64,000 nucleotides of DNA from Candidatus Hadarchaeales archaeon (GTDB lineage Archaea; Hadarchaeota; Hadarchaeia; Hadarchaeales; WYZ-LMO6). The stretch is taken from NCBI GenBank assembly GCA_038736355.1, contig JAVYML010000003.1, forward strand, positions 148,093 through 212,092, given 5' to 3'. The notes under the pieces were generated by a model, which was not told the DNA's origin, did no database searches, and saw nothing but the letters and a program-made list of their open reading frames with translations. Positions 1 to 64,000 of this stretch are shown here, piece by piece (position 1 is the first letter of the stretch; each line of letters begins with the position of its first letter). A program made the translations under genes and the position numbers.

Positions 1-2
1 GG

Positions 3-329
3 TTCAGAAGGTATAAAGATCCCCCCGTTTTGATCAATGCCTATCTCTACCAGGTGTATTTGGAAGCCGAGAGAAGGGGCTACGAGTTCGATGTTTCCAA
101 GATAAAGCCTCTGGTTTTGGAAAAGGAAGTGCCGGTAACTAGGGGGCAACTGGGGTTTGAGTTTTTGCATCTGTTGGAGAAGATTCGGAAAAGGGACAGG
201 AAAAAATTCGAGGAGGTAAAGAAAGTACCCTTGGACAAGGTGGAACCACATCCCGTTTTCAAGGTGGTAGAGGGAGGAATAGAGGAGTGGGAAAAATCCA
301 TTCAAAAAGGTGGACCGGGCGGGATTTGA
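3..329 (+). CDS. Pyrimidine dimer DNA glycosylase (DenV/Pyr_excise family), 5'-truncated
   Basis: The reading frame is open from the window edge, and the first methionine-like codon (TTG at 30) lies inside the conserved domain, so the true start is outside the window. The segments NAYLYQVYLEAERRGYEF, VTRGQLGFEFLHLLEK and PHPVFKVVEGGIEEWEK match the C-terminal half of the T4-endonuclease-V-like family, which excises UV-induced pyrimidine dimers; the N-terminal catalytic residue lies upstream of position 1. The last codons run into the oppositely oriented tRNA-Ala gene, so the final seven residues are encoded by the complement of the tRNA acceptor stem. Family assignment is from remembered sequence features. 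Confidence 0.75.
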   Translation, partial: FRRYKDPPVLINAYLYQVYLEAERRGYEFDVSKIKPLVLEKEVPVTRGQLGFEFLHLLEKIRKRDRKKFEEVKKVPLDKVEPHPVFKVVEGGIEEWEKSIQKGGPGGI

Positions 330-385
330 ACCCGCGACCTCCCGCATGCCAAGCGGGCGATCATACCAGGCTGATCTACCGGCCC
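311..385 (-). tRNA. tRNA-Ala (anticodon GGC)
   Basis: A complete cloverleaf of 75 nt can be drawn: a seven-pair acceptor stem beginning GGGCCGG with the G3-U70 wobble that identifies alanine tRNAs, a D arm, an anticodon stem CCCGC/GCGGG around loop TTGGCAT (anticodon GGC) and a T arm with loop TTCAAAT. The discriminator is A. CCA is not encoded; the gene is followed by CCTTTTT, a short T-run that can terminate archaeal transcription. No intron is present. It lies 43 nt downstream of rpl37e on the same strand but has its own TATA-like box. Confidence 0.95.
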
Positions 386-410
386 ACCATCCTCCTTTGG
401 TAAGGGAGGA

Positions 411-418
411 TATAGATT
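411..418 (-). promoter_or_regulatory. TATA-like box for tRNA-Ala
   Basis: Read on the minus strand this is AAATCTATA, centred about 28 nt before the first base of the tRNA, the usual archaeal TATA-to-start distance for a tRNA gene. Confidence 0.45.
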
Positions 419-428
419 TTTGACCGGT

Positions 429-614
429 TTATCTCAGCCTTAGTCTCTGTACGGATTTAGTCTTCCAGCTGTACTTATACATCCTTCTGGTCCTGCCGAA
501 CCCGCAAGCCGCACACTTGCCTTTTTGAAGGTGGAAAGACCTCCTTCCGCACCTGCGACACCTGACGTGTACCGGTTTGTGCTTTTTACCCATCGAGGGA
601 GTACCCTTTGTCAT
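429..614 (-). CDS. rpl37e: 50S ribosomal protein L37e
   Basis: This 61-residue basic protein has the L37e zinc site: two CxxC pairs at Cys19/Cys22 and Cys34/Cys37, in [11 protein letters not shown] and [10 protein letters not shown], followed by the basic tail [10 protein letters not shown]37e is a zinc-ribbon protein of the archaeal/eukaryal large subunit, and the length is normal. The ATG at 614 is 4 nt after the stop of the upstream Lsm gene. An Lsm-L37e gene pair is a very common archaeal arrangement, which supports both calls and cotranscription. Confidence 0.96.
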
Positions 615-618
615 GGTT

Positions 619-924
<306 letters not shown>

Positions 925-935
925 TCATCAACTGG

Positions 936-1403
936 ATGGTAAGGAGGTACTGTCTGAGGAAGTCGGAAATCAGGGAACTAAAAGAAAGGGTGGAGAAAGA
1001 ATTGGGTCTGGAAGTGGAGGGAAAAAGGTTTGAAGTTATGGAGGAGAAAGGGAGGAGGCTGATCTTGGTAGACAGTTCCCTTTCTTTACTGGAGGAAGGT
1101 GGGAAAATCTTCCCCTTTCTCGGCTGGGCGGACAGGCTGAAAAGGAAGGTGGTGGTAGACATGGGTGCAGTACCCCATTTGGCCAGGGGGGCGGATGTGA
1201 TGTCTCCTGGAGTGGTTAGGGTAGAAGGCGAGATAAAGCCTGGGGAAATCGTGGCCGTGGTGGACGAAAGGCACGGAAAGGCACTTGCAGTTGGGGAGGC
1301 TTTGGTGGCTGGAGGTGAAATGATGGGGAGAAAAGGTAAGGTGGTCAGAAATCTACATCATGTGGGAGATGCGATTTGGAAATTGGCGGGAGGAGGAACT
1401 TAA
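936..1403 (+). CDS. PUA-domain RNA-binding protein (MCT-1-like)
   Basis: This 155-residue protein has an N-terminal pre-PUA part beginning VRRYCLRKSEIRELKERV and a C-terminal PUA domain from about residue 75 (VVVDMGAVPHLARGADVMSPG, then EIKPGEIVAVVDERHGKALAVGEAL). This is the layout of the archaeal MCTS1-like family, which in eukaryotes acts with DENR at the small ribosomal subunit. An RNA or ribosome role is expected, but the precise function in archaea is not established. ATG 936 sits 26 nt after a TATA box, so leaderless translation is likely. It is divergent from the Lsm gene. Confidence 0.85.
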   Translation: MVRRYCLRKSEIRELKERVEKELGLEVEGKRFEVMEEKGRRLILVDSSLSLLEEGGKIFPFLGWADRLKRKVVVDMGAVPHLARGADVMSPGVVRVEGEIKPGEIVAVVDERHGKALAVGEALVAGGEMMGRKGKVVRNLHHVGDAIWKLAGGGT

Positions 1404-1451
1404 GTTTAATAAATCCTTAAATAATGGGGAAGATGAGGAAAATTGAGTCCT

Positions 1452-1820
1452 ATGAAAGTCTTTAAAAAACTCTTCCCAAAGCGGGGGGAAGTGGAAGGAG
1501 TACAAGTGGTGGAAACCGAGATAAGCAAGGAAGAAAGGTTGGGGATTGAACCCATTCAGATAAAAAGCATGTCTTTGGAATCTTCAGAAGACCTCAAAAA
1601 GGTGGGTGATGAGCTGAGAGCCGGTAATATCGTTATCCTCAACATCGCTTCTTTCATGAGCAGGGACATAGAGGGCCTTAAACAAGCCATAGCCCAGCTC
1701 AAGGGCATGTGTTATGCCATAGGAGGAGACATAGGAAGACTGGGAGACTCTTGGATAGTGGCTACTCCCAAATACGTGACCATCCAATTCAGGGAACAGG
1801 AGACGGGACCCGTTACCTGA
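1452..1820 (+). CDS. sepF: Archaeal cell division protein SepF
   Basis: The product is about 122 residues with an N-terminal amphipathic, membrane-targeting stretch (MKVFKKLFPKR), a variable linker and a C-terminal SepF core (residues about 35-118) including GNIVILNIASFMSRD and GGDIGRLGDSWIVATP. SepF anchors FtsZ filaments to the membrane in archaea that use FtsZ. I prefer ATG 1452 to the TTG at 1443 because the family begins with this membrane-binding helix. AT-rich TATA-like sequence lies at about 1404-1422. The 3' end overlaps the convergent aCPSF1 gene by 8 nt. Confidence 0.88.
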   Translation: MKVFKKLFPKRGEVEGVQVVETEISKEERLGIEPIQIKSMSLESSEDLKKVGDELRAGNIVILNIASFMSRDIEGLKQAIAQLKGMCYAIGGDIGRLGDSWIVATPKYVTIQFREQETGPVT

Positions 1821-3714
1821 GTCTTATAGCTTCAAGGTTGGGGGGAGCCCTCGTTTCCACCCGAAGGATTTTGTGGAGGGTGCTGGCTAAGTTTAAGCAC
1901 CTGCTTTCTTCCCCATGGCAGCATACGATTCTGGAGGGTTTGGGGGAAAGTCTCTTCACGTAATTGATGAGTTGGTTCCTATCCGAATGGCCGCTGAAAC
2001 CGTCTATCGTTTCTACCCTCATCTTCACTTCTACCACTTCCATCCTACCGTCCTTCCCCCGTAGGGGAATTTCCCTCCAGCCCTTCTGAATCCTCCTTCC
2101 CAGGGAACCCTCGCTTTGGTACCCTACGAAGACCAGCGTGTTTTTGGGATCCGGAGCGAGGTGCTTGAAGTATTCCAGTACGGGTCCTCCAGTCATCATT
2201 CCAGCCGTGGCCAAGATTACGGAGGGGCCACCGTCCACGATGGCTTGTCTGTCTTCGGGTTTCCTGACTTGGATGAAGATTTCGGAGAGGAAGGGGTTTT
2301 CATCCTGAAAGATCAGCTTTCTGAGGCTCGGTGAGAGGTATTCAGGATAGAGGGCGTGGATGGCAGTGGCTTCCCAAATCATTCCATCCAAGTATACCTC
2401 ACCCTCAAACTCTCCCCTTCGATGGGCCTCTTCTAAGAGCATCATTATTTCCTGCGACCTTCCCACGGCGAAAACCGGGACGAGTACCTTTCCACCCTCT
2501 CCTAACGTTTCCTTCACCAGCTGGAGGAACTTCTCTTCGGCCTCGGCCCTGGGGAGTTGAAGGCTATCGGGTCCTCCATAGGTACTTTCCATGATGAGGG
2601 TCTCCACCCTGGGGAAGGAACAAACGGCCGGAAGAAAAAGCTTGGTGCGATCGAATTTGATGTCTCCAGTATAGACCACATTATGTAATCCTTCTCCGAA
2701 GTGGATGTGGACTATAGAGGAACCCAGAATGTGGCCTGCGTTGTAAAGGGCAATCTTGATGTCCGGGGAGATATCCGTGATCTCCCCCCATTCCAAGGTA
2801 ATGCAATGTTGTACGAAGGCCTTTACCTCCTTCTGGGTGAAGGGGGCAGTCTTGTCCTCCCTTTCCCCGACCTCCAGGTAATCTTGGAGCAGGAGTACGG
2901 CTAGGTCCCTGGTGGGTGGGGTACAATAAACGGGTCCCTCATAGCCATACCGATAAAGGTAGGGTAGGAACCCCACATGATCGAGATGGGCATGGGAGAT
3001 TACTACGGCATCCAATTCCGCAAGCCTGAGCTCGGGAGCTTCCAGATGGGGATAGGCCCTCTCTTCCGAGGCCACGTTTATTCCACAGTCCAGCATCACC
3101 TTACTTTCTGGGGTTTGAAGGAGAATGGAAGATCTTCCCACTTCCCTGGCTCCACCCAAGAAGGAAATCCTCAACCAATCTCCCCTCCCCCTGGGTTGCC
3201 TGTGAATCCTCCTTCCTATCCCATGTAAGATTTCCAACTTCCTTCCGCTGTTCTGGAAAAGGGAGAAGCGTATTCCTTGGACGAGCTCGGACTGGATGGG
3301 GGGAGTACGCACCACCTTTGGGGCCCATCCTATTTCCTTCATCAACATTCTCAAGTTGGAGCCGTCCTTTCCTATGGCCACTCCAGGTCTCTGAGCTTCT
3401 ATCACCACCTCTCCTGTGGCTTTGTCGAAGAGAATGGCCGTTATCCCTGCTTCTGGTGGGATGAGTTCCTTTATCCTCTTCTCGGCCTCCTTTTCTTCCA
3501 TCAGAAGTCTTGGATCTGGCCGGACGAGGATACGCTTATGCAGTTTTCTCGCCAAATCCTTGATAACCTCACCCTTTTCGGTGAGGAGGTTAAGGTTTTT
3601 ACAATACATGACGATTTTAGGTCCCTCGAACTCCACTTCTGAGACCGACTCCGCTAGCACGGGATCCTGCCTGATCAGCTCTTTTGCCTCTTGTAGCAAA
3701 TCTCCCGCCGACAT
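1813..3714 (-). CDS. aCPSF1/FttA: KH-domain beta-CASP ribonuclease, archaeal termination factor
   Basis: This 633-residue protein has two N-terminal KH domains (about 1-140, with the RNA-binding loop GVAIGKDG near 111-118), then a metallo-beta-lactamase core starting about residue 183. The zinc motif HAHLDH is at 241-246, followed by NAGHILGSS, the beta-CASP insert and the C-terminal DGFSGHSD. This is the architecture and size of archaeal CPSF1 (FttA), which cleaves nascent RNA at U-rich ends to terminate transcription. It lies 18 nt downstream of the proteasome gene on the same strand, so the two are probably cotranscribed, and its end overlaps sepF. Confidence 0.97.
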   Translation of the reverse strand: MSAGDLLQEAKELIRQDPVLAESVSEVEFEGPKIVMYCKNLNLLTEKGEVIKDLARKLHKRILVRPDPRLLMEEKEAEKRIKELIPPEAGITAILFDKATGEVVIEAQRPGVAIGKDGSNLRMLMKEIGWAPKVVRTPPIQSELVQGIRFSLFQNSGRKLEILHGIGRRIHRQPRGRGDWLRISFLGGAREVGRSSILLQTPESKVMLDCGINVASEERAYPHLEAPELRLAELDAVVISHAHLDHVGFLPYLYRYGYEGPVYCTPPTRDLAVLLLQDYLEVGEREDKTAPFTQKEVKAFVQHCITLEWGEITDISPDIKIALYNAGHILGSSIVHIHFGEGLHNVVYTGDIKFDRTKLFLPAVCSFPRVETLIMESTYGGPDSLQLPRAEAEEKFLQLVKETLGEGGKVLVPVFAVGRSQEIMMLLEEAHRRGEFEGEVYLDGMIWEATAIHALYPEYLSPSLRKLIFQDENPFLSEIFIQVRKPEDRQAIVDGGPSVILATAGMMTGGPVLEYFKHLAPDPKNTLVFVGYQSEGSLGRRIQKGWREIPLRGKDGRMEVVEVKMRVETIDGFSGHSDRNQLINYVKRLSPKPSRIVCCHGEESRCLNLASTLHKILRVETRAPPNLEAIRLR

Positions 3715-3732
3715 GTTCTCACGTTTTGAGGA

Positions 3733-4347
3733 TCAGGAGAGCTTCAGGATTTCTTCCGGTGAGAGGGATTGAATGCCGCTTTCCCTTATCACCATCACTT
3801 CCACTTCGTTCCCAGTGGCTATGTCCCTTTGCATGGCTGTTTTTACGGCTTTTATGGCCACGGGGAGGACTTCCTTGACCTTGGCCCCTTCCTTGATTTC
3901 ATTTTCCAGGACTCCGTAGGCGACGGGTGAACCCGAACCCGTGGCAACCATTTTTTCTTCCGTGAGGGTACCTTCCATACCTACGAAATAGAGCCTCGGT
4001 CCCCTCTCGTCTATCCCTCCCACGAGGAGATGGGCTAGGTAGGGGAAGAAGAATTGGGAGTGGAGGAGATTGGAAGCCATCTTGGCCACCGCACTTACGG
4101 TTATGGGTTTTCCTTCCTTAACGGTGTAAAGGGAAGCCTCAGCCCTGAGGATTCTTACCAAGGCCTGTACGTCCCCCACACCTCCAGCCATGGTAACGGC
4201 TATTTTGTCGGAGATTTGGTAGAGCTTCTTGGCTCTTTTGCTGGCGATTAAGTGTCCGGCCGTGGCCCTGGTGTCCGCGGCCAGCACCACGCCATCCTTG
4301 CAGACCACTCCCACAGTGGTAGTGCCAGTGATTTTTTTCTGATCCAC
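3733..4347 (-). CDS. psmB: 20S proteasome beta subunit
   Basis: This 204-residue protein starts at a GTG preceded by GGAG at 8 nt spacing. An eight-residue propeptide (MDQKKITG) precedes Thr9, which becomes the N-terminal nucleophile after autocleavage at G-TTTVG, exactly as in the archaeal beta subunit. The expected Asp (ADTRATAG), Lys in the SKRAKKL region and the late GSGSP loop are present. It forms the inner rings of the 20S particle. No alpha subunit is in the window. Confidence 0.97.
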   Translation of the reverse strand: MDQKKITGTTTVGVVCKDGVVLAADTRATAGHLIASKRAKKLYQISDKIAVTMAGGVGDVQALVRILRAEASLYTVKEGKPITVSAVAKMASNLLHSQFFFPYLAHLLVGGIDERGPRLYFVGMEGTLTEEKMVATGSGSPVAYGVLENEIKEGAKVKEVLPVAIKAVKTAMQRDIATGNEVEVMVIRESGIQSLSPEEILKLS

Positions 4348-4390
4348 CAGCTCAACTCCTTAGAAAATGACCATTTCTTTTTTGTGATTT

Positions 4391-4402
4391 CATATTTAAA
4401 TT
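4391..4402 (-). promoter_or_regulatory. TATA box, probably for psmB
   Basis: The near-palindromic ATATTTAAATTT lies about 49 nt upstream of the psmB start. That would give a leader of about 20 nt, long enough to hold the GGAG site. It is only about 18 nt from the divergent peptidase ATG at 4414, too close for that start, although a GTG at 4423 in that gene would fit a leaderless mRNA better. Confidence 0.4.
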
Positions 4403-4413
4403 TTGCCTATTCG

Positions 4414-5568
4414 ATGGGAGAAGTGCTGGAAGACTTCGAAGTAAAAAACGTTTTCGAACATCTAGACAAGCTGGCGTATGAAATAGGGCCTAGGAGAGCG
4501 GGGGGAAGGGGGGACAGTAGGACGGTAGAATACCTTTCCTCCAAGCTCAGGGAATACGGTTTGAGGGTTCGCGTTCAGGAGATCGGATTCATCAGCAAGA
4601 CACGTCGTTTGGGCTTCCTCCTCGGTTTGGGCTTCCTTTTCCTTTCCCCTTCCCTTTTCCTTTCCCCTTCCCTCTCCCTCTTCCTCTGGATCTTCTTTCT
4701 ATTCCTCTCCGAGTTTTCGGAGAAGATCCTCCCAAAGCAAAAAAGCTGTAACCTGCTGGCGGAGTTGGGAGGAAAGGAGGGAAGAAAGGTATTAATAGCC
4801 CATCGGGACTCAGCCCCTTGCGTCTCCCATCCCCGGTTGTTGGAAATCTCCTCTTTCTTTCTTCCCCTATCCTTTCTCCTCCCTTCCCTCCTCCTCTTGC
4901 TGAGGCTTCCCCTTTCTTCCCTTTGGCCTTGGGGGGGTTTTCTCTCCCTCTTCTTTTTCGCCCTTTTCCCCTCCCTCTACCTTTTCTCCCTCTCCTCTAG
5001 GGTTTCACCTGGAGCCAACGACAATGCTTCGGGGGTTTCCCTGCTCTTAGAAGTAGCGAGGGTATGTTCCCAACTAAACCCCAAGCCACCCCTGCTCTTG
5101 GTCTTCACGGGGGCTGAAGAAGAGGGTCTTTGGGGGTCAAAGACCCTGGCTTTGAGGGGAGGACTGGAAAAGGAGGATAAAATCCTCAACGTGGACACGG
5201 TGGGAATAGGGAAAGTATACTTGGTGACGGGAGGGGGAATCTTCCGGAGAACAAAAACACCTCCAGATCTCAACGAGGAAGTGGAGAGATGCCTGAAGGA
5301 GGAGGGATTAAAGCCGGGTAGATGGTGGACGGTTTTTTCCGTTCATGACCATTTACCCTTGTTACGTAAGGGTTTCAAAGCAACCACCCTCACCGCCGAC
5401 ACGGGGTTGAGAAAGGTTCCTCTTCTTTCCAAGCTTTTCGCGCACTTGAGCAGGAGGGGATGGAAGTATGTGCATACGGAAGAGGACCTTCCCCAAAGGC
5501 TGGAGCTTCATACCCTGGAAAAGGTGGGGAGGGCCCTCCTGAGGTTCGTGGGAGCGGGAATGGGGTGA
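4414..5568 (+). CDS. M28-family zinc metallopeptidase with internal membrane segments
   Basis: The product is 384 residues from ATG 4414 (GTG 4423 is an alternative). The M28 zinc-site elements are present: H130-R-D132, Asp203 in GANDNASG, the Glu pair in GAEEEGLWG (about 235-237), Asp261 in NVDTVG and a late His in YVHTEED (about 354). The fold is interrupted by strongly hydrophobic stretches at about 66-98 and 146-192, placed before and after the first metal motif, so the enzyme appears membrane-embedded. M28 enzymes are aminopeptidases or carboxypeptidases; the substrate is unknown. The hydrophobic part contains an exact 18-bp tandem duplication. It ends 4 nt before the phosphate permease gene. 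Confidence 0.8.
   Translation: MGEVLEDFEVKNVFEHLDKLAYEIGPRRAGGRGDSRTVEYLSSKLREYGLRVRVQEIGFISKTRRLGFLLGLGFLFLSPSLFLSPSLSLFLWIFFLFLSEFSEKILPKQKSCNLLAELGGKEGRKVLIAHRDSAPCVSHPRLLEISSFFLPLSFLLPSLLLLLRLPLSSLWPWGGFLSLFFFALFPSLYLFSLSSRVSPGANDNASGVSLLLEVARVCSQLNPKPPLLLVFTGAEEEGLWGSKTLALRGGLEKEDKILNVDTVGIGKVYLVTGGGIFRRTKTPPDLNEEVERCLKEEGLKPGRWWTVFSVHDHLPLLRKGFKATTLTADTGLRKVPLLSKLFAHLSRRGWKYVHTEEDLPQRLELHTLEKVGRALLRFVGAGMG
4635..4670 (+). repeat. Two exact tandem copies of an 18-bp pyrimidine-rich unit
   Basis: The 18-bp unit CCTTTTCCTTTCCCCTTC occurs twice in direct succession (4635-4652 and 4653-4670) inside the M28 peptidase gene and encodes a repeated FLSPSL in its first membrane segment. This is consistent with replication slippage in a C/T-rich tract. 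Confidence 0.8.
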
Positions 5569-5572
5569 GGCA

Positions 5573-6568
5573 ATGGAATTTCCCCTCTTCCTTTCCCTTT
5601 CGGCTTCCCTCCTTTTGGCGGCCGGAATAGGGGCCAGCGATACCGCCGATGCGATGGGGACGGCAGTGGGGGCAAGGATTCTTTCTTACAGAAAGGCCGT
5701 CCTGCTCTTTTCCTTCTTCCTCTTCCTTGGAGCAATAATCGAAGGAGGAAAAGTGGTGGAACCCGTGGGAAGGGGGGTGGTTTCAGGTCCCTTCTTCTCG
5801 GATCATCCCCTCCCCCTTTCCCTAGTCCTGCTCCTCTCAGGTCTGGCCGTGATGGTGAGTGCCTGGTACGGAATTCCCCTTTCCACTCACCAAGTAATCC
5901 TCGGGGGGATAATCGGGGGAGGGATGATCGGCCATCTGCTCCTGGGGTCTTCCGAGGTGGGGTTGCGTGGGGTAAAGGTGTTGCAGATCCTCCTGGCTTG
6001 GTGTTTTGCCCCCCTCCTCTCCCTCTTCCTTTCCTTCTCCTTCTACAGGCTCTTCAGGCGCTTTTTCCTTTCCGTGAAGAATCCAGCCACTCTGAACTTC
6101 CTCTTTTCTCTGGGCGTGGTTTCCAGCGGGTGTTACATGGCTTACGTGATGGGTGCCAACGGTTTGGGTACCATCATGGGGGGATTCCTCGCCACGAGGA
6201 AGGGGGAGCTCACCCCTTCCTTTCTCCATGAAATGGCCTTGGGAGGGGCCCTCTTGGCCGTGGCCGGTGCTTTCACTTTGGGGGAGAGGGTGGTGAGGAC
6301 GGTGGGGAGTGGTCTGGCCCCCCTCTCACCCACCAGCGCCATCGCCTCTCAACTGGGTGCTAGTTTGAGTGTGCATTTCTTCACCCAGTACGGTTTGCCC
6401 GTCTCCATGAGCCATGCCATCGTGACCAGCGTGGTGGGAGCAGGCCTGGCCATGGATGTTTCGATGGTGAGGGGTGGGAAGGTTAGAGAACTGATGGCGG
6501 TTTGGGTCCTTTGTCCCCTTCTCACCTTCGTCGCGGGAAGTCTCCTGTACCTCCTTTACCTCCACTGA
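5573..6568 (+). CDS. pitA: PiT-family inorganic phosphate permease
   Basis: This 331-residue, highly hydrophobic protein has about ten membrane segments and the internal pseudo-symmetry of the PiT/Pho-4 family: GIGASDTADAMGTAVGARI near the N terminus and MGANGLGTIMGGFLATRKG in the second half, plus GIPLSTHQVILGGIIGGG and GLPVSMSHAIVTSVVGAG. It should import phosphate with a cation. The first signature departs from the usual GANDxANA, with Ser and Asp at the two Asn positions. ATG 5573 follows GGGGTGAGG. The PhoU-like partner is on the opposite strand immediately downstream (2 nt gap), a convergent pair. Confidence 0.88.
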   Translation: MEFPLFLSLSASLLLAAGIGASDTADAMGTAVGARILSYRKAVLLFSFFLFLGAIIEGGKVVEPVGRGVVSGPFFSDHPLPLSLVLLLSGLAVMVSAWYGIPLSTHQVILGGIIGGGMIGHLLLGSSEVGLRGVKVLQILLAWCFAPLLSLFLSFSFYRLFRRFFLSVKNPATLNFLFSLGVVSSGCYMAYVMGANGLGTIMGGFLATRKGELTPSFLHEMALGGALLAVAGAFTLGERVVRTVGSGLAPLSPTSAIASQLGASLSVHFFTQYGLPVSMSHAIVTSVVGAGLAMDVSMVRGGKVRELMAVWVLCPLLTFVAGSLLYLLYLH

Positions 6569-6569
6569 C

Positions 6570-7247
6570 TCATACTCTGAAACCGTAGATGAGGATGAGG
6601 AGGAGATGGCTGGCTTCCTCCGCTTGGTCCGAGATATCCCCTATTCCATGGATGATCTGATCCAGCTGGATGACCGTTAAGGGATCCAGACCCTTTTCCT
6701 TCTCGTAGAGGTACACTATCAGCCCCTGTTCTATGAGATCGGATTCATGTTCCTTCCTTCCCACTTCTTTCGCCTGGGCCTCCGCCAGGTCCATGTTGGA
6801 AAGGAGGGTTTGTACGGAGGAGGAAAGGGCTTCGGCACAGCGCGTGGCCAGCTCCCCCATCTTTGTTATTCCTTCCCTCAGCCTCTCCATCTTCCTTCCC
6901 ATCCTTTTCACCACCCTCCAAGTCCTCTCCCTGCTCAGGATGGTCCTACTCACTTCCTCCGTCACATCGGCTACGTTGTCCAGCTGGGATCCCAGCCTAG
7001 CCAGATCCCCCCTATAGGCTGGGAGAAAAGCACCTCGCGCCAAAGCACGGTTGAACTTCTCCAACCTTTCGTCCGCCTGACTTTCCAGTAAGGTGACCTC
7101 CCTTCCCAAACAGCAGGCTTTTTCCCATTCGAAGGAGGAAAGGGCTTGGAGCAGCTCCTCGAACTTCCTCACCACGGCCACCATCGCTTCCGAATGGAGC
7201 CCCAACAGCCTCAAAGTTTCCTTCTCTTTACTCTTCCACACCCTCAC
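6570..7247 (-). CDS. PhoU-like DUF47 family protein
   Basis: This 225-residue all-alpha protein shows the DUF47/PhoU pattern of long amphipathic helices with acidic metal-binding motifs (DNVADVTEEVSR, KEHESDLIEQGL, HGIGDISDQAEEASH). DUF47 proteins are usually encoded beside PiT permeases and are thought to regulate phosphate uptake. Here the permease is the convergent neighbour rather than an operon partner. The GTG start overlaps the Nob1 stop by 4 nt, so translation is probably coupled to nob1. Confidence 0.88.
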   Translation of the reverse strand: MRVWKSKEKETLRLLGLHSEAMVAVVRKFEELLQALSSFEWEKACCLGREVTLLESQADERLEKFNRALARGAFLPAYRGDLARLGSQLDNVADVTEEVSRTILSRERTWRVVKRMGRKMERLREGITKMGELATRCAEALSSSVQTLLSNMDLAEAQAKEVGRKEHESDLIEQGLIVYLYEKEKGLDPLTVIQLDQIIHGIGDISDQAEEASHLLLILIYGFRV

Positions 7248-7747
7248 ACCCTTGCCTTCTCACCTATCCTCTTGAGTTCGGAACCACAGACGGAGCAGTA
7301 TTTGGCCCTTGCAGGATATCTTCTCCCGCAGGCAGGACACATCCTAGACCATTTCACCACTTTCCTTATCCCTGGCATTAACAGTCCCCTGTGGGGAATC
7401 CCCAACAGACTGGCTACATTTTGGATACCGTAATCATCCGTGACCACCTCCACTTTTTCCCCTTCCCCCCACAGAGAAAGGGCCAAGGCAAGCAGCTCCA
7501 CATCGGTTTTGGAGAGTTTGTCCCCCGTCTTTTCCACCAGCTTGCTCACTTCTTTTATCTTTTCCGCGGATGGTTCTAGGATTTTGACCTTTTTACCAGC
7601 CAGACCGGCCTCCAGTCTGAAGCGGGAGATCCCCTCTTTGAGTTCATTCAGAACGGAGGGGACGGTGACTTGTTCTGCTTCTTCCCTTCCGGGGGAAAAA
7701 CCCCCTATGAGGGCAGAAGTATCCAGCACGCACACTTTCTTCACCAT
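7244..7747 (-). CDS. nob1: Nob1-like PIN-domain endoribonuclease with zinc ribbon
   Basis: The 167-residue protein combines a PIN domain (Asp9 in CVLDTSALI, SKTDVELLALAL, VVTDDYGIQNVA) with a C-terminal zinc ribbon (CPACGRRYPARAKYCSVCG), the layout of archaeal Nob1. Nob1 cleaves the 3' end of precursor 16S rRNA during small-subunit maturation. Length is normal. Its start overlaps the end of the NAD kinase gene by 7 nt, and its stop overlaps the DUF47 gene by 4 nt, giving a nadK-nob1-DUF47 unit. Confidence 0.92.
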   Translation of the reverse strand: MVKKVCVLDTSALIGGFSPGREEAEQVTVPSVLNELKEGISRFRLEAGLAGKKVKILEPSAEKIKEVSKLVEKTGDKLSKTDVELLALALSLWGEGEKVEVVTDDYGIQNVASLLGIPHRGLLMPGIRKVVKWSRMCPACGRRYPARAKYCSVCGSELKRIGEKARV

Positions 7748-8541
7748 ATCTTTTCCCTCAACCTTTCGTAAAAGTTATCCTTCCATTTTAGGAAAAAGGC
7801 TGGTTTCTCAGACTTGGAGAAGAGCAACCTTTCTCCTGGGTTTACCTTTTTCATGAAATGCCCATCCAGAGAGATGGAAGCGAGGTTGTCTGCCCTCACC
7901 ACCTCCACTTCTACCTTCCTGGAGCCGGGTACAACCATGCGGGGTATGGGGGGAGAGGTACATAGAGGGGTAAGCAACAGGGCTTCCATGGTAGGTTCCA
8001 CCACCGGACCACCCGCGGAGAGGGAGTGTCCGGTGCTTCCGGTAGGTGTGGCCACTATCAGACCATCCCCCCTTGCCTCGTAGAGGACCCTCCCTTCCAG
8101 CGAAAGCCTGAAGGAAATGGATTTGCCAGGGATGAACCAGCTGAGAAAGGCATCGTTGATGGCATCGGGTAGCCTTTCCCCCTCCACTTCCGTGGCGAGG
8201 GACATCCTCCTTTCCACCTCCAGCCTTCCCTCGAGCATTTCCCTAACGGCATTTTCGGCTTCTGAAGGGGGGACCTCGGCCAGAAAACCCTTCTTTCCCA
8301 TGTGGATTCCCAAAATGGGGAGATGGGGGGCGAGCAGATGGGCACTCAAGAGAGTACCATCTCCCCCGATCGTGAGAAGGGCATCCACCTCCATCCTCTC
8401 CACTTCTTCCCCCTTTTCCCCTATTTTCATGGCCAATTTACTTTCGAGCACGAAAGCTTCCTTTGGAAAGACTTTGAGGAGCCTACGGACGAGGTCCAAG
8501 GCGGAGGGAAGATCTAGACGGGCTACCACTCCTATCTTCAC
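7741..8541 (-). CDS. nadK: NAD kinase
   Basis: This 266-residue protein has the NAD kinase GGDG motif at 59-62 (LLTIGGDGTLLSA), the region HMGKKGFLAEV, the NAD-binding TPTGSTGHSLSAGGP and the late SLDGH segment. It phosphorylates NAD (probably also NADH in archaea) to NADP using ATP or polyphosphate. The start is GTG with GGTG 6 nt upstream. It is the first gene of the unit with nob1 and the DUF47 gene and is divergent from the aIF5A gene. Confidence 0.94.
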   Translation of the reverse strand: MKIGVVARLDLPSALDLVRRLLKVFPKEAFVLESKLAMKIGEKGEEVERMEVDALLTIGGDGTLLSAHLLAPHLPILGIHMGKKGFLAEVPPSEAENAVREMLEGRLEVERRMSLATEVEGERLPDAINDAFLSWFIPGKSISFRLSLEGRVLYEARGDGLIVATPTGSTGHSLSAGGPVVEPTMEALLLTPLCTSPPIPRMVVPGSRKVEVEVVRADNLASISLDGHFMKKVNPGERLLFSKSEKPAFFLKWKDNFYERLREKIW

Positions 8542-8641
8542 GTTTTCACCATCCCTTACTCGGGTTGGCTTCTTTTAATCCCACCGGAGCACCAAAATCA
8601 AAAACTTCTTTAAAGGAAGCGGTTTAGTGTAGTAGATCCCG

Positions 8642-9028
8642 ATGAAAGAGGTAGTAGAAGTGGGGAAGCTCAGGGAAGGCAGGTTCATCATCATAGACGG
8701 TGAACCCTGCAAAATCGTGGGATACAGTACCTCTGCTCCGGGCAAGCATGGACATGCCAAGGCCAAGATAGATGCCATCAGTTTCTTCGATGGTCAAAAG
8801 AGGACGGTGATCAAGCCCACGAGTGCCAAGGTAGAGGTACCCATCGTGAAGAGGGGAAATGCTCAGGTTTTGGCCGTGGTGAAGAACAATGCCCAGCTCA
8901 TGGATCTAACCACTTACGAAACCTTCGAGCTTCCCATCCCCATGGAGCTCAGGGGAGAAATCAAGGAAGGTGTGGAGGTCGAATACATAGAGGCCCTGGG
9001 AAGGCGGAAGATAGAGAGAGTGAAGTAG
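8642..9028 (+). CDS. eif5a: Translation initiation factor aIF5A
   Basis: This 128-residue protein has the hypusine loop STSAPGKHGHAKAKI, with Lys35 as the modified residue, and the C-terminal OB fold. aIF5A relieves ribosome stalling and needs deoxyhypusine on this lysine. The modifying enzyme, deoxyhypusine synthase, is encoded near the end of the same window. A TATA-like TCTTTAAAGG at about 8606-8615 lies upstream. It is followed 22 nt later by the SepRS gene on the same strand. Confidence 0.97.
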   Translation: MKEVVEVGKLREGRFIIIDGEPCKIVGYSTSAPGKHGHAKAKIDAISFFDGQKRTVIKPTSAKVEVPIVKRGNAQVLAVVKNNAQLMDLTTYETFELPIPMELRGEIKEGVEVEYIEALGRRKIERVK

Positions 9029-9050
9029 CTCCATCCACCGGTCTGAGAGC

Positions 9051-10625
9051 TTGAAATTTGAAGTGGAGAAGATAAGGGCGCAGGCTGAAGAGGATTTCGA
9101 GAAGGCCTGGAAGGAAAGCGCGAGGCTCCTGAAGGTGGAGAAGGGTACCCATCGGCATGCCAGGAAGACCAAGACCCATCCCCTCATGGATTTGGTGATA
9201 GAGGTAAGGAAAATCCTGCTCGACGAGGGATTCACCGAGGTGGTCCTTCCCATGATCGTTGACTCGGCGGAAGTGGTGAAACAATATGGACCAGAGGCCC
9301 CCGTGATCCTGGACAGGGTTTTTTTCCTTGCGGGCTTGGAGAGACCGGATATAGGTATGAGCAAGGAAAAGAAGGAGGCGGTGTTGAGGCTAGTTCCGGG
9401 CTTCAACAGGTTTGAGGAGCTCCAGTCCATACTGAGGAGATACAAACGAGGGGAGGTAAGTGCCGACGATCTACTGGAAGTGATGGTTAAGGAGCTTGGA
9501 ATTTCGGAGGAAGAAGCTTCTGAGATCGTACAGGGGATCTTCCCCAAGTTCAAGGAGATGGAACCCGTTCCCTCCACCCTTTCCCTCCGCTCCCACACCA
9601 CTTCCCTCTGGTTTCCTACCCTGGCGGAGTTCCTCAAGAGGGAAACCCTTCCCATTCAGCTCTTCTCGATAGGACCCAAGTTCAGGAGGGAACAGAGGCT
9701 GGACAGGACCCACCTATACGAATCTTGGACCGCCTCTCTGGTGGAGATGGACGAGGATCTCTCGCTGGAAGATGGGAAAGAACTCACCAGGAGGATCTTC
9801 GAAAGGTTGGGATTCAAGGAAGTGGAGTTGAGGACGAAGATGACCACTTCCAAGTATTACGCTCCCGGGATGGAGTTTGAAGTCTTCCTGATCTCCAAGG
9901 GGGAAGAGGTGGAAGTGGCGGATGGAGGAATGTACAGTCCTGTGGCCCTCAGTCGCTATGGCATTCCCTATCCCGTTTTTAACTTGGGAATAGGGTTGGA
10001 AAGACTCCTCATGGTAAGGATGGGGGAGGAAGATGTGAGGAGGTTGGTCTATCCCCATTTGTATGTCGAGCCATCCTTTTCCGACCAAGAGCTGGCCAAA
10101 ATGGTCAGAATAGGGGAAAAACCCCAGACGGAGGAGGGAAAGAGGATAGCGGAGGCCATCGTGGAGGTGGCCAAGAGGCATGCCGATGCCCCCAGCCCCT
10201 GTGAATTCGAGGTTTACAGGGGAGAGGTGGGGGGAAGGAAGGTGGTGGTGAAACTGGTGGAGCCGGAGGAGGGAACGAAGCTCATAGGTCCGGCAGGCTT
10301 TAACACCCTCTACGTCTTCGATGGAAATCTGGTGGGTCTTCCACCGGAGGGATGGAGGGACGATGAGTTCTTGAAGAAGGTGAGGAGGGAGGGTGTGAAC
10401 ACGGGTATCACTTACATGCAGGCCCTTGCCTCCTTAGCAGCCCGTAGGATAGAGGAGGCGGCGAAGGAGGGAAAACCCGTCAAGGTGAGGGTGAGGAACG
10501 TGAAGTCACCCTCGGACATCAACGTGGTGGTGGAGGAAGTGGCCCAGCGCTATCTCACTTCCAAGCAGAAGAAGGTGGATGTGAGGGGTCCCGTGTTCAC
10601 CACCATCACGGCTGAGTTCCTTTAA
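9051..10625 (+). CDS. sepS: O-phosphoseryl-tRNA(Cys) synthetase (SepRS)
   Basis: The product is 524 residues, the normal SepRS length. It begins MKFEVEKIRAQAEEDFEKAW from a TTG; an in-frame TGA at 9021 and the family's N-terminal pattern fix this start. Class II synthetase elements are visible (LRSHTTSLWFPTLAEFL, GPKFRREQRLDRTHLYES, YPVFNLGIGLERLLM). SepRS charges tRNA-Cys with phosphoserine, which SepCysS converts to Cys-tRNA. The cognate tRNA-Cys is at 27.4 kb. SepRS marks methanogens, Archaeoglobi and some uncultured euryarchaeal lineages. Its 3' end overlaps the convergent isomerase gene by 20 nt. Confidence 0.96.
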   Translation: MKFEVEKIRAQAEEDFEKAWKESARLLKVEKGTHRHARKTKTHPLMDLVIEVRKILLDEGFTEVVLPMIVDSAEVVKQYGPEAPVILDRVFFLAGLERPDIGMSKEKKEAVLRLVPGFNRFEELQSILRRYKRGEVSADDLLEVMVKELGISEEEASEIVQGIFPKFKEMEPVPSTLSLRSHTTSLWFPTLAEFLKRETLPIQLFSIGPKFRREQRLDRTHLYESWTASLVEMDEDLSLEDGKELTRRIFERLGFKEVELRTKMTTSKYYAPGMEFEVFLISKGEEVEVADGGMYSPVALSRYGIPYPVFNLGIGLERLLMVRMGEEDVRRLVYPHLYVEPSFSDQELAKMVRIGEKPQTEEGKRIAEAIVEVAKRHADAPSPCEFEVYRGEVGGRKVVVKLVEPEEGTKLIGPAGFNTLYVFDGNLVGLPPEGWRDDEFLKKVRREGVNTGITYMQALASLAARRIEEAAKEGKPVKVRVRNVKSPSDINVVVEEVAQRYLTSKQKKVDVRGPVFTTITAEFL

Positions 10626-11436
10626 GATATTTCCTAAGGCTCTCCATCCCCTTTCTCGCCACTTCTACGGGTTTGTTTGGATCCCAGAGTTCGGCAACGA
10701 TCATTCCCTTGTATCCCATCTCTCTCAGGCAGAAAAAGAGGGAAGAGAAGTCGATTTCCCCTTCCCCCGGCACCAGGTGGTCGTCATCCACTCCCTTGTT
10801 GTCGTGTACGTGCAAGTGCAGGAGGCTCTTACCCATGCTCCTGATATGGGAGCGGACATCGAGCTTCCTTCCCTCCGCCCTTTCTCTGAGGTTGGCATGT
10901 CCCACATCATAGGTTATCCAAGCCCCCACTTCCTCCACCACCTCCTTCAGCTCTTCCGGTCTGGAAAAGGGGCTGGAGGCTGTCATCCCATTCTCCACGG
11001 CCAGTTTCACCCCCACCTCGCGGGCTTTTTCGGCCAGGGAACGGAGGAGCGAGAGGGCCCTCTGCTTGCTCAGCTCGAGGAATTCTGGAGTGGGCACCCT
11101 GCAGGATCCCGTATGAACCACCACCACTTCTCCTCCCAAGAGTCTACAGGCCTCCATACCCCTCTCCGCCAGCCTGCGGTTTAACTCGAAAACCTCTGGC
11201 AAATGACTTATGGGATTGAGATCCACAAAGCTGGTGTGGACGGAGGGTTCTAGCCCCCTTTCCTTCAGTTCCTTTCCCAGCTTCCTCAACCTTTCCCTGT
11301 CTTCCTCCCACCTGAGGGTGAAATGTGGAACTTCGTAAATCACCTCTAGGCCCTCATACCCCAGTTCTTGGACGAGGGGAAGAGCTTCTTCCAGCTTCTT
11401 CCTCACGAAGAGCAGGCTTGAGAGGGCTGGTTTCAT
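10606..11436 (-). CDS. Sugar-phosphate isomerase/epimerase-like TIM-barrel protein
   Basis: This protein of about 276 residues belongs to the xylose-isomerase-like/AP-endonuclease-2 TIM-barrel superfamily: VVVHTGSCRVP, KLAVENGMTASS, ITYDVGHANL, LLHLHVHDNKGVDDDH and GMIVAELWD supply the expected Glu, Asp and His metal ligands. Start ATG 11436 is chosen because longer versions run into the upstream MFS gene and lack a fold counterpart. The substrate is unknown; related proteins isomerise sugars or inositols. It lies 43 nt downstream of two MFS genes and may be cotranscribed with them. Confidence 0.78.
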   Translation of the reverse strand: MKPALSSLLFVRKKLEEALPLVQELGYEGLEVIYEVPHFTLRWEEDRERLRKLGKELKERGLEPSVHTSFVDLNPISHLPEVFELNRRLAERGMEACRLLGGEVVVVHTGSCRVPTPEFLELSKQRALSLLRSLAEKAREVGVKLAVENGMTASSPFSRPEELKEVVEEVGAWITYDVGHANLRERAEGRKLDVRSHIRSMGKSLLHLHVHDNKGVDDDHLVPGEGEIDFSSLFFCLREMGYKGMIVAELWDPNKPVEVARKGMESLRKYLKGTQP

Positions 11437-11479
11437 CTGGAAGCCATCATCCCCGAGGCTTAAAAGGTTAGAAGGGCAT

Positions 11480-12643
11480 TCAAAACTTCCTTGGAACCTC
11501 TTTGGGCCACTCACGGAAGAGGAGGAAGGAGAGGGGAGCACCGGAAAGGAAGAGGAAGAAGGAAACCCACATAACCAGGGAAGGGGAGATGGAATAGAAA
11601 TATCCTCCCGTCGCGGTTCCCAGAGAGGAGCCGAGGTAAAAGGAGAGGTCCATGAAGGCCTCCGCCCTCCCCCGGAGGACCTGCGGGGTGAGGAGGGCCA
11701 CGGATCCCCTTTCTATCCCATAGGTAAGGGAACCGCACAGGTTGAGGATGACGAGGGAGAGAAAAATACACGGGATCGAATGGGTCAGGACGAGGAGGGG
11801 GGAAAGGCTCCCCATCAGTAGCAGGTGGCTGTAGAGAAAGGAAGGTGGGACCTTTCCCAGCCTCTTGCTGAGGGGAAGGGAGAGGGGATAGATGAGGGAG
11901 GAGAGGGCAAGGGCGAGACCGAATTCCGTGAAGCTCATGAGTTTGAGGTCCCTGATCGCGTAGAGCACGAGGAAGAAGTTGAACATCGAGAGAGCGCTTA
12001 TGAGGAAAAAGATTCTGAGGAGGATCAGGCCCTTCAGCAGGCGGTGAAAGGAAAGGAGGCCCTTGAAAGGGTTCTGGGAGATCTTCTTTTCCTTGAAGGT
12101 TTCGCTCAGCCACCATTGCCTGACGAGGGCCATGAGGAGGACCATGGTACCTCCTGCTAGAAAAGCCATCCTGAGCCCTAGGATTTCCCAGCGATCCCTC
12201 ATCATTCCTCCCAGCACGGGGGAAAGGGAATAGGGAAGATGCTCCACCACGACCGCCAGCGTGAAGACCCCTAGAAATCCTTCCTTTACCGAATCCATGA
12301 TCATGGCATTGAAGGCTGGGAAATAGAAGTAGGCAGTTCCTTCGAGGAGGGAGGCCAACACGAGGTCCTTAGCGTTCCCAGCAAGGGAATAGAGGAGGAG
12401 GGAAAGACCCAAGAGGAAGGTCCCCCACACGATGGGTTTTTTCCTTCCCAGTCTGTCCGCCACCATTCCCCCGGCGAGGAAGGAAAATACACAGGTGAGG
12501 CTACGCAGGGAGCTTATCATCCCGGCGAGGAAGGGGTTCCCCGTGAGGGAGTAGGCGTATTCGGAAAAATAGGGATAGGCCAGACCCATCGAGAGGCTGA
12601 TGAAGGCAGCCGAGAGGAGGAGGGTCCTAACGTTGTTCTTCAC
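11480..12643 (-). CDS. MFS transporter
   Basis: This 387-residue protein has about twelve membrane segments and the MFS loop 2-3 motif (GGMVADRLGRKKP). It starts with GTG overlapping the stop of the preceding MFS gene by 4 nt. Substrate cannot be read from the sequence; both drug efflux and sugar or anion transport families share this pattern. The TIM-barrel isomerase just downstream is weak evidence for a sugar-related substrate. Confidence 0.82.
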   Translation of the reverse strand: MKNNVRTLLLSAAFISLSMGLAYPYFSEYAYSLTGNPFLAGMISSLRSLTCVFSFLAGGMVADRLGRKKPIVWGTFLLGLSLLLYSLAGNAKDLVLASLLEGTAYFYFPAFNAMIMDSVKEGFLGVFTLAVVVEHLPYSLSPVLGGMMRDRWEILGLRMAFLAGGTMVLLMALVRQWWLSETFKEKKISQNPFKGLLSFHRLLKGLILLRIFFLISALSMFNFFLVLYAIRDLKLMSFTEFGLALALSSLIYPLSLPLSKRLGKVPPSFLYSHLLLMGSLSPLLVLTHSIPCIFLSLVILNLCGSLTYGIERGSVALLTPQVLRGRAEAFMDLSFYLGSSLGTATGGYFYSISPSLVMWVSFFLFLSGAPLSFLLFREWPKEVPRKF

Positions 12644-13830
12644 CTTCTCACCAGCAGAAGGAGGAAGGGAAGGGAGAGGAGCTCGGCCGTGACGGAGAAG
12701 GTCACGAGCAGGTTGGGAGAGGAATAGAGCACGCCCATCAGGGCATTGCCAGCAAAACCCGAGAGGCCGTAAAGGGAGGAGAAGAGGCCATAGGCAGTGC
12801 CCCTCCTGCGGGAGGGAACCATTTCACCCACTGCCGCCCTCATCACGGTCTCCTGCATGCCCATGGCCGCTCCCCAAAATACTACGCCCAGGAGACCGGC
12901 CATCCTTCCCCCCCATAGGAAGACGAGGGGGGCGATGGGGAGGGAAAGGAGGGGGACGAGGAGGAGGGAGGAGAGACCCCTCCGATCGTAGGTTTTACCC
13001 GCCCAGAGGGCGAAGAGGGCATCCGTGCCCATGGCGAGGGCATAAAGGAGGGGGACCTCGGCTTCCGAAAAGGGAGAGGTGAGATGGTAGGCTAGGAGGG
13101 GGAAGGTGAGGAAGCCGCAGGTGGAGAAGACCACGAAGAGGAGATAGAGTCTGAAGCTTTCCTCGCTCTTCCCCCTTCCCTCCCCCCTCTCCAGCTTCGA
13201 GGGGTGTGGGTAGAGCCTCCAGCTCAGGAGGAGAAAGACCAGCAGCAGGAAGGTCGGGAGGAAGAGGAAGGAGAAGGTTCCTCTGTACCCCCTGAGGGAG
13301 AAAAGGAAAGCGATGAGGAGGGGACCGATCACCGCCCCCACTTGGTCCAGGGCCTCGTGAAGGGCGAAGCCCCATCCCCTCCCCACCCTGGAAGCCGCAT
13401 GGGAGAGCATGGCGTCCCTGGGAGGGGTCCTCACGGCTTTTCCCATCCTCTCCACCAGGAGAAGGAGGACGGCCAGTTCCCAGGAGCCCGCTAGGCACAG
13501 GAAGGGGAGGGAGAGGAGGGCCAGGTAGCCTAGAAACGTGAGGGGCCAGTAACCCCCCCAGCGGTCGGAGAGGTAGCCCGAGAGGGGACGTAGGCCATAT
13601 CCTAGGAACTCACCCAGGCCGGAGGCCGCCCCCACCACGGCAGCGCTTGCCCCCAGGGAGGCCAGGAAGGGACCGATCACACCTCTGGTCCCCTCGTAAA
13701 CGATATCCCCCAGCAGGCTCACCATTCCCAGCAGGAGGATGAACCTGAGGGCCCTGTTCTTGGTTCCTGGCACCTTTTCCTTTTTCCCACGGGATATAGG
13801 AGCCTTTCTCTTTGGGATTCGGAGCTCCAT
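12640..13830 (-). CDS. MFS transporter
   Basis: This 396-residue protein has a basic N-terminal tail of about 30 residues before the first membrane segment (RFILLLGMVSLLGDIVYEG), an MFS loop motif GYLSDRWGGYW and a second DRRGLSS-type loop in the C-terminal half. GKAVRTPPRDAMLS resembles a conserved segment of a subgroup of archaeal and bacterial MFS permeases of unknown substrate. It is divergent in sequence from the following MFS gene, so the pair does not look like a recent duplication. A TATA-like element lies about 34 nt upstream. Confidence 0.82.
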   Translation of the reverse strand: MELRIPKRKAPISRGKKEKVPGTKNRALRFILLLGMVSLLGDIVYEGTRGVIGPFLASLGASAAVVGAASGLGEFLGYGLRPLSGYLSDRWGGYWPLTFLGYLALLSLPFLCLAGSWELAVLLLLVERMGKAVRTPPRDAMLSHAASRVGRGWGFALHEALDQVGAVIGPLLIAFLFSLRGYRGTFSFLFLPTFLLLVFLLLSWRLYPHPSKLERGEGRGKSEESFRLYLLFVVFSTCGFLTFPLLAYHLTSPFSEAEVPLLYALAMGTDALFALWAGKTYDRRGLSSLLLVPLLSLPIAPLVFLWGGRMAGLLGVVFWGAAMGMQETVMRAAVGEMVPSRRRGTAYGLFSSLYGLSGFAGNALMGVLYSSPNLLVTFSVTAELLSLPFLLLLVRR

Positions 13831-13857
13831 ATCGCGAGTTGCGTGGCACGCTTTCAG

Positions 13858-13870
13858 GAATTTTTATGCT
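13858..13870 (-). promoter_or_regulatory. TATA-like box for the MFS-MFS-isomerase unit
   Basis: The minus strand reads GCATAAAAATTCC about 30-35 nt before the ATG at 13830. Nothing else was seen in the 121-nt spacer that follows the upstream LUD-protein stop codon. Confidence 0.4.
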
Positions 13871-13951
13871 CTTACTTTGGAGTGACCTTCCCACGGTTCG
13901 TGGCCCTAGATCGGGCAAAAGAAATACCTCCAGAAGTTAGGTTTATATCCC

Positions 13952-15199
13952 CTATTCCTTCTCACCAAACGGATTTCCAGTGCTCCGTATGTTCTCCGCT
14001 ATTGAAGTGTGGGGAGGTAGCACGAGACCTCTCGCACAGGTTTTCCCCCTTAGCCTCTCGATGATCTTGGGAAAATCGATGGAGCCCGGGCAGATCTCCC
14101 TGCAAGCCCCACAACCCGTACAGGCGAAGAGGCCGGCCCTTATCGCTTCTTCCGGCCCCAGCACAAACCAGGTCCTCACCACTCCAATGGGTCCCGCCCC
14201 TACCTTGGAAGAGAAGGCGTGGGCCGTTTCCAGCAGGACGGGACAAACCGAGAGGCAAGCCCCACAATTACAGCAATAGAGGACCTCCTCCAGCCCCATC
14301 CTCACGGCTTCTCTCCTCCATCCATCCAACAGGACCACATGTACTTCCTTAGCTCCATGCATTCCCAGTTGCTCTATCCCCATAACGTCAGCCGTCCTGG
14401 AGGGTCCCTTGATGAAGGAGTGATAGGCTCCCACTACCGTCAGGAAGGTTTCACAGGTCTTCATCACCGTAACAGCTTCCTCCATCGTGGGCACGATCTT
14501 CTCTATTCCTGCCACCGCAAGATGTTTTTCCGGTAACCTAGTGATGAGGCTGATATTCCCCTCGTTCTCCACGAGCCCCACTGCCCCTTCTTCAGCCGCA
14601 ATGGCGTTAGCCCCGGTAAGCCCTACCCTCGCCCCCAGGATCCTCTCCCTGAGCCTCTCCCTGGAAGCTTTGATGATTTCCTCCACGTCTGCGGGCAGTT
14701 CCCTCCCCACTTCCCTGGAGAGGGCCCTCGCCACTTCTTCCAGCGTGAGATGGACGGCGGGGCCAACGGGATGTAGCGGCTCCTCTCCAGCCAGCTGGAT
14801 GATCCTGTCCCCCAGGTCGGTCTCCACCACCTCCACTCCCCTTCTCTCCAGTTTCTCCACCAGCTCCAGCTCCTTCAGGGTGTTGGACTTAGACTTCACC
14901 ACCATCCTTTCCTCCCCTATCTGTTTCAGTAGGTACTCCACCGCCTCCTCCCCTTTTCTGGCCTCGAACACCTCACACCCCACCGCCCTCAGGGAGTCCT
15001 TCGCCAGGCCCACCAGTTCTTCCAGCCTACCCACCGCCCCTTCCTTGATTTTCCTATACCTTTCCTTCATCCTCCTGAGCTTCCCCTCATCCGCCCTCAG
15101 CCTGGAGAGGACCACCGAGGCAATCACCTTCAGGGTTTCCGTCCTTCCGTCCTTCATCCCCCTTTCCAGCCTTTCCCTGGTTTCCTCGTAAAGGCCCAT
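13952..15199 (-). CDS. LUD-domain iron-sulfur protein (LutB/LldF-like)
   Basis: The 415-residue protein has a LUD domain (about 65-300, with VKSKSNTLKELELVEKLE, VETDLGDRIIQLAGE and VGLTGANAIAAEEG) and two [4Fe-4S] motifs, CCNCGACLSVCP at 309-320 and CTGCGACREICP at 360-371. LutB/LldF proteins pass electrons from 2-hydroxyacid oxidation together with CCG-domain proteins (LutA/LldE). It is the last gene of a seven-gene operon and lies 1 nt after the preceding CCG-protein stop. The context makes lactate or another 2-hydroxyacid the likely substrate class, but which one is not shown. Confidence 0.85.
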   Translation of the reverse strand: MGLYEETRERLERGMKDGRTETLKVIASVVLSRLRADEGKLRRMKERYRKIKEGAVGRLEELVGLAKDSLRAVGCEVFEARKGEEAVEYLLKQIGEERMVVKSKSNTLKELELVEKLERRGVEVVETDLGDRIIQLAGEEPLHPVGPAVHLTLEEVARALSREVGRELPADVEEIIKASRERLRERILGARVGLTGANAIAAEEGAVGLVENEGNISLITRLPEKHLAVAGIEKIVPTMEEAVTVMKTCETFLTVVGAYHSFIKGPSRTADVMGIEQLGMHGAKEVHVVLLDGWRREAVRMGLEEVLYCCNCGACLSVCPVLLETAHAFSSKVGAGPIGVVRTWFVLGPEEAIRAGLFACTGCGACREICPGSIDFPKIIERLRGKTCARGLVLPPHTSIAENIRSTGNPFGEKE

Positions 15200-15200
15200 C

Positions 15201-15902
15201 TCATCCCTCCATCAGATCCCTCACCAGCAAGGAGAGGTCCTTCACCTCCACCTTTCCTTCAGCAGCTTCCTTGAGATGGTGGTAACAGAAGGGACAGGAG
15301 GTTACTAAGATTTGGGCACCTGAATCCAGGGCATCCCCTATCCTGCTTCTCGAAACGGCGGAGGAAAGCTCTTTGAAGGCCGATCTCACCCCCCCTCCAG
15401 CCCCACAGCATCTGGAGAACTCGCGGGAAAGAGGCATCTCCACGAGTTCCAGTCCGGGAATACTCCTCAGGATTTCCCTAGGTTCCTCGTAGATTCCCAT
15501 GTGCCTTCCCAGATGGCAGGGATCGTGGTAGGTCACCCTCATCCTTTTCTCCTTCAGTCTCAGTTTCCTCTCCCGTAGCATGTGGTGCAGTAGGTGGACG
15601 AGGTGGAGAACCTCCACTCCAGAGAGGGAATATTCGCGAAAGGTTGAGTAACAGCCCGGACAAGCCGTTAGGAGTCTCCTTACCCCTAGCTTGGAGAACT
15701 CTTCTTCGTTTTTCCTCCTCACCCTCTCCGCTTCCTCCCTCAATCCCGTTCGGAAGAGCACGGAACCGCAACAGGTTTCACGTTCGAAGAGGTGGAAAAC
15801 CACTTCCAGCCTTTCGAGGATTTCCAGGGTAGCTTCCGTTATTTCTCTCTCCCTGAAGGTACTCATGCATCCCCTGAAGAACCAGAACTCCACCCTCCCC
15901 AC
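15201..15902 (-). CDS. CCG-domain Fe-S protein (LldE/HdrB-type) without ferredoxin domain
   Basis: This 233-residue protein consists of two cysteine-rich CCG domains: FRGCMSTFRERE...ETCCGSVLFRTG...TACPGCYST and YHDPCHLGRH...SRCCGAGGG...TSCPFCYHHL. Such domains bind a non-cubane [4Fe-4S] cluster in heterodisulfide reductase HdrB/D and occur in lactate and glycolate oxidase subunits. Its start (GTG) overlaps the preceding gene by 40 nt. It is a paralogue of that gene's C-terminal part, and a 62-bp stretch is almost identical in DNA (one mismatch). Confidence 0.85.
   Translation of the reverse strand: MGRVEFWFFRGCMSTFREREITEATLEILERLEVVFHLFERETCCGSVLFRTGLREEAERVRRKNEEEFSKLGVRRLLTACPGCYSTFREYSLSGVEVLHLVHLLHHMLRERKLRLKEKRMRVTYHDPCHLGRHMGIYEEPREILRSIPGLELVEMPLSREFSRCCGAGGGVRSAFKELSSAVSRSRIGDALDSGAQILVTSCPFCYHHLKEAAEGKVEVKDLSLLVRDLMEG
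15480..15541 (-). repeat. Gene-conversion tract, copy 1
   Basis: These 62 bp match 16178-16239 at 61 positions by eye. The tract encodes VTYHDPCHLGRHMGIYEEPR in the same frame of two tandem CCG-domain paralogues whose flanks differ clearly in DNA. Confidence 0.85.
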
Positions 15903-17026
15903 CTCTCCAAGAGAAACTCGGTGAGATCCATCACCTTCATGTCATAACGTAAGGTTTCCGCCACTTCTTTCAACTGCCTCAAGCAGAAGGGGCAGGCGGT
16001 GAGCAGGAATTGAGCCCCAGTTTCCCTGGCTTCTTCCAACCTCTTCCTCGCCACCCACTTGGAGGCCTCGGGATATCCCGCCCTGAAACCCCCACCCGAA
16101 CCACAGCACCAGGAATTTTCCCTGTTCCTAGGCATCTCCACCAGTTCCACTCCTGGAAGGGAGGAGAGCACCCTTCGAGGTTCCTCGTAGATTCCCATGT
16201 GCCTTCCCAAATGGCAGGGATCGTGGTAGGTCACCCTCACTTCTTCCTCCCTCACCTTCAACCTGTTTTTCTCTCTCTCGAGGAGTTGTACCAAATGCAG
16301 AACCTCCACCTCCGGTTGTATCCCAAGTTCAGGATAGTCGCTTTTCCAAGCCCTATAACATCCCGGACAGTTTACCACTATCTCTTTCGCACCCCTTTTC
16401 CTCACTTCCTCCAAGTTGTGCCTGGCCATCTCCTCTACCTTCCTTCCATCGATCCTCCCCTGTCCCGTCCTGAGGAGGAAGGAACCGCAGCACCATTCGT
16501 CTTTCAGCAAGGTGAAGTTCAGGCCCATTTTCCCTAACAATTCCACCACTTTCCTAGCCAGTTCCTTCTCCCGGTAGGAAGAGGTGCAACCCACGAAGTA
16601 GACCAGGGGGGCCCTTTCTGGAAGGTTCAATCCCGGTAGCCAGGAGAACCTTTTGGCATGGGATTCCAGATAGGGATTGTGCTCCCTACCCACGTGGCTG
16701 CCCCTTTCCTCATGTTTGGAGGGGAGAAATCCCCTTTCCACCAGTCTTTCCCTAGCGGCTTCTATTACCCTCGATGGACCCGCTCCCACCGGACAGATGG
16801 CATCACAGTTCCCGCAGAGGATACAGGAAAACATGGTTTCCATCAACGAAGGGGAGGGAAAAAGATTACCTCGGAGCAAGTGGGCACAAAGGGCCATCCT
16901 CCCCCTGGGGGTTCTCGCCTCCCTTCCCCAAAACTCCAAGGAGGGACATTGGTTGCGGCAAAGACCGCAGGCCGTGCTCGAGCTCATGCAGGCATTGATC
17001 TTCGTGGAAAACTCTTCCAGCCTCAT
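15863..17026 (-). CDS. HdrD/GlcF-type Fe-S protein: two [4Fe-4S] motifs plus two CCG domains
   Basis: From ATG 17026, which forms an ATGA overlap with the GlcD stop, the product is about 387 residues. It has two N-terminal [4Fe-4S] motifs (CGLCRNQCP with an upstream Cys, and CILCGNCDAICP) followed by two CCG domains (FVGCTSSYREKE, EWCCGSFLLRTG, NCPGCYRAW; YHDPCHLGRH, SWCCGSGGGF, TACPFCLRQL). This is the HdrD/GlcF architecture that takes electrons from an FAD 2-hydroxyacid dehydrogenase. A longer TTG start at 17041 is possible. It overlaps the next gene, its CCG-only paralogue, by 40 nt. Confidence 0.87.
   Translation of the reverse strand: MRLEEFSTKINACMSSSTACGLCRNQCPSLEFWGREARTPRGRMALCAHLLRGNLFPSPSLMETMFSCILCGNCDAICPVGAGPSRVIEAARERLVERGFLPSKHEERGSHVGREHNPYLESHAKRFSWLPGLNLPERAPLVYFVGCTSSYREKELARKVVELLGKMGLNFTLLKDEWCCGSFLLRTGQGRIDGRKVEEMARHNLEEVRKRGAKEIVVNCPGCYRAWKSDYPELGIQPEVEVLHLVQLLEREKNRLKVREEEVRVTYHDPCHLGRHMGIYEEPRRVLSSLPGVELVEMPRNRENSWCCGSGGGFRAGYPEASKWVARKRLEEARETGAQFLLTACPFCLRQLKEVAETLRYDMKVMDLTEFLLERWGGWSSGSSGDA
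16178..16239 (-). repeat. Gene-conversion tract, copy 2
   Basis: This is the second copy of the 62-bp, one-mismatch repeat (the other is at 15480-15541), 698 bp away in the neighbouring paralogous gene and in the same reading frame. Confidence 0.85.
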
Positions 17027-18495
17027 CCTTCCCTCCACCAACTTTCCATGAAGGCTATCCTTGGAATGCCCTCCAAGGCCATCTTACCGGGATTCAGAAT
17101 GCCTTGGGGATCCAGGAGCTTCTTGAGGGAGCGCATGAGCTCCAGGGCATATCCGTGTTCCTCTTCCAGGTAGGGGGCTTTCCACAATCCCACTCCGTGT
17201 TCAGCGGTGAGTGTTCCACCCATCGAAAGGGCGAGCCTTATGGCTTCTTCTTGAAACCTCCTCGCCCTTTCCACCTGTTCGGGAGACTCCGGTACGAAAG
17301 TGGAACCTATATGTACATTTCCGTCTCCAACATGACCAAAACATACTCCCATGATGCCTTTTTCCTCCATGAGTGCCTTTACTTTCCTCACGTATTCCAG
17401 CATTCTGGAAAGGGGTAAACCCACATCCACGGAAGCTTGGAAAACCAACCTTGGGGTTTCCGGTGGGGGGAGGAGTTTGGTGAGGGAGGCACTGATTTTT
17501 TCCCTGGCTTCCCACAACCTTCTTCCCACTGCCTCCTCCACTTCCAAGAGTTCTGCGCCCTTCCCCTTACAAATCCCCTCCATTTCCTCCATCTCCTTTT
17601 CTACCGTCTCCTGGTACCTTCCATCCGAGCGCAGCATCAGGGCACCCTTTCCCTCGGGAAGGGAAAAACCGCTCATGTTGAGGGCGAGAAGGCAGAGCTC
17701 GTCCAGCAATTCTATGGAGGCGGGGGTTATCCCCTTCCGCAGGATTTCCATGGCGGCCTCGAAGGCATTGTCAAGCGTGGGAAAGAGGGCCAGCGTAGTT
17801 TTGCGGATGGGTGGATAGGGTTCAACCTTCAAGGTAATTTCCGTGATGACGCCCAAGGTTCCCTCGGATCCCACGAAGAGATCCTTCAGGGAATAACCCG
17901 AAGAAGACTTGGCTACCTTCCTGCCCAGTCTCACCACTTCCCCGCTTGCCAGTACCACCTCCAAGGAGAGGACGTAGTTCCTAGTGGCGCCGTACTTCAC
18001 GGCCCCCGAACCGCTGGCGTTGGTGGCTACCATTCCTCCCACGGTACAGGCCATCGCACTCCCAGGCTCAGGGGGGAAGAAGTACCCCCTGCGTTCCAGC
18101 TCCCTGTTGAGTTCTGCATATGTGGTCCCTGGCCCCGTCACCACCATGCGGTCTTCCACCCTGGGTTCTATTCTGTTCATTTTCTTCAGGTCAAGCACGA
18201 TGCCCCCTTCCACCGGAATGAGCTGTCCTGCTAGACTGGTCCCTGCTCCCCTAGGGATGATGGGAATCCGATGGAGGGAGGCGAACCTGAGGATCCTGGA
18301 AACTTGGGAGGTCTCTGAGGGTGTAACCACGGCATCGGGGAGGAACTTGAAGTGGGGAAAATAGTACTGTAAACCCCTCAGGAAATGATCGGCGGAGTAG
18401 GGAAGGAGATCCACCTCGTCCGTAAAAACATTTTCCTTTCCCACCATCCTCGCCAGTTCCCTTTCCAGTTCCCCTTTCCCTAGCCTAGGGGTCAT
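17023..18495 (-). CDS. glcD: FAD-linked 2-hydroxyacid oxidase/dehydrogenase (GlcD/D-LDH type)
   Basis: This 490-residue protein has a PCMH-type FAD domain (PRGAGTSLAGQLIPVEGG, GPGTTYAELNREL, ATNASGSGAVKYGATRNY, GSEGTLGVITEI) and the FAD-oxidase C domain (CFGHVGDGNVHIG, TLTAEHGVGLWKAPYL, DPQGILNPGKM). Family members oxidise glycolate, D-lactate or other 2-hydroxyacids to 2-oxoacids. Four-nucleotide ATGA overlaps on both sides (with iorB upstream and the HdrD-like gene downstream) tie it firmly into the operon. In this setting an aryl- or alkyl-lactate feeding IorAB is an attractive but unproven substrate. Confidence 0.9.
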   Translation of the reverse strand: MTPRLGKGELERELARMVGKENVFTDEVDLLPYSADHFLRGLQYYFPHFKFLPDAVVTPSETSQVSRILRFASLHRIPIIPRGAGTSLAGQLIPVEGGIVLDLKKMNRIEPRVEDRMVVTGPGTTYAELNRELERRGYFFPPEPGSAMACTVGGMVATNASGSGAVKYGATRNYVLSLEVVLASGEVVRLGRKVAKSSSGYSLKDLFVGSEGTLGVITEITLKVEPYPPIRKTTLALFPTLDNAFEAAMEILRKGITPASIELLDELCLLALNMSGFSLPEGKGALMLRSDGRYQETVEKEMEEMEGICKGKGAELLEVEEAVGRRLWEAREKISASLTKLLPPPETPRLVFQASVDVGLPLSRMLEYVRKVKALMEEKGIMGVCFGHVGDGNVHIGSTFVPESPEQVERARRFQEEAIRLALSMGGTLTAEHGVGLWKAPYLEEEHGYALELMRSLKKLLDPQGILNPGKMALEGIPRIAFMESWWREG

Positions 18496-19088
18496 TTCTT
18501 CCCCTCTGCCATCCCCAATTCCAGAGCCCTCAGGTTAGGGCTGTTCTCCCCGAAAAGCTCTACCACCACTTTCCTGAAACTCTCCGGCCGGAGGGGAAGC
18601 CATCCGGAGGTCGCCAGGCATCCTACCATCACCACGTTTTGCATTCTCGCATCCCCAGCCCTTTTGGCCAGTTCGGTGGCTTCCACAACCACGACTTCCC
18701 CAGAGAGTTCCCTTATGGCTTCCAAGACCTTCCCCACCTCTGGATACTTGGTTTGACCAGAAAGCACCTCAAGCGGGTAGACGGGCCTGGGGTTTACCAT
18801 CACTTTTATGTTCGGATTGCCGTAAGTTCCCAAGGCCCTCAGGGTTTCCACGGGCTCGAAGCCCAACAGTATATCTCCTACCCCCTCGGGCATGAGGGGA
18901 CTGTAGGCTCTCCTTTTGGAGAGTCTCAGATGACTCATCACCGGTCCTCCCCTTTGGGTGGCGCCGTAGGTTTCCCCCACGGAAACGTAAAAGCCTTCTT
19001 CCGTGGCGGCGGAGCCTATCAGGAGGGAGGCCAACAGGTTCCCCTGTCCTCCCACTCCCACCACCAAAACGTTTAAAGGGTCCTTCAT
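18492..19088 (-). CDS. iorB: Indolepyruvate ferredoxin oxidoreductase, beta subunit
   Basis: The 198-residue product from ATG 19088 starts with VLVVGVGGQGNLLASLLIG and contains VGETYGATQRGGPVMSHLR, the signature of the gamma/beta domain of 2-oxoacid:ferredoxin oxidoreductases. Longer in-frame starts are discounted because they overlap iorA. The ATGA overlap with the iorA stop shows coupled translation. IorAB converts arylpyruvates to aryl-acetyl-CoA, CO2 and reduced ferredoxin. Confidence 0.92.
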   Translation of the reverse strand: MKDPLNVLVVGVGGQGNLLASLLIGSAATEEGFYVSVGETYGATQRGGPVMSHLRLSKRRAYSPLMPEGVGDILLGFEPVETLRALGTYGNPNIKVMVNPRPVYPLEVLSGQTKYPEVGKVLEAIRELSGEVVVVEATELAKRAGDARMQNVVMVGCLATSGWLPLRPESFRKVVVELFGENSPNLRALELGMAEGKK

Positions 19089-21013
19089 TTTTCTTCCTCC
19101 ACTACGATGGCTCCGGCAGGGCAGAGCTTTGCACAAAGGCCACAACCCGTGCAGAGGACTTCGTCTATTTTGGCTTTCCCCTTGGAGTAGTCCCAGATAT
19201 TGGCGGGACAACCCAATACCCTGCTGCAAAAGGCCATACAACCACATTCTTCCCCTATACACTTTTCTTGGTCCACGTAGACCCTAGGCTTCCTTTTCTT
19301 CTTCTCACTCTCGGTGAGGGGGCAGGGGTGTCTAAACACCAGAACCCTTGGTCCCCTTTCCTTGAGCATCTCGTAGAAAGTTTTGGTGGCTTCGTCCACC
19401 TCGAAGGGATCGCATACCTTCACTTCCACCCCTATGCCCTTGCATAGTTCTTCCACCCTGATGGGAGGGGAAGGTTCTCCGGAAGCCGTTATCCCAGAGC
19501 CCGGGTGGGGTTGGTGCCCCGTCATTCCCGTGGTGGAATTGTCAAGTACTACGTGCAGGAGATTGGAAGAGTTCCATTTGGCATTGATGAGGGCTGGAAT
19601 GCAAGCGTGGTAAAAGGTGGAATCCCCAGAAACGGAAACCACGGGTTTGTCGAAACCGAATCTCTCCAGCTTTCCAAAGCCGCAAGCCGTTCCTATTCCG
19701 GCCCCCATACAGTGGAGGGTTTGTTCTACCGAGAAACCCGTGGGAAGGAGCCCCATGCTATAACATCCTATGTCCCCCGTCACCACGGCTTCCCTCCCCT
19801 CCCATTTGAGGGCCCTCTTCATCACCCAGAAGGAAGCGCGGTGGGGACAGCCGGGACAAAAGGCCATGGAGCGCCCTGGCACATAACCACCCACCAGTTC
19901 CTCCGCCCTGCTCGCGTATTCGCTTGGTCGGGGAGAATAGCTCACACCCGTTAGCCCACTCAGGGCTCTCAGGACCAGCTCCGTGTTGAGCTCCCCCACG
20001 GCGGGAAGGTGCCCACTTTTCTTTCCGTAGAACTTGGGGGGTTTCAGCCCCCTCGAGGCAAACTCCGCCGCCAGCATTTTCACGTTTTGCTCCAGAAAGG
20101 GATCTATCTCCTCCACGAAGAGTACCTCCTGAGCAAGGCGGAGATGTTTGAAGAGGAGTTCCTCGGGTAGGGGCCAAGTGGTACCCAGTTTCAGGATCCC
20201 CACCGAGTCCTGTAGACCAAGTAGCTCCACCGCCTCCGCGGAGTAGGTGTAGGAGGGTCCGGAGGTGATGAGGAGAAGGTTGGGGTGTTCTGGTCCCTCA
20301 TATTTGTTGAAGGGAGAGGTCTCGAACTTTTCACTTGCCGTTTTCATTTTTTGGTGGAGCATATCGTGGAACATGCAAGCGAAGGTGGAGCTTCCCGAAG
20401 TCCAAGGAGGGGGTGCTGTGAATTCCGGTTTTCTTCTTTCCCTGGAGAGGACTCCCAGTTCCACCACCCCCCTAGAATGGGAAAGCCTGGTAACGCTCCT
20501 CACCATGCAGATCAATCCCAGCTCTTCCGAAAGTTCGAAGGCCCATTTGGTCATTTCCTTGGCCTCTTGGGGGGTGGAGGGTTCGAGAAGGGGAACATCG
20601 GCCATTCTGGCGTAGTTCCTAGTGTCGAGTTCGGTGGTGGTGGAATGAGCGGCTGGATCATCCCCGGTTACGAGCACGAAGCCACCCTTTGTTCCCGAGA
20701 GGTTCACCGTCATGAGGAAATCAGAACATACATCGACTCCAAGGTTCTTCATGGCCGTGAGGGAACGGAGCCCCGTGGCGGCAGCTGCCCCGGCCACTTC
20801 GAGGGCCACCATCTCGTTCGTGGACCATTCCACATAGAGATCGAAATCCCTCGAGACCTCCAGCAGGGCTTCCACCACTTCTGAAGCCGGATTACCCGGA
20901 TAGCCGGAGCATACCTGTACTCCAGCTTCGAGTGCTCCCCTTGCTATGGCTTCGTTACCACTGAGTAACATCCTCCTTCCGGGTTGATCCACCCCTATTC
21001 TCCCCATCGTCAC
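19085..21013 (-). CDS. iorA: Indolepyruvate ferredoxin oxidoreductase, alpha subunit
   Basis: This 642-residue protein has an N-terminal pyrimidine-binding domain (LLSGNEAIARGALEAGVQV, GYPGNPASEV), a thiamine-diphosphate domain (TGDIGCYSMGLLP, SVSGDSTFYHACIPALINA, LDNSTTGMTGHQPHPG) and a C-terminal dicluster ferredoxin region (about 585-640; CIGEECGCMAFCSRVLGCP and CTGCGLCAKLCPAGA). This is the full IorA layout. The GTG start overlaps the FrhB-like stop by 4 nt. Activity gives reduced ferredoxin and aryl-acetyl-CoA from aromatic 2-oxoacids. Confidence 0.94.
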   Translation of the reverse strand: MTMGRIGVDQPGRRMLLSGNEAIARGALEAGVQVCSGYPGNPASEVVEALLEVSRDFDLYVEWSTNEMVALEVAGAAAATGLRSLTAMKNLGVDVCSDFLMTVNLSGTKGGFVLVTGDDPAAHSTTTELDTRNYARMADVPLLEPSTPQEAKEMTKWAFELSEELGLICMVRSVTRLSHSRGVVELGVLSRERRKPEFTAPPPWTSGSSTFACMFHDMLHQKMKTASEKFETSPFNKYEGPEHPNLLLITSGPSYTYSAEAVELLGLQDSVGILKLGTTWPLPEELLFKHLRLAQEVLFVEEIDPFLEQNVKMLAAEFASRGLKPPKFYGKKSGHLPAVGELNTELVLRALSGLTGVSYSPRPSEYASRAEELVGGYVPGRSMAFCPGCPHRASFWVMKRALKWEGREAVVTGDIGCYSMGLLPTGFSVEQTLHCMGAGIGTACGFGKLERFGFDKPVVSVSGDSTFYHACIPALINAKWNSSNLLHVVLDNSTTGMTGHQPHPGSGITASGEPSPPIRVEELCKGIGVEVKVCDPFEVDEATKTFYEMLKERGPRVLVFRHPCPLTESEKKKRKPRVYVDQEKCIGEECGCMAFCSRVLGCPANIWDYSKGKAKIDEVLCTGCGLCAKLCPAGAIVVEEEK

Positions 21014-22062
21014 CCTCCCCTCAGATAGGAAGCTCCCAGTTTCTCCCTTTCCTCCGCACTCCTCTTCCTCTTGGTAAGACTTGCCTCTTTCAGATGCTCC
21101 AATCTCTCCCCCTCAAGAGGTGCCGTTTCCACCTCTCCTTCCCTTCTCGCTTCCTCGAAGAATTCTATCCCCCCAGCACTCCTGAGGATCACGGTGTTCC
21201 ACCCTTCCTCCCCCTCCACCATTCCCACCGAGAGATCGGCAAGTTCCGCTGTCATGTCGAAGCAAATCCTGCATGAGGGTGGAATGAAGCTCCTTATTTC
21301 CTCCAGCGGAAATTCTATCCTTCCATTCTCCGTTTCCGCTACGAAGAGGTTGGCAGGAGGGGGAGGAATATCGAACTTCCTTACCTTCCTTCCCCTCAGC
21401 TTTGCCATGAGGAATTCACCGGCTTTGTGGGAGAGGGCCCAGGTACAGAAAAGTCCTATCACGAGTTTGATCCTCGATACTTCCCATTCCCTCTCATAGA
21501 CTTGAAGTTTTCTAAGAGCCAGCACCTGGCAGGGTGTCCCTACAAAGGCGATTCTCCCTCCTTCCCCTTTCCTCAATAACCTCACCACCTCACCTACCGA
21601 TGGGGAAAGGAGATACCTCGATCCGGTGCAGGACAATACTTCCTCCTCCGTTTTGGCTATCCTTGGTTCGGGATAGATCCCATCGGGTGAGCCCGTGAGG
21701 ATGATGGAATCCACTTTTCCTTTCTTGAGGGCGTAGAGAAGGAGGGAGGAAACGGTTCCACCGTATTGGGCCCTCTTCCTTATTCCTTCCCTCCCTGCCC
21801 TGGCTTTTAAAACGGAGGAATAGAAACCCAAGGAGGGATCCCCTTCCCCGGTCTCAAAAATCCTCTCTCTAAGATACTGCAAATCCACTTCTGTTCTGGG
21901 GCAGAAGGTATAACATCTTCCTTCCTCTTTGCCACAAAATTCTAGAATCACAGCCCTTCCCTCCACAGCGTTCAAGTAAGGACAAATGGAAGTACAAGCC
22001 CCACAGCCCGTACAGAGACCAGAAGAAAGGACTTTGGAATGGAGTTCCGAAGGTCCACCCAT
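21010..22062 (-). CDS. FrhB-type (F420-interacting hydrogenase beta/dehydrogenase) Fe-S flavoprotein
   Basis: This 350-residue protein has an N-terminal ferredoxin motif CTGCGACTSICP, a further Cys cluster (FCGKEEGRCYTFCPR) and the FrhB family core (AQYGGTVSSLLLYALKKG, VGTPCQVLALRKLQ, PPSCRICFDMTAELADLSVG). FrhB homologues bind FAD and exchange electrons between F420 and Fe-S centres. As first gene of the operon it could link the hydroxyacid and oxoacid oxidations to F420. F420 use by this protein is inferred from family, not seen. Confidence 0.87.
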   Translation of the reverse strand: MGGPSELHSKVLSSGLCTGCGACTSICPYLNAVEGRAVILEFCGKEEGRCYTFCPRTEVDLQYLRERIFETGEGDPSLGFYSSVLKARAGREGIRKRAQYGGTVSSLLLYALKKGKVDSIILTGSPDGIYPEPRIAKTEEEVLSCTGSRYLLSPSVGEVVRLLRKGEGGRIAFVGTPCQVLALRKLQVYEREWEVSRIKLVIGLFCTWALSHKAGEFLMAKLRGRKVRKFDIPPPPANLFVAETENGRIEFPLEEIRSFIPPSCRICFDMTAELADLSVGMVEGEEGWNTVILRSAGGIEFFEEARREGEVETAPLEGERLEHLKEASLTKRKRSAEEREKLGASYLRGG

Positions 22063-22082
22063 CCCTTTTCTGAGTTCTCCAA

Positions 22083-22093
22083 AAATTTAACCA
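22083..22093 (-). promoter_or_regulatory. TATA box for the seven-gene redox operon
   Basis: The minus strand reads GGTTAAATTTT, centred about 26 nt before the ATG at 22062, so the operon mRNA is predicted to be leaderless or nearly so. No other clear promoter was seen before 13952 because all gene junctions overlap or nearly touch. Confidence 0.5.
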
Positions 22094-22103
22094 CTTCTCA
22101 AAG

Positions 22104-22113
22104 GGGTTTAAGC
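22104..22113 (+). promoter_or_regulatory. TATA box for the MscS gene
   Basis: GGGTTTAAGC is centred about 25 nt before the ATG at 22134. It is divergent from and adjacent to the redox-operon promoter, so the two could share regulation. Confidence 0.45.
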
Positions 22114-22133
22114 ACGAAAACCAAAGAGAGGGG

Positions 22134-23168
22134 ATGGGCCCCCTCGAATGGTGGTGGCTGAGGGTTCTGCTCATCTTTGGGTCTTTCATGCTAGGGGGAT
22201 TGCTGTTCAGAAAGTTTCTGAACTCTTACCTGCGCAGGCTCATGGCCAAAACCAGGTTGATCGAGGTACTTCCAGCCGTCCTCGGAATCCCCCTCCTGAT
22301 AGTTTTTGTGGTAGTGGGCCTCAACTTTGCCCTTCCTGAAGTCCCCTTTATACCCTCCGCAGTAAAGGAATATCTTCCTCTCCTCTTCTCCCTTCTCCTG
22401 ATCCTCCTCGGTGCTGTAATCATAGTGAGGGTAGGGAGAATCCTTTTGGAACATTATTGGGCCCCCCATACCGAGACGAGGAGTCTCATACCCATCTTTT
22501 CCAGGATCCTGAAGGCCCTCGTCTATTTCGTGGCTTTCCTCCTCATCCTCCATATCCTGGGTGTCAACATCACAGCCCTGGTGGCCGGTCTCGGTATAGC
22601 GGGGGTGGCCGTAGCCTTTGCCCTTCAAGAAACCCTCTCACAGTTCTTTGCCGGGCTTTACCTAATGTCCGAAAGACCCATCAGGGTTGGAGATTTCGTG
22701 GAATTGGAAGGAGGGCAGCAAGGATACGTGGTGGATGTGGGATGGAGGAGTACCAAGATAAGGGAACTCCCCAACAACATCATCGTGGTCCCTAACTCCA
22801 AGCTGGCAGGGATGGTGGTGAAAAACTATTCTCTCCCCGAGCCGGAGATGGCCTGCCTGGTGAACGTGGGGGTGAGTTATGACAGCGACCTGGAGAAGGT
22901 AGAAAGGGTCACCATAGAGGTAGCCAAAAATACCATGAAGAAACTGGGCATGGAGTTCCAGGGTTTCGAGCCCTTCATCCGCTATACCTCCTTTGGGGAA
23001 TTCAGCGTTAACTTCACGGTCGTCATGAGGGTAAGGGAGTTCACCGATAAGTATCTGCTCACCCACCAGTTCATCAAGGAGCTGCACAAAAGGTACAGAG
23101 AGGAGGGAATAGTGATACCCTTCCCCATAAGGACGGTCTATCTGCGGAACGGTAGGAAGGAGGATTAG
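22134..23168 (+). CDS. mscS: Small-conductance mechanosensitive ion channel (MscS family)
   Basis: This 344-residue protein has about five membrane helices. The pore helix region is VAGLGIAGVAVAFALQETLSQ, followed by the MscS beta domain (SERPIRVGDFVELEGGQQG, NNIIVVPNSKLAG) and the alpha/beta C-terminal domain. It should release solutes on hypo-osmotic shock. The N-terminal helices before about residue 110 are additional to the minimal three-helix MscS. It stands alone, divergent from the redox operon and convergent with the Fe-S gene downstream. Confidence 0.92.
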   Translation: MGPLEWWWLRVLLIFGSFMLGGLLFRKFLNSYLRRLMAKTRLIEVLPAVLGIPLLIVFVVVGLNFALPEVPFIPSAVKEYLPLLFSLLLILLGAVIIVRVGRILLEHYWAPHTETRSLIPIFSRILKALVYFVAFLLILHILGVNITALVAGLGIAGVAVAFALQETLSQFFAGLYLMSERPIRVGDFVELEGGQQGYVVDVGWRSTKIRELPNNIIVVPNSKLAGMVVKNYSLPEPEMACLVNVGVSYDSDLEKVERVTIEVAKNTMKKLGMEFQGFEPFIRYTSFGEFSVNFTVVMRVREFTDKYLLTHQFIKELHKRYREEGIVIPFPIRTVYLRNGRKED

Positions 23169-23174
23169 TCCAAA

Positions 23175-24230
23175 TCAACCCGGTGGGATGTGCTCGGGAG
23201 GTCTGACCAGCCTGAACTTCATCGCCCCTTTCTCGCACCCCACCACGCAAACCCCGCAGCCGAAGCATTTCTCGGGGATCACCCTGGCCTTGTACTTTTT
23301 GCTCCCCTCCGGCCTCACCAGTTCCACCGCCTCGAAGGGGCACCTCTCCAGACAGGTCTGGCAGCCGGTGCACCTCTCTTGGTCCACGTAGGCCTCGAAC
23401 CTGCTCTTGGCGGTGAGCTTCTCGGGAGGGATCCCGCCGTACCTGTAGAAGTTGAAGAACTCGCAGCAGTCCGGACAGCAGTTGCAGATGGTGTTGATGG
23501 TGAGCTTGGAGTGGTTGGGCCCCATGTGCACCAGCCCATCCCTTTCCGCCTTCTCCAAAACCTTCAGGGCCTCCTCCTTGTTCAGGGACTTACCCGATCC
23601 TCTCTTCACCACGTACTCCGCCCCCCTATGAAATTGGGTGCAGTGCCAGACTTCCTTTTCTTTGGTATATTTGCAGGGTTCTCCCACTCCTTCCTTCACA
23701 AGCCTACAGGAGCAAGGTACCACCGCGAGGTGGGTTTGGGAATTGACGATTTGCACAATATCCTCACATGGTAGCACTCCCTCCATCCCTTTGATGGCAC
23801 CGCTGGCCGGTATGACCCTCCAGATGGGTTCCAAGAAGATGGAACCGAGGAGCTCACCCATCCCCTTGTAAAATTCCTTCCTTCCGAAGTCATACCAGAG
23901 CTGGAAATATTTTTTGTCCTTTTCGAGGTCTAACTGTTGGGTAGCTAGGGTAGCATCGTGAAGTTGTACCAGATCCCTCGCAAACCTGAAGAAATCCCTT
24001 CTGTCGAAATCCTTCGGAAAAACAAGACCTTTCTTCCACAAGTCTTCGAGGATTTCCCTAACCTTTTCTTCGGGCATTCCTAATTTTTGTGATACTTCCT
24101 GAACACTTCCCGGAAGGGAGGCGGCCACCTTTGCCTGTTCTGGGGTCATTAGGTATTCCAAGATTTGTCGGAGAAGGGAGGACTCAGGAAAACCCAAACT
24201 CTCCATCAGGTACAGGAAAGGATCCTCCAT
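23175..24230 (-). CDS. Multi-cluster 4Fe-4S protein with N-terminal winged helix
   Basis: In this 351-residue protein, residues about 25-75 look like a winged-helix fold (ILEYLMTPEQAKVAASLPG, VQEVSQKLGMPEEKVREIL). The centre is Cys-rich (VVPCSCRLVKEGVGEPC, WHCTQFHRGAE, TICNCCPDCCEFF). The C terminus carries two ferredoxin motifs, CTGCQTCLERCP and CFGCGVCVVGCEKG. Similar proteins occur in anaerobes near hydrolase and CoA-linked catabolic genes, but their role is not defined; electron transfer is likely. It is the last gene of a unit with a permease, amidohydrolase and alpha/beta hydrolase. Confidence 0.7.
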   Translation of the reverse strand: MEDPFLYLMESLGFPESSLLRQILEYLMTPEQAKVAASLPGSVQEVSQKLGMPEEKVREILEDLWKKGLVFPKDFDRRDFFRFARDLVQLHDATLATQQLDLEKDKKYFQLWYDFGRKEFYKGMGELLGSIFLEPIWRVIPASGAIKGMEGVLPCEDIVQIVNSQTHLAVVPCSCRLVKEGVGEPCKYTKEKEVWHCTQFHRGAEYVVKRGSGKSLNKEEALKVLEKAERDGLVHMGPNHSKLTINTICNCCPDCCEFFNFYRYGGIPPEKLTAKSRFEAYVDQERCTGCQTCLERCPFEAVELVRPEGSKKYKARVIPEKCFGCGVCVVGCEKGAMKFRLVRPPEHIPPG

Positions 24231-24262
24231 TCTTTTTTCCTTCGTCGGTCACTATAAAAGGA

Positions 24263-25084
24263 TTAAGAGGAGAGAAGGAACTTCAACACCGTATCAGTTA
24301 CCTTTTCTATCTCTTCCTGAAGCTCGTGGGCGGAATGTTCGAAGTAGACCAGCTTGGAGTTGGGAATGCGTTTTGCCATAATTTCCGCATTTTCCGGCGG
24401 AATGTATTTGTCCTTTCTTCCCGCCAAGATGAGGGTAGGAACTTTTATCTGGGGGAGACGGTCGCAAGCGTCGAAGCTAAGGATGGCGCCTACCTGCCTC
24501 ACGATACCTTCTGGGGGAGTGGGAGCTACCAAGATGAGATCAATAGCCACTTCCACGATCCCAGGATTTTCCCTCATGAATTCTTCCGTAAAGATGAAAG
24601 GTAGGAGCTTGGAGGCCACTTCTCTGTCCCATTTCCCTTTCTGTGAGAGAAGCTCCATAATTTGGGTGACCATTTGAGCAGCCTCCCCAGGAATGGGTAC
24701 CGCTTTGGATCCACCGCAAAAGGTGGATGCTAGTACCAATTTCTCCACTTTTTTTGGATGGTTGATAGCAAGCTCCTGTGCGATCATCCCTCCCATGGAA
24801 ATCCCCAAGACGTGGGCCTTTTCTATACCCAGGGCATCCATGAGACCAGCCGTATCATCCGCCATCATCTGAATGGTGTACTCCTCTTTATCCGAGAGAT
24901 CGGTTCTACCTGCACCTCTATTGTCAAATGTAATCACTTTGAAGTGCTCGGATAACCTGGGTATGAAGTAAACCGGATCCCAACAATCGGCATTTCCCAT
25001 AAAACCCATAATGAGTACAAGAGGAAAACCCTCTCCTCTGATGTCATAATACATGTGGATATCGCCAACCTTTATCCTAGGCAC
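24263..25084 (-). CDS. Alpha/beta-fold hydrolase
   Basis: This 273-residue protein has a canonical nucleophile elbow GISMGG (Ser96), an oxyanion region VLIMGFMGNADCW, DNRGAGRTD, an acid residue in LAGRKDKYIPPENA and the catalytic His in FEHSAHELQEE. It resembles ester or enol-lactone hydrolases (3-oxoadipate enol-lactonase group); the substrate is unknown. The start is GTG with a GGAGG about 10 nt upstream. It lies between an amidohydrolase and an Fe-S protein on the same strand, suggesting a small catabolic operon. Confidence 0.85.
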   Translation of the reverse strand: MPRIKVGDIHMYYDIRGEGFPLVLIMGFMGNADCWDPVYFIPRLSEHFKVITFDNRGAGRTDLSDKEEYTIQMMADDTAGLMDALGIEKAHVLGISMGGMIAQELAINHPKKVEKLVLASTFCGGSKAVPIPGEAAQMVTQIMELLSQKGKWDREVASKLLPFIFTEEFMRENPGIVEVAIDLILVAPTPPEGIVRQVGAILSFDACDRLPQIKVPTLILAGRKDKYIPPENAEIMAKRIPNSKLVYFEHSAHELQEEIEKVTDTVLKFLLSS

Positions 25085-25113
25085 ATTCTCTTTTCCTCCT
25101 AGGAAATAAAAAA

Positions 25114-26031
25114 TTATCCCAATACCCTGGCAGCATTTCTTCCCAAGATAGCTTCAATTTCTTCCGAAGTAAACTCTATTCCAGCGGCTTTCACCTGTGG
25201 AGGCGGATTCCTGAATTTGTCCACCCATTGGGCTTCACTCAAGAGAGGTTTGGGAGTTAAGGGCCAGTCACTACCGAAGAGAATCCTGTCACTTCCCACC
25301 ATGTCACAAATGGTCCTGAGAACCCGATAAAAGTAAACGGAAGGTTCGCAATAGTTTCCCCATGCTGCCGTGTCCATGTAAACGTTGGGTTTCATCATGG
25401 CCACGAACATAGCTTCTTCCCACCATCCGAATCCCATGTGGGCCATGATGATTTTCAATTCCGGAAAATCTGCGGCAACATCGTCCACATACACGGGACG
25501 AGCAAACCTGCTCAATAGGGGAGGGAGTTCAGTTCCCGTGTGGATGAGTACTGGGGCTCCATATTCCTCACATTTTCGGTAGAGGGGATAGCAAATGGGA
25601 TCGTTGGGAAAGAAGCCAGAAGTGGGATGGAGCTTGAGCCCTCTCATCTCCCACTTTCCCAGTCCCTTCTCCAGGAGTTCCACGGCATTTTTTCTTCTAG
25701 GATCCACCCCCACGAAGGCAATGAAGCGGTCGGGATAATTTTTGGCGATTTCCGCGAAAAGGCGGTTCAGTTCCTCCACGGAAACTTTTGGTTCCCCCGT
25801 TCTCAGCCCCCAATCCAAGGGAAGGATAACGGCTTTTTCTATTCCAGCTTCATCCATTTCCACGAGCAGTTCCTCCGGTGGGGCATGCCAAAAGGTGGGC
25901 ATAACGTTTTCCCAGATCTCTTCCAACTTCATACTCGGTATCATGTGATGAATGAGGGAGGCCAGTCCCTTCCAAAAACTTTCGGATAACCACTCCCTTT
26001 CCCATAGATGGGTATGGGCATCTATGATCAT
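25114..26031 (-). CDS. Amidohydrolase-2 family metal-dependent hydrolase/decarboxylase
   Basis: From ATG 26031 the product is about 305 residues and begins MIIDAHTHLWE with the HxH metal motif. Later ligands are visible in LIHTGTELPPLL, IMAHMGFGWWEEA and FGSDWPLTPKP. Members include 2-amino-3-carboxymuconate semialdehyde and gamma-resorcylate decarboxylases and various hydrolases, so an aromatic or dicarboxylate substrate is possible. A 23-residue longer start is in frame but lacks the family pattern. It is 44 nt downstream of an anion-type permease and 29 nt upstream of the alpha/beta hydrolase. Confidence 0.82.
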   Translation of the reverse strand: MIIDAHTHLWEREWLSESFWKGLASLIHHMIPSMKLEEIWENVMPTFWHAPPEELLVEMDEAGIEKAVILPLDWGLRTGEPKVSVEELNRLFAEIAKNYPDRFIAFVGVDPRRKNAVELLEKGLGKWEMRGLKLHPTSGFFPNDPICYPLYRKCEEYGAPVLIHTGTELPPLLSRFARPVYVDDVAADFPELKIIMAHMGFGWWEEAMFVAMMKPNVYMDTAAWGNYCEPSVYFYRVLRTICDMVGSDRILFGSDWPLTPKPLLSEAQWVDKFRNPPPQVKAAGIEFTSEEIEAILGRNAARVLG

Positions 26032-26075
26032 GGTCCTATCCTTCTTCTCGGACCATCCTTTAACCCTACTGGAAC

Positions 26076-27314
26076 CTAGAGAATGGAGAGGAAAATCCAA
26101 TAAATGAGCAAGTTGATAAGAGTAAGAGGTACTCCTATCCTCACGAACTCCCAGAAAGTAAGTGTCTCCCCCCTCTTTTCGGCATTTTGAATGATGATAA
26201 CATTGCTAGCCGCCCCTAGAATGGAGAGATTTCCTGCAATGGTGCTCCCAGCCGCTAAGGCCACCAGTTCCTTAGAGGATGCTCCGGCATGCTTCAGCAT
26301 AGGAAGGTAGAGCGCAACGAGGGGAACATTCGAAAGAAACTGACTGAGGAGAACACTTATGGTTAAGATGGCTGGAAGGGAGAGAAGGTTGAGGTTGGTT
26401 TCTGCAATTTTGTTTTGGAAAAACCCCGTGTTCCAAACGCTTTTCATAAGCACGAACATGGAGGCAAAGAAAACCAGCGTGTGCCAATCCACTGCTCGGA
26501 GGACCCTCCTTCTTTTCGGACCAACTATGAGGATAAAGAGAGCTGGAACCAAGGCGATGTATGTGAGTCTGAAATCGAGAGAGGGAATAAACGAAACTAA
26601 AAAAACTTTCGCTGCCACCATTGTTATTACTAGGAAGAGGGAGGTTTTGGAAGTCCTAGCCAGCCTCCAGTTCCTTATTCGACCACTTGAATGGGAAAGG
26701 GGAAAAGAATGAAATTCCTTCCTGTAAAAAGATTTGAGGAGGAGATAGGCCAAAAACAAGTTTAGAAGGGTGGGTAGAAGGAGATATTTGGAAAAGGTGA
26801 GGAAAGGTCCGGGTATTTCGCCCCTCACGGCTATTAGGAGATTCTGCGGGTTCCCGATAGGACTCGTTACGCTTCCTATGGTGACAGCGAAGGCGAGGGT
26901 AAGGAGCATGAGTTTGGGGGAAAGGTGGTGCTGGCGGGCCAGTAGGAGGACTACAGGAGTTCCAATAATGGCGAGAGTATCGTTCATGAGGAGGGCAGAA
27001 AGGAACCCCACACCAAACAAAATTAACAGGATGAGGGAATCTACCGATTTAGCTTTCGAGAATATTCTATAGGAGAGGTGGGAGAGATATCCGCTCTCTT
27101 CAAGAGCTCCGCCTATCACAAACATACCGAAGAGAAAAAGCATGACATCGGGATCTATGGATATGAGGGCGTCTATGGGTGAGATCTGCCCGGTGAACAA
27201 AACGGCTAGAGCCCCAAATAGCATGATCTGCCAAATCTGGAATCTCAGGTTTCCTATCTGTCTTATCGCAACGAGTATGAAGACGGCCACCAATATTGCC
27301 AGCGGAAGAGCCAT
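26076..27314 (-). CDS. Ion-transporter-superfamily permease (SLC13/ArsB/CitM-like)
   Basis: This 412-residue protein has about eleven hydrophobic segments and two inverted halves, each with the superfamily's re-entrant motif: TSPIGNPQNLLIAV near 150 and ILGAASNVIIIQN near 370. MNDTLAIIGTPVVLLLA and FLSNVPLVALYLP are the matching scaffold segments. Substrates in this group are di- and tricarboxylates, sulfate or arsenite. As first gene before an amidohydrolase and a hydrolase, an organic anion is a reasonable guess. Confidence 0.82.
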   Translation of the reverse strand: MALPLAILVAVFILVAIRQIGNLRFQIWQIMLFGALAVLFTGQISPIDALISIDPDVMLFLFGMFVIGGALEESGYLSHLSYRIFSKAKSVDSLILLILFGVGFLSALLMNDTLAIIGTPVVLLLARQHHLSPKLMLLTLAFAVTIGSVTSPIGNPQNLLIAVRGEIPGPFLTFSKYLLLPTLLNLFLAYLLLKSFYRKEFHSFPLSHSSGRIRNWRLARTSKTSLFLVITMVAAKVFLVSFIPSLDFRLTYIALVPALFILIVGPKRRRVLRAVDWHTLVFFASMFVLMKSVWNTGFFQNKIAETNLNLLSLPAILTISVLLSQFLSNVPLVALYLPMLKHAGASSKELVALAAGSTIAGNLSILGAASNVIIIQNAEKRGETLTFWEFVRIGVPLTLINLLIYWIFLSIL

Positions 27315-27386
27315 GTTTGATCTCTGGAGAAGAAAATTCAGAGCTTAAAACTCGTTGTAGGTCGGAAATCCATTTTATTTTTTCGA

Positions 27387-27458
27387 AGCCGGGGGCCGGA
27401 ATCGAACCGGCGTAAAGCGGGTCTGCAGCCCACCGCCTAACCACTAGGCTACCCCGGC
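27387..27458 (-). tRNA. tRNA-Cys (anticodon GCA)
   Basis: A 72-nt cloverleaf is complete: acceptor stem GCCGGGG/CCCCGGC, D arm, anticodon stem GTGGG/CCCGC around CTGCAGA (anticodon GCA), T arm GCCGG-TTCGATT-CCGGC and discriminator U, the cysteine identity base. No CCA is encoded and no intron is present. A TATA-like TTTATC lies about 26 nt upstream (27481-27486). This is the substrate for the SepRS encoded at 9 kb. Confidence 0.95.
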
Positions 27459-27529
27459 TCTATCTCCTTTTATTTCCCCGATAAATCCTTATTCGGAACC
27501 TTTTTAGTTTATTCTTCCCCTGTTTCTCG

Positions 27530-27799
27530 ATGTATAGGGTAATCCTAGAGGTAAAGGAAGTGAAGGGCTTCTGTTCAGCTGGATATAAGCCAGGTGATAG
27601 ATTGGTTATCCAAGAACCCTCCATTCTTTCCAAGGAGAGTGCGGATGTATGCTTGTATACCATAGGAGCTTTTCTACCCTATTTGACAGCCCTTTACAGG
27701 GATACCCCAGAAGAAGATTGGATTAACTCAGTACAGGAACTTCAATGTCCCGACGTTCATAACACCGTGACCTTTAGGGTGATTAGGGAAAAACTCTAA
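27530..27799 (+). CDS. TIGR04076-like small protein
   Basis: This 89-residue protein has the pattern of the TIGR04076 family: a short beta start (YRVILEVKEVKGFCSAGYKPGD), a VCLYTIGAFLPYLTAL middle and a C-terminal CPDVHNTVTFRV. Two or three conserved cysteines suggest metal or redox chemistry, but the function is unknown. ATG 27530 follows a TATA-like TTTTTAGTTT at about 27501. It starts a unit with a CBS protein and a cation antiporter. Confidence 0.75.
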   Translation: MYRVILEVKEVKGFCSAGYKPGDRLVIQEPSILSKESADVCLYTIGAFLPYLTALYRDTPEEDWINSVQELQCPDVHNTVTFRVIREKL

Positions 27800-27835
27800 G
27801 GCTTTAAGGTGGGTGCGGGAAGAAAGAAGGGCAAT

Positions 27836-28300
27836 ATGGGAAGAGTTAACCGTGGAATTCTCAACTCTCGAGTTCTCCAGGGCCTTAAAGTGAAAGAAGT
27901 AATGAATCGAAAACCACCTACCGTTTCACCCGATGCTTCTCTTGAGGAACTTTTCGATCGCCTTCTTACCCAGACTGAGGACTTCTTACTAGTCGTGGAC
28001 AAAAGGAAAAGACTCTTGGGAGTCATTACAGAGAGCGATGTACTCCAAGCCCTCCATCCACATCTTCCTGGGATGGCAGTTGGCTCCCTGTGGAGAGAAA
28101 CAAGAAAAACAATGGCTAGGAGTGCGAGGGAAATTATGACCACCAATCCCATAACGGCCACTCCTGAGATGACTCTTCAGCAAGCTCTGGACTTGATGCG
28201 TGCGCACAAGGTTCGTCGCCTGCCAGTGGTCAAGGGAAGTAAACTTGTAGGGCAGCTTTCTGTGAAAAATCTTTTGGAAGTTTGCAAGTTCGTGAGGTAG
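27836..28300 (+). CDS. Tandem CBS-domain protein
   Basis: This protein of about 154 residues has two CBS repeats: VKEVMNRKPPTVSPDASLEE...LLGVITESDVLQ and AREIMTTNPITATPEMTLQQ...LVGQLSVKNLLEV. CBS pairs bind adenine nucleotides or S-adenosylmethionine and often regulate transporters. ATG 27836 is preferred over the GTG at 27809. It ends 9 nt before the antiporter gene, so an energy-sensing role for that antiporter is plausible (inference). Confidence 0.87.
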   Translation: MGRVNRGILNSRVLQGLKVKEVMNRKPPTVSPDASLEELFDRLLTQTEDFLLVVDKRKRLLGVITESDVLQALHPHLPGMAVGSLWRETRKTMARSAREIMTTNPITATPEMTLQQALDLMRAHKVRRLPVVKGSKLVGQLSVKNLLEVCKFVR

Positions 28301-28309
28301 GTGTAGGGC

Positions 28310-29542
28310 TTGGAAGTGGAATTTTCTCGGATGCTCCTGTACCTATCCCTTTGTCTCCTCGCTGCCAAGGTTGGAGGTGCCGTGGCCCTTAGGCTTAGGC
28401 AACCCACCGTCTTTGGGGAGTTGTTAATGGGTATCCTCCTTGGACCTTCCGTGGCGGGATGGATTGCAAAGGAGGTATGGGGGAACAGCTGGTGTTTGGA
28501 TCCACAAAGCCAGGAAGGGATGTTAATTCATTCTTTGGCCGAGGTGGGCATCCTCACCCTCATGTTTCTGGCAGGTCTTTCCATAGATCTTGACGAATTC
28601 AGGAAGGTGGAGAGACCTGCCATTACAGTGGCGACTTTGGGAGTAATAGTAGCCTTTTTTTTCGGCTTTACTTTAGCCTTTGTCTACGGTTGGTCTTGGA
28701 AGGAGGCAGCCTTTGCCGGCGGTATTTTGGTAGCCACTAGTGTGGGAATCACGGTGAGGTCCCTGCTCGATCTCCATCGTCTCAGCACGAGGGCTGGAAT
28801 GGTAATAGTGGGGGCGGCAGTCATAGACGACATCTTCGGCATCATCATCCTCAGCCTCCTCGTGGGTCTGGTATATGGAGGTATCTCGATTCTGGGGTTC
28901 TTCGAATCCCTAGCCCTCATAGTCGCTTTCTTTATTCTAGTGTTAGTGGGGGGGATGAGGGTAGGGCCCAAGATCCTCGACCGTGTTAGTCACTGGAGGG
29001 TAGAAGAAGCCACCCTTTCCGTGGGGATGGCCTTGGCTTTTTTGATAGCGGCTTTGGCGGAGACGGTGAATGTGGCAGCTATTACTGGGGCCTTTCTTAT
29101 GGGACTCGTATTGAGCCGATCCACGGCAGTTGGATCTTTAAAAGAAAAGGTATCTGTTGTTGGTTACGGTTTCCTCATTCCCCTCTTTTTCGTAGACACG
29201 GGCATAAGAACAGATTTGGGAGCCTTGAGGGGATTGGGTTTTCTGGCCCTCCTCTTCCTGGTGATTTCGGTGGTGAGTAAAATCATGGGGTGTGGATTGG
29301 GGGGTTTGTTGGGGGGATTGGGGATGAAGGACTCCCTGAGGGTAGGGGTGGGGATGATACCGAGGGCAGAAGTAGCCCTCATCATAGCAGCCATAGGAAG
29401 GAGGGCAGGAGTGGTAGGGGGAAGCCTTTTTTCCCTTACGGTTTTGATGGTTCTTTTCACCACTCTCCTTACCCCACCGCTTTTGAAATGGGTCTTCTCT
29501 GAGCAGGGTGGAAAGGGACACTTAAAGAAATCGAGTGATTGA
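28310..29542 (+). CDS. Na+/H+ or K+/H+ antiporter (CPA2/Kef type)
   Basis: This 410-residue protein has about twelve membrane segments. CPA2 landmarks include RQPTVFGELLMGILLGPS, the double-Asp motif AAVIDDIFGIIIL in the ion site, TGAFLMGLVLSRS and GMIPRAEVALIIA. It has no C-terminal nucleotide-binding domain, so regulation may come from the upstream CBS protein. The start is TTG 28310, 9 nt after the CBS stop; ATG 28331 is an alternative. The stop lies 4 nt from the oppositely oriented tRNA-Val. Confidence 0.88.
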   Translation: MEVEFSRMLLYLSLCLLAAKVGGAVALRLRQPTVFGELLMGILLGPSVAGWIAKEVWGNSWCLDPQSQEGMLIHSLAEVGILTLMFLAGLSIDLDEFRKVERPAITVATLGVIVAFFFGFTLAFVYGWSWKEAAFAGGILVATSVGITVRSLLDLHRLSTRAGMVIVGAAVIDDIFGIIILSLLVGLVYGGISILGFFESLALIVAFFILVLVGGMRVGPKILDRVSHWRVEEATLSVGMALAFLIAALAETVNVAAITGAFLMGLVLSRSTAVGSLKEKVSVVGYGFLIPLFFVDTGIRTDLGALRGLGFLALLFLVISVVSKIMGCGLGGLLGGLGMKDSLRVGVGMIPRAEVALIIAAIGRRAGVVGGSLFSLTVLMVLFTTLLTPPLLKWVFSEQGGKGHLKKSSD

Positions 29543-29546
29543 ATAG

Positions 29547-29619
29547 TGGGCCCGCTGGGATTCGAACCCAGGATCTGCGGTGTGTGAGACCGCCGTCATA
29601 GCCGCTAGACCACGGGCCC
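29547..29619 (-). tRNA. tRNA-Val (anticodon CAC)
   Basis: A 73-nt cloverleaf: acceptor stem GGGCCCG/CGGGCCC, D arm, anticodon stem GCGGT/ACCGC around CTCACAC (anticodon CAC), T arm CTGGG-TTCGAAT-CCCAG and discriminator A. CCA is not encoded. A TATA-like element (minus-strand GCTTTATGG) lies at about 29641-29648, at the expected distance upstream. No intron. Confidence 0.94.
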
Positions 29620-29679
29620 ATAAAAATTACCATTTCCCTTCCATAAAGCATTTACCGAAATTACATCCAGAGAAAAAGG

Positions 29680-31542
29680 ATGGAGGAGTGGAGGAGAAAA
29701 TATCCGGAAAAGTTTGTTCCCGAAGAGGAAATTTTTAGAAGAATACGCCGTGGAAGTAGAATCTTCGTGGGTACTGGGTGTGGTGAGCCCCAGCACCTCC
29801 TTACCTCCTTTGTGAAATGGGTGGAAGCCCACCCCAAGGCCCTTTTTGGGGCTGAGATTTTTCAAGTATGGTCTCTGGGAGTCTCCGCCTACACGGAACC
29901 AAAGTTCAAGGACAACTTTAGGGCCAACACTTTTTTTGTGGGTCCAAACACACGAAAGGCGGTAAACGAAGGTGAAGCCGATTATACCCCTATCTTTCTA
30001 TCACAAGTGCCCAGGCTTCTTAGAGAAGGTATGGTCCCCTTGGATGTGGCTTTAATACAAACCTCTCCACCAGATTCCCACGGGTACTTGAGCTTGGGTA
30101 TTAGTGTGGATATCACTAAAGCTGCAGTAGAAAGCGCGGATATGGTGGTGGCCCAAGTCAACCGTTACATGCCGAGAATTCATGGCGACGGTTTTCTGCA
30201 CCTCGAAGAGGTAGATTTTCTGGTTCCCTGGGATGAACCCCTGTTGGAGTATGAAGAAGAGGTCCCCGATGAACTTGCACAGAGAATAGGAAAATACGTG
30301 GCGAGATTGGTAGAGGATGGAGATACCATTCAGGTGGGATATGGAAGCATACCCAATGCCATTCTTTCCAACTTGATGGACAAAAGGAACCTGGGAATAC
30401 ATTCGGAGCTTTTTACGGATGGAATGGTAGAGCTGATGAAAGCTGGTGTGGTAGATAATTCAAAAAAGAGAGTTGATAGGGGAAAAGCCGTGGCGAGTTT
30501 CTGCATGGGCAAAAGGAGTACCTATGAGTTTTTGAACGACAATCCGATGGTAGAATTCAGGACGGTAGACTACACCAACGATCCCATAGTTATAGCAAGG
30601 CAGCACCATATGGTGGCCATAAACAGTGCCTTGGAGATAGACCTCACCGGGCAGGCCACGGCAGAGTCCATAGGTGGCTTTTTCTACAGTGGACTGGGTG
30701 GACAGGCGGACTTCATGAGGGGTGCAGCACTGGCCAGACACGGCAAGCCCATTTTAGTCCTTCAATCCACCGCAGAGAAGGGAACGGTCTCACGTATAGT
30801 CCCACGCCTAAAAGAAGGGGCTGGAGTGACCCTCAACAGGGGGGATGTGCACTACGTGGTCACAGAATATGGTGTGGCTTACTTGCATGGGAAAAGCATA
30901 AGGGAAAGAGCCATGGAACTCATTCGTTTGGCACATCCTCATTTCCGACCTTGGCTCATAGAAGAGGCAAGGAGGTTGGGTCTTATTTTCAAGGACCAGC
31001 TATATGTTTCAGGGGAGTATCCTGAGGATCTTGAGACCTTCAAGAAAACTAAGACAGGTCTTGAGATTTTCTTGAGACCTATAAAGCTCAGCGACGAACC
31101 TCTCTTGAAGGAATTCTTTTACTCCCTCTCAGATGAAAGTCTTTATCGCAGGTTCGTTTCCCTAAGGAAGGATATGCCCCATGATCTCTTGCAGAAGTTC
31201 GTGGCCGTGGATTACAAGAAGCAAATGGTCCTCTTGGCCATTCTGAAGAGGGGGGAAAAGGAGGAGGTGGTAGGAATGGCCCAATACGTTCTTGACGAAG
31301 CCACCAACTTCGCGGAAGTGGCATTCGCCGTTAAAGATCAGTACCAAAATCAGGGAATAGGGAGAGAACTTCTAAAGCAACTGACGTACATAGCCAAGAG
31401 ACGCGGTATTTTTGGTTTCACCGCCCAAGTCTTAGCCACCAATCGCCCCATGTTACGTCTTTTCGATAGCATGAATTTTTCCGTTGAAAAGAGAGTGGCA
31501 GAGGGAATGGTAGAACTTAAGATGAGGTTCAGAAGATCTTAA
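29680..31542 (+). CDS. Acyl-CoA hydrolase/CoA-transferase fused to a GNAT domain
   Basis: In this 620-residue protein, residues about 1-440 form an acetyl-CoA hydrolase/4-hydroxybutyrate CoA-transferase (GTGCGEPQHLL, LIQTSPPDSHGYLSLG, GYGSIPNAIL, catalytic Glu243 in HSELFTDGM, SIGGFFYSGLGGQADFMRGA, GVAYLHGKSIRERA). Residues about 457-620 form a GNAT acetyltransferase with the acetyl-CoA loop QNQGIGRELLKQL. The ATG has AAAGG just upstream. Fusions like this are known in anaerobes that handle short-chain acyl-CoA; self-acetylation or acetyl-lysine control is a hypothesis. It precedes the ABC-transporter cluster on the same strand. Confidence 0.88.
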   Translation: MEEWRRKYPEKFVPEEEIFRRIRRGSRIFVGTGCGEPQHLLTSFVKWVEAHPKALFGAEIFQVWSLGVSAYTEPKFKDNFRANTFFVGPNTRKAVNEGEADYTPIFLSQVPRLLREGMVPLDVALIQTSPPDSHGYLSLGISVDITKAAVESADMVVAQVNRYMPRIHGDGFLHLEEVDFLVPWDEPLLEYEEEVPDELAQRIGKYVARLVEDGDTIQVGYGSIPNAILSNLMDKRNLGIHSELFTDGMVELMKAGVVDNSKKRVDRGKAVASFCMGKRSTYEFLNDNPMVEFRTVDYTNDPIVIARQHHMVAINSALEIDLTGQATAESIGGFFYSGLGGQADFMRGAALARHGKPILVLQSTAEKGTVSRIVPRLKEGAGVTLNRGDVHYVVTEYGVAYLHGKSIRERAMELIRLAHPHFRPWLIEEARRLGLIFKDQLYVSGEYPEDLETFKKTKTGLEIFLRPIKLSDEPLLKEFFYSLSDESLYRRFVSLRKDMPHDLLQKFVAVDYKKQMVLLAILKRGEKEEVVGMAQYVLDEATNFAEVAFAVKDQYQNQGIGRELLKQLTYIAKRRGIFGFTAQVLATNRPMLRLFDSMNFSVEKRVAEGMVELKMRFRRS

Positions 31543-31544
31543 AA

Positions 31545-31557
31545 GCCTCTTCGAGGC
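31545..31557 (+). terminator. Small stem-loop after the CoA-transferase gene
   Basis: GCCTC-TTC-GAGGC forms a 5-bp hairpin starting 3 nt after the stop codon. There is no strong T-run, so a terminator role is only a possibility; it may instead mark an mRNA 3' end or processing site. Confidence 0.25.
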
Positions 31558-31624
31558 AAAGGAGTGAAACGTAGTACATTTTCGGCTCTCTTTGAGAAGT
31601 CGAGAATCTTCTTAAGTCGCAACC

Positions 31625-31633
31625 TTTTTATAC
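31625..31633 (+). promoter_or_regulatory. TATA box for the membrane protein-livK-livH-livM unit
   Basis: TTTTTATAC is centred 27 nt before the ATG at 31656, giving a leaderless prediction. The genes that follow are separated by 1, 36 and -4 nt, so one transcript probably covers 31656-35531. Confidence 0.55.
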
Positions 31634-31655
31634 AATGGGTATAAAAAACTCTTGA

Positions 31656-32156
31656 ATGGATACTAAATGGGGAATGGGGATTCTCGCCATCTTGGGTGGT
31701 ATCCTGTTGTTAATAGGTCCTTTCCTACTTTCCTTCACTACCACTTGTGAAATAGGGGCCCTGGAGACGAAAGACGAGATGGTATGGGCTGAAGACTATT
31801 CTATTATTTACCTATGTGTTCTGGCTGGAATCTTGGCATTGATAGCTGCAGCACTCATCTTTTGGAAACCTGTGATTGGTAATGTTAGCAGGTTGCTTTT
31901 AGTTCTTTCCCTGATCTTTTCCGCCATAAGTTTCTCCATAGCACTCATGCAAGCAGGTGAAGATATTGGATTGAAGAGCGTGAAGGCAGGACTGAGTACG
32001 GGATACGGATTCGGCGAAGGGAGAATGCCTTTTGCCAATCTTCCCGTCCCTGTCTTTGATATAGTCCCAGAAATAGGTTCTTATTTCATAATGGCTGGGA
32101 TAATTTTGATAGCCTTAGCCACTCCATGGTGTCTCCACAAAGGAAAGGGGGGATGA
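31656..32156 (+). CDS. Hypothetical four-helix membrane protein
   Basis: I do not recognise this 166-residue protein. It has four clear membrane segments (about 7-28, 50-70, 78-98 and 141-160). The first loop carries an acidic CEIGALETKDEMVWAEDYS and the third GLSTGYGFGEGRMPFANLP, probably on the outside. It ends 1 nt before the substrate-binding protein gene of a branched-chain-amino-acid-type ABC transporter and shares its promoter, so it may be an accessory part of that system (inference). Confidence 0.6.
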   Translation: MDTKWGMGILAILGGILLLIGPFLLSFTTTCEIGALETKDEMVWAEDYSIIYLCVLAGILALIAAALIFWKPVIGNVSRLLLVLSLIFSAISFSIALMQAGEDIGLKSVKAGLSTGYGFGEGRMPFANLPVPVFDIVPEIGSYFIMAGIILIALATPWCLHKGKGG

Positions 32157-32157
32157 G

Positions 32158-33591
32158 ATGGACTGGAAGCTTCCAGTTGTCATAGTCATTGCCATTGCCT
32201 TGATAGGAGCGGGGATATACGTAGCCACTAGACCTGCTCGCCCGTTTGTTCCTGGTTGGAGTGGTCCAGTGCCAGAGGAGAGAATAAAAATAGGTATTTT
32301 TGGCCCCATGGAGTTCTCCCAGGGGATCCATATGTGGCGTGGGGCCGTCATGGCAGCTGAAGTGATCAATTCAGCGGGTGGGGTCCAGTTGGGAGACAAA
32401 AAAGTACCCATTGAACTGGTTAAGGTGGATACAAATGAGATCCTTAGTGCTGCCGATGCAAGGGCGGCGGTGGAGAGGGCCATTACTGTCAACAAAGTGG
32501 ATTTCTGTGTAGGAGGTTTCAGGACGGAATCCGTTTGGGGGATGCTTGAAACCGCCATGGACTACAAGAAGATTTGGCTCATTTGCGGTGCCGCCACCAC
32601 GGAACTTTGTTCGGAGACCGTGCCAAAGAATTATGATAGGTACAAGTACATTTTCAGGGTTACCCCCATTAACTCCACCTATCTCTTCTACGTGAGCACC
32701 AAATTGTTGAAAATGGTAGTGGATGAAGTCAGGGAAAACCTAGGGGTAGCGAAACCAAAAGTTGCAGTGTTGGCGGAAAAGTTGGCGTGGGCGGACAGAA
32801 TCGTGGATCTCGCCATCAACCCCTATCCGGCCTTCAAAGGAACGCCCTATGAAAACAAGAGCTTATTGGAGGTCTATTTAGGAGTGGAGATGGTGGGAGC
32901 TTGGAGACCTTCCCACGTAGCCACTGATTTGACTTCGGAACTTACCGCAATCAAAAACGCTGGTGCCCATGTGATCTTCACCGTCTTCTCCGGTCCAGTG
33001 GGGGTCACCTTTGGTAGGCAGTGGGGAGAATTACAGATTCCTGCTGCCGCAGTGGGAATAAACGTGGAGGCTCAGAAAAGAAGTTATTGGGAAGAAACGA
33101 AAGGATATTGTGCATATGAAGTGACCATGACCACCTATGTGCCAGGAGTGGAAATTGTGGAGAATCTAACAGTTCCTTGGGTGAATTCCTACATAGAAAG
33201 GTGGGGTGACTACCCAACCTATGAGGCAGGAACATACGATGCTATCTTTTTGATAGCAGAAACCGTCAACAGGCTCGGGACGAAGAATGCAGATAATGTA
33301 GTGGCAGAACTCGAGCAAACTGGAAGAAGAAACATCATGCAGACCTTCCGCAACTTCCCGGATGGGGTGGGTACGGCGGGCAAGCTCATCTTCGATAACA
33401 AGCATGACGTGGTATGGGGCCCAGGTCTGGTGACGGGTTTGGGTGCCCAATGGAGGGATGGGAGGCTGGTGGGAGTTCATCCCTACCAAGACACCGCTGG
33501 GCCATTACCCAATCTACCGGCCTTTGGAACTTACAAGGGCACTGAGAAATATAGGTTACCTCCCAGGGTAATAGAATACCATAGGAGATAG
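32158..33591 (+). CDS. livK: ABC transporter substrate-binding protein (LivK/Leu-Ile-Val type)
   Basis: This 477-residue protein has an N-terminal membrane anchor (about 5-24) without a lipobox Cys. A periplasmic-binding-protein type I fold follows, starting at ERIKIGIFGPMEFSQG with MAAEVINSAGGVQLGDKKV, VGGFRTESVWGML, ICGAATTELCSE and YEAGTYDAIFLIAE. Such proteins bind branched-chain amino acids, amides, urea or aromatic acids; the ligand here is not evident. GGGGGG just before ATG 32158 is a good ribosome-binding site. It is followed by both permeases. Confidence 0.85.
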   Translation: MDWKLPVVIVIAIALIGAGIYVATRPARPFVPGWSGPVPEERIKIGIFGPMEFSQGIHMWRGAVMAAEVINSAGGVQLGDKKVPIELVKVDTNEILSAADARAAVERAITVNKVDFCVGGFRTESVWGMLETAMDYKKIWLICGAATTELCSETVPKNYDRYKYIFRVTPINSTYLFYVSTKLLKMVVDEVRENLGVAKPKVAVLAEKLAWADRIVDLAINPYPAFKGTPYENKSLLEVYLGVEMVGAWRPSHVATDLTSELTAIKNAGAHVIFTVFSGPVGVTFGRQWGELQIPAAAVGINVEAQKRSYWEETKGYCAYEVTMTTYVPGVEIVENLTVPWVNSYIERWGDYPTYEAGTYDAIFLIAETVNRLGTKNADNVVAELEQTGRRNIMQTFRNFPDGVGTAGKLIFDNKHDVVWGPGLVTGLGAQWRDGRLVGVHPYQDTAGPLPNLPAFGTYKGTEKYRLPPRVIEYHRR

Positions 33592-33627
33592 ACAAGGTTA
33601 AAGGGAGAAACAGGAATTCTTTGAAGT

Positions 33628-34500
33628 ATGATACAAGAAATCCTTATCAATGGAGCGGCAACTGGGGGGGTTTTCGCCCTCCTAGCAGTGGGCTTTTCTT
33701 TAATCTTTGGCGTGGCGAGGATCATAAACCTAGCCCACACCGCTTTTTGCATGCTCGCAGCTTATTCGGTTTATGCCTTTTCCACAATTTACGGGTTGAA
33801 TTTCTATCTTTCCGTGGTTCTTGCCATTCTTTTAACAGTTTTCGTAGGAAGCTGTGCTTACAGGCTTTGTTTTCATCCCATAAGAGAGCACGAATTAGCT
33901 GTGATGGTGGTTTCGGTGGCTTTAGGAATCATCATTCAACAATTTATGGTTCTTATCTTTGGGGGAACTTTTCGGAGCATCCCAAGTTTTGCGGCGGGAT
34001 ATCTAGAGCTTCTGGGTGTTAGGATCCTGAAGGGGCATCTTCTGGTACTGGGAATAGCCTTATTCTCACTTTTCCTCGTATGGCTCATGTTAACCAAAAC
34101 CAAACTTGGTATCGCCATAAGAGCCACTGCTCAAGATAGAGAAATGGCGAGCTTGGTGGGAATAAACGTTGGATGGATGTGTATGATAACCATGGCAATG
34201 GCGGTAGCTTTAGCGGCTTTAGCCGGTACCATGGTGGGACCCCTCATAACCCTTAGTCCTTGGATGTGGCTTCAGCTCTTAGTAGTGGTTTTGGCGGTGG
34301 TCATCTTGGGTGGACTAGGTAGCTTGAAGGGAAGCCTCCTGGCAGCCTTCTTGCTTGGGTACACGGAGACGGCAGTGGTCCACTTCGTTCCCATGGGTTC
34401 TTTCCTTCGGGGAGTGGCTTCCCTCATCGTGATGTTGATTGTACTTTTGGTGAGACCAGAGGGTCTCTTTGGGATTTCTTTTGAGGAGGAAAGATTATGA
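33628..34500 (+). CDS. livH: ABC transporter permease, LivH type
   Basis: This 290-residue membrane protein has the LivH pattern: MIQEILINGAATGGVFALLA, GVARIINLAHTAFCMLAAY, IRATAQDREMASLVGINV (coupling helix region) and VILGGLGSLKGSLLAAFLLG. It pairs with LivM and the LivG/LivF ATPases encoded convergently just downstream. The stop overlaps the livM start (ATGA). Confidence 0.92.
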   Translation: MIQEILINGAATGGVFALLAVGFSLIFGVARIINLAHTAFCMLAAYSVYAFSTIYGLNFYLSVVLAILLTVFVGSCAYRLCFHPIREHELAVMVVSVALGIIIQQFMVLIFGGTFRSIPSFAAGYLELLGVRILKGHLLVLGIALFSLFLVWLMLTKTKLGIAIRATAQDREMASLVGINVGWMCMITMAMAVALAALAGTMVGPLITLSPWMWLQLLVVVLAVVILGGLGSLKGSLLAAFLLGYTETAVVHFVPMGSFLRGVASLIVMLIVLLVRPEGLFGISFEEERL

Positions 34501-35531
34501 GGGTTGGGCTTGGAGGGGTCTACAAAAAGCTCAGAGAGGAAATATTTCCATTGCCTTCGAGAACTTTAGCTTTTTTAGCCATCATCTTTCTCTTAATCTT
34601 GCCTGTTTTTGTGAGAAACCCCTATCATTTACAAATCATTGTTTTAACCAATCTCTTCGCCCTCTATGCTGCAAGCTGGGACCTTCTTTCGGGCTATACG
34701 GGACAGGTGAGTTTTGGTCATGCCCTTTTCTTTGGGGTGGGGGGTTACTCGGCTGCTTTTTTGAACCTCAGGCTTGGATGGCCTCCCCTTCTCACCATTC
34801 CGGTGGGAGCCCTTGCCGCCGTCTTCACCGGAATGATAATAGGAATTCCGTGTCTTAGACTGAGGGGACCTTACTTAGCCCTCGCCACTTTGGCCTTTCC
34901 TATCATCCTCACGGGAATAATATACGCCTTTCCAGAGACCACCGGAGGGGAATTCGGGCTCTCTGGTCTAACGAGACTCACCCCTTCGCGCACACTCGAC
35001 TACTATTTCTCTCTTCTCCTCATGATCTTTGGCGTTTTCATAATGTGGAAAATAACCGAGTCCAAGATAGGGGTAATCCTTCATTCCATTAGGGAGGACG
35101 AAATCGCGGCTAGAGCCTGCGGCATTAATACTGCCAGATATAAGCTCCTAGCCTATTCCCTGAGTGGTTTTTTCGCTGGGTTGGCAGGAAGCTCCTTTGC
35201 CCATTTCATGAGGACCGTGGGTCCCTTGGCCCTTGATGCCAGCATTTCCTTCCAAGCCGTGATTTGGACGGCTTTTGGAGGGATTGTATCCATTTACGGT
35301 GCCGTAGGGGGGGTCTACATTCTTTACCCCCTGATGGAGTTCCTGCGTGTAACTCCCCAAATTCGCATGCTTTCCTTCGCCATTATCGTCACGGTAATCC
35401 TCCTAATCATGCCTGAGGGGATGCTACGTTGGGTCAGGGACAAAATAGAGAAAGAATGTCCTAGATGTAAGAAGAGGAATGTGGTTACTAGGGAAACCTG
35501 TAGGATTTGCGGAGCGCCCCTCAAAGATTAA
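34497..35531 (+). CDS. livM: ABC transporter permease, LivM type, with C-terminal zinc ribbon
   Basis: This 344-residue protein has LivM features: LFALYAASWDLLSGYTGQVS, GHALFFGVGGYSAAFL, LRLRGPYLALATLAFP, HSIREDEIAARACGINTARY and FGGIVSIYGAVGGVYIL. After the last membrane segment (ending near PEGMLRWV) there is a tail with two CxxC pairs (KECPRCKKRNVV and ETCRICGAPL), a zinc-ribbon-like module not usual in LivM. The 3' end overlaps the convergent livF gene by 4 nt, so the tail is not produced by read-through from another gene. Confidence 0.9.
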   Translation: MRVGLGGVYKKLREEIFPLPSRTLAFLAIIFLLILPVFVRNPYHLQIIVLTNLFALYAASWDLLSGYTGQVSFGHALFFGVGGYSAAFLNLRLGWPPLLTIPVGALAAVFTGMIIGIPCLRLRGPYLALATLAFPIILTGIIYAFPETTGGEFGLSGLTRLTPSRTLDYYFSLLLMIFGVFIMWKITESKIGVILHSIREDEIAARACGINTARYKLLAYSLSGFFAGLAGSSFAHFMRTVGPLALDASISFQAVIWTAFGGIVSIYGAVGGVYILYPLMEFLRVTPQIRMLSFAIIVTVILLIMPEGMLRWVRDKIEKECPRCKKRNVVTRETCRICGAPLKD

Positions 35532-36277
35532 AGACCTAAGTAGCTTTTTCTAATCGTTTCATCTCTGAGAAGCTTACCTTTGGTTCCTTCGGCCACCACC
35601 TTCCCTTGGGAAAGAACATAATTTCTTTGGGTAAGGTTAAAGGCAAAGTTCACATCTTGTTCCGCGATAAGAATTTTTACCCCTTCTTTTTGGATTTCTT
35701 TTATTCCTTCCATCAGATTTTTCTTCATCTTTGGTGCCAAACCCAAGGAGGGTTCATCGATACAGAGGAGCTTGGGCTTGGACATGAGCGCCCTCCCCAC
35801 AGCCAGCATTTGTTGTTCTCCTCCGGAGAGGGTACCCGCCACCTGGTTCTTTCTCTCCTTCAATACCGGAAAGAGCTCGTAGACTCTTTTCAGGTTTTCC
35901 TCTATTTCCTTCTGGTCTTTATAGGAGTAGGCGCCAGCTTTCAGATTCTCGAGTACAGTCATTTCCCTAAAGATCCTCCTCCTTTCTGGGCAGTGAATTA
36001 GACCCATCTTCACTATCTGATGGGGAAGAAGCCCATCTATTCTCTTTCCCTCAAATCTTATTTCTCCCTCCATCGTCACGTTTCCTTGCTTAGTTCCTTT
36101 CATCACCTCTCTTTGCCATTTCACCAAGCCCGTTATCGCCCTCAGGAGAGTGGATTTACCTGCCCCATTTGGTCCAAGGATTCCTACCGATTCCTTCTCC
36201 CCCACTTCTAGACTAACGCTGTTGAGGATGATGGCACTTTCATAACGAACGGTAAGATTCTTCACTTCCAACAACAC
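35528..36277 (-). CDS. livF: ABC transporter ATP-binding protein, LivF type
   Basis: This 249-residue ATPase has Walker A GPNGAGKST, the signature TLSGGEQQMLAVGRALM, Walker B LLCIDEPSLGL and the switch His replaced in the usual LivF way (ILIAEQDVNFAF). It starts with GTG directly after the livG stop. It should energise LivHM together with LivG. It is in a unit that begins with an acyl-CoA ligase and is convergent with livKHM. Confidence 0.94.
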   Translation of the reverse strand: MLLEVKNLTVRYESAIILNSVSLEVGEKESVGILGPNGAGKSTLLRAITGLVKWQREVMKGTKQGNVTMEGEIRFEGKRIDGLLPHQIVKMGLIHCPERRRIFREMTVLENLKAGAYSYKDQKEIEENLKRVYELFPVLKERKNQVAGTLSGGEQQMLAVGRALMSKPKLLCIDEPSLGLAPKMKKNLMEGIKEIQKEGVKILIAEQDVNFAFNLTQRNYVLSQGKVVAEGTKGKLLRDETIRKSYLGL

Positions 36278-37039
36278 TTAAATCTCCTCCCCCAGATAGG
36301 CTTCTATTACCTTTTTGTTCTTTACTATTTCTTTGGGAGTTCCCTCCGCGATGATTTCACCAAAGTTCAGTACGATTACCCTATCCACGATCTTCATGAG
36401 TTCCGCGAGCTTGTGCTCCACGATGAGCATGGCAGGTCCTTCGCTGTGAAGCCTGCCAAATCTTCCTCCCTCGTGTAGTCTCCTTATCGATTTCGCCAAG
36501 AGTTCGGTCTCAGCCGGGCTTAATCCGCCCAATGGTTCATCGAGGAGGAGGAGTTCTGGTTCTGTGGCTATGGCTTTGGCTATTTCCAGCCTTTTGAGAT
36601 CCCCATGCGAAAGGGAAGATGCGGGTTCGAGTGCCATATCGGCTATTCCCACGAACTCCAAAGCATCCCTTGCTCTCGCTTCGGTAAGTTTGAGCCATTC
36701 CCCCCTTCTTGTTGCCCTGGGAGAAAGACAGGAAACCATTACGTTAGCTATTACGGGTAAACGGCGGAAAGGTCTAGCTCCCTGGAAAGTTATGGCGATC
36801 CCCCTATTGACTATCTCATAAGGCTTGAGACCAGTTATGTCTTCCCCCTTGAAAATTATTTTTCCGGAATCAGGCTTGAGGATTCCTCCTATGAGCTTGA
36901 GAAGAGTGGTTTTGCCTGCCCCATTGGGACCTATCAGTCCCACTATCTCGTCTCTTTCTATCTCAAAACTCACTTTGTTTACAGCTACTAATCCGCCGAA
37001 TTTCTTGGTTAGCCTTTCGACCCTGAAGAAATCACTCAT
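36278..37039 (-). CDS. livG: ABC transporter ATP-binding protein, LivG type
   Basis: This 253-residue ATPase has Walker A GPNGAGKTTLLK, the LivG insert region GIAITFQGARPFRRLPV and Walker B LLLLDEPLGGLSP, with a signature region SLSHGDLKRLEIAKAIA that has His-Gly in place of the usual Gly-Gly. ILIVEHKL-type switch residues are present as LIVEHKLAELM. An ATGA-type 4-nt overlap couples it to the upstream acyl-CoA ligase gene, and livF begins at the next base. Confidence 0.93.
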   Translation of the reverse strand: MSDFFRVERLTKKFGGLVAVNKVSFEIERDEIVGLIGPNGAGKTTLLKLIGGILKPDSGKIIFKGEDITGLKPYEIVNRGIAITFQGARPFRRLPVIANVMVSCLSPRATRRGEWLKLTEARARDALEFVGIADMALEPASSLSHGDLKRLEIAKAIATEPELLLLDEPLGGLSPAETELLAKSIRRLHEGGRFGRLHSEGPAMLIVEHKLAELMKIVDRVIVLNFGEIIAEGTPKEIVKNKKVIEAYLGEEI

Positions 37040-38727
37040 GCTTTCTTGACTTCCTCCCTTAGTTCCCTGTGAGAAATCTTTCCCACATCGGTTTTGGGGA
37101 GCTCCCCTCTGAACTCCACTATCTTAGGCACTTTATAGGGAGCCAGTTTCTTCTTACAATATTCTATGATATCTTCCTCAGAAACCTTTCCCCTAGCTTC
37201 GGTGTGTAGGACTACATAAGCTTTGACTATTTCTCCGAATTGGGGATGGGGAACCCCTATAACGGCAGCTTCTTTGATCTGTGGATGTTCGTAGAGAACA
37301 TCTTCTATTTCCCTAGCGTAGATGGAAAAGCCCTTGTATTTAATTAGATCTTTCTTTCTTTCAAAGAAATAGAAGTAACCTTCCTCATCCATTTTAGCTA
37401 GGTCGCCCGTTCTTAGCCAAGTCTTCCCTTCTATCTTCACCAATACCTTTTTGGTTTCCTCAGGATTTTTCCAGTAGCCTTTCATGACTTGCGGTCCATG
37501 GATTACAACTTCCCCTATTTCTCCAACTTTTAGGAACTGGTTTTTCTCGGGGTGGGCTATGGCGGCCAGTGTGCTGGGAAGTGGAATCCCAAAGGAATCG
37601 GCTTTGACCTTATGGTAGGGGTTACTATGAGTAACGGTGCTGGTTTCGGTAAGACCATATCCCTGAATAATCCTCGCACCAGTTTTCTTTTCCCAGTCTT
37701 GATAAGTGGAAGGATGTAAAACATCTGCTCCTGAAGTAATGAGTTTGAGCCTCTTCCAGTTCACCTTAAGAGTCTTTTCATAATCCTTCAGGAACTCGAA
37801 AACCGTGGGGACCCCATTGAACACCGTGGCGTTGTATTTTTCGATAGCATCGAGTATTTCATCAGGGTCAAAGGTGGTGAAAAGGACAAGGGTAGAACCC
37901 CAACATAGTCCAAAGATGAGTGCCACCACTTGGCCATAGATGTGATAAAAGGGTAGAAAAGCTACCACCACCTCCTTTCCTTCCTCCAAGATGGGCCAGA
38001 AGGCCCTTATTTGGGCCATGTTGGCGACTATGTTGCGATGGGGTACCATCACGCCCTTCGGAATTCCCGTGGTACCTCCAGAATAGGGAAGTGTAGCTAA
38101 ATCTTCGCTGGGGTTGATTTTCACTTTGGGAGGGTTGGGAGGATATTTCTTGAGCAGTTCTTGGAAGTGATAGATCCCCTCCCTTTTGGGAATTTTGGGT
38201 GAGGGGATCATAGCTTTCCTAAAGAGTTTTCCGAGAAGACTCTTTCCTATGAATTTTTTGAGGGAAGGCAAATATTCGCCGATGTTGGTGGTGATAATAC
38301 GATCCAACTTCAGGCCTGTTTTCTCCACGTTTTCGAAAAGAGTATCTAGGCAAACGATGGTTTTAGCCTCGCTATCCTTTAGTTGATATGCTACCTCCTT
38401 CGAAACATATACGGGGCTTATGGGAGTTACCGTAGCCCCCGTCTTTAGGATGCCGAAGTAAGAAATAACGAATTGAGGACAATTGGGAAGATACAGGGCA
38501 ACTCTCTCTCCTTTTTTCACCCCTAGGTCGTGGAGGGCAGTGGCAAATCTGTCGACATTTTCTCTCAGTTCACGGTAGCTTATCTTCCTTCCATAGAAAA
38601 TCAAGGCAGTTTTGTCAGCGTATTTCTCTGAGGCTTCATCAAAAATCTCCGGTATGGATTTGTTCGGAACCTCGATTTCTGCGGGCACCCCTGGGGGATA
38701 GGATTTAAGCCAAGGTCTTTCAGCCAT
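37036..38727 (-). CDS. AMP-forming acyl-CoA synthetase/ligase
   Basis: This 563-residue adenylate-forming enzyme has the P-loop LPYSGGTTGIPKGVM, QGYGLTETSTVTHSNP, the RTGDLAKMDEEGYFYF hinge region and the catalytic lysine segment ELPKTDVGKISHRELRE. It resembles medium/long-chain or aryl acyl-CoA ligases; the chain length is not predictable by eye. As first gene of a unit with livG and livF, it suggests the transported compound is a carboxylic acid that is activated on entry. A TATA box sits 26 nt before its ATG. Confidence 0.9.
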   Translation of the reverse strand: MAERPWLKSYPPGVPAEIEVPNKSIPEIFDEASEKYADKTALIFYGRKISYRELRENVDRFATALHDLGVKKGERVALYLPNCPQFVISYFGILKTGATVTPISPVYVSKEVAYQLKDSEAKTIVCLDTLFENVEKTGLKLDRIITTNIGEYLPSLKKFIGKSLLGKLFRKAMIPSPKIPKREGIYHFQELLKKYPPNPPKVKINPSEDLATLPYSGGTTGIPKGVMVPHRNIVANMAQIRAFWPILEEGKEVVVAFLPFYHIYGQVVALIFGLCWGSTLVLFTTFDPDEILDAIEKYNATVFNGVPTVFEFLKDYEKTLKVNWKRLKLITSGADVLHPSTYQDWEKKTGARIIQGYGLTETSTVTHSNPYHKVKADSFGIPLPSTLAAIAHPEKNQFLKVGEIGEVVIHGPQVMKGYWKNPEETKKVLVKIEGKTWLRTGDLAKMDEEGYFYFFERKKDLIKYKGFSIYAREIEDVLYEHPQIKEAAVIGVPHPQFGEIVKAYVVLHTEARGKVSEEDIIEYCKKKLAPYKVPKIVEFRGELPKTDVGKISHRELREEVKKA

Positions 38728-38746
38728 CCTTCTTTTTTTCCTTTCT

Positions 38747-38758
38747 CAGTTTAAAGTA
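38747..38758 (-). promoter_or_regulatory. TATA box for the acyl-CoA ligase-livG-livF unit
   Basis: The minus strand reads TACTTTAAACTG, centred about 26 nt upstream of the ATG at 38727. It lies between this gene and the end of the GHMP kinase gene on the same strand. Confidence 0.5.
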
Positions 38759-38768
38759 TTTTGGCGGA

Positions 38769-39737
38769 TTACTCGCTTTCCACCAAGAGACCCTCACTAC
38801 CCAAGCTCATGGGAAGGGGCTCACCACCGGCCCTTCGGATGGCTTTAGAGACCTCTTTTTCCTTACCGGGACAAAGGGCCAGCATACATCCTCCCCCTCC
38901 CCCACCCGTGAGTTTGGCTCCATAGGCCCCTGCTTCCCTACTTGCTTTGATGAGCCTTTCAAGGGCTGGGGAGCTCACCCCTAGAGCCGCTAAGCAGGCC
39001 TGATTTATATTCATCAAAGTTCCAGTTCTTTTTAAGTCCCCCTCCCTAAGGGAACTAAGCCCAGTATCGGCCAGTGTTCCTATGAGCCGAAAAAGGGCCT
39101 CCACTTCTTTTGGATGTTTTTCTCTCAGATTCCTAACTTTTCTTACCATAGGTCCAGTGGCGCTGAAAATCCCTGTATTTCCCACCACAAAACCCGGAAC
39201 GTGGAGATCGGAGATTCTTTCCAAGTTCTTCCCCTCTATCCTGAGAAAGCCGCCATACGTGGCTACCGAAACTCCAGCTCTACTCGCCACAGTTTGGACC
39301 TCCAACTCAGTTCTGAAAGCCAGCTCCACTACTCTTTCTAGACTGACTTTTTCCCCCAAAAGGAGAAGGGTAGCCGCCACCGAAGCAACGCTGACAGCCG
39401 AAGAGCTGGAAAGTCCTGCTCCGATGGGCAGATCTGAAGAAATCTTTACTTCCAAACCGCACCCTTCGCCGATTTCCGAGAAAACCAATTCTATGGCCTT
39501 TACCACATAGGAAAATCTTTTTCCAGCCCTGATTTTGGGCCTTTCTTCCCTTATCACTCTCCCTTCTTCCCTTCCTAGGCCATTGGATTGGATCTCCAAT
39601 CTATTGTCCTTCCTAGGTTTCATTTCCACCCTCACCCTCCCACTTACGGAAGCGTTCAAAGAAGGATATCCGTACACCACGGCGTGTTCACCGAAGAGGA
39701 AGACTGCCCCTGGAGCACTGGTTTTAACGGTACTCAT
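38769..39737 (-). CDS. Mevalonate-kinase-like GHMP protein lacking two catalytic residues
   Basis: This 322-residue protein has the archaeal mevalonate kinase layout: SAPGAVFLFGEHAVVYG (7-23), the GHMP ATP loop PIGAGLSSSSAVSVAS (104-119) and the late loop GAKLTGGGGGGCML. In typical mevalonate kinases the first motif is APGK and the segment before YGG is ASxxD. Here the Lys is Ala11 and the Asp is Gly155 (ASRAGVSVATYGG). The fold and nucleotide site look intact, so it may be an altered enzyme rather than a decayed gene. ATGA overlap with the upstream DUF998 gene. Confidence 0.75.
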   Translation of the reverse strand: MSTVKTSAPGAVFLFGEHAVVYGYPSLNASVSGRVRVEMKPRKDNRLEIQSNGLGREEGRVIREERPKIRAGKRFSYVVKAIELVFSEIGEGCGLEVKISSDLPIGAGLSSSSAVSVASVAATLLLLGEKVSLERVVELAFRTELEVQTVASRAGVSVATYGGFLRIEGKNLERISDLHVPGFVVGNTGIFSATGPMVRKVRNLREKHPKEVEALFRLIGTLADTGLSSLREGDLKRTGTLMNINQACLAALGVSSPALERLIKASREAGAYGAKLTGGGGGGCMLALCPGKEKEVSKAIRRAGGEPLPMSLGSEGLLVESE

Positions 39738-40324
39738 TGTTCAACTCCCTCGGAGTGGTAAGGTGGTTTGCCCAAATAGAAAAGGAGGGAAAGTGCCATA
39801 ACGTAGGCGGAAGCTATGCAGGAAGAGAGGGTTTCAGGGATGGCTAATCCCCTCCATCGATAGACCCAAGGTATCCCCGGAAGAAAAGAGAAGAAAAGGG
39901 AAAGAAGGGAACCCCTTTTCATCCCCTTCTTCCAAAAGAAAAGAGAGAAAGAGAGAGGAACAAAGGGGAAAAGGAGGAAGAAAAGTACGGATACCCAGAA
40001 ATGAAGGTCTCCATAGCTTTCGGGGAAAAGTCCTATGCAGAAAAGGGCTAAAGAATCCAGTCCCAAAAGAAGGGAAGCAAATTGACCAGAAGATTCTCTA
40101 ATCACGAAAAGAGAAGAAAGTGAAAAGATGAAAAGAAGCAAACCAGTTACCATGAGACCAAGATTGAAGAGGGGAGCTGTTTTTCCAACCCCCAAATCGC
40201 TTAGGGCATTTTCCATCCAGCCAAAAGAAGGGGAAAGATGAACGGAGAGGAAAATACAGGTAAAAGCGAGGGGTGGAGCTATCAGTCCACAAAGCCCCAA
40301 TTTCCTGAGGTTTCGCGATGACAT
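39734..40324 (-). CDS. DUF998-family membrane protein
   Basis: This 196-residue protein has six predicted membrane helices. The conserved DUF998 region is visible as WMENALSDLGVGKTAPLFNLGL and GLFPESYGDLHFWVSVLFFLL. Function is unknown for the family. It is the upstream partner of the GHMP kinase, with an ATGA overlap, so the two proteins are probably made together; a link to lipid precursor metabolism would be only a guess. Confidence 0.8.
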   Translation of the reverse strand: MSSRNLRKLGLCGLIAPPLAFTCIFLSVHLSPSFGWMENALSDLGVGKTAPLFNLGLMVTGLLLFIFSLSSLFVIRESSGQFASLLLGLDSLALFCIGLFPESYGDLHFWVSVLFFLLFPFVPLSFSLFFWKKGMKRGSLLSLFFSFLPGIPWVYRWRGLAIPETLSSCIASAYVMALSLLFYLGKPPYHSEGVEQ

Positions 40325-40346
40325 TCTCGTTTTCTTTCCGTGAAAG

Positions 40347-40356
40347 GAATTTATAG
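40347..40356 (+). promoter_or_regulatory. TATA box for the CBS-Zn-mptE unit
   Basis: GGAATTTATAG-type sequence is centred about 26 nt before ATG 40378, predicting a leaderless mRNA. The three genes that follow are spaced by 9 and 4 nt. Confidence 0.5.
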
Positions 40357-40377
40357 CCCTCGCTTCCTTTTCTTTTG

Positions 40378-40764
40378 ATGAAAATAGGTGAAGTGGCTAA
40401 CCGGAAACTGGTAAAGATGGACGGTGAAAAAAGTATCCTAGAGGCTTGTAAGGTAATGGGGAAAAAGAGAATAGGAAGCGTATTGGTTACCCTCCATGGA
40501 CAACCATACGGCATCTTTACGGAAAGGGACCTTCTTTCTAAAGTACTGGCGAAAGGAGTGGATTTGAAAAGGGCCAAGCTCAAAGACTATTGCTCAAGAC
40601 CACTCGTGATGGTGGATGAAAACTATACGGTCAAAGAATGTGCCAGGATCATGTCGGAAATGAAGGTGAGGAGATTGCTTGTTTCTTCCAAGGGTGAACT
40701 GGTGGGCATCTTCACCTCTTCCGATTTGGCGAAAGTCATCTCGAAGGCACCGCTTGACTTTTGA
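40378..40764 (+). CDS. Tandem CBS-domain protein
   Basis: This 128-residue protein consists of two CBS repeats: IGEVANRKLVKMDGEKSILE...GIFTERDLLSKVLA and LKDYCSRPLVMVDENYTVKE...LVGIFTSSDLAKVIS. It is a small stand-alone nucleotide-sensing module of unknown target. ATG 40378 is favoured over TTG 40375 by the TATA spacing. It is followed by a small zinc protein and MptE in one unit. Confidence 0.87.
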   Translation: MKIGEVANRKLVKMDGEKSILEACKVMGKKRIGSVLVTLHGQPYGIFTERDLLSKVLAKGVDLKRAKLKDYCSRPLVMVDENYTVKECARIMSEMKVRRLLVSSKGELVGIFTSSDLAKVISKAPLDF

Positions 40765-40773
40765 GGTGGAAAA

Positions 40774-40965
40774 ATGCCAAAGTGTTCTTGCTGTGGGAGA
40801 GAATTGAAGGAAAAGGACAAAGAAAAGACATGGAGAGAATGCCGTTACTGCGGTTTGCCAGTATGTTTCAATTGTACCCACTATCTAGGAACCACCGTGC
40901 GTGATCTCTTTGGGGATCACATAGAAGTGGTCTGCGTTTGCGGTACTTGTAAACTCAGGAAGTGA
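40774..40965 (+). CDS. Small zinc-finger protein (63 aa)
   Basis: This small protein has four CxxC-type pairs: CSCCG, CRYCG, CFNC and CVCGTC, resembling a two-site (FYVE/LIM/AN1-like) zinc finger. I do not recognise the family. GAGGTG 5 nt before the ATG is a good ribosome-binding site, which together with the clean spacing argues that the ORF is real. It lies between a CBS protein and MptE and is probably cotranscribed with both. Confidence 0.7.
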   Translation: MPKCSCCGRELKEKDKEKTWRECRYCGLPVCFNCTHYLGTTVRDLFGDHIEVVCVCGTCKLRK

Positions 40966-40969
40966 AGGG

Positions 40970-41695
40970 ATGCGCTGGGAAGCTTGGGAACCTTGGTATT
41001 TCAGGATAGTGGAAAGGCTGAAACTGGATCCTAAGGAGGATGAAAGGGCAACCCTTTTACTTTCCCATCTTTTTCCTCCACCCGATCTTCATGGACTCAG
41101 AAAGTTAATAAGGGGGAGAAATTGTTTGGTCTTGGGAGCCGGACCTTCTCTGGAGGAAGATCTTCATAGGTTAGAAAGGTCCGGAAAACTGGGGATGACC
41201 CTTCTTGCTGCGGATGGTGCTACTTCGGCGGTAATGAAGTTCAGGGTACCGGAAATAGTGGTTACCGACTTGGATGGGAAGGTGGAAGACCAGGAAAAGG
41301 CCTGGAGAGAGGGGGCCTGGTTGGTTATTCATGTGCATGGTGATAACTATCATAGAGTAAGGGAATTCCTGAAAGGAAGAGAGCCCGTAAGGTTGTTGGG
41401 AACTACCCAGTTAAAACCTATGGGAAACCTCCTCAACTTCGGTGGTTTCACGGATGGGGATCGAGCAGCCTTCTTAGCTTGGGAGCTCGGAGCCGAAAAA
41501 ATTTTTCTGGCTGGAATGGATCTTGGGGAAAAAGTGGGAAAATACTCCGGAAAAGGGGAGAGCGAGAGGAAGAAGGAAAAATTGAGGATCTGTGGAGAAC
41601 TTTTGGGATGGTTGGCGGGAGAACTTGGTGCCCCCCTCGTGAACCTCACTTCTAGAGGTGTGGAAATCCCCAATATTCCGAGAGAAAATCCTTAA
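40970..41695 (+). CDS. mptE: 6-hydroxymethyl-7,8-dihydropterin pyrophosphokinase, MptE type (DUF115)
   Basis: The 241-residue product has the MptE/DUF115 core: NCLVLGAGPSLEEDLHRL, LLAADGATSAVMKF, EIVVTDLDGKVEDQ, VIHVHGDNYHRV, NFGGFTDGDRAAFLAWELGA and FLAGMDLGEKVGKYS. Archaeal MptE makes 6-hydroxymethyl-dihydropterin diphosphate for tetrahydromethanopterin (or folate) synthesis, so the organism probably uses a tetrahydromethanopterin-type C1 carrier. Length is normal. It is last in its unit and convergent with the acetate-transporter gene. Confidence 0.9.
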   Translation: MRWEAWEPWYFRIVERLKLDPKEDERATLLLSHLFPPPDLHGLRKLIRGRNCLVLGAGPSLEEDLHRLERSGKLGMTLLAADGATSAVMKFRVPEIVVTDLDGKVEDQEKAWREGAWLVIHVHGDNYHRVREFLKGREPVRLLGTTQLKPMGNLLNFGGFTDGDRAAFLAWELGAEKIFLAGMDLGEKVGKYSGKGESERKKEKLRICGELLGWLAGELGAPLVNLTSRGVEIPNIPRENP

Positions 41696-41701
41696 GTTTC
41701 T

Positions 41702-42259
41702 TCAGAGGGGGAGGACCCTCCTTCCATAGATGGAGTTCAAAATCACACCGGCAGAAGTATACAGTGCACTAAATCCGCAGAATACGCCTTCGGCCCCCGC
41801 TATCTTTAGAAGGAGGTCTTCACCCGTAGCAAAAGCGCCGGAAAGGAGGAAGAAAAGGATGGTGAGCGTAATGAAGACCGTTTGAAGGGCCCTTCCCCCT
41901 ACCTTAAAGGACCCCACCGTCATATAGAGAGTAAAGATCCCCCAAATGGCCATCCAAGCTGCAATTTCGTTGGGATCCCCTGCTACTAGGCCCTCCCACT
42001 CGAAGAGTTTGAAAAGGGAGAGTCCTATCCAGAAAAGGCCATAGGAAGTAAAAGCCGTTCCACCGAAAAGATTGCCTCTTTTGAAGTCTATAATTCCTGC
42101 TATGACTTGAGCCATTCCCCCGAAGAAAAACCCATAAGCAAAGGTGAGGGTGGCAGTTATCAGGCCCAAGTTGTGGAGGTTGAGAAGGATAGTAGTGGCT
42201 CCAAAAGCTACAAGACCGAGGGCTGCCGGATCGGCTAGGAGAGATTCCTTTTCGCTCAT
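41702..42259 (-). CDS. Acetate/succinate transporter, SatP/GPR1-FUN34-YaaH family
   Basis: This 185-residue protein has six membrane helices. The family motif is present in altered form (ADPAALGLVAFGATTILLNLHN in place of NPAPLGL), as are GFFFGGMAQVIAGIIDFKRGN and TAFTSYGLFWIGLS. The family moves acetate and other short monocarboxylates with protons. In this genome, with CoA-transferase and ligase genes nearby, export or import of fermentation acids is plausible. Confidence 0.88.
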   Translation of the reverse strand: MSEKESLLADPAALGLVAFGATTILLNLHNLGLITATLTFAYGFFFGGMAQVIAGIIDFKRGNLFGGTAFTSYGLFWIGLSLFKLFEWEGLVAGDPNEIAAWMAIWGIFTLYMTVGSFKVGGRALQTVFITLTILFFLLSGAFATGEDLLLKIAGAEGVFCGFSALYTSAGVILNSIYGRRVLPL

Positions 42260-42357
42260 GGAGGTTCTTTTCTTTTAAATTACGGTTTCCTTTTAAGTTT
42301 TTCAGAGACCCTTCTTGTGGTCCCAACCGAGAGACCGAGAACAGGTTAATTATAGGG

Positions 42358-42561
42358 CTAGGTTTGGGATTCTTTTTTCTTGAGGATTTCCAGGTAAAGA
42401 TTGCGGAGCTCTTCCTCTTTTTTCTTTTGTTCTTCAGGACTAGCTTTGGGTAACTCTAAACTTTCACCGTATTCCGCCAGCATTTGCTTGTATTTAGCGA
42501 GCTTGGCTTCCCTAGCCAATTGCCTTGCTTTTAGGGCCTTTTGTCCGGTTTTTTTGGTCAT
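42358..42561 (-). CDS. Small highly charged protein of unknown function
   Basis: I do not recognise this 67-residue protein. It is Lys/Glu/Gln-rich and almost entirely helical, with a basic N-terminal half (MTKKTGQKALKARQLAREAK) and an acidic/basic C-terminal half (ASPEEQKKKEEELRNLYLEI). ATG 42561 is chosen because a G-rich stretch (GTGGGGGGA) directly precedes it. A nucleic-acid-binding or coiled-coil role is possible but unsupported. The 96-nt spacer downstream to 42259 holds only promoter-like A/T tracts for the acetate transporter. Confidence 0.5.
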   Translation of the reverse strand: MTKKTGQKALKARQLAREAKLAKYKQMLAEYGESLELPKASPEEQKKKEEELRNLYLEILKKKESQT

Positions 42562-42628
42562 TCCCCCCACCCCACCTTAAGTCCTTCTTTTCTTTTCCCT
42601 TAATGGCTTCAAAAAAAGTTTTCGGAGT

Positions 42629-42991
42629 CTAGGAAGTCTTCTCTTTTTCCTCTTCTTTGAGCCAGAATTCGGCTTCTTTCCGAAGCTCCTTCAGGTATTG
42701 GGAGAAACCATCGTAGCTGAGATGGTAAAAGGTCTTACCCCCCATCCTCCTCGTAGAGATCATACCCTTTTCTCGGAGGGGCTTCAGCAGGATATAGAAG
42801 TGCTTGCGATGGGCTCCAGAAAGAGGATCCAGACCCAGCTCTTTCATTAGCTCCTCCATCCCCTTCGGCCCTTCTCGCAGGGACCTCAGTACCCTTCTCC
42901 CTTCTGGTTTTAGGGAGGTACTCTTAGGATGGTTGCCATACGCTAAGTCCAGAAGTCTTTCTGCACCCCCTTCCATCTTTTCACCTTCCAT
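42629..42991 (-). CDS. Winged-helix transcriptional regulator
   Basis: The 120-residue protein has an ArsR/PadR-like winged-helix region (about 28-95): LKPEGRRVLRSLREGPKGMEE, LGLDPLSGAHRKHFYILLKP, LREKGMISTRRMGGKTFYHLS, then a Glu-rich C-terminal helix. It probably binds DNA as a dimer; ligand unknown. A GTAACT-type half-site sits between its TATA-like element and its start, related to a perfect inverted repeat further upstream, so autoregulation is a reasonable hypothesis. Confidence 0.75.
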   Translation of the reverse strand: MEGEKMEGGAERLLDLAYGNHPKSTSLKPEGRRVLRSLREGPKGMEELMKELGLDPLSGAHRKHFYILLKPLREKGMISTRRMGGKTFYHLSYDGFSQYLKELRKEAEFWLKEEEKEKTS

Positions 42992-43012
42992 GAGTTATTT
43001 TTCCTTTATGAT

Positions 43013-43023
43013 AAGTAACTAAG
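43013..43023 (-). promoter_or_regulatory. Putative operator half-site upstream of the winged-helix gene
   Basis: The plus strand reads AAGTAACTAAG, close to one arm of the inverted repeat at 43104-43129 (GGTAACTAG). It lies 22-32 nt before the regulator's ATG and next to the TATA-like TTAAAAAG on the minus strand, a position where a bound repressor would block transcription. Confidence 0.3.
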
Positions 43024-43103
43024 CTTTTTAATCCTTTTTCATGAGTATTCTAGAGAGCTTTCAAGGGGGTTTTCGTTTGTCAACCTTTTTCTCGTCCCTT
43101 TTC

Positions 43104-43129
43104 CTAGTTACCCTTTGAAAGGTAACTAG
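43104..43129. repeat. Perfect 9-bp inverted repeat in the spacer between two regulators
   Basis: CTAGTTACC - 8-nt spacer - GGTAACTAG. The arms are exact reverse complements. The element is the only strong structure in the 220-nt gene-free stretch 42992-43211 and could be an operator or, as RNA, a hairpin ending the upstream regulator transcript. Confidence 0.6.
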
Positions 43130-43211
43130 CCCATTCTATCCGGATGTTTTGGTCTCATTTTTCCTTTTTCTTGAAAGAAGTCCTTTCGGTAGATTACTCT
43201 TCATAAGTACT

Positions 43212-43697
43212 TCATCCCTCCCCAACCACTAATCCCTTCACTTCTCTCTCCACTTCCTCTACCTTCTCCAAGAACTTTCTAGCCCCTTTTCCCACTTCGT
43301 CTTCTCTCTGGGCCAAACTACCCATCCTTTCCCGGAGTTCCCCCAGCCTCTTGACCACTTTTTCTTTGTTTATCTCCTCTCTCAGTTTTCCTTTCACCTC
43401 TTGGGAATAAGTCTCCTCCAACTCAATGTAGGCGTCTATTACTTCCGTTATCCCTTTCAGTTTTTCCAACAAAATCGCTAACTCTTCCCCTCTCTCTGTT
43501 AACCTTACCAGTCTTTTCCTTCCCTTCTCTTCGGAAATGATCAACCCCATTCTTTCCAATTTCGATAGAATATTGAAAGCATGGGCAAAGGTAGTTTCCA
43601 CTTTTTTGGCTATGGCAGAGGGATAAGTCTCCCCTGTTCTTAGGGCTAATAGGATCTCAGTGGGTTTTTCTTGCACCAAGAATTTCCACGTTTTCAT
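43212..43697 (-). CDS. MarR/PadR-like winged-helix regulator with coiled-coil tail
   Basis: In this 161-residue protein, residues about 8-78 form a winged helix (PTEILLALRTGETYPSAIAKKV, FAHAFNILSKLERMGLIISEEK, RLVRLTERGEELA). The remainder is a long, charged helical region suited to dimerisation. Target and ligand are unknown. The promoter region is strongly AT-rich with a TATA box about 27 nt before the ATG, and it carries a GTATAC/TGTACA motif that could be an operator. Confidence 0.77.
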   Translation of the reverse strand: MKTWKFLVQEKPTEILLALRTGETYPSAIAKKVETTFAHAFNILSKLERMGLIISEEKGRKRLVRLTERGEELAILLEKLKGITEVIDAYIELEETYSQEVKGKLREEINKEKVVKRLGELRERMGSLAQREDEVGKGARKFLEKVEEVEREVKGLVVGEG

Positions 43698-43709
43698 CTA
43701 TTTAATTTT

Positions 43710-43728
43710 GTATACTTGTACATATATA
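43710..43728 (-). promoter_or_regulatory. TATA box and possible operator for the winged-helix gene at 43212-43697
   Basis: The plus strand reads GTATACTTGTACATATATA. The minus-strand ATATATATGTAC is centred about 26 nt before the ATG at 43697, and the overlapping GTATAC and TGTACA palindromes could bind a dimeric regulator. The rest of the 178-nt AT-rich spacer up to 43875 shows no convincing gene. Confidence 0.4.
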
Positions 43729-43875
43729 TTTTTCGGTAAATTTCCTTCCAATTTTTTCTACGATATTTTATATTTTAAAGTGTTTATATAATTAATTGAA
43801 CATACTAAAAAATATATAGTAAAGGAGAAGATGAATTACATATGTGTGAGGTCATGGGGCTTGAGAACTAAGGGT

Positions 43876-45486
43876 TTAAGCGTGGAGAGCCCGGCAAAGA
43901 GCAGCCTTTATGAAGGCGTCGAAGACGGGAGAGGGACGGGTAGGCCGGGATTTAAACTCTGGGTGAAATTGTGTTCCTATAAAGAAGGGATGATCTGGAA
44001 GTTCTAATATTTCCATCCTTTTGCCATCCGGACTTTTTCCAGAAAAGACGAGATTCTTCTCCACCAGCAGAGGGAGATACTCGGGATTTACTTCGTATCT
44101 GTGTCGATGTCTCTCTGAAATCCTTTCTTGACGATAAATCTGGAAAGCCTTGGTTCCCTTCTCTAGCACTACCTCCAAAGCACCCAGTCTCATGGTTCCT
44201 CCCAATTCCTTGAGACCCCTTTGTTCCGGAAGTAGATCTATAACGGGATGTGGGGTGAAGGGATCTATTTCAGTACTGTTGGCTCCTTCCAAACCTACCA
44301 CATTTCTTGCAAATTCTACTACTGCAAGTTGAAAACCGAAGCAAAGCCCCAAAAAGGGGACAAGATTTTCTCTGGCCCATTTTATCGCAAGAATTTTGCC
44401 CTCGGCCCCTCTGGGACCAAAGCCTCCAGGAACAATCACCCCGTGACATTCTGAAAGTTCTCGAAGGGAAGATTCCGTTACTTTTTCTAATCTCTCAGCG
44501 TTTATCCACTTTATCTCCAACTTGGCATCGTTTTTTGCGGCAGCATGTCTTAAGGCCTCATGGATGCTGAGATAGGTATCTGTGAATCTTATGTACTTCC
44601 CTACTATTGCTATCTTCACGGGTTTGCTTGCGTTATCCATCCTCGAGACTATTTCTATCCATTCCCCCAAATCTAGATCCCCAGGTCTGAGACCAAGCTT
44701 CTGCAATACGATGGAACTGAGATTCTCATGTTCCAGAACCAACGGAAGCTCATAAATATTCTTTACATCTACTGCACTTATGACTTCATTTTCCCACACA
44801 TTGCAGAAGAGGGAAATCTTCCTCCTAGCTTCCGTCGTTAAGGGGGTTGCGGAACGGCAGATGATAATATCGGGAGAGATTCCTAACTGTCTTAGTTCTT
44901 TTACACTGTGCTGGGTAGGTTTAGTTTTCTGTTCTCCCACTGGGCCCGAAGTGGGAACGAGTGTGACGTGAATGAAAAGAGTGTTGGTTGGCCCTTCTTC
45001 CAATCTCATCTGCCTGGCGGCCTCGAGGAAAGGCATACTCTCCATATCTCCCACCGTTCCTCCTATTTCCACCAAACAAACATCGGCACCGCTCTTTAGG
45101 GCCGCCTGTCTTATCCTTCTCTTTATTTCGTCCACCACGTGTGGTATGATCTGCACCGTGCGGCCGAGATACTCACCCCTTCTCTCCTTTGAAATCACTT
45201 CGTAGTAAATTTGCCCAGTGGTAATATTGTGATCCTTCGTGAGATTTATGTCTAGAAATCTCTCGTAATGTCCCATGTCTAGGTCTATTTCCCCTCCATC
45301 TTCTGTAACGAAGATTTCTCCGTGTTCAAAGGGATTCATAGTGCCAGCATCCATGTTGAGATAGGGATCTATTTTGATAGCGGTGACCTTTAGCCCTCTA
45401 GCCTGAAGGAGCTTCCCCAGGCTGGCGGTGGTAAGCCCCTTCCCTAGACCGCTCATTACCCCTCCTGTTACCATGATGTACTTCAT
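43876..45486 (-). CDS. pyrG: CTP synthase
   Basis: This 536-residue protein has the N-terminal amidoligase domain ([57 protein letters not shown]) and the glutaminase domain with the catalytic Cys in [17 protein letters not shown] and His/Glu in [10 protein letters not shown]. It converts UTP to CTP with glutamine and ATP. It is the last gene of the pyrimidine operon, its ATG overlapping the pyrD stop by 4 nt, which joins CTP formation to UMP synthesis. Confidence 0.98.
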
Positions 45487-46388
45487 TCCCGCAGTCCCCC
45501 CACCAAATTATTTACGTTTTGGACACCTTCCCTTTTTAAATAATTCGAAAGTCCTTTGCAGATTTCGGCAAAAATCCCCAGTCCCCTTGTAATCACCGCA
45601 GATCCTACCTGTACGGCCGTAGCCCCAGCGAGAATGAATTCCATCGCACTTTTCCAATCCTCCACCCCACCACATCCTATGATGGGTATGGAGAGGTTTC
45701 TATGGAGCTCGTATACGCATCGAAGGGCTACAGGTCGAATGGCAGGACCCGAGAGACCGCCCACAATATTTGAGAGAACGGCCCTTTTGCTATAAACGTC
45801 AACTACCATCGCAGGAAGGGTGTTGATGGCGACTATTCCATCTGCCTCCTCCCGCTCAGCGGAAAGAGCGGAAGCTACGAGCTTATCCGAAAATCCAAGT
45901 TTCACGAAAAGGGGAATGGAAAGACATTCTCTAGTCTTTTTCACAACTTCCCGAACGAGTTTGGGATCCTTGCCTATCTCTAATCCATGACTTTTTACAT
46001 GGGGACAGGAGAGGTTAAGTTCTATGGCGTCTGCCCCTGCCTCCTCGGCTTTGGATGCTATAAGTGCGAACTCTTCACTTTTTTCTCCAGCCACGCTCAC
46101 GATGACTGGCCCACCCCCTCTTTTTGCCTTGGGAAGTTCTTCCCTCAGATATTCTTCATAGCCTGGATTGGTTAAACCCACCGCATTCACCAATCCTCCT
46201 TCCACTCCTACCACCACAGGGGTCTTGTATCCCTCCCGTCTTTCCAACGTTAGGCTCTTCGTTACCACTCCTCCTGCACCTTCCCTCAGGGCACGACAAA
46301 GAAGGGACCCAGCGGAAAGAACCCCGGAAGCCAGAATAGTGGGGTTAGGCAGTTTCAGTTTTCCCAACCTCACCATAAGTCTTGACAT
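45483..46388 (-). CDS. pyrD: Dihydroorotate dehydrogenase, class 1B catalytic subunit
   Basis: This protein of about 301 residues has the FMN-binding barrel: [45 protein letters not shown] with the class 1B catalytic Cys, [22 protein letters not shown] and [19 protein letters not shown]. Presence of pyrK in the same operon supports an NAD-linked PyrDK enzyme. ATG 46388 (GGTGG 5 nt upstream) is preferred to the GTG at 46397. Its start overlaps the pyrC end by 44 nt. Confidence 0.95.
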
Positions 46389-47598
46389 TTTTTCCACCCA
46401 AATCCTCCATTATTTCTCCATCTAAAAACACGGGTCTCCCTCTTACGATGGTACAGACAGGGGCTCCCACCACCATCCTTCCCTCGAAGGGACTGTGTTT
46501 GGCCTTACTTTCGAACTCGGAAGGATTTATCTTGAAGCTCTTTTTTAAATCCACTACTGTGAGGTTGCCCACGTAGCCACGTTCTATTCTTCCTGCAGGT
46601 AGTTTCAGAAGGGAAGCAGGTGCCTCACTACACGCCCTTACTACCTCCCTCAGTCCTAATTTACCCTTTTTAACTAGGGTGAGAAGGAGAGGAAGTTCCG
46701 TTTCTAATCCCGGGAAACCTCCAGGACCGGCCGGGTCCTCCTTTTCCTCCAGCAGATGGGGGGCATGATCCGAAGTAACGGCTTCTATTCTCCCCGTTCT
46801 CAGTGCCAAGAGAAGAGCGATTCTGTCCTCTTCAAGGCGAAGAGGGGGAAAAACCCTGAAAAGGGGATGCTCCTTACGGGTTAAAAGAAGATAGTGCGGA
46901 CAAGTATCGGCAGAGACTTTTATCTTTTCCCTCCACTTTTCCAATTCTCCGAGACCTGCCGAAGAAGAGAGGTGAGTGATATGAAGTCTGAAGTGGTGTT
47001 TCAAGGAGAGCTCCGCCATCTTCCTTATTCCCATCACTTCTGCTTCTACAGGTCTCTCTCCATCTCTGAAGAAGGCAGGATCCTCGGCATGTGATATTAC
47101 CAATAGTCTTTCCTTGGCTGCGAATCGGAGAGTTTCTTCTAGGATTTCCTTCTCACCATCTTCCGGTAGGTAAACCTTGATGCCAAGACATCTTCTTTTT
47201 ACTTCTTTTCCGAGTTCACTTCTTTTCTCTGGTACTCCAAAGTACAAACCGAAGTCCACCACAGCCTTCCTTTTCCCCAGTTCCTCCCTTTTCCTCAACA
47301 CCGAGATTTTGTTGACTTTGGGAAGGGTGTTGGGCATGTCCACGACTACAGTATACCCTCCCCTAGCGGCAGCCCGGGTCCCCGTTCTGAAGTCTTCTTT
47401 GTAGGAGAGTCTAAAGTCCCTTAGATGTACGTGCATATCGATCAGACCCGGAAGAATTATTTTTCCTCTGAAGTCCAACATTTCTCCACTGGGAGAAATC
47501 TTTTCGCCAACTTCCTCTATTCTTCCCCCCGAAATCCTGACGCTTCCCTCCTTTATTCCGGTGGGAGTGAAGATTTTTCCCTTTACCGTTAGCTCCAA
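46345..47598 (-). CDS. pyrC: Dihydroorotase
   Basis: The 417-residue product starts with TTG 47598. Amidohydrolase metal ligands are visible: HVHLRD in LIDMHVHLRDF, the carbamylated-Lys region GIKVYLPEDG, VISHAEDPAF, LHITHLSSSAGL and SDHAPHLLEEKE. It cyclises carbamoyl-aspartate to dihydroorotate. The size matches type I dihydroorotases. It lies 56 nt downstream of pyrK, the largest gap inside the operon, with no clear promoter there. Confidence 0.95.
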   Translation of the reverse strand: MELTVKGKIFTPTGIKEGSVRISGGRIEEVGEKISPSGEMLDFRGKIILPGLIDMHVHLRDFRLSYKEDFRTGTRAAARGGYTVVVDMPNTLPKVNKISVLRKREELGKRKAVVDFGLYFGVPEKRSELGKEVKRRCLGIKVYLPEDGEKEILEETLRFAAKERLLVISHAEDPAFFRDGERPVEAEVMGIRKMAELSLKHHFRLHITHLSSSAGLGELEKWREKIKVSADTCPHYLLLTRKEHPLFRVFPPLRLEEDRIALLLALRTGRIEAVTSDHAPHLLEEKEDPAGPGGFPGLETELPLLLTLVKKGKLGLREVVRACSEAPASLLKLPAGRIERGYVGNLTVVDLKKSFKINPSEFESKAKHSPFEGRMVVGAPVCTIVRGRPVFLDGEIMEDLGGKNVKTYGEVGKTETA

Positions 47599-47654
47599 GT
47601 CTCCCCCTCTTTAATTATAGGGGGGGATAGGAAAAAAGGGAAATGCTGAGGGGT

Positions 47655-48458
47655 TTAAATTATTGGAAGTCTTCGACCCGCGGGATCCCTCACGAACTTT
47701 CCAAAGTCGGTGTTGAGCAATTTTTTTCCATCGAATACTGGGCCTTCCGTGCATACCCTCCATCCTACTGGATCGAGTACACATGAACCACATGCACCTA
47801 CACCGCACCTCATGTACCTCTCCAGCGAAACCTGTACTTTTCTCCCTTTCCTCACGCATTCTTTAACGATCCTCACCAGCATTTTCTCTGGACCGCAAGC
47901 TAAGATCTTCCAAGTTCTTTTGGAAAGTTCTCTCTCGAATAACTTCGTTACCAATCCTTTCTCACCTTTTGAACCATCTTCCGTGGTGACTTCTACTTCC
48001 GCCCCCATCTTTTCAGCCTCTTCAACGAAAAGGAGTTCGGAACTCGTTTTTGCCCCTATCAGCATCTTTACCTCTTCCCCTCTTTTCCGGAGCTTTTCGC
48101 AAGCAAAAATAAGGGGTGCCACTCCCGTCCCCCCTCCTACTAGTAGATACGGTCCCTTTTCCAAGTGGAATCCCTTACCCAACGGTCCTTTTATTCCCAA
48201 GTATTCTCCCTTTCCTATTTTTTGTAACTTGGAAGTGGTTTCACCCACTTTAGCCACTGAAATTCTGAATCTCCTTCCATACCACCCTGAGACGCTCATG
48301 GGAATCTCCTCTTCTCCAGGCAACCATACCATGACGAATTGTCCGGGCACGGGTTCATGAGGGAAAGGGGAAGAAAGGTGAATGGAAACGACTTCCGGAG
48401 TCTCACGCACCACCTTCTCCACCCTGGTCGGGTACATTCCGAGTTCTTCAAACTTCAA
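47655..48458 (-). CDS. pyrK: Dihydroorotate dehydrogenase electron-transfer subunit
   Basis: This 267-residue protein has an FAD/NAD ferredoxin-reductase fold (VPGQFVMVWLPGEEEIPMSV, GPYLLVGGGTGVAPLIFAC) and a [2Fe-2S] site CGVGACGSCVL with a later Cys (GWRVCTEGP). It passes electrons from PyrD to NAD+. The start is TTG 48458. It follows pyrI by 4 nt. Confidence 0.94.
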   Translation of the reverse strand: MKFEELGMYPTRVEKVVRETPEVVSIHLSSPFPHEPVPGQFVMVWLPGEEEIPMSVSGWYGRRFRISVAKVGETTSKLQKIGKGEYLGIKGPLGKGFHLEKGPYLLVGGGTGVAPLIFACEKLRKRGEEVKMLIGAKTSSELLFVEEAEKMGAEVEVTTEDGSKGEKGLVTKLFERELSKRTWKILACGPEKMLVRIVKECVRKGRKVQVSLERYMRCGVGACGSCVLDPVGWRVCTEGPVFDGKKLLNTDFGKFVRDPAGRRLPII

Positions 48459-48462
48459 GCTC

Positions 48463-48942
48463 CTACCCCGTGAACTGCTTTACTATCTCTTCTTGGGAAA
48501 TCCTGTTTCCACAATACTCGCAAAGGAGAAGGAGGGGAGAACGTGAATAGACCTTGAAGGTAGGAACCACGGGTTCTCTTGGCTTGTTGGTGATACAACT
48601 GGGATTGGTACATCTCACTATACCTTGGACACGTTCAGGAAGCTTCACCTTGTTTTTCTTCACCACTTTGTACTCTTGGATCACGTTGATGGTGGCTTCT
48701 GGAGCAACGAGTGCTATTCTGTTCACTTCTACGGGAGAAAGTTCCTTGCCCTCTACTTTTACTATATCTTTCCTTCCATATTTTTTACTATCCACGTTCA
48801 TTACCACGGCAACTGTATGTTTTCCCCCTCCTACTCCTAAAATCTTTATCACGTTGAGGGCCTGACCCGCCGGGATATGGTCTATCACCGTGCCCTTCTC
48901 TATTTTCCTCACGACCAGTTCTTGTGAACTTCCCGACATCAT
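48463..48942 (-). CDS. pyrI: Aspartate carbamoyltransferase regulatory subunit
   Basis: This 159-residue protein has an N-terminal nucleotide-binding domain ([20 protein letters not shown]) and a C-terminal zinc domain with four cysteines ([10 protein letters not shown] and [10 protein letters not shown]). It gives allosteric control of PyrB by nucleotides. ATGA overlap with the pyrB start region shows tight coupling of the two subunits. Confidence 0.97.
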
Positions 48943-49844
48943 TCCACTCCCAACAGGAGAGAAAGTAAAGCCATTCTCACTGGCACAGCATAGGCAGCTT
49001 GTTGGAAATACCTAGCACGTTTATTCTCATCCACCTTTAGGTCTATTTCATCTACCTTGGGTAGGGGATGGAGGATGATGGCATCCTCTCTCATTTTTTC
49101 CACCAATTCTGATGTAAGCCTATAGCTTCCTTTTACTTTTTCGAACTCAGAAGGATCCGGAAACCTTTCTTTTTGGATCCTCGTGATATAAAGTACTTCT
49201 ATCTCTCCAATTACCTTGTCCAAATCTTGGGTGAGTTCAAATTCCGTTCCAGAGGCTTTCAAAAAGTCCAGTACCTCTTCCCTAGGCTTGAGGGGTGGAG
49301 GAGATACCAGAAAAAGTTTTTCCACTCCGAACTTGCATATTCCGTAGAGGAAAGAGGTAACGGCTCTTCCGTATCTCAAATCCCCCACCGCCGCTATGGT
49401 TAGATTTTCTATCTTCCCCATCTCCTTTTTTATGGTGTAGAGATCCACCATAGCCTGAGTAGGATGATGTTGTTTTCCATCCCCCCCGTTTATCACGGGA
49501 ACTTCTGCTACCTCCGCCGCCAACTTGGCCGCACCTTCCAAGGGATGCCTGATCACTATCACGTCAGCATAGGAATCCAACATTCTCACAGTATCCGCTA
49601 GGTTTTCCCCCTTTGCCAGGGAAGTAGCTTCCTCCCCTCCCACCCCTATTACACTTCCCCCCAACTTCAGCATGGCGGTTTCAAAACTCAACCTCGTACG
49701 AGTACTTGGTTCAAAGAAAGCCGTGGCAAGGATTTTTCCCCTGAGTTTTTCCCCCGGTTTGATGGCAGAGGCCTTTTTAAAGAGTTGTTCCAATTCTGAA
49801 GCAGAAAAATCTAGAATAGAAAGCACATCCCTTCCTTTAAACAT
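48939..49844 (-). CDS. pyrB: Aspartate carbamoyltransferase catalytic subunit
   Basis: This 301-residue protein has the carbamoyl-phosphate motif [12 protein letters not shown], the loop [41 protein letters not shown] and [12 protein letters not shown]. It joins carbamoyl phosphate and aspartate. It overlaps pyrE by 8 nt upstream and pyrI by 4 nt downstream. Confidence 0.98.
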
Positions 49845-50445
49845 TCTTTCTTCCCTCCATGTATCTCATGATCTCTCCATACTCTTTCTCTGTAATCTTT
49901 TTGCAAGTATAAAGCTCTTGAAAGATTTCTCTTGCTGTCATCACGGAAAGAAGCTTTACTCCTTCCCTCTTCAGGAGTTCTTTGGCCCCTTGTTCTCTAT
50001 CCACAAGTACCGCCGCTGCTTCCACCCTTCCTCCCTCTCCCCTTACCACTTGTACGGCCCGTTTGAGACTTCCTCCAGTGGTAGCCACATCGTCCACAAG
50101 CAAAACCCTCTCCCCTTCCCTCAATTCACCTTCCAATAGACGCTCAGTTCCATGGGTTTTACTTTCCATACGGAGATAAAGGAAGGGTTTACCTAGTTCG
50201 TGGGCTACTAACACACCTAGGGGTATACCTGCTGTGGGGACACCGAGCACCCTCTCGAATTCCACTCTTTCTTCTCTCAAGAGGATCAGGTAAGCTCTCA
50301 CCACTTCTCGAAAAAGTTGGGGAAAGGAAGGAACCATGCGCAAATCTATGTAATAGGGACTGAAGCTGCCAGAGGTGAGCTTATAATGTCCCACCTTAAT
50401 GCATCCACAATCCATTAGGGCTTGGGCTAATGCTCTTTTATCCAT
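49837..50445 (-). CDS. pyrE: Orotate phosphoribosyltransferase
   Basis: This 202-residue protein has the PRPP loop VLLVDDVATTGGSLKRAV and the family N-terminal segment KVGHYKLTSGSFSPYYIDLR. It converts orotate and PRPP to OMP. Its ATG lies inside the end of pyrF (19-nt overlap). Confidence 0.96.
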   Translation of the reverse strand: MDKRALAQALMDCGCIKVGHYKLTSGSFSPYYIDLRMVPSFPQLFREVVRAYLILLREERVEFERVLGVPTAGIPLGVLVAHELGKPFLYLRMESKTHGTERLLEGELREGERVLLVDDVATTGGSLKRAVQVVRGEGGRVEAAAVLVDREQGAKELLKREGVKLLSVMTAREIFQELYTCKKITEKEYGEIMRYMEGRKNV

Positions 50446-51146
50446 ACTTTCATCTCTTTCTTTATCTCTTCTGCCTTTTCTCTGGGAGAGGAAGAAAGAA
50501 CAATGGATCTTCCTACTATTTCGAAATCAGCTCCAGCTTTGAGTGCGGAACCAAAGGGTGAACCTTGTGCCCCAACGCCTGGGGAGAGGATGAGGATTTC
50601 TGGATATCTTTTTCTAGCCTCTCCCAAGAGTTCTGGAAAAGTGGCCGGTAGAATGAAACCATCTACACCTGCTAGACGAGAAGCCTCCATTAATTCTAGG
50701 TAATGTTTGTTCAGATATTCCTCCGCACCCCTATGACTCATCGCACAAACGGCTAGTACTCCCTTTCTTTTTTCCCTTGCCAATCTCACCACTTCTTCCA
50801 AACCTTCTTTTACCCCCACGAAAGCATGGGCAATGAGGGCTTCAAATCCTAAATCGAAGACTTCTTCTGCCACCATCCTGTTGACATAGCCTATGTCTGC
50901 CATCTTCAAATCGCAAATAAAAGGACCTTCCACCTCCTGTAAAAGCTTCTCCAACCCCTTGGGACCGTAGATGAGGAGGGAGGGAAGACCAAGCTTCACC
51001 CCCGCTACCTCGTCCGAGAGTAAATGAAGAAGATCCGTGGCTTTTTCCAATTTTCGATATTCTCCGATGGGGTCAAAGGCTAAGATAATCCTTGAAGCCG
51101 TTTTTCGGGCTTTTTCCCACAGTTTGGAGGCAAAGTCTTTCAACAA
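50427..51146 (-). CDS. pyrF: Orotidine 5'-phosphate decarboxylase
   Basis: This 239-residue TIM barrel has the catalytic DxKxxD segment in FICDLKMADIGYVN, ILAFDPIGEYRKLE at the N terminus and LSPGVGAQGSPFGSALKAGA near the phosphate site. It decarboxylates OMP to UMP. The start is TTG (51146 or 51143). It is the first gene of the pyr operon; only 36 nt separate it from the amidase stop, so transcription could continue from the EF-1alpha-amidase genes or begin at an AT-rich stretch at 51164-51180. Confidence 0.94.
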   Translation of the reverse strand: MLKDFASKLWEKARKTASRIILAFDPIGEYRKLEKATDLLHLLSDEVAGVKLGLPSLLIYGPKGLEKLLQEVEGPFICDLKMADIGYVNRMVAEEVFDLGFEALIAHAFVGVKEGLEEVVRLAREKRKGVLAVCAMSHRGAEEYLNKHYLELMEASRLAGVDGFILPATFPELLGEARKRYPEILILSPGVGAQGSPFGSALKAGADFEIVGRSIVLSSSPREKAEEIKKEMKVWIKEH

Positions 51147-51182
51147 GCCTTACTCTTTTTCCCATGTTTCACAAAAACTTTT

Positions 51183-52613
51183 CTACTCCAATGGTGGTAA
51201 GCGATGGGTCCAAGGCCTCAGGTTTTCAAAAGCGAGACAGACTTTGAGGATAAGCTTTTCCGAAAAACGCTTACCAATCACCTGCATCCCTATCGGAAGT
51301 CCTTCCACCCATCCACATGGAACGGAAGCAGCGGGGTGTCCGGTGAGGTTGAAAGGATAGGTAAGAATCCATCCCAGGAGAGGATTTACTTCTTTGCCAT
51401 TTATCTCGGTAGGGCCAAGTTGGTTCACCGGAAAGGGAGGAACCGCCAAGGTGGGGGTGAGAAGGAAATCGAATTCTTTGAAGAGTTCTTGGATGCCAAG
51501 CCAGACTTTTCCCCTAGTCATCTCTGCGCGCTTGTACTCTACGGCCGAGATCCCCTTTCCCAATTCTGAAAGCGCTTGAACTTCTGGAGTCAGTTTTTCC
51601 TTCTCTTCCTTTGAAAGATCGCCAAGTATGGAACTAAAAGCCACTACCCAAAGTGTTTGGAAGGCCCCTTCTATTTCCTCTTTGTTGGGAAGGACGGGGT
51701 TCTTTTCTACCACCTCCATTCCAAGCTCTTCAAAAGACCAAGCAGCTTCCTCCACTACCTTTCTTACCCTTTCATCCACCTCAAAGTATCCCAAGTTGGG
51801 GCTGTAAGCAATCTTCAAGCCTTTTACTTCACCTTCGAGTTCTGTATAATCCTTTTCGGGAGAAGGAAGGCTAAAGGGATCCACGTCATGGTAGCCTACC
51901 ATGACCGAAAGGAGAAGGGCCGCATCCTTCACGCTCCTAGCGATAGGGCCATGGGTTATAAAAGGGGAAACATGACCGAAGGGTCCCGGACCTAACTCCA
52001 CCATGAGGTCCATGGGAATGAGCCCGGAGGTGGGCTTCAGACCGAAAACACCACAGGCGCTTGAAGGTATTCTAATGGAACCACCCCCATCACTTCCCTC
52101 CGCGAAGGGAGCCATTCCTGCAGCCACGGCAGCCGCTGATCCACCACTGGATCCTCCAGCCGTTCTTTCCAGATTCCAAGGATTGCGGGTAGCCCCAAAA
52201 AGGGCATTCACCGTATTTCCCATCCAGCCGAACTCCGGAGTATTGGTCTTTCCTAGGGGAATGGCTCCAGCTTTTTTCAACCTTTCTACTACCACGGCAT
52301 CTCTTGATGGAACAAAGTTCTCGAAAAGCCTGGATCCAAAGGTGGTCTTTACTCCATGCATGGGGGTGAGGTCCTTAATGGCTATAGGTATTCCGTGTAG
52401 AGGTCCTAACTTTTTTCCCTCCTTCAAGGCTCTTTCTGCTTCTTCTGCCTTCTTTCTAGCCTCTTTTTCCAAAACCAAACAGTAGGCATTTACTTTTGGG
52501 TTAAGTCTTCTTATCCTCTCCAAAAAGGTCTCCACCACTTCCACGGGAGAAAGAACTCCATCTCTGATTCTGGAAGAAAGTTCTGTAACGGGCAAAAAGC
52601 ATAGCTCCTTCAT
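51183..52613 (-). CDS. Amidase-signature family enzyme
   Basis: This 476-residue protein has the amidase Ser-cisSer-Lys elements: Lys in GIPIAIKDLTPMHG, the cis-Ser segment AGGSSGGSAAAVAAG and EGSDGGGSIRIPSSACG. It resembles GatA, but as a stand-alone gene without gatB/gatC it is more likely a general amidase; the substrate is unknown. Its ATG overlaps the EF-1alpha stop by 4 nt, an unusual tie to a translation factor. Confidence 0.87.
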   Translation of the reverse strand: MKELCFLPVTELSSRIRDGVLSPVEVVETFLERIRRLNPKVNAYCLVLEKEARKKAEEAERALKEGKKLGPLHGIPIAIKDLTPMHGVKTTFGSRLFENFVPSRDAVVVERLKKAGAIPLGKTNTPEFGWMGNTVNALFGATRNPWNLERTAGGSSGGSAAAVAAGMAPFAEGSDGGGSIRIPSSACGVFGLKPTSGLIPMDLMVELGPGPFGHVSPFITHGPIARSVKDAALLLSVMVGYHDVDPFSLPSPEKDYTELEGEVKGLKIAYSPNLGYFEVDERVRKVVEEAAWSFEELGMEVVEKNPVLPNKEEIEGAFQTLWVVAFSSILGDLSKEEKEKLTPEVQALSELGKGISAVEYKRAEMTRGKVWLGIQELFKEFDFLLTPTLAVPPFPVNQLGPTEINGKEVNPLLGWILTYPFNLTGHPAASVPCGWVEGLPIGMQVIGKRFSEKLILKVCLAFENLRPWTHRLPPLE

Positions 52614-53851
52614 TCTCTCTTAACCACCTCTACGCACACCCCAGCCCCTATGGTTTGTCCCCCGTGTCTCATCGCAAACCTTGAAAGATGGGGGATATCC
52701 ACCGCTCTTTCTATTACGAGGGGCTTGAGAGGTTCTACTTCTATTACTCCGACTTCTCCCTTCTTCAGTCCTTCTGGACTTTCCTCCAAAGTTTCCCCCG
52801 TTCTGGGATCCACCTTTTTAAGCACGGAAAGGATTTTGCCGGGAACACTGGCGGTATGGCAGTGAAAGGTGGGAACAAAACCTGGCTTTAGTTGGTGAGG
52901 GACATTGAGAACCACTACTTTGGCGGTGAACCTCTGGGCAACACTGGGCGGATGGTCTGGATGACCTACCACATCTCCTCTTTTTATCTCGTCTTTAGAA
53001 ACACCCCTTACGTTGAAACCTATGTTATCCCCGGGTAAGGCCCTTTCTACAGGCTGATGATGGACTTCTATGGATCTCACCTCTCCCTTCTTACCAGACG
53101 GTTCAAAAACAACGGTATCTCCCACTTTGAGGATCCCTGTTTCCACCTTCCCTATGGGCACAGTTCCCACTCCCGTTATGGAAAAAACGTTCTGGAGGGG
53201 GATGCGTAGGGGTTTGTCTATGGGTTTTTCCCCTTCCTGTAAAGAATCTAAGGCTTCGAGCAGGGTAGGTCCTTTGTACCAGGGCATCTTAGGGCTCGGT
53301 TTGATGATGTTTTCTCCAAGCCAGGCCGAAACGGGCACGTAATGAAAGGTAGAACTGGGGTATCCCAAGCTTTTCAGGAGAGAGGAGACTTCCTGTTTTA
53401 GCTTAAGATAAGTTTTCTCATCGAATCCCACCAAGTCCATCTTGTTTATGGCTACCACTAGCTGGTTTACTCCCAGCGTGAAGGCCAAGGCCGCATGTTC
53501 TTTGGTCTGGGGCATGATTCCATCGTCTGCCGCTACCACCAATACCGCAGCATCGGCCTGACTTGCTCCCGTGATCATGTTTTTCACAAAATCCCTATGT
53601 CCTGGGGCATCGATGATGGTTAGGATGGTATTGGGTGTCTCTATTTTCTGATAGGAGATTTCTATGGTTACCCCTCTTTCCCTTTCTTCCTTAAGTTTGT
53701 CCATGAGCCAAGCGAATTTGAAGCTTCCAGCTTCCGAGGGCAAATCCTTTTCCGATACTATCCCGAGGTCGAAAAGGGTTCTCCCCACCAGGGTGGATTT
53801 TCCGTGATCCACATGTCCCATGAAAAGCAGATTTATGTGTTTTTTAGACAG
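52610..53851 (-). CDS. tuf: Translation elongation factor EF-1alpha (aEF1A), apparent CTG start
   Basis: The 413-residue product counts from CTG 53851: MSKKHINLLFMGHVDHGKST, with P-loop GHVDHGKS, switch DAPGHRDFVKNMITG and NKMDLVGFD. The first in-frame ATG (53821) would remove the first beta strand, while an in-frame TAG lies upstream; no ATG, GTG or TTG lies between them. A GGAGG sits 7 nt before the CTG, and the N-terminal SKKHINL matches the family. EF-1alpha delivers aminoacyl-tRNA to the ribosome. It is followed by an amidase and preceded by an unknown membrane protein. Confidence 0.95.
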   Translation of the reverse strand: MSKKHINLLFMGHVDHGKSTLVGRTLFDLGIVSEKDLPSEAGSFKFAWLMDKLKEERERGVTIEISYQKIETPNTILTIIDAPGHRDFVKNMITGASQADAAVLVVAADDGIMPQTKEHAALAFTLGVNQLVVAINKMDLVGFDEKTYLKLKQEVSSLLKSLGYPSSTFHYVPVSAWLGENIIKPSPKMPWYKGPTLLEALDSLQEGEKPIDKPLRIPLQNVFSITGVGTVPIGKVETGILKVGDTVVFEPSGKKGEVRSIEVHHQPVERALPGDNIGFNVRGVSKDEIKRGDVVGHPDHPPSVAQRFTAKVVVLNVPHQLKPGFVPTFHCHTASVPGKILSVLKKVDPRTGETLEESPEGLKKGEVGVIEVEPLKPLVIERAVDIPHLSRFAMRHGGQTIGAGVCVEVVKRE

Positions 53852-53854
53852 AAC

Positions 53855-53863
53855 GGACCCTCC
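53855..53863 (-). promoter_or_regulatory. Shine-Dalgarno site supporting a CTG start for EF-1alpha
   Basis: The minus strand reads TTAGGAGGG, with GGAGG ending 7 nt before CTG 53851-53849. The spacing is ideal for CTG and too far (37 nt) from the ATG at 53821. Confidence 0.7.
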
Positions 53864-54564
53864 TAACTAGAAGGAGCCGTGCTTCCTCCTGTGGAGGAGA
53901 GGAGGAAAAGGCGTACATAACTTTCAGTGTTGGATTTGAGCTCCCTCAAATCCCTCACCATCCTATCCGTGGCCCTTCTCAAAGGAAGAAGATAGGCCTC
54001 GCCAACTCCCCGCTTGGCCAAAGAAATCCCTTCCAAGTCCCTGAGAATGGTTTCAGCCATGGTAGCCGCCCTTTCCACGGAGGATACCAGACTCATTAAG
54101 ATTTCTTGGGATGGCTTTTCTGAGAGGCTTACAATAACTCCCTTCAAAAAGTTTGAAAGTTCTTTGGCACGGGCTTCGAGCTTAAACTTAACCAAATCTT
54201 GAAGTTCTGGCTTAGCAAGTGCTATGGAAAGCCTAGAGCTGAGGAGATCGGCGTTGGAAACGATGGATCCCAAATCGGCTCTAAGTATCATCGTAGCCAA
54301 GGAAAGATCAGAAGGACCAAGCTTCTGGAGTTCCTTGGCCGGTTCCCCCGCGTCCACCCAAAGGGAGAAGTCTTCTATGGGCACTTCCAACGGTCGGTGG
54401 GGAGAGGAAGTAAGGTAAAGAGTTAAAACGGAAAGGGCTACAAGGCAAGCAGAAGCAGAAATAAAAATCATCCAAGGAGTTGTCCCTCCTATGTCAAGAC
54501 CCACCAAAAGAAGGGCTACAATAGAGGCCAAGAGGGAAAGGACGGGTAAAGGATGGATTCTCAT
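53863..54564 (-). CDS. Unknown membrane-anchored helical protein
   Basis: I do not recognise this 233-residue protein. It has two adjacent N-terminal membrane helices (about 8-25 and 31-52), then a soluble, mostly helical domain with repeated Leu/Ala heptads (SDLSLATMILRADLGSIVS, LVSSVERAATMAETILRDLE) and a Ser/Gly/Pro tail. ATG 54564 is preferred to TTG 54567. It ends a few nucleotides before the EF-1alpha ribosome-binding site, so the two are likely cotranscribed. Confidence 0.65.
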   Translation of the reverse strand: MRIHPLPVLSLLASIVALLLVGLDIGGTTPWMIFISASACLVALSVLTLYLTSSPHRPLEVPIEDFSLWVDAGEPAKELQKLGPSDLSLATMILRADLGSIVSNADLLSSRLSIALAKPELQDLVKFKLEARAKELSNFLKGVIVSLSEKPSQEILMSLVSSVERAATMAETILRDLEGISLAKRGVGEAYLLPLRRATDRMVRDLRELKSNTESYVRLFLLSSTGGSTAPSS

Positions 54565-54608
54565 CAAGGGAAATGGTTTTATCCACCAAAAAGCCTTTCG
54601 GAAAAGGC

Positions 54609-55376
54609 ATGGACGAGATTTTCCCCAACCACCCTAGGGCCGAATCCCTCCGGATAAGGAAAAGGCTTGCCGAGGGGATGAAGATGGGACTGGTGGTACC
54701 GGAAGGATTGGCAGCCCATGGGAGGGGCGAAGCCTTTGACTATTTGTTGGGAGAGAGGACTACAGAAGTGGCTAGGGAGGCCATCGAAGCCGCCTCTGCA
54801 GCCCTTCTCTTGGCTTCCTATCCCGTAATTTCCGTAAACGGTAATACTGCCTGTCTAGTTCCCGAGGCTATAGCAGAACTTTCGGAAATTACTGGGGCTA
54901 AGGTGGAAGTGAACTTATTTCATAGGATACCTGGACGTGAACTCCTCATAGCTGAATACCTGAGAAAACATGGATGCAAGGAAATTCTGGGAACGAGGGA
55001 AGAAGATGCTGTCAAAATTCCAGAGGTTCAGAGCGAGAGGAGAAGGGTAGACAAAAGGGGTATCTTCTCCGCCGATGTAGTCTTGGTACCTCTGGAAGAT
55101 GGTGACAGGACGGAAGCCCTTCGTGCTTTGGGAAAAATGGTGGTAGCCATAGACCTCAATCCCCTTTCGAGGACGGCTAGGGCAGCCCATATTACCGTGG
55201 TGGACAACGTGGTGCGTGCTCTTCCCTTACTGGTACAAGAATGCAAGAGGATGAAGGGAAAATCTAGAGAGGAACTCAAGAAAAAGGTGGAGGAATTCGA
55301 TAACCTCAAAAACCTCAGAGAGAGTTTGAGAATCATGTGTGAACGTCTCGACGAGCTAGGTAGGGGAGTTATTTAA
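54609..55376 (+). CDS. 4-phosphopantoate-beta-alanine ligase (archaeal phosphopantothenate synthetase)
   Basis: This protein of about 255 residues has family segments FPNHPRAESLRIRKRLAEG, GLAAHGRGEAFDYLLGERT, SVNGNTACLVPEAIAELSE, KVEVNLFHRIPGRE and AIDLNPLSRTARAAHITVVDN. It condenses 4-phosphopantoate with beta-alanine, an archaea-specific CoA step. ATG 54609 is chosen over ATG 54573 because the family begins near MDEIFPNHPR and a TTTTAT box lies about 30 nt upstream. It is followed 5 nt later by panB. Confidence 0.92.
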   Translation: MDEIFPNHPRAESLRIRKRLAEGMKMGLVVPEGLAAHGRGEAFDYLLGERTTEVAREAIEAASAALLLASYPVISVNGNTACLVPEAIAELSEITGAKVEVNLFHRIPGRELLIAEYLRKHGCKEILGTREEDAVKIPEVQSERRRVDKRGIFSADVVLVPLEDGDRTEALRALGKMVVAIDLNPLSRTARAAHITVVDNVVRALPLLVQECKRMKGKSREELKKKVEEFDNLKNLRESLRIMCERLDELGRGVI

Positions 55377-55381
55377 GCGGA

Positions 55382-56242
55382 GTGGGAAAAAGAAAAATAG
55401 TGGAGGGCAAAATAACCACCGTTACGCTTGCAGAAATGAAGGCCCGCGGAGAAAAAATTTGCATGCTTACCGCCTATGATTTTCCTACCGCGCGTCTGCT
55501 AGATGAAGCCGGCGTGGAAGTTATTTTGGTGGGGGACTCGGTAGGTAATGTCCTGTTGGGCTATCCCAGTACCCTTCCCGTTACTATGGAAGAAATGTTG
55601 CACCATACTAGGGCTGTGGCTAGGGGGGTGAAAAGGGCTCTGGTGGTGGGGGACATGCCTTTTCTTTCCTACCAACCAAGCAACTCTGAAGGGGTACTCA
55701 ACGCAGGAAAATTCATCAAGGCCGGGGCGGAGGCCGTGAAGGTGGAGGGCGGAACCTCCATGATGGAAAGGATTGAGGCTATGCTGGATGCCGGCATTCC
55801 GGTGATGGGACATCTAGGACTCACCCCCCAGTGGATTCACCAGTTCGGGGGATACAGGGTTAGAGCCAAAACGGCAGAGGCTGCCAAGCTCCTCCTAAGG
55901 GAAGCCAAGGAGCTGGAAAAGCTAGGAGTTTTCAGCCTAGTGTTGGAGGGGATACCTTGGCAAGTGGCTAAGCTGATCACGGAAAGGTTAAAAATACCCA
56001 CCATAGGTATAGGTGCCGGGCCCTATTGCGATGGACAAGTTCTGGTCCTCCACGATATGCTTGGAATATCGGAACGCGTCCCCAAGTTCGTGAAGAGGTA
56101 TGCGAGGTTGGGGGAGGAAATGAGGAGGGCCGTTCTAGAGTTCTGTAAGGAGGTGAAAGAGGGGAAGTTCCCAACCCTTGAGTTCAGCTATGAAATGCCC
56201 AAAGAGGAGGAGGAAAAGCTGGGAAAAGCGGAGGATTTTTAA
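55382..56242 (+). CDS. panB: 3-methyl-2-oxobutanoate hydroxymethyltransferase
   Basis: This 286-residue TIM barrel starts at GTG 55382. PanB motifs are MLTAYDFPTARLLDEAGV, VGDSVGNVLLGYPSTLPVT, VVGDMPFLSY, AVKVEGG, GHLGLTPQWIHQFGGYRVR and GIGAGPYCDGQVLVLHDMLG. It adds the hydroxymethyl group from methylene-tetrahydropterin to 2-oxoisovalerate, giving ketopantoate. Pairing with the phosphopantothenate ligase makes a CoA-synthesis unit. Confidence 0.96.
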   Translation: MGKRKIVEGKITTVTLAEMKARGEKICMLTAYDFPTARLLDEAGVEVILVGDSVGNVLLGYPSTLPVTMEEMLHHTRAVARGVKRALVVGDMPFLSYQPSNSEGVLNAGKFIKAGAEAVKVEGGTSMMERIEAMLDAGIPVMGHLGLTPQWIHQFGGYRVRAKTAEAAKLLLREAKELEKLGVFSLVLEGIPWQVAKLITERLKIPTIGIGAGPYCDGQVLVLHDMLGISERVPKFVKRYARLGEEMRRAVLEFCKEVKEGKFPTLEFSYEMPKEEEEKLGKAEDF

Positions 56243-56251
56243 GTTTATAAA
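56240..56251 (+). promoter_or_regulatory. TATA box for histone gene 1
   Basis: TAAGTTTATAAA overlaps the panB stop codon and lies about 47 nt before ATG 56293, giving a leader of roughly 20 nt. That leader contains the strong ribosome-binding site GGAGGTG at 56281-56287. Confidence 0.55.
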
Positions 56252-56292
56252 CTGGGTATTGTTGGTCAAAAAGGAAAAAAGGAGGTGAAGAA

Positions 56293-56499
56293 ATGGGAGA
56301 TGTTAAGACCAAGTTGCCTAAAGCCACCATTATAAGACTTTTCAAGGACGCTGGTGCTGAAAGGGTTTCGGCTGACGTGGCAGACGCTGTCAATAAAATC
56401 CTCTTGGAGATAGCGAAAGGTGCTGTGAAAGCAGCCAAAGCCGAAGGAAAGAAAACGGTGTCCGCTGATAACCTCAAGATGGTGGTAGTGGTAACCTGA
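56293..56499 (+). CDS. Archaeal histone (HMf family)
   Basis: The 68-residue histone fold is LPKATIIRLFKDAGAERVS, ADVADAVNKILLEIAKGAVK, then KKTVSADNLKMVVVV. It dimerises and wraps DNA. A strong GGAGGTG precedes the ATG, in contrast to the second histone gene, which appears leaderless. It stands alone between panB and the convergent translin gene. Confidence 0.97.
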   Translation: MGDVKTKLPKATIIRLFKDAGAERVSADVADAVNKILLEIAKGAVKAAKAEGKKTVSADNLKMVVVVT

Positions 56500-56541
56500 A
56501 GGAGAAAAACTCATCCTAATTTTAAAATTGAATTTTTGCTT

Positions 56542-57138
56542 TCATCCGTGTTTAGAGAGGATAAGCTCCCCCCTAGTCCTTTCTATGAGACCTCTTACCA
56601 CATCTTGTTTTCTCTTCATCCCTGGGAGAACTGCATCTGGATAGTCGAATTCCACTAAAAATTCGTAAACCCTTTCCATGAGGGAAAAAAGCTCTTCGGC
56701 GGGTTTGAGTTCTCCTCTCCTTAGGAGATCCAGAACCGCTCTCCTGAGTTCACCCACCGCGTCCGCCAGTCCCAGAAGATAGGGCTCGTATGGAATTCCC
56801 ACCTCTTCCGGTTCGGGTAACCTCCTCTCCTCCAAAAGGGTCCTTGTCAGGAAGGCCTCTCCATATTCTTGCTGTGCGGACTTAATTACTCCGGAAGCCT
56901 CGAGAGTAGGATTTCCCCGACAAAGGGAAAGCATTTCTCCAAGAAGCTTTTTGGCCTCTTCCAGCAATTCTTTAGCCTTTTCTCCTTCTTCTCTATGAAG
57001 GGCGAAAATGGATCTGGCAGAAAGTCTCACCACCTCCCTTGAGAGCTTCGAGAGCCTTTCCCTAAGCTCCATTTCCCTATCGAGATGATCTCTCAGTCTT
57101 TCCAACAACTCCTTTTCCTTCGATGTTGGAAAGGACAT
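56542..57138 (-). CDS. Translin-family protein
   Basis: This protein of about 198 residues is entirely helical. The diagnostic C-terminal segment RKQDVVRGLIERTRGEL and the central YGEAFLTRTLLEERRLPEPE with YLLGLADAVGELRRAVLDLL match translin/TRAX. Translin-type proteins bind single-stranded nucleic acid; TRAX-like members are RNases (the archaeal one acts alone). The ATG at 57138 forms an ATGA overlap with the upstream membrane winged-helix gene. Confidence 0.85.
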   Translation of the reverse strand: MSFPTSKEKELLERLRDHLDREMELRERLSKLSREVVRLSARSIFALHREEGEKAKELLEEAKKLLGEMLSLCRGNPTLEASGVIKSAQQEYGEAFLTRTLLEERRLPEPEEVGIPYEPYLLGLADAVGELRRAVLDLLRRGELKPAEELFSLMERVYEFLVEFDYPDAVLPGMKRKQDVVRGLIERTRGELILSKHG

Positions 57139-57560
57139 CAAGAAAATTCTTTGGTTGGGCGTAAAAGGTTAGTCTTGTGGTGTCTTATCTTTAATATCAT
57201 CCCCTTCTTTTCCAAATTATTCACCAGGGCACTAAGCTTGGCTTTGGAGAAATCCATTCTCCTACGGAGATCGTCCTGCCTTATTTCCTTGCATCTCAGG
57301 ATTTCTTCGAACACCTTTCTTTCATCATCTGTAAGGCTCATCATGGCGACCTTCATGGTTCTTTCCCTAGCATACTTCCTGAAAAGGAAAGCGAGCACCG
57401 TAGATATAGATCCTGCAACCGTCACCATGATGAGCACGGCTAGAAAGAGGGAAGAGAATTCAAAGTATCTGGTCGGGGAAAGAAGGACGAGCAGGACGGC
57501 CAATGTGAGTTGTAAGATGAGGGTTAGAAGGATGAGACCAAACATCTCTTTCAGCGTCAT
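57138..57560 (-). CDS. Membrane-anchored winged-helix (MarR-like) protein
   Basis: In this 140-residue protein, two membrane helices (about 6-28 and 37-59) are followed by a winged helix (about 75-135: LTDDERKVFEEILRCKEIRQ, DLRRRMDFSKAKLSALVNNL, EKKGMILKIRHHKTNLL). Archaeal families of this layout are thought to sense membrane or external signals; the target is unknown. The 192-nt region 57561-57752 upstream is A/T-rich and holds a long A/T inverted repeat but no gene. Confidence 0.78.
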   Translation of the reverse strand: MTLKEMFGLILLTLILQLTLAVLLVLLSPTRYFEFSSLFLAVLIMVTVAGSISTVLAFLFRKYARERTMKVAMMSLTDDERKVFEEILRCKEIRQDDLRRRMDFSKAKLSALVNNLEKKGMILKIRHHKTNLLRPTKEFS

Positions 57561-57651
57561 TCAAAAAAAGAAGAAAACTGGTCTTAAAAAATTATTCGTC
57601 AAAAGAAAAAAATTTTGAACGATTAGGAGCTCAAAAAAAAGCCTTTTTTTT

Positions 57652-57684
57652 AAAGAAAAAGAAAAATTTTTCCCTTTTTCTTTT
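57652..57684. repeat. A/T-rich inverted repeat in the spacer between two divergent genes
   Basis: AAAGAAAAAG and CTTTTTCTTT face each other around a 12-nt spacer; poly-A and poly-T runs on both sides extend partial pairing. It is low-complexity, so it could be a promoter A-tract, a bending element or a U-rich terminator. Confidence 0.35.
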
Positions 57685-57752
57685 TCAGTTGAACCGTTTT
57701 GGGAGAATTTTCAAATATTACTTTTGGGTGAAGAAAAATTGGAGGTGATAAA

Positions 57753-58772
57753 ATGGAAAGCCGTGGAATAGCCCCTCTAATAGCAGTGGCGGTGATAGTG
57801 ACAGCCTTAGGGACTTCAACCGCGATACCAGTGGCTGCCTCAGTCGCTAACGTAGATCCTGACCACCCCCTGTATTCTCTGAAAAGGATAGGGGAAAGAA
57901 TAAGGGGGCTCAGCGATGTTGAGCAAATGAAGCTGAGATGGCAGGAATATCAAAAAATGGTGGAAAAGGGCAAGGGGCTTCAATACCAATCAATCCTGAG
58001 GGAATTCGTGGATAAGCTGAACTCGGTGGCGCCTTACGACGTGAAGACCAAGCAGGAAATCATAGCTTGGATGCAGCAGCAAATGCCTGGTATAGGAGAG
58101 ATCAGGCTTAAATTGGCAGAAAAAATCGCGGCAGAAAATGAGCAATGGGATAACGAGGTAAGACAAATAAGGGCTTGCTGGGAAAGAGAAAGAGACTTGG
58201 GGAGTCTGAATGCAGGAATGCTTCATTTGAGGGAAAGAATAAGAGAAAGGGAAAGAGTAATGGAACGGTACTTGAAGACAGAAAACTTATTGGAGAATCT
58301 CTGCTTGAGGATAAGAGTACATGAAAACTTGGCTCTTACTTGGCAAGAGGCTAGAGAGAAAGGAGAAAACATTCTACGCACAAAGTTCAACCAACTGTTG
58401 GGATTCTTTGAGAACAAATATCCAGAAGTGGAAGCCATGTTAATGATTGCCCCTGAGAACTCTCCTGGGAAAAAAGCAGCACAAAGACTTGTGGACCTAG
58501 CTTTGAGGGAAAACAAGTTGGCTCTGTACGCTTACGATGAAAATTTGCTCGGTAGGGCAGTAGGACTCATGACTTCGGCAGTGATGCATCTCAGAAATGC
58601 GGAACATATCCTAGAACACGCACAGGAATGGGAACCCCAATACGTCCAGCAATGGTACCAATGGCGGGAAAGGTGGATGGAACTCAAGGAAGAGTTCAAA
58701 GAATTGTGGGAAAACGTGCAGCAAAACCTAGAACAGTTCAGAAACCGTATAAAGGAGAGATGGGGGAAATAA
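57753..58772 (+). CDS. Secreted or anchored helical protein, DUF5667-like
   Basis: The 339-residue protein opens with a signal or anchor segment (about 6-32, IAPLIAVAVIVTALGTSTAI) and the DUF5667-type hallmark VDPDHPLYSLKRIGERIRGL. The rest is strongly helical and charged (Glu, Arg, Gln), with many tryptophans, e.g. ERWMELKEEFKELWENVQQN. It is likely an extracytoplasmic coiled-coil protein; function unknown. GGAGGTGATAAA before the ATG is a good ribosome-binding site. A T-rich run after the stop (TTTTTCCTTCTTTTTC) may terminate transcription. Confidence 0.72.
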   Translation: MESRGIAPLIAVAVIVTALGTSTAIPVAASVANVDPDHPLYSLKRIGERIRGLSDVEQMKLRWQEYQKMVEKGKGLQYQSILREFVDKLNSVAPYDVKTKQEIIAWMQQQMPGIGEIRLKLAEKIAAENEQWDNEVRQIRACWERERDLGSLNAGMLHLRERIRERERVMERYLKTENLLENLCLRIRVHENLALTWQEAREKGENILRTKFNQLLGFFENKYPEVEAMLMIAPENSPGKKAAQRLVDLALRENKLALYAYDENLLGRAVGLMTSAVMHLRNAEHILEHAQEWEPQYVQQWYQWRERWMELKEEFKELWENVQQNLEQFRNRIKERWGK

Positions 58773-58799
58773 TTTTTCCTTCTTTTTCTTTTTAGAGAA

Positions 58800-59729
58800 T
58801 TACCTTTTCATCAAAACCACGGAGCTCACAGGTACTTCGTCTGCGATCCTATAATTTGTTAATTTTTCGAGTTCCTCGGCGAAAGATCTTATTTCCTGGT
58901 GGGTGGGCATTAGGGAGGGCCCCAACCTCTGTCTGGAATATCCTACCGGAAAGTACCCTTTGGGTTCTACGTAATCAGGGCTTGCTTTTTCTATCAACTT
59001 GGCATAACCTTCAGGATCTTTTAAATTCAGACCCCTCACGAGGGTTAGTCTCAGTACTTTTCTACAAGAAAAAGAAGAAAGTAACTCTAGGCTCAAATTA
59101 AGTTTTTTCCATCCATCGGGTATTCTGGGTCTACAAACCATCGAATAGGTGGCTTCGTCTGGGGCGGGAAGGGTTAGATAGAGTTGGGTGGGTTCTACTC
59201 CCAACTCTTTTAATCTTTCAGGCATAGTCCCGTTACTTACCAGAAAAGTGGTAAAGCCCCTTCGATGGAATTCTTCCAGTAGGGGGGTGAGTAGGGGATA
59301 GAGGGTAGGCTCCCCTGCCAAGCTTATAGCAGCGTGCCTTGGGAGTTGTGCTTCCTCCCACTTGGAAAGGTTCACTTTTGGATTACCCTTGAAACCACTC
59401 AGAAGTTCCCTCTGGGCTAGGATAGCCCTCTCCACAACTTCTCTTGGATCGTCTGGAGGAAGCTCTTCGTGCGGCTCGAGGGTAGCTTCCACCTTTCTCC
59501 AGCAAAAGAGGCACTGATGGGTGCAGTGGAAGAGGGAGGGGGTAAACTGAAGACAGCGCCAAGAAGAAATGCCGTAAAACTTGGACTTATAACATTCGCC
59601 TTTTCCCAGCAGGCTCTTTTTGGTCCACAAACAAATCTTCACGGCAGAATTCCTGCCTACGAGCCTGTAACCCTGCCTCAGATAGAGCTCTTCAAACCTT
59701 TTGAGCCTTTCCTGCAGGGATCCCTGCAT
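58800..59729 (-). CDS. taw1: 4-demethylwyosine synthase (radical SAM, TYW1/Taw1)
   Basis: This protein of about 309 residues has the radical-SAM CX3CX2C motif in LFHCTHQCLFCWR, a second Cys set (ICLWTKKSL, GKGECYKSKFYGI), HAAISLAGEPTLYP and YVEPKGYFPVGYSRQRLG. These match archaeal Taw1, which builds the tricyclic imG-14 base from m1G37 of tRNA-Phe with pyruvate. ATG 59729 is chosen because it shares TGATG with the stop of the upstream NifB-like gene; an in-frame start at 59786 lies inside that gene. Trm5, which makes m1G37, is divergent nearby. Confidence 0.92.
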   Translation of the reverse strand: MQGSLQERLKRFEELYLRQGYRLVGRNSAVKICLWTKKSLLGKGECYKSKFYGISSWRCLQFTPSLFHCTHQCLFCWRKVEATLEPHEELPPDDPREVVERAILAQRELLSGFKGNPKVNLSKWEEAQLPRHAAISLAGEPTLYPLLTPLLEEFHRRGFTTFLVSNGTMPERLKELGVEPTQLYLTLPAPDEATYSMVCRPRIPDGWKKLNLSLELLSSFSCRKVLRLTLVRGLNLKDPEGYAKLIEKASPDYVEPKGYFPVGYSRQRLGPSLMPTHQEIRSFAEELEKLTNYRIADEVPVSSVVLMKR

Positions 59730-60583
59730 CACTTCATGTAGCACTTCAAGTCTTTTCCAAGTTTTCCTACCGCGTCTGCCCTGCATTGTCTACAATGGAT
59801 CATTTGATCCACATACCTAGAGCAGAGCTTCTGCAGCCTGGCTTTCTCCTGTGGAGAAGGAGGGGAGAGATGGGAGAATTTGAATTGTGGGATGAGGGGG
59901 ATGAGGTTCTGCTTATAGACACCCATCCTCCCTATCCTTTTGGCCACTTCCATTACATGCTGGTCGTTCACGGTAGGAATGATGACCGTGTTCACCTTTA
60001 CCACTATCCCGTTTTTCACGGCTTCCTCCACCCCTTTGAGCTGATTCCTTATGAGCAACCTAGCACCCTCTTCTCCAGTATATTTCTTGCCCTCGTACAG
60101 TACCCAGGCGTAAATCTCCGCCCCTATCTTGGGATCTAAGGCGTTGATGGTCACGGTGAGGGTCCCTATCCCCACCTCCATCAGATCCCCCATCCTATCG
60201 GGCAGAAGAAGACCATTCGTGCTGAGGCAACGATGTAAGCGTGGGAACCTTCTTTTCACCAATCTGAAGGTCTTGAAGGTTTCCTCGTTGAAAAGGGGTT
60301 CCCCTGGCCCTGCTATCGCCACCACCTTTATCCAGGGATGCCTCTTAACCACCTCCTCCAATCTTTGAAGGGCCTGTCTGGGGGTGAGTACTTTACTCGC
60401 TACTCCTGGCCTTGATTCGTTGACACAATCGAACTCCCTTACACAGTAGTTACATTGTATGTTACATCTGGGTGCCACGGGGAGATGGATTCTCCCGAAA
60501 AGGTGAAGGGCCTCCTTGCTGAAACAAGGATGCTCCTTGATCCTGCGTAGCTGGGATGGATCCCAGGAGACCTTTTCCCCCAT
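59729..60583 (-). CDS. nifB: NifB-like radical SAM protein
   Basis: This 284-residue protein has NifB landmarks in order: HPCFSKEALHLFGRIHLPVA, the radical-SAM motif CNIQCNYCVREFDCVNESRP, AIAGPGEPLFNEETF, LSTNGLLLPD and the C-terminal cysteines HCRQCRADAVGKLG. NifB makes the NifB-cofactor Fe-S core of nitrogenase; stand-alone versions without the NafY domain occur in many methanogens, including non-fixers. No nif structural genes are in the window. The TGATG junction couples it to taw1, an unexpected partner. GGGAGG precedes the ATG. Confidence 0.88.
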   Translation of the reverse strand: MGEKVSWDPSQLRRIKEHPCFSKEALHLFGRIHLPVAPRCNIQCNYCVREFDCVNESRPGVASKVLTPRQALQRLEEVVKRHPWIKVVAIAGPGEPLFNEETFKTFRLVKRRFPRLHRCLSTNGLLLPDRMGDLMEVGIGTLTVTINALDPKIGAEIYAWVLYEGKKYTGEEGARLLIRNQLKGVEEAVKNGIVVKVNTVIIPTVNDQHVMEVAKRIGRMGVYKQNLIPLIPQFKFSHLSPPSPQEKARLQKLCSRYVDQMIHCRQCRADAVGKLGKDLKCYMK

Positions 60584-60636
60584 CCTCCCCCTTCCACCTC
60601 CCCTTTTTTTAGCCTTCCCCGTCCACGGGCTAGGAG

Positions 60637-61479
60637 ATGGGTAGCCTAAGGGAGGAGTTGAGGGAAATCCTCACGGAAGAAGAATTGGCGAAGCTCAGGG
60701 CTTTCGACTTGGTGGGAGACATCGGGATCCTCAGGTTACCTCCCGAACTCCTTCCAAAGAAAAGGGAAATAGGGGAGGCCCTCTTGAGGGTTCACCGTCA
60801 TCTGAAAACAGTGCTTCTCCAGGTCTCTCCCGTCAGGGGAGAGTTTAGGACCAGGAGGCTAGAAGTGATTGCCGGGGAGCCCAAGACGGAGACCGTATAC
60901 AGGGAGAGTGGATGCATCTTCAAGGTGGACTTGGACAAGGTTTACTTTTCTCCCCGCTTGGCATACGAAAGGATGAGGATAGCCAAACAGGTGAGGGAAG
61001 GAGAAGAAGTAACCAATCTTTTCGCCGGAGTGGGATGTTATTCTATCGTCATCGCGAAACACTCCGGTGCGAGGAGGATATATTCCATAGATAAGAATCC
61101 TGAGGCCTTCAAGCTCATGTGTGAGAACATCAGAATGAATAGGGTTGGGGAAAAAGTCCTCCCCTTCCTCGGGGATGCCAGGGAAGTGGTTTCCTCGCAT
61201 CTTCGGAGGAGGGCCGATAGGGTGCTCATGCCCTTGCCCGAGGGTGCCAGGGGGTTCTTGGATACGGCCTTGGAGGCCCTGAAGGAAGAAGGGGGGATCG
61301 TTCATTTCTATGACATGGGAGAGGAACCCGATCCCTTCTCCCCTTCCCTCAAGTTCTTGGAGGAAGAGGTGGGAAAAAGGGGGTGGGAGTTGGAAGTACT
61401 TGACAAGCGCCGGATAAGATCCTATGGGGTAAGACTCTACCATGTGGTCTTGGACCTCCTCCTTCGCCCGAAGAGATAA
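60637..61479 (+). CDS. trm5: tRNA (guanine37-N1)-methyltransferase Trm5
   Basis: This 280-residue class I methyltransferase has an N-terminal D2 domain (GDIGILRLPPELLPKKREIG, GEFRTRRLEVIAGEPKTETVY, FKVDLDKVYFSPRLAYER), SAM motif EEVTNLFAGVGCYSIVIAKH, SIDKNPEAFKLMCENIRMNRV, FLGDAREV and the LMPLPEGARGFLDTAL substrate loop. Taw2 is homologous, but the MxLPE-type loop favours Trm5. It makes m1G37, the substrate of Taw1 encoded divergently. A TTTTTTAG box lies about 27 nt before the ATG. Confidence 0.88.
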   Translation: MGSLREELREILTEEELAKLRAFDLVGDIGILRLPPELLPKKREIGEALLRVHRHLKTVLLQVSPVRGEFRTRRLEVIAGEPKTETVYRESGCIFKVDLDKVYFSPRLAYERMRIAKQVREGEEVTNLFAGVGCYSIVIAKHSGARRIYSIDKNPEAFKLMCENIRMNRVGEKVLPFLGDAREVVSSHLRRRADRVLMPLPEGARGFLDTALEALKEEGGIVHFYDMGEEPDPFSPSLKFLEEEVGKRGWELEVLDKRRIRSYGVRLYHVVLDLLLRPKR

Positions 61480-61539
61480 AATTCTGGGTTTTTTGGGAAA
61501 AAAGAAGGTTAATAAAGGGAGAAATAGAAATAAAAACGT

Positions 61540-61743
61540 ATGGAAATTCCCCTAGCCACGGCTGACAGACTGATAAGGAAGGCGGGAGCAAAAAGGGTAA
61601 GTGAGGAGGCTGCCAAAGCCTTGGCGGAGGTTTTGGAGGAATACGCCCTTTCGGTGGCCTCCGAGGCCGTTAAGTTGGCTGAGCATGCGGGTAGGAGAAC
61701 CGTGAGAGATGAGGATATCCGCCTGGCAAGCAGGCGCGCCTAG
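61540..61743 (+). CDS. Archaeal histone (HMf family), second copy
   Basis: The 67-residue histone fold is IPLATADRLIRKAGAKRVS, AAKALAEVLEEYALSVASE, then RRTVRDEDIRLASRR. It differs strongly from the histone at 56.3 kb, with an Arg-rich C terminus, so the two may have different DNA-binding or dimer preferences. The upstream AT-rich segment (GGTTAATAAAGGG, then TAGAAATAAAAACG) lacks a ribosome-binding site, suggesting a leaderless mRNA. It overlaps the convergent nuclease gene by 4 nt. Confidence 0.96.
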   Translation: MEIPLATADRLIRKAGAKRVSEEAAKALAEVLEEYALSVASEAVKLAEHAGRRTVRDEDIRLASRRA

Positions 61744-62144
61744 GTCCATCTCCTGGCTAGCCCCCTTTTCAATAATTCTTCTTGGACATCTATCCACTTC
61801 CCCTCCCGGCGGAGGTAAACATAGGCTAGGAGTCTTCCATAGGAGTCGCGGGCCCTCCTCCCCTTCCTGCAGTAAATCCTCTCACCCGGGGGACAGAGGG
61901 AATCCAAAAAGGCCTTGGCTAGGACTCCCCTACTTTCGTGAAGTTCGAAGGCGTCGATTCCAGCTAGCCTAAGTTTTTCCAGCCTTCCCACTTCCGGCCA
62001 ACCATGGCTTTCCAAGATCCTGACTTCCATGGTGTCCCCGTCGATAGTTCTTATCACCTCGGCGGAGAAATGGAAGCGATTCTCTTCTGGGAACAAAAAG
62101 AGTGGCAGGAGAAGGAATAAGAACACCAATGGCCAAACCCTCAT
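61740..62144 (-). CDS. Secreted thermonuclease-like (SNase family) nuclease
   Basis: From ATG 62144 (GAGGA just upstream), the product is about 134 residues: an N-terminal signal segment (MRVWPLVFLFLLLPLFLF) and an SNase fold with VIRTIDGDTMEVRI, LRLAGIDAFELHESRGVLAKAFL and RDSYGRLLAYVY. These contain the Asp, Glu and Arg positions of the calcium-dependent active site. It should cleave extracellular DNA or RNA. A much longer in-frame ORF to 62363 exists but overlaps the divergent deoxyhypusine synthase gene and its promoter, so it is rejected. Confidence 0.83.
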   Translation of the reverse strand: MRVWPLVFLFLLLPLFLFPEENRFHFSAEVIRTIDGDTMEVRILESHGWPEVGRLEKLRLAGIDAFELHESRGVLAKAFLDSLCPPGERIYCRKGRRARDSYGRLLAYVYLRREGKWIDVQEELLKRGLARRWT

Positions 62145-62231
62145 TTCCTCTTTCTGGGAGAGAAGGAATTGATAAGGGGAAAAGAGATTCGAGGAAGATT
62201 TCACGTTTGAAACCGGCAAACTGGAAAAAAC

Positions 62232-62244
62232 TTTTTTATATTTT
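62232..62244 (+). promoter_or_regulatory. TATA box for the deoxyhypusine synthase gene
   Basis: TTTTTTATATTTT lies about 24-26 nt before ATG 62262. This favours that ATG (leaderless) over the in-frame GTG at 62250. Confidence 0.5.
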
Positions 62245-62261
62245 TCACTGTGAAAAAAGTG

Positions 62262-63263
62262 ATGCGCAAAACTCCCTATTTCAAAGAAAAACTCGAGACC
62301 ATAGAGGTAAAGAAGAAGAGTCTCTCCCAACTGCTCCAAGAAATGGCCAAAACAGGTTTTCAAGGGAGGAAATTGGGGGAAGCTGCGCTCCTGTGGGAAG
62401 AAATGTTGAAAGAGAAGGACCTGGCCATTTTCTTCGGATATACCGGTTCCATGAGCACCACTGGGATGTGGAAAATCGTATGCTGGCTCATAGAGAAAAG
62501 ATTCATAGATGTTCTCGTTTCCACTGGAGCCAACATTTCCGAAGACCTCCTAGAGGCCATGGGCGGGACCTATTGGAGGGGAACGGATTTGGTAGACGAT
62601 GCCGACCTTTTGAAGCATAAAATCGACAGGTTTTATGATGTTTATGTCGACGAATTGGAATACAGAAAAATGGAAGGGTTAATAGCGGAATTCATCGAAA
62701 CGCTGGATGAAAACCACTCTTATTCTTCCAGAGAGTTCTTATGGGAGTTTGGCAAGTGGTTGAACAAAAAGGGAATAAATTGTATCGTTTCAACCGCCTA
62801 CAGGAAAAAAGTTCCCATTTTTTGCCCAGCTATAGTGGACAGCGGTTATGGAATAGCATACCTCCAAGCAAAGAAGAAAATTTGCTTGGATCAGGGAAAA
62901 GACTTCGTCGAGCTCCTCGAGATAGGGGAGAAGCTGGGAAGAAGGGGGGTAATCTACATTGGAGGGGGAGTACCCAAGGATTTCGTCCAGCTCCTGGCAG
63001 TAGCCATCGATCTCATGAAGGGGGGAGAAAAACCTTACCCGCACGAGTATGCCATCCAGATTACCACCGATCAACCCGTCTGGGGGGGACTCAGTGGATG
63101 CACCCTTAGGGAGGCCATCAGCTGGGGTAAGATTTCTGCCAAAGGTAAATACGTGACTTGCTACTGTGACGCCACCATAGCCCTTCCACTTCTTTCCCAC
63201 TACCTGAACGAGAGGATAGAAAGCAGGAAGAATTATCCGGACTTCTCTTGGCTCTTGAAGTAG
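62262..63263 (+). CDS. dys: Deoxyhypusine synthase
   Basis: The product is 333 residues (337 if GTG 62250 is used). NAD- and substrate-binding segments are [53 protein letters not shown] and [14 protein letters not shown]. The catalytic Lys is in [11 protein letters not shown]. It transfers the aminobutyl group of spermidine to Lys35 of aIF5A, encoded at 8.6 kb. Some archaeal homologues are homospermidine-synthase-like; the active-site lysine supports the deoxyhypusine role. Confidence 0.92.
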
Positions 63264-63285
63264 ATTTTTATCTTCCCTTAGGGAA

Positions 63286-64000
63286 ATGAAAAAGATGCCA
63301 GAGAGGGAGGTAAAACTAACGGTAGCCGAAAATTCCCATCAACCAGATGTTGGGAGAGGACTCGCCCGTATCCCGGACCACGTGGCCGAGAGGCTTGGGA
63401 TAAGCCCGGGAGATGTGGTGGAAATCCAAGGAACGAAGACCACTGGTGTAATTGCCATGAAAGGTTTTGCAGAAGACAGAGGGCTGGATATCATAAGGAT
63501 AGACGGTATTATCAGGCACAATGCCGGGACTTCCATAGGAGAGAAGGTTCTGGTTAGGAAAGCGGAAGTGAAGGAGGCCAAAAAGGTTACCTTGGCCCCG
63601 GCCAGCCCAGGTATAAGAATTTCCGTTCCTGGGGAGGTGATGAGACGCAACCTGCTCGGAAGGCCCCTCACGAGGGGGGATCTCATCACCACGGCTTCCA
63701 TGAGGAGAGGGTTCGGTGAACCCTTCATCGAACAGATTTTCGGTTCTTTCTTGGAGGAGACCCCTCTGGGTTTGGGAGAGATGAGGTTCATCGTGGTCTC
63801 CACCATTCCCCTAGGAATAGTTTTGGTGGTGGATTCCACCGAAATAGAAGTGCTTCCTGAAGCCGTAGCGGTTAAGGAAACCAGAGTACCTGCCGTGACT
63901 TATGAGGACATCGGTGGTTTGAAGGAAGAATTGAAGAGGGTGAGGGAGATGATCGAACTTCCCCTCAAACATCCTGAGCTTTTCGACAGGCTTGGCATAG
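63286..64000 (+). CDS. Cdc48/VAT-type AAA ATPase, 3'-truncated by the window end
   Basis: The 238 visible residues contain the double-psi barrel N domain ([50 protein letters not shown]), the N2 part ([27 protein letters not shown]), then the start of the D1 ATPase ([20 protein letters not shown]). No stop occurs before 64000. Cdc48/p97/VAT unfolds proteins, often for the proteasome, whose beta subunit is at 4 kb. ATG 63286 or 63295 are both possible; an ATTTTTA box lies about 20-25 nt upstream. Confidence 0.94.

Follow-up and report, generated by a model that had tools for sequence, protein, structure and literature searches.

A conserved seven-gene operon in one Hadarchaeal genus that may link 2-hydroxyacid and 2-oxoacid oxidation to F420

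We found that seven minus-strand genes, at positions 13952-22062 of the window (the whole 64,000-nt stretch of DNA that was analysed), form a conserved operon that encodes, in this order, FrhB, IorA, IorB, GlcD, an HdrD-like protein, an LldE-like protein and a LUD protein with a 4Fe-4S dicluster (Table 1). Our preferred reading, which we give a probability of roughly 0.45, is that the operon encodes a module resembling the luo operon of Desulfovibrio vulgaris, which would convert a 2-hydroxyacid via the 2-oxoacid to acyl-CoA and CO2 with F420 as the main acceptor. With more reserve, we suggest that in this probably alkane-oxidising Hadarchaeon IorAB-FrhB may reduce F420 independently of ferredoxin and work together with a 2-hydroxyacid dehydrogenase.

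All seven ORFs of the original prediction were recovered on the minus strand with the domains assigned to them, and the motifs are intact in all seven. Comparison with the sister species (L003) was used for start refinement and revised three starts: IorA probably starts at the ATG at 21007, leaving a 2-nt gap behind FrhB; the HdrD-like gene probably starts at the ATG at 17026, with a 4-nt overlap with GlcD; and the LldE-like gene probably starts at the GTG at 15893, approximately 31 nt within the HdrD-like gene. IorB (18492-19088) shares an ATGA overlap with IorA, the LUD gene begins 1 nt past LldE, and after refinement the junctions in FrhB-to-LUD order are +2, -4, -4, -4, about -31 and +1 nt. 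The genes thus overlap or abut, as predicted. Because the genes overlap, the seven are probably read as one transcript. The predicted TATA box was found as TTAAAT, approximately 25 nt ahead of the FrhB start, and a TATA-like element (TTAAAT or TTATAAAT) lies at equal distance in both sister species, i.e. in three species including that of the window. A sigma-70 promoter scan returned no site, as expected for an archaeon, and terminator-like sites occurred at chance frequency.

Table 1. Genes and promoter element of the operon, with its possible companion gene (positions in the window; revised starts are given in the text).
Feature	Position	Strand	Domains or remark
FrhB-type F420 reductase subunit	21010..22062	(-)	Pfam PF04432, PF04422
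IorA-like 2-oxoacid oxidoreductase alpha	19085..21013	(-)	POR_N, TPP-binding, C-terminal Fe-S ferredoxin domains
IorB-like subunit	18492..19088	(-)	PF01558 POR
GlcD/LDHD-type FAD D-2-hydroxyacid dehydrogenase	17023..18495	(-)	PF01565, PF02913
HdrD/GlcF-like electron-transfer subunit	15863..17041	(-)	N-terminal 4Fe-4S dicluster + 2 CCG
LldE/LutA-like protein	15201..15902	(-)	PF02754, 2 CCG motifs
LldF/LutB-like protein: LUD + 4Fe-4S dicluster	13952..15199	(-)	PF02589, Fer4_8
TATA-like TTAAAT, operon upstream side	22085..22090	(-)	same position in L003, L046
Fe-S protein, possible operon companion	23175..24230	(-)	upstream of FrhB, same strand, in sister species

In the sister species (L003, CALJER010000009.1), all seven genes are present in identical order, with protein identities of 78-93%. 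Across the operon genes dN/dS was 0.04-0.15 at dS 0.66-1.44, and these values indicate that the operon is under strong purifying selection. Since the identical order in L003 and L045 is kept at such divergence, the operon is real beyond chance. In a third species (G025), FrhB lies at the end of one contig and IorA-IorB-GlcD at the end of a second one, and these four genes in two pieces are consistent with the same order. The flanks have changed while the operon stayed unbroken: an extra ORF lies downstream in L003, and only the window carries an MscS-type channel gene upstream (22134-23168, plus strand), between FrhB and the Fe-S protein gene. In L003 and L046 these last two genes are adjacent on one strand with no MscS between them, and the Fe-S protein is 89% identical to that of the sister species (dN/dS 0.05). 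Two MFS genes come after the operon. A scan of the genome contigs with FrhB found one locus, in the sister species. None of the 24 further genomes of the class has a close match to the operon GlcD; in the family's second genus, both this GlcD and this IorA are missing. Co-occurrence beyond the genus was likewise not seen: by inspection of the matches listed from 394 archaeal genomes (GlcD E ≤ 1e-70, IorA E ≤ 1e-120), no GlcD/IorA pair lay within 20 kb on one contig. Among the archaeal matches listed, the seven-gene set is kept inside one genus and was not seen outside it, so that the conservation proposed as a check holds at genus level only.

The best PDB match of GlcD was mouse LDHD (8JDC, 266 bits), followed among solved relatives by LctD (253 bits), which belongs to the confurcating Ldh-EtfAB. 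In mouse LDHD, Arg347, His398, His405, Glu442 and His443 are all essential (PMC10589216); the operon GlcD keeps R/H/H/E/H at these positions. The pocket positions Val101/Trp351/Ser365/Ile407 read L/S/S/G (V101L, W351S, I407G), which suggests a larger pocket, although further archaeal GlcD proteins form a group with a similar small-residue pocket. Against the glycolate oxidase model TIGR00387, GlcD scored 367 bits, below the cut-off of 568. Three more GlcD-type matches occur in the genome, two without the catalytic site (L057, L061) and one that retains little of the C-terminal domain (L099); because of these losses, the operon GlcD appears to be the only clear 2-hydroxyacid dehydrogenase of its type in the genome. 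Outside the operon, GlcD/HdrD-like pairs lie at three loci (L098:7611-10228, L099:8953-12486 and L097:8153-10634), near CoA-ligase, CoA-transferase or thiolase-like genes; their GlcD-type members are without the residues of a 2-hydroxyacid dehydrogenase or are missing most of the C-terminal domain.

IorAB has the same domain architecture as canonical archaeal IorAB but falls below the curated cut-offs and in a separate clade. IorA scored 611 bits against the IOR_alpha equivalog (cut-off 650.9), whereas two IorA proteins from other genera of the class pass it (675 and 653), and IorB scored 155 bits against TIGR03334 (cut-off 205.8). In the tree, IorA formed a fully supported group with the IorA of three genomes from another archaeal family, outside the canonical Hadarchaeal IOR clade. 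A canonical IOR identity was therefore rejected, and the predicted arylpyruvate oxidoreductase was not borne out; the label 'arylpyruvate' comes with the family and does not establish the substrate of this IorAB. The genome has only two OFOR gamma subunits, IorB and a POR-type subunit elsewhere.

FrhB consists of an N-terminal ferredoxin part followed by FrhB_N/FrhB_C, and the cysteines of the ferredoxin part (C17-C20-C23-C27 and C43-C50-C54) are conserved with L003. Its best PDB match, nearly full length (residues 5-334, 208 bits), was 8RIU_B. This is zeta, which serves as F420 reductase in the F420-reducing CODH of Ca. Ethanoperedens and combines an F420-reductase domain with a two-cluster ferredoxin domain (PMC11493965). 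The window FrhB aligned with both of these domains and, judged by the alignment, is zeta-like in build; further matches were the Frh hydrogenase (145 bits) and the Fwd-bound module 8RJA_E (129 bits). It scored 183 against PRK09325 (cut-off 269). In the FrhB tree, the operon protein lies on a long branch outside the main Hadarchaeal FrhB clade, and its neighbour, with weak support (89% SH-aLRT), is an FrhB beside HdrA/MvhD-like genes. Zeta did not group with it, and the tree thus does not support a strict zeta orthologue. The FrhB family also includes members that do not use F420, such as 7-hydroxymethyl chlorophyll a reductase (5DQR). Single-chain AlphaFold models from two-row alignments had mean pLDDT values of 38 for FrhB and 40 for the LUD protein. 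The genome has only one other FrhB match, which is nearest to Frh in the PDB. An F420-dependent Mtd, confirmed by Pfam, shows that F420 is used by this organism. The prediction that a hydroxyacid oxidase, a 2-oxoacid oxidoreductase and an FrhB of the F420 type share a single gene unit is supported.

The HdrD-like and LldE-like proteins each carry two complete CCG motifs, at residues 152 and 276 and at residues 12 and 129, respectively. The LUD protein scored 258 bits against TIGR00273 (cut-off 444.8) and is the only LUD protein found in the genome, in which LldG/LutC is absent. Relatives of E and F of the LldEFG/LutABC set are thus present while G is missing, and because of the missing LldG/LutC, L-lactate oxidation is not established; that the LldE-LUD pair oxidises an L-hydroxyacid would be a guess. 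We considered two origins of LldE, namely duplication of the operon HdrD and descent from LldE-LldF pairs beside mfnB/guaB-like genes of other archaea, and found neither supported, as LldE did not group with the HdrD or with those pairs in the tree. Such LldE-LldF pairs without LldG adjoin mfnB-like and guaB-like genes in other archaea (L154, L155, L156, L160, L161).

The genome is 1.27 Mb in size and 96% complete. It carries two McrA-family genes, with MCR first among the PDB matches of McrA, and a Fwd/Mtd/Ftr/Mch-like cluster as read from sequence. Because it is a small genome of a small class with McrA-family and Fwd/Mtd-type genes, the host fits the alkane-oxidising Hadarchaeota, presumably Ca. 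Cerberiarchaeaceae. For long-alkane-oxidising Hadarchaeota, electron disposal has been stated to be unknown (PMC10811742). Proteins of the NADHdh family (NuoH/EchB/FpoH) had no match in any contig of this 96% complete genome, and Ech-, Mbh- or Fpo-type complexes were thus not seen. Each McrA-family gene is followed, within approximately 10 nt, by a gene for a related protein of approximately 200 aa without a Pfam match (L188:574-1158, minus strand; L187:911-1522, plus strand), possibly a reductase accessory. Elsewhere in the window, a plus-strand gene (29680-31542) encodes a fusion of an acetyl-CoA hydrolase/transferase with a GNAT acetyltransferase domain; downstream of it come an ABC importer of the branched-chain-amino-acid type and an AMP-binding acyl-CoA ligase (37036-38727). 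Another plus-strand gene (57753-58772) encodes a protein of 339 aa without a Pfam match, rich in charged residues and with an N-terminal hydrophobic stretch.

In the mechanism that we propose, the substrate would be a 2-hydroxyacid with a hydrophobic side chain. GlcD, with FAD and a divalent metal, and the HdrD-like Fe-S/CCG subunit would oxidise the D-2-hydroxyacid, and IorAB would decarboxylate the resulting 2-oxoacid to acyl-CoA. FrhB, built like zeta and FwdI of Ca. Ethanoperedens, would dock on the ferredoxin domain of IorA and send its electrons via FAD to F420, so that free ferredoxin would not be needed. The LldE-LUD pair may serve as a second Fe-S dehydrogenase or as an adaptor, possibly for the L-isomer. 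We infer the FrhB-IorA docking, the substrate, the direction and the formation of a complex from the genes. We favour this F420-linked module because gene order is conserved under purifying selection and recurs in pieces in a third species, and because FrhB matches zeta best in the PDB (208 bits, compared with 145 for Frh), unlike the second FrhB of the genome, whose best match is Frh. Further reasons are the intact GlcD site, which the paralogues lack, and the presence of only two OFOR gamma subunits. In addition, FrhB-like subunits take over the role of ferredoxin in the CODH and Fwd of an alkane oxidiser (PMC11493965), and the genome encodes Mtd while no Ech/Mbh-type ferredoxin oxidation was seen; in Ethanoperedens, missing ferredoxin-dependent pumps were likewise an argument for F420 use (PMC11493965). 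Against the module stand the FrhB tree, in which zeta is not nearest, the non-F420 relatives of FrhB and the restriction to one genus. Moreover, without the NADHdh family there is no evident route for F420H2 reoxidation.

The strongest alternative, which we consider unlikely, is ordinary ferredoxin-linked catabolism of amino acids or hydroxyacids by IOR-type and D-lactate-type enzymes, with FrhB as a cell-wide ferredoxin:F420 adaptor. IorA has a ferredoxin domain of its own, importer and acyl-CoA ligase genes are nearby, and a heterotrophic life on sugars and amino acids is described for most Hadarchaeota; however, FrhB stands first in the unit, the genome has just one other FrhB gene, and IorA is not the canonical Hadarchaeal IOR. 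Alternatively, the HdrD-like and LldE-like proteins might, through their four CCG domains, link the hydroxyacid/oxoacid pair to CoM-S-S-CoB, either spending the heterodisulfide or, in reverse, regenerating it for an alkyl-CoM reductase with the 2-hydroxyacid as electron sink. Two McrA-family genes lead one to expect CoM and CoB, and all four CCG motifs are complete, but GlcF, GlpC and LutA relatives carry CCG motifs and are not known to act on heterodisulfide. For Verstraetearchaeota, it has been proposed that HdrD-GlcD complexes regenerate CoM/CoB (PMC6783470), yet the Acr-encoding Hadarchaeal family is reported with HdrABC for that job (PMC10811742). The family's other genus also lacks this GlcD and IorA, and we regard thiol/disulfide coupling as distinctly improbable.

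The 2-oxoacid/acyl-CoA couple has a potential of about -500 mV. With lactate/pyruvate at -190 mV (PMC9232219) and F420 at -340 mV (PMC11493965), a hydroxyacid cannot reduce F420 uncoupled, which is a further point against the F420-linked module, and the GlcD/HdrD branch may thus feed another acceptor. Two routes can be drawn: IorAB is wired to F420 by FrhB while the hydroxyacid electrons leave elsewhere, or both are joined by confurcation. In the latter, which the original prediction had raised, electrons from the hydroxyacid and from reduced ferredoxin or IorA would together reduce two F420 per hydroxyacid converted to acyl-CoA and CO2. Confurcation is thermodynamically attractive, the mean of the two potentials lying near that of F420, both oxidation steps share one operon with FrhB, and GlcD is related to LctD, but the operon encodes no Etf, HdrA or NfnB-like protein, and to our knowledge FrhB has no role as a bifurcating flavoprotein. 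Since the bifurcating flavin of Ldh-EtfAB sits in EtfAB and the FAD of Ldh, the GlcD-type subunit, is not bifurcating (PMC9232219), the operon lacks a known flavin of this kind, and we regard confurcation, too, as improbable. For direct IorAB-FrhB wiring, as in the F420-linked module that we prefer, solved structures provide a precedent (8RIU, 8RJA; PMC11493965), and the parts that it needs are present.

The original prediction held that the modules are normally seen apart, but the luo operon of D. vulgaris (DVU3025-3033) already joins PFOR with both hydroxyacid dehydrogenase types in one transcript, and its proteins co-migrate (PMC4481167). In luo, GlcD with an Fe-S/CCG protein forms the D-lactate dehydrogenase, and the LUD/Fe-S/CCG proteins form the L-lactate enzyme. 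Both operons bring together a 2-oxoacid:ferredoxin oxidoreductase, GlcD, an Fe-S/CCG protein and LUD/Fe-S/CCG proteins, and here, too, GlcD and its Fe-S/CCG subunit share one unit with the 2-oxoacid oxidoreductase. In contrast to luo, IorAB replaces the one-chain PFOR, FrhB is added, the gene order differs, and the seven genes include no lactate permease, pta, ack or lldG. The statement that no described system has exactly this set therefore stands in part: the combination is partly known, and what looks new is FrhB, the host and the use of a divergent IOR where luo has PFOR. A search of the full-text literature, which covers few subscription journals, found neither an FrhB-linked 2-oxoacid oxidoreductase nor F420-dependent hydroxyacid confurcation. 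The Archaeoglobus fulgidus cluster AF0806-AF0811 (lctP-lldD-dld-lldEFG), in which dld is joined with lldEFG, likewise brings D- and L-lactate-type dehydrogenases together in an archaeon (PMC3949148); unlike the present operon, it has LldG and a lactate permease, and no OFOR or FrhB is among the genes described. Ldh-EtfAB of Acetobacterium woodii shares GlcD/LctD homology and identical catalytic residues with the operon but has EtfAB, where the operon has the HdrD-like subunit instead.

The closest parallel for FrhB is in Ca. Ethanoperedens thermophilum, an alkane-oxidising archaeon in which zeta of CODH (8RIU) and FwdI (8RJA) are FrhB-like with an N-terminal ferredoxin domain and, as here, their genes accompany a normally ferredoxin-linked enzyme (PMC11493965). 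The predicted partner here differs, being a 2-oxoacid oxidoreductase, and zeta is not the nearest neighbour of FrhB in the tree. Such F420 coupling has recently been seen for two other enzymes only, CODH and Fwd, whose F420-reducing forms had been proposed as a trait of ethane oxidisers alone (PMC11493965). If our reading is true, IorAB-FrhB would be the third CO2-releasing enzyme type wired directly to F420, which would extend this coupling to a third, widespread enzyme class, and direct F420 wiring would not be restricted to ethane oxidisers. A related F420 reductase together with a 2-oxoacid oxidoreductase in such a host makes a direct test possible.
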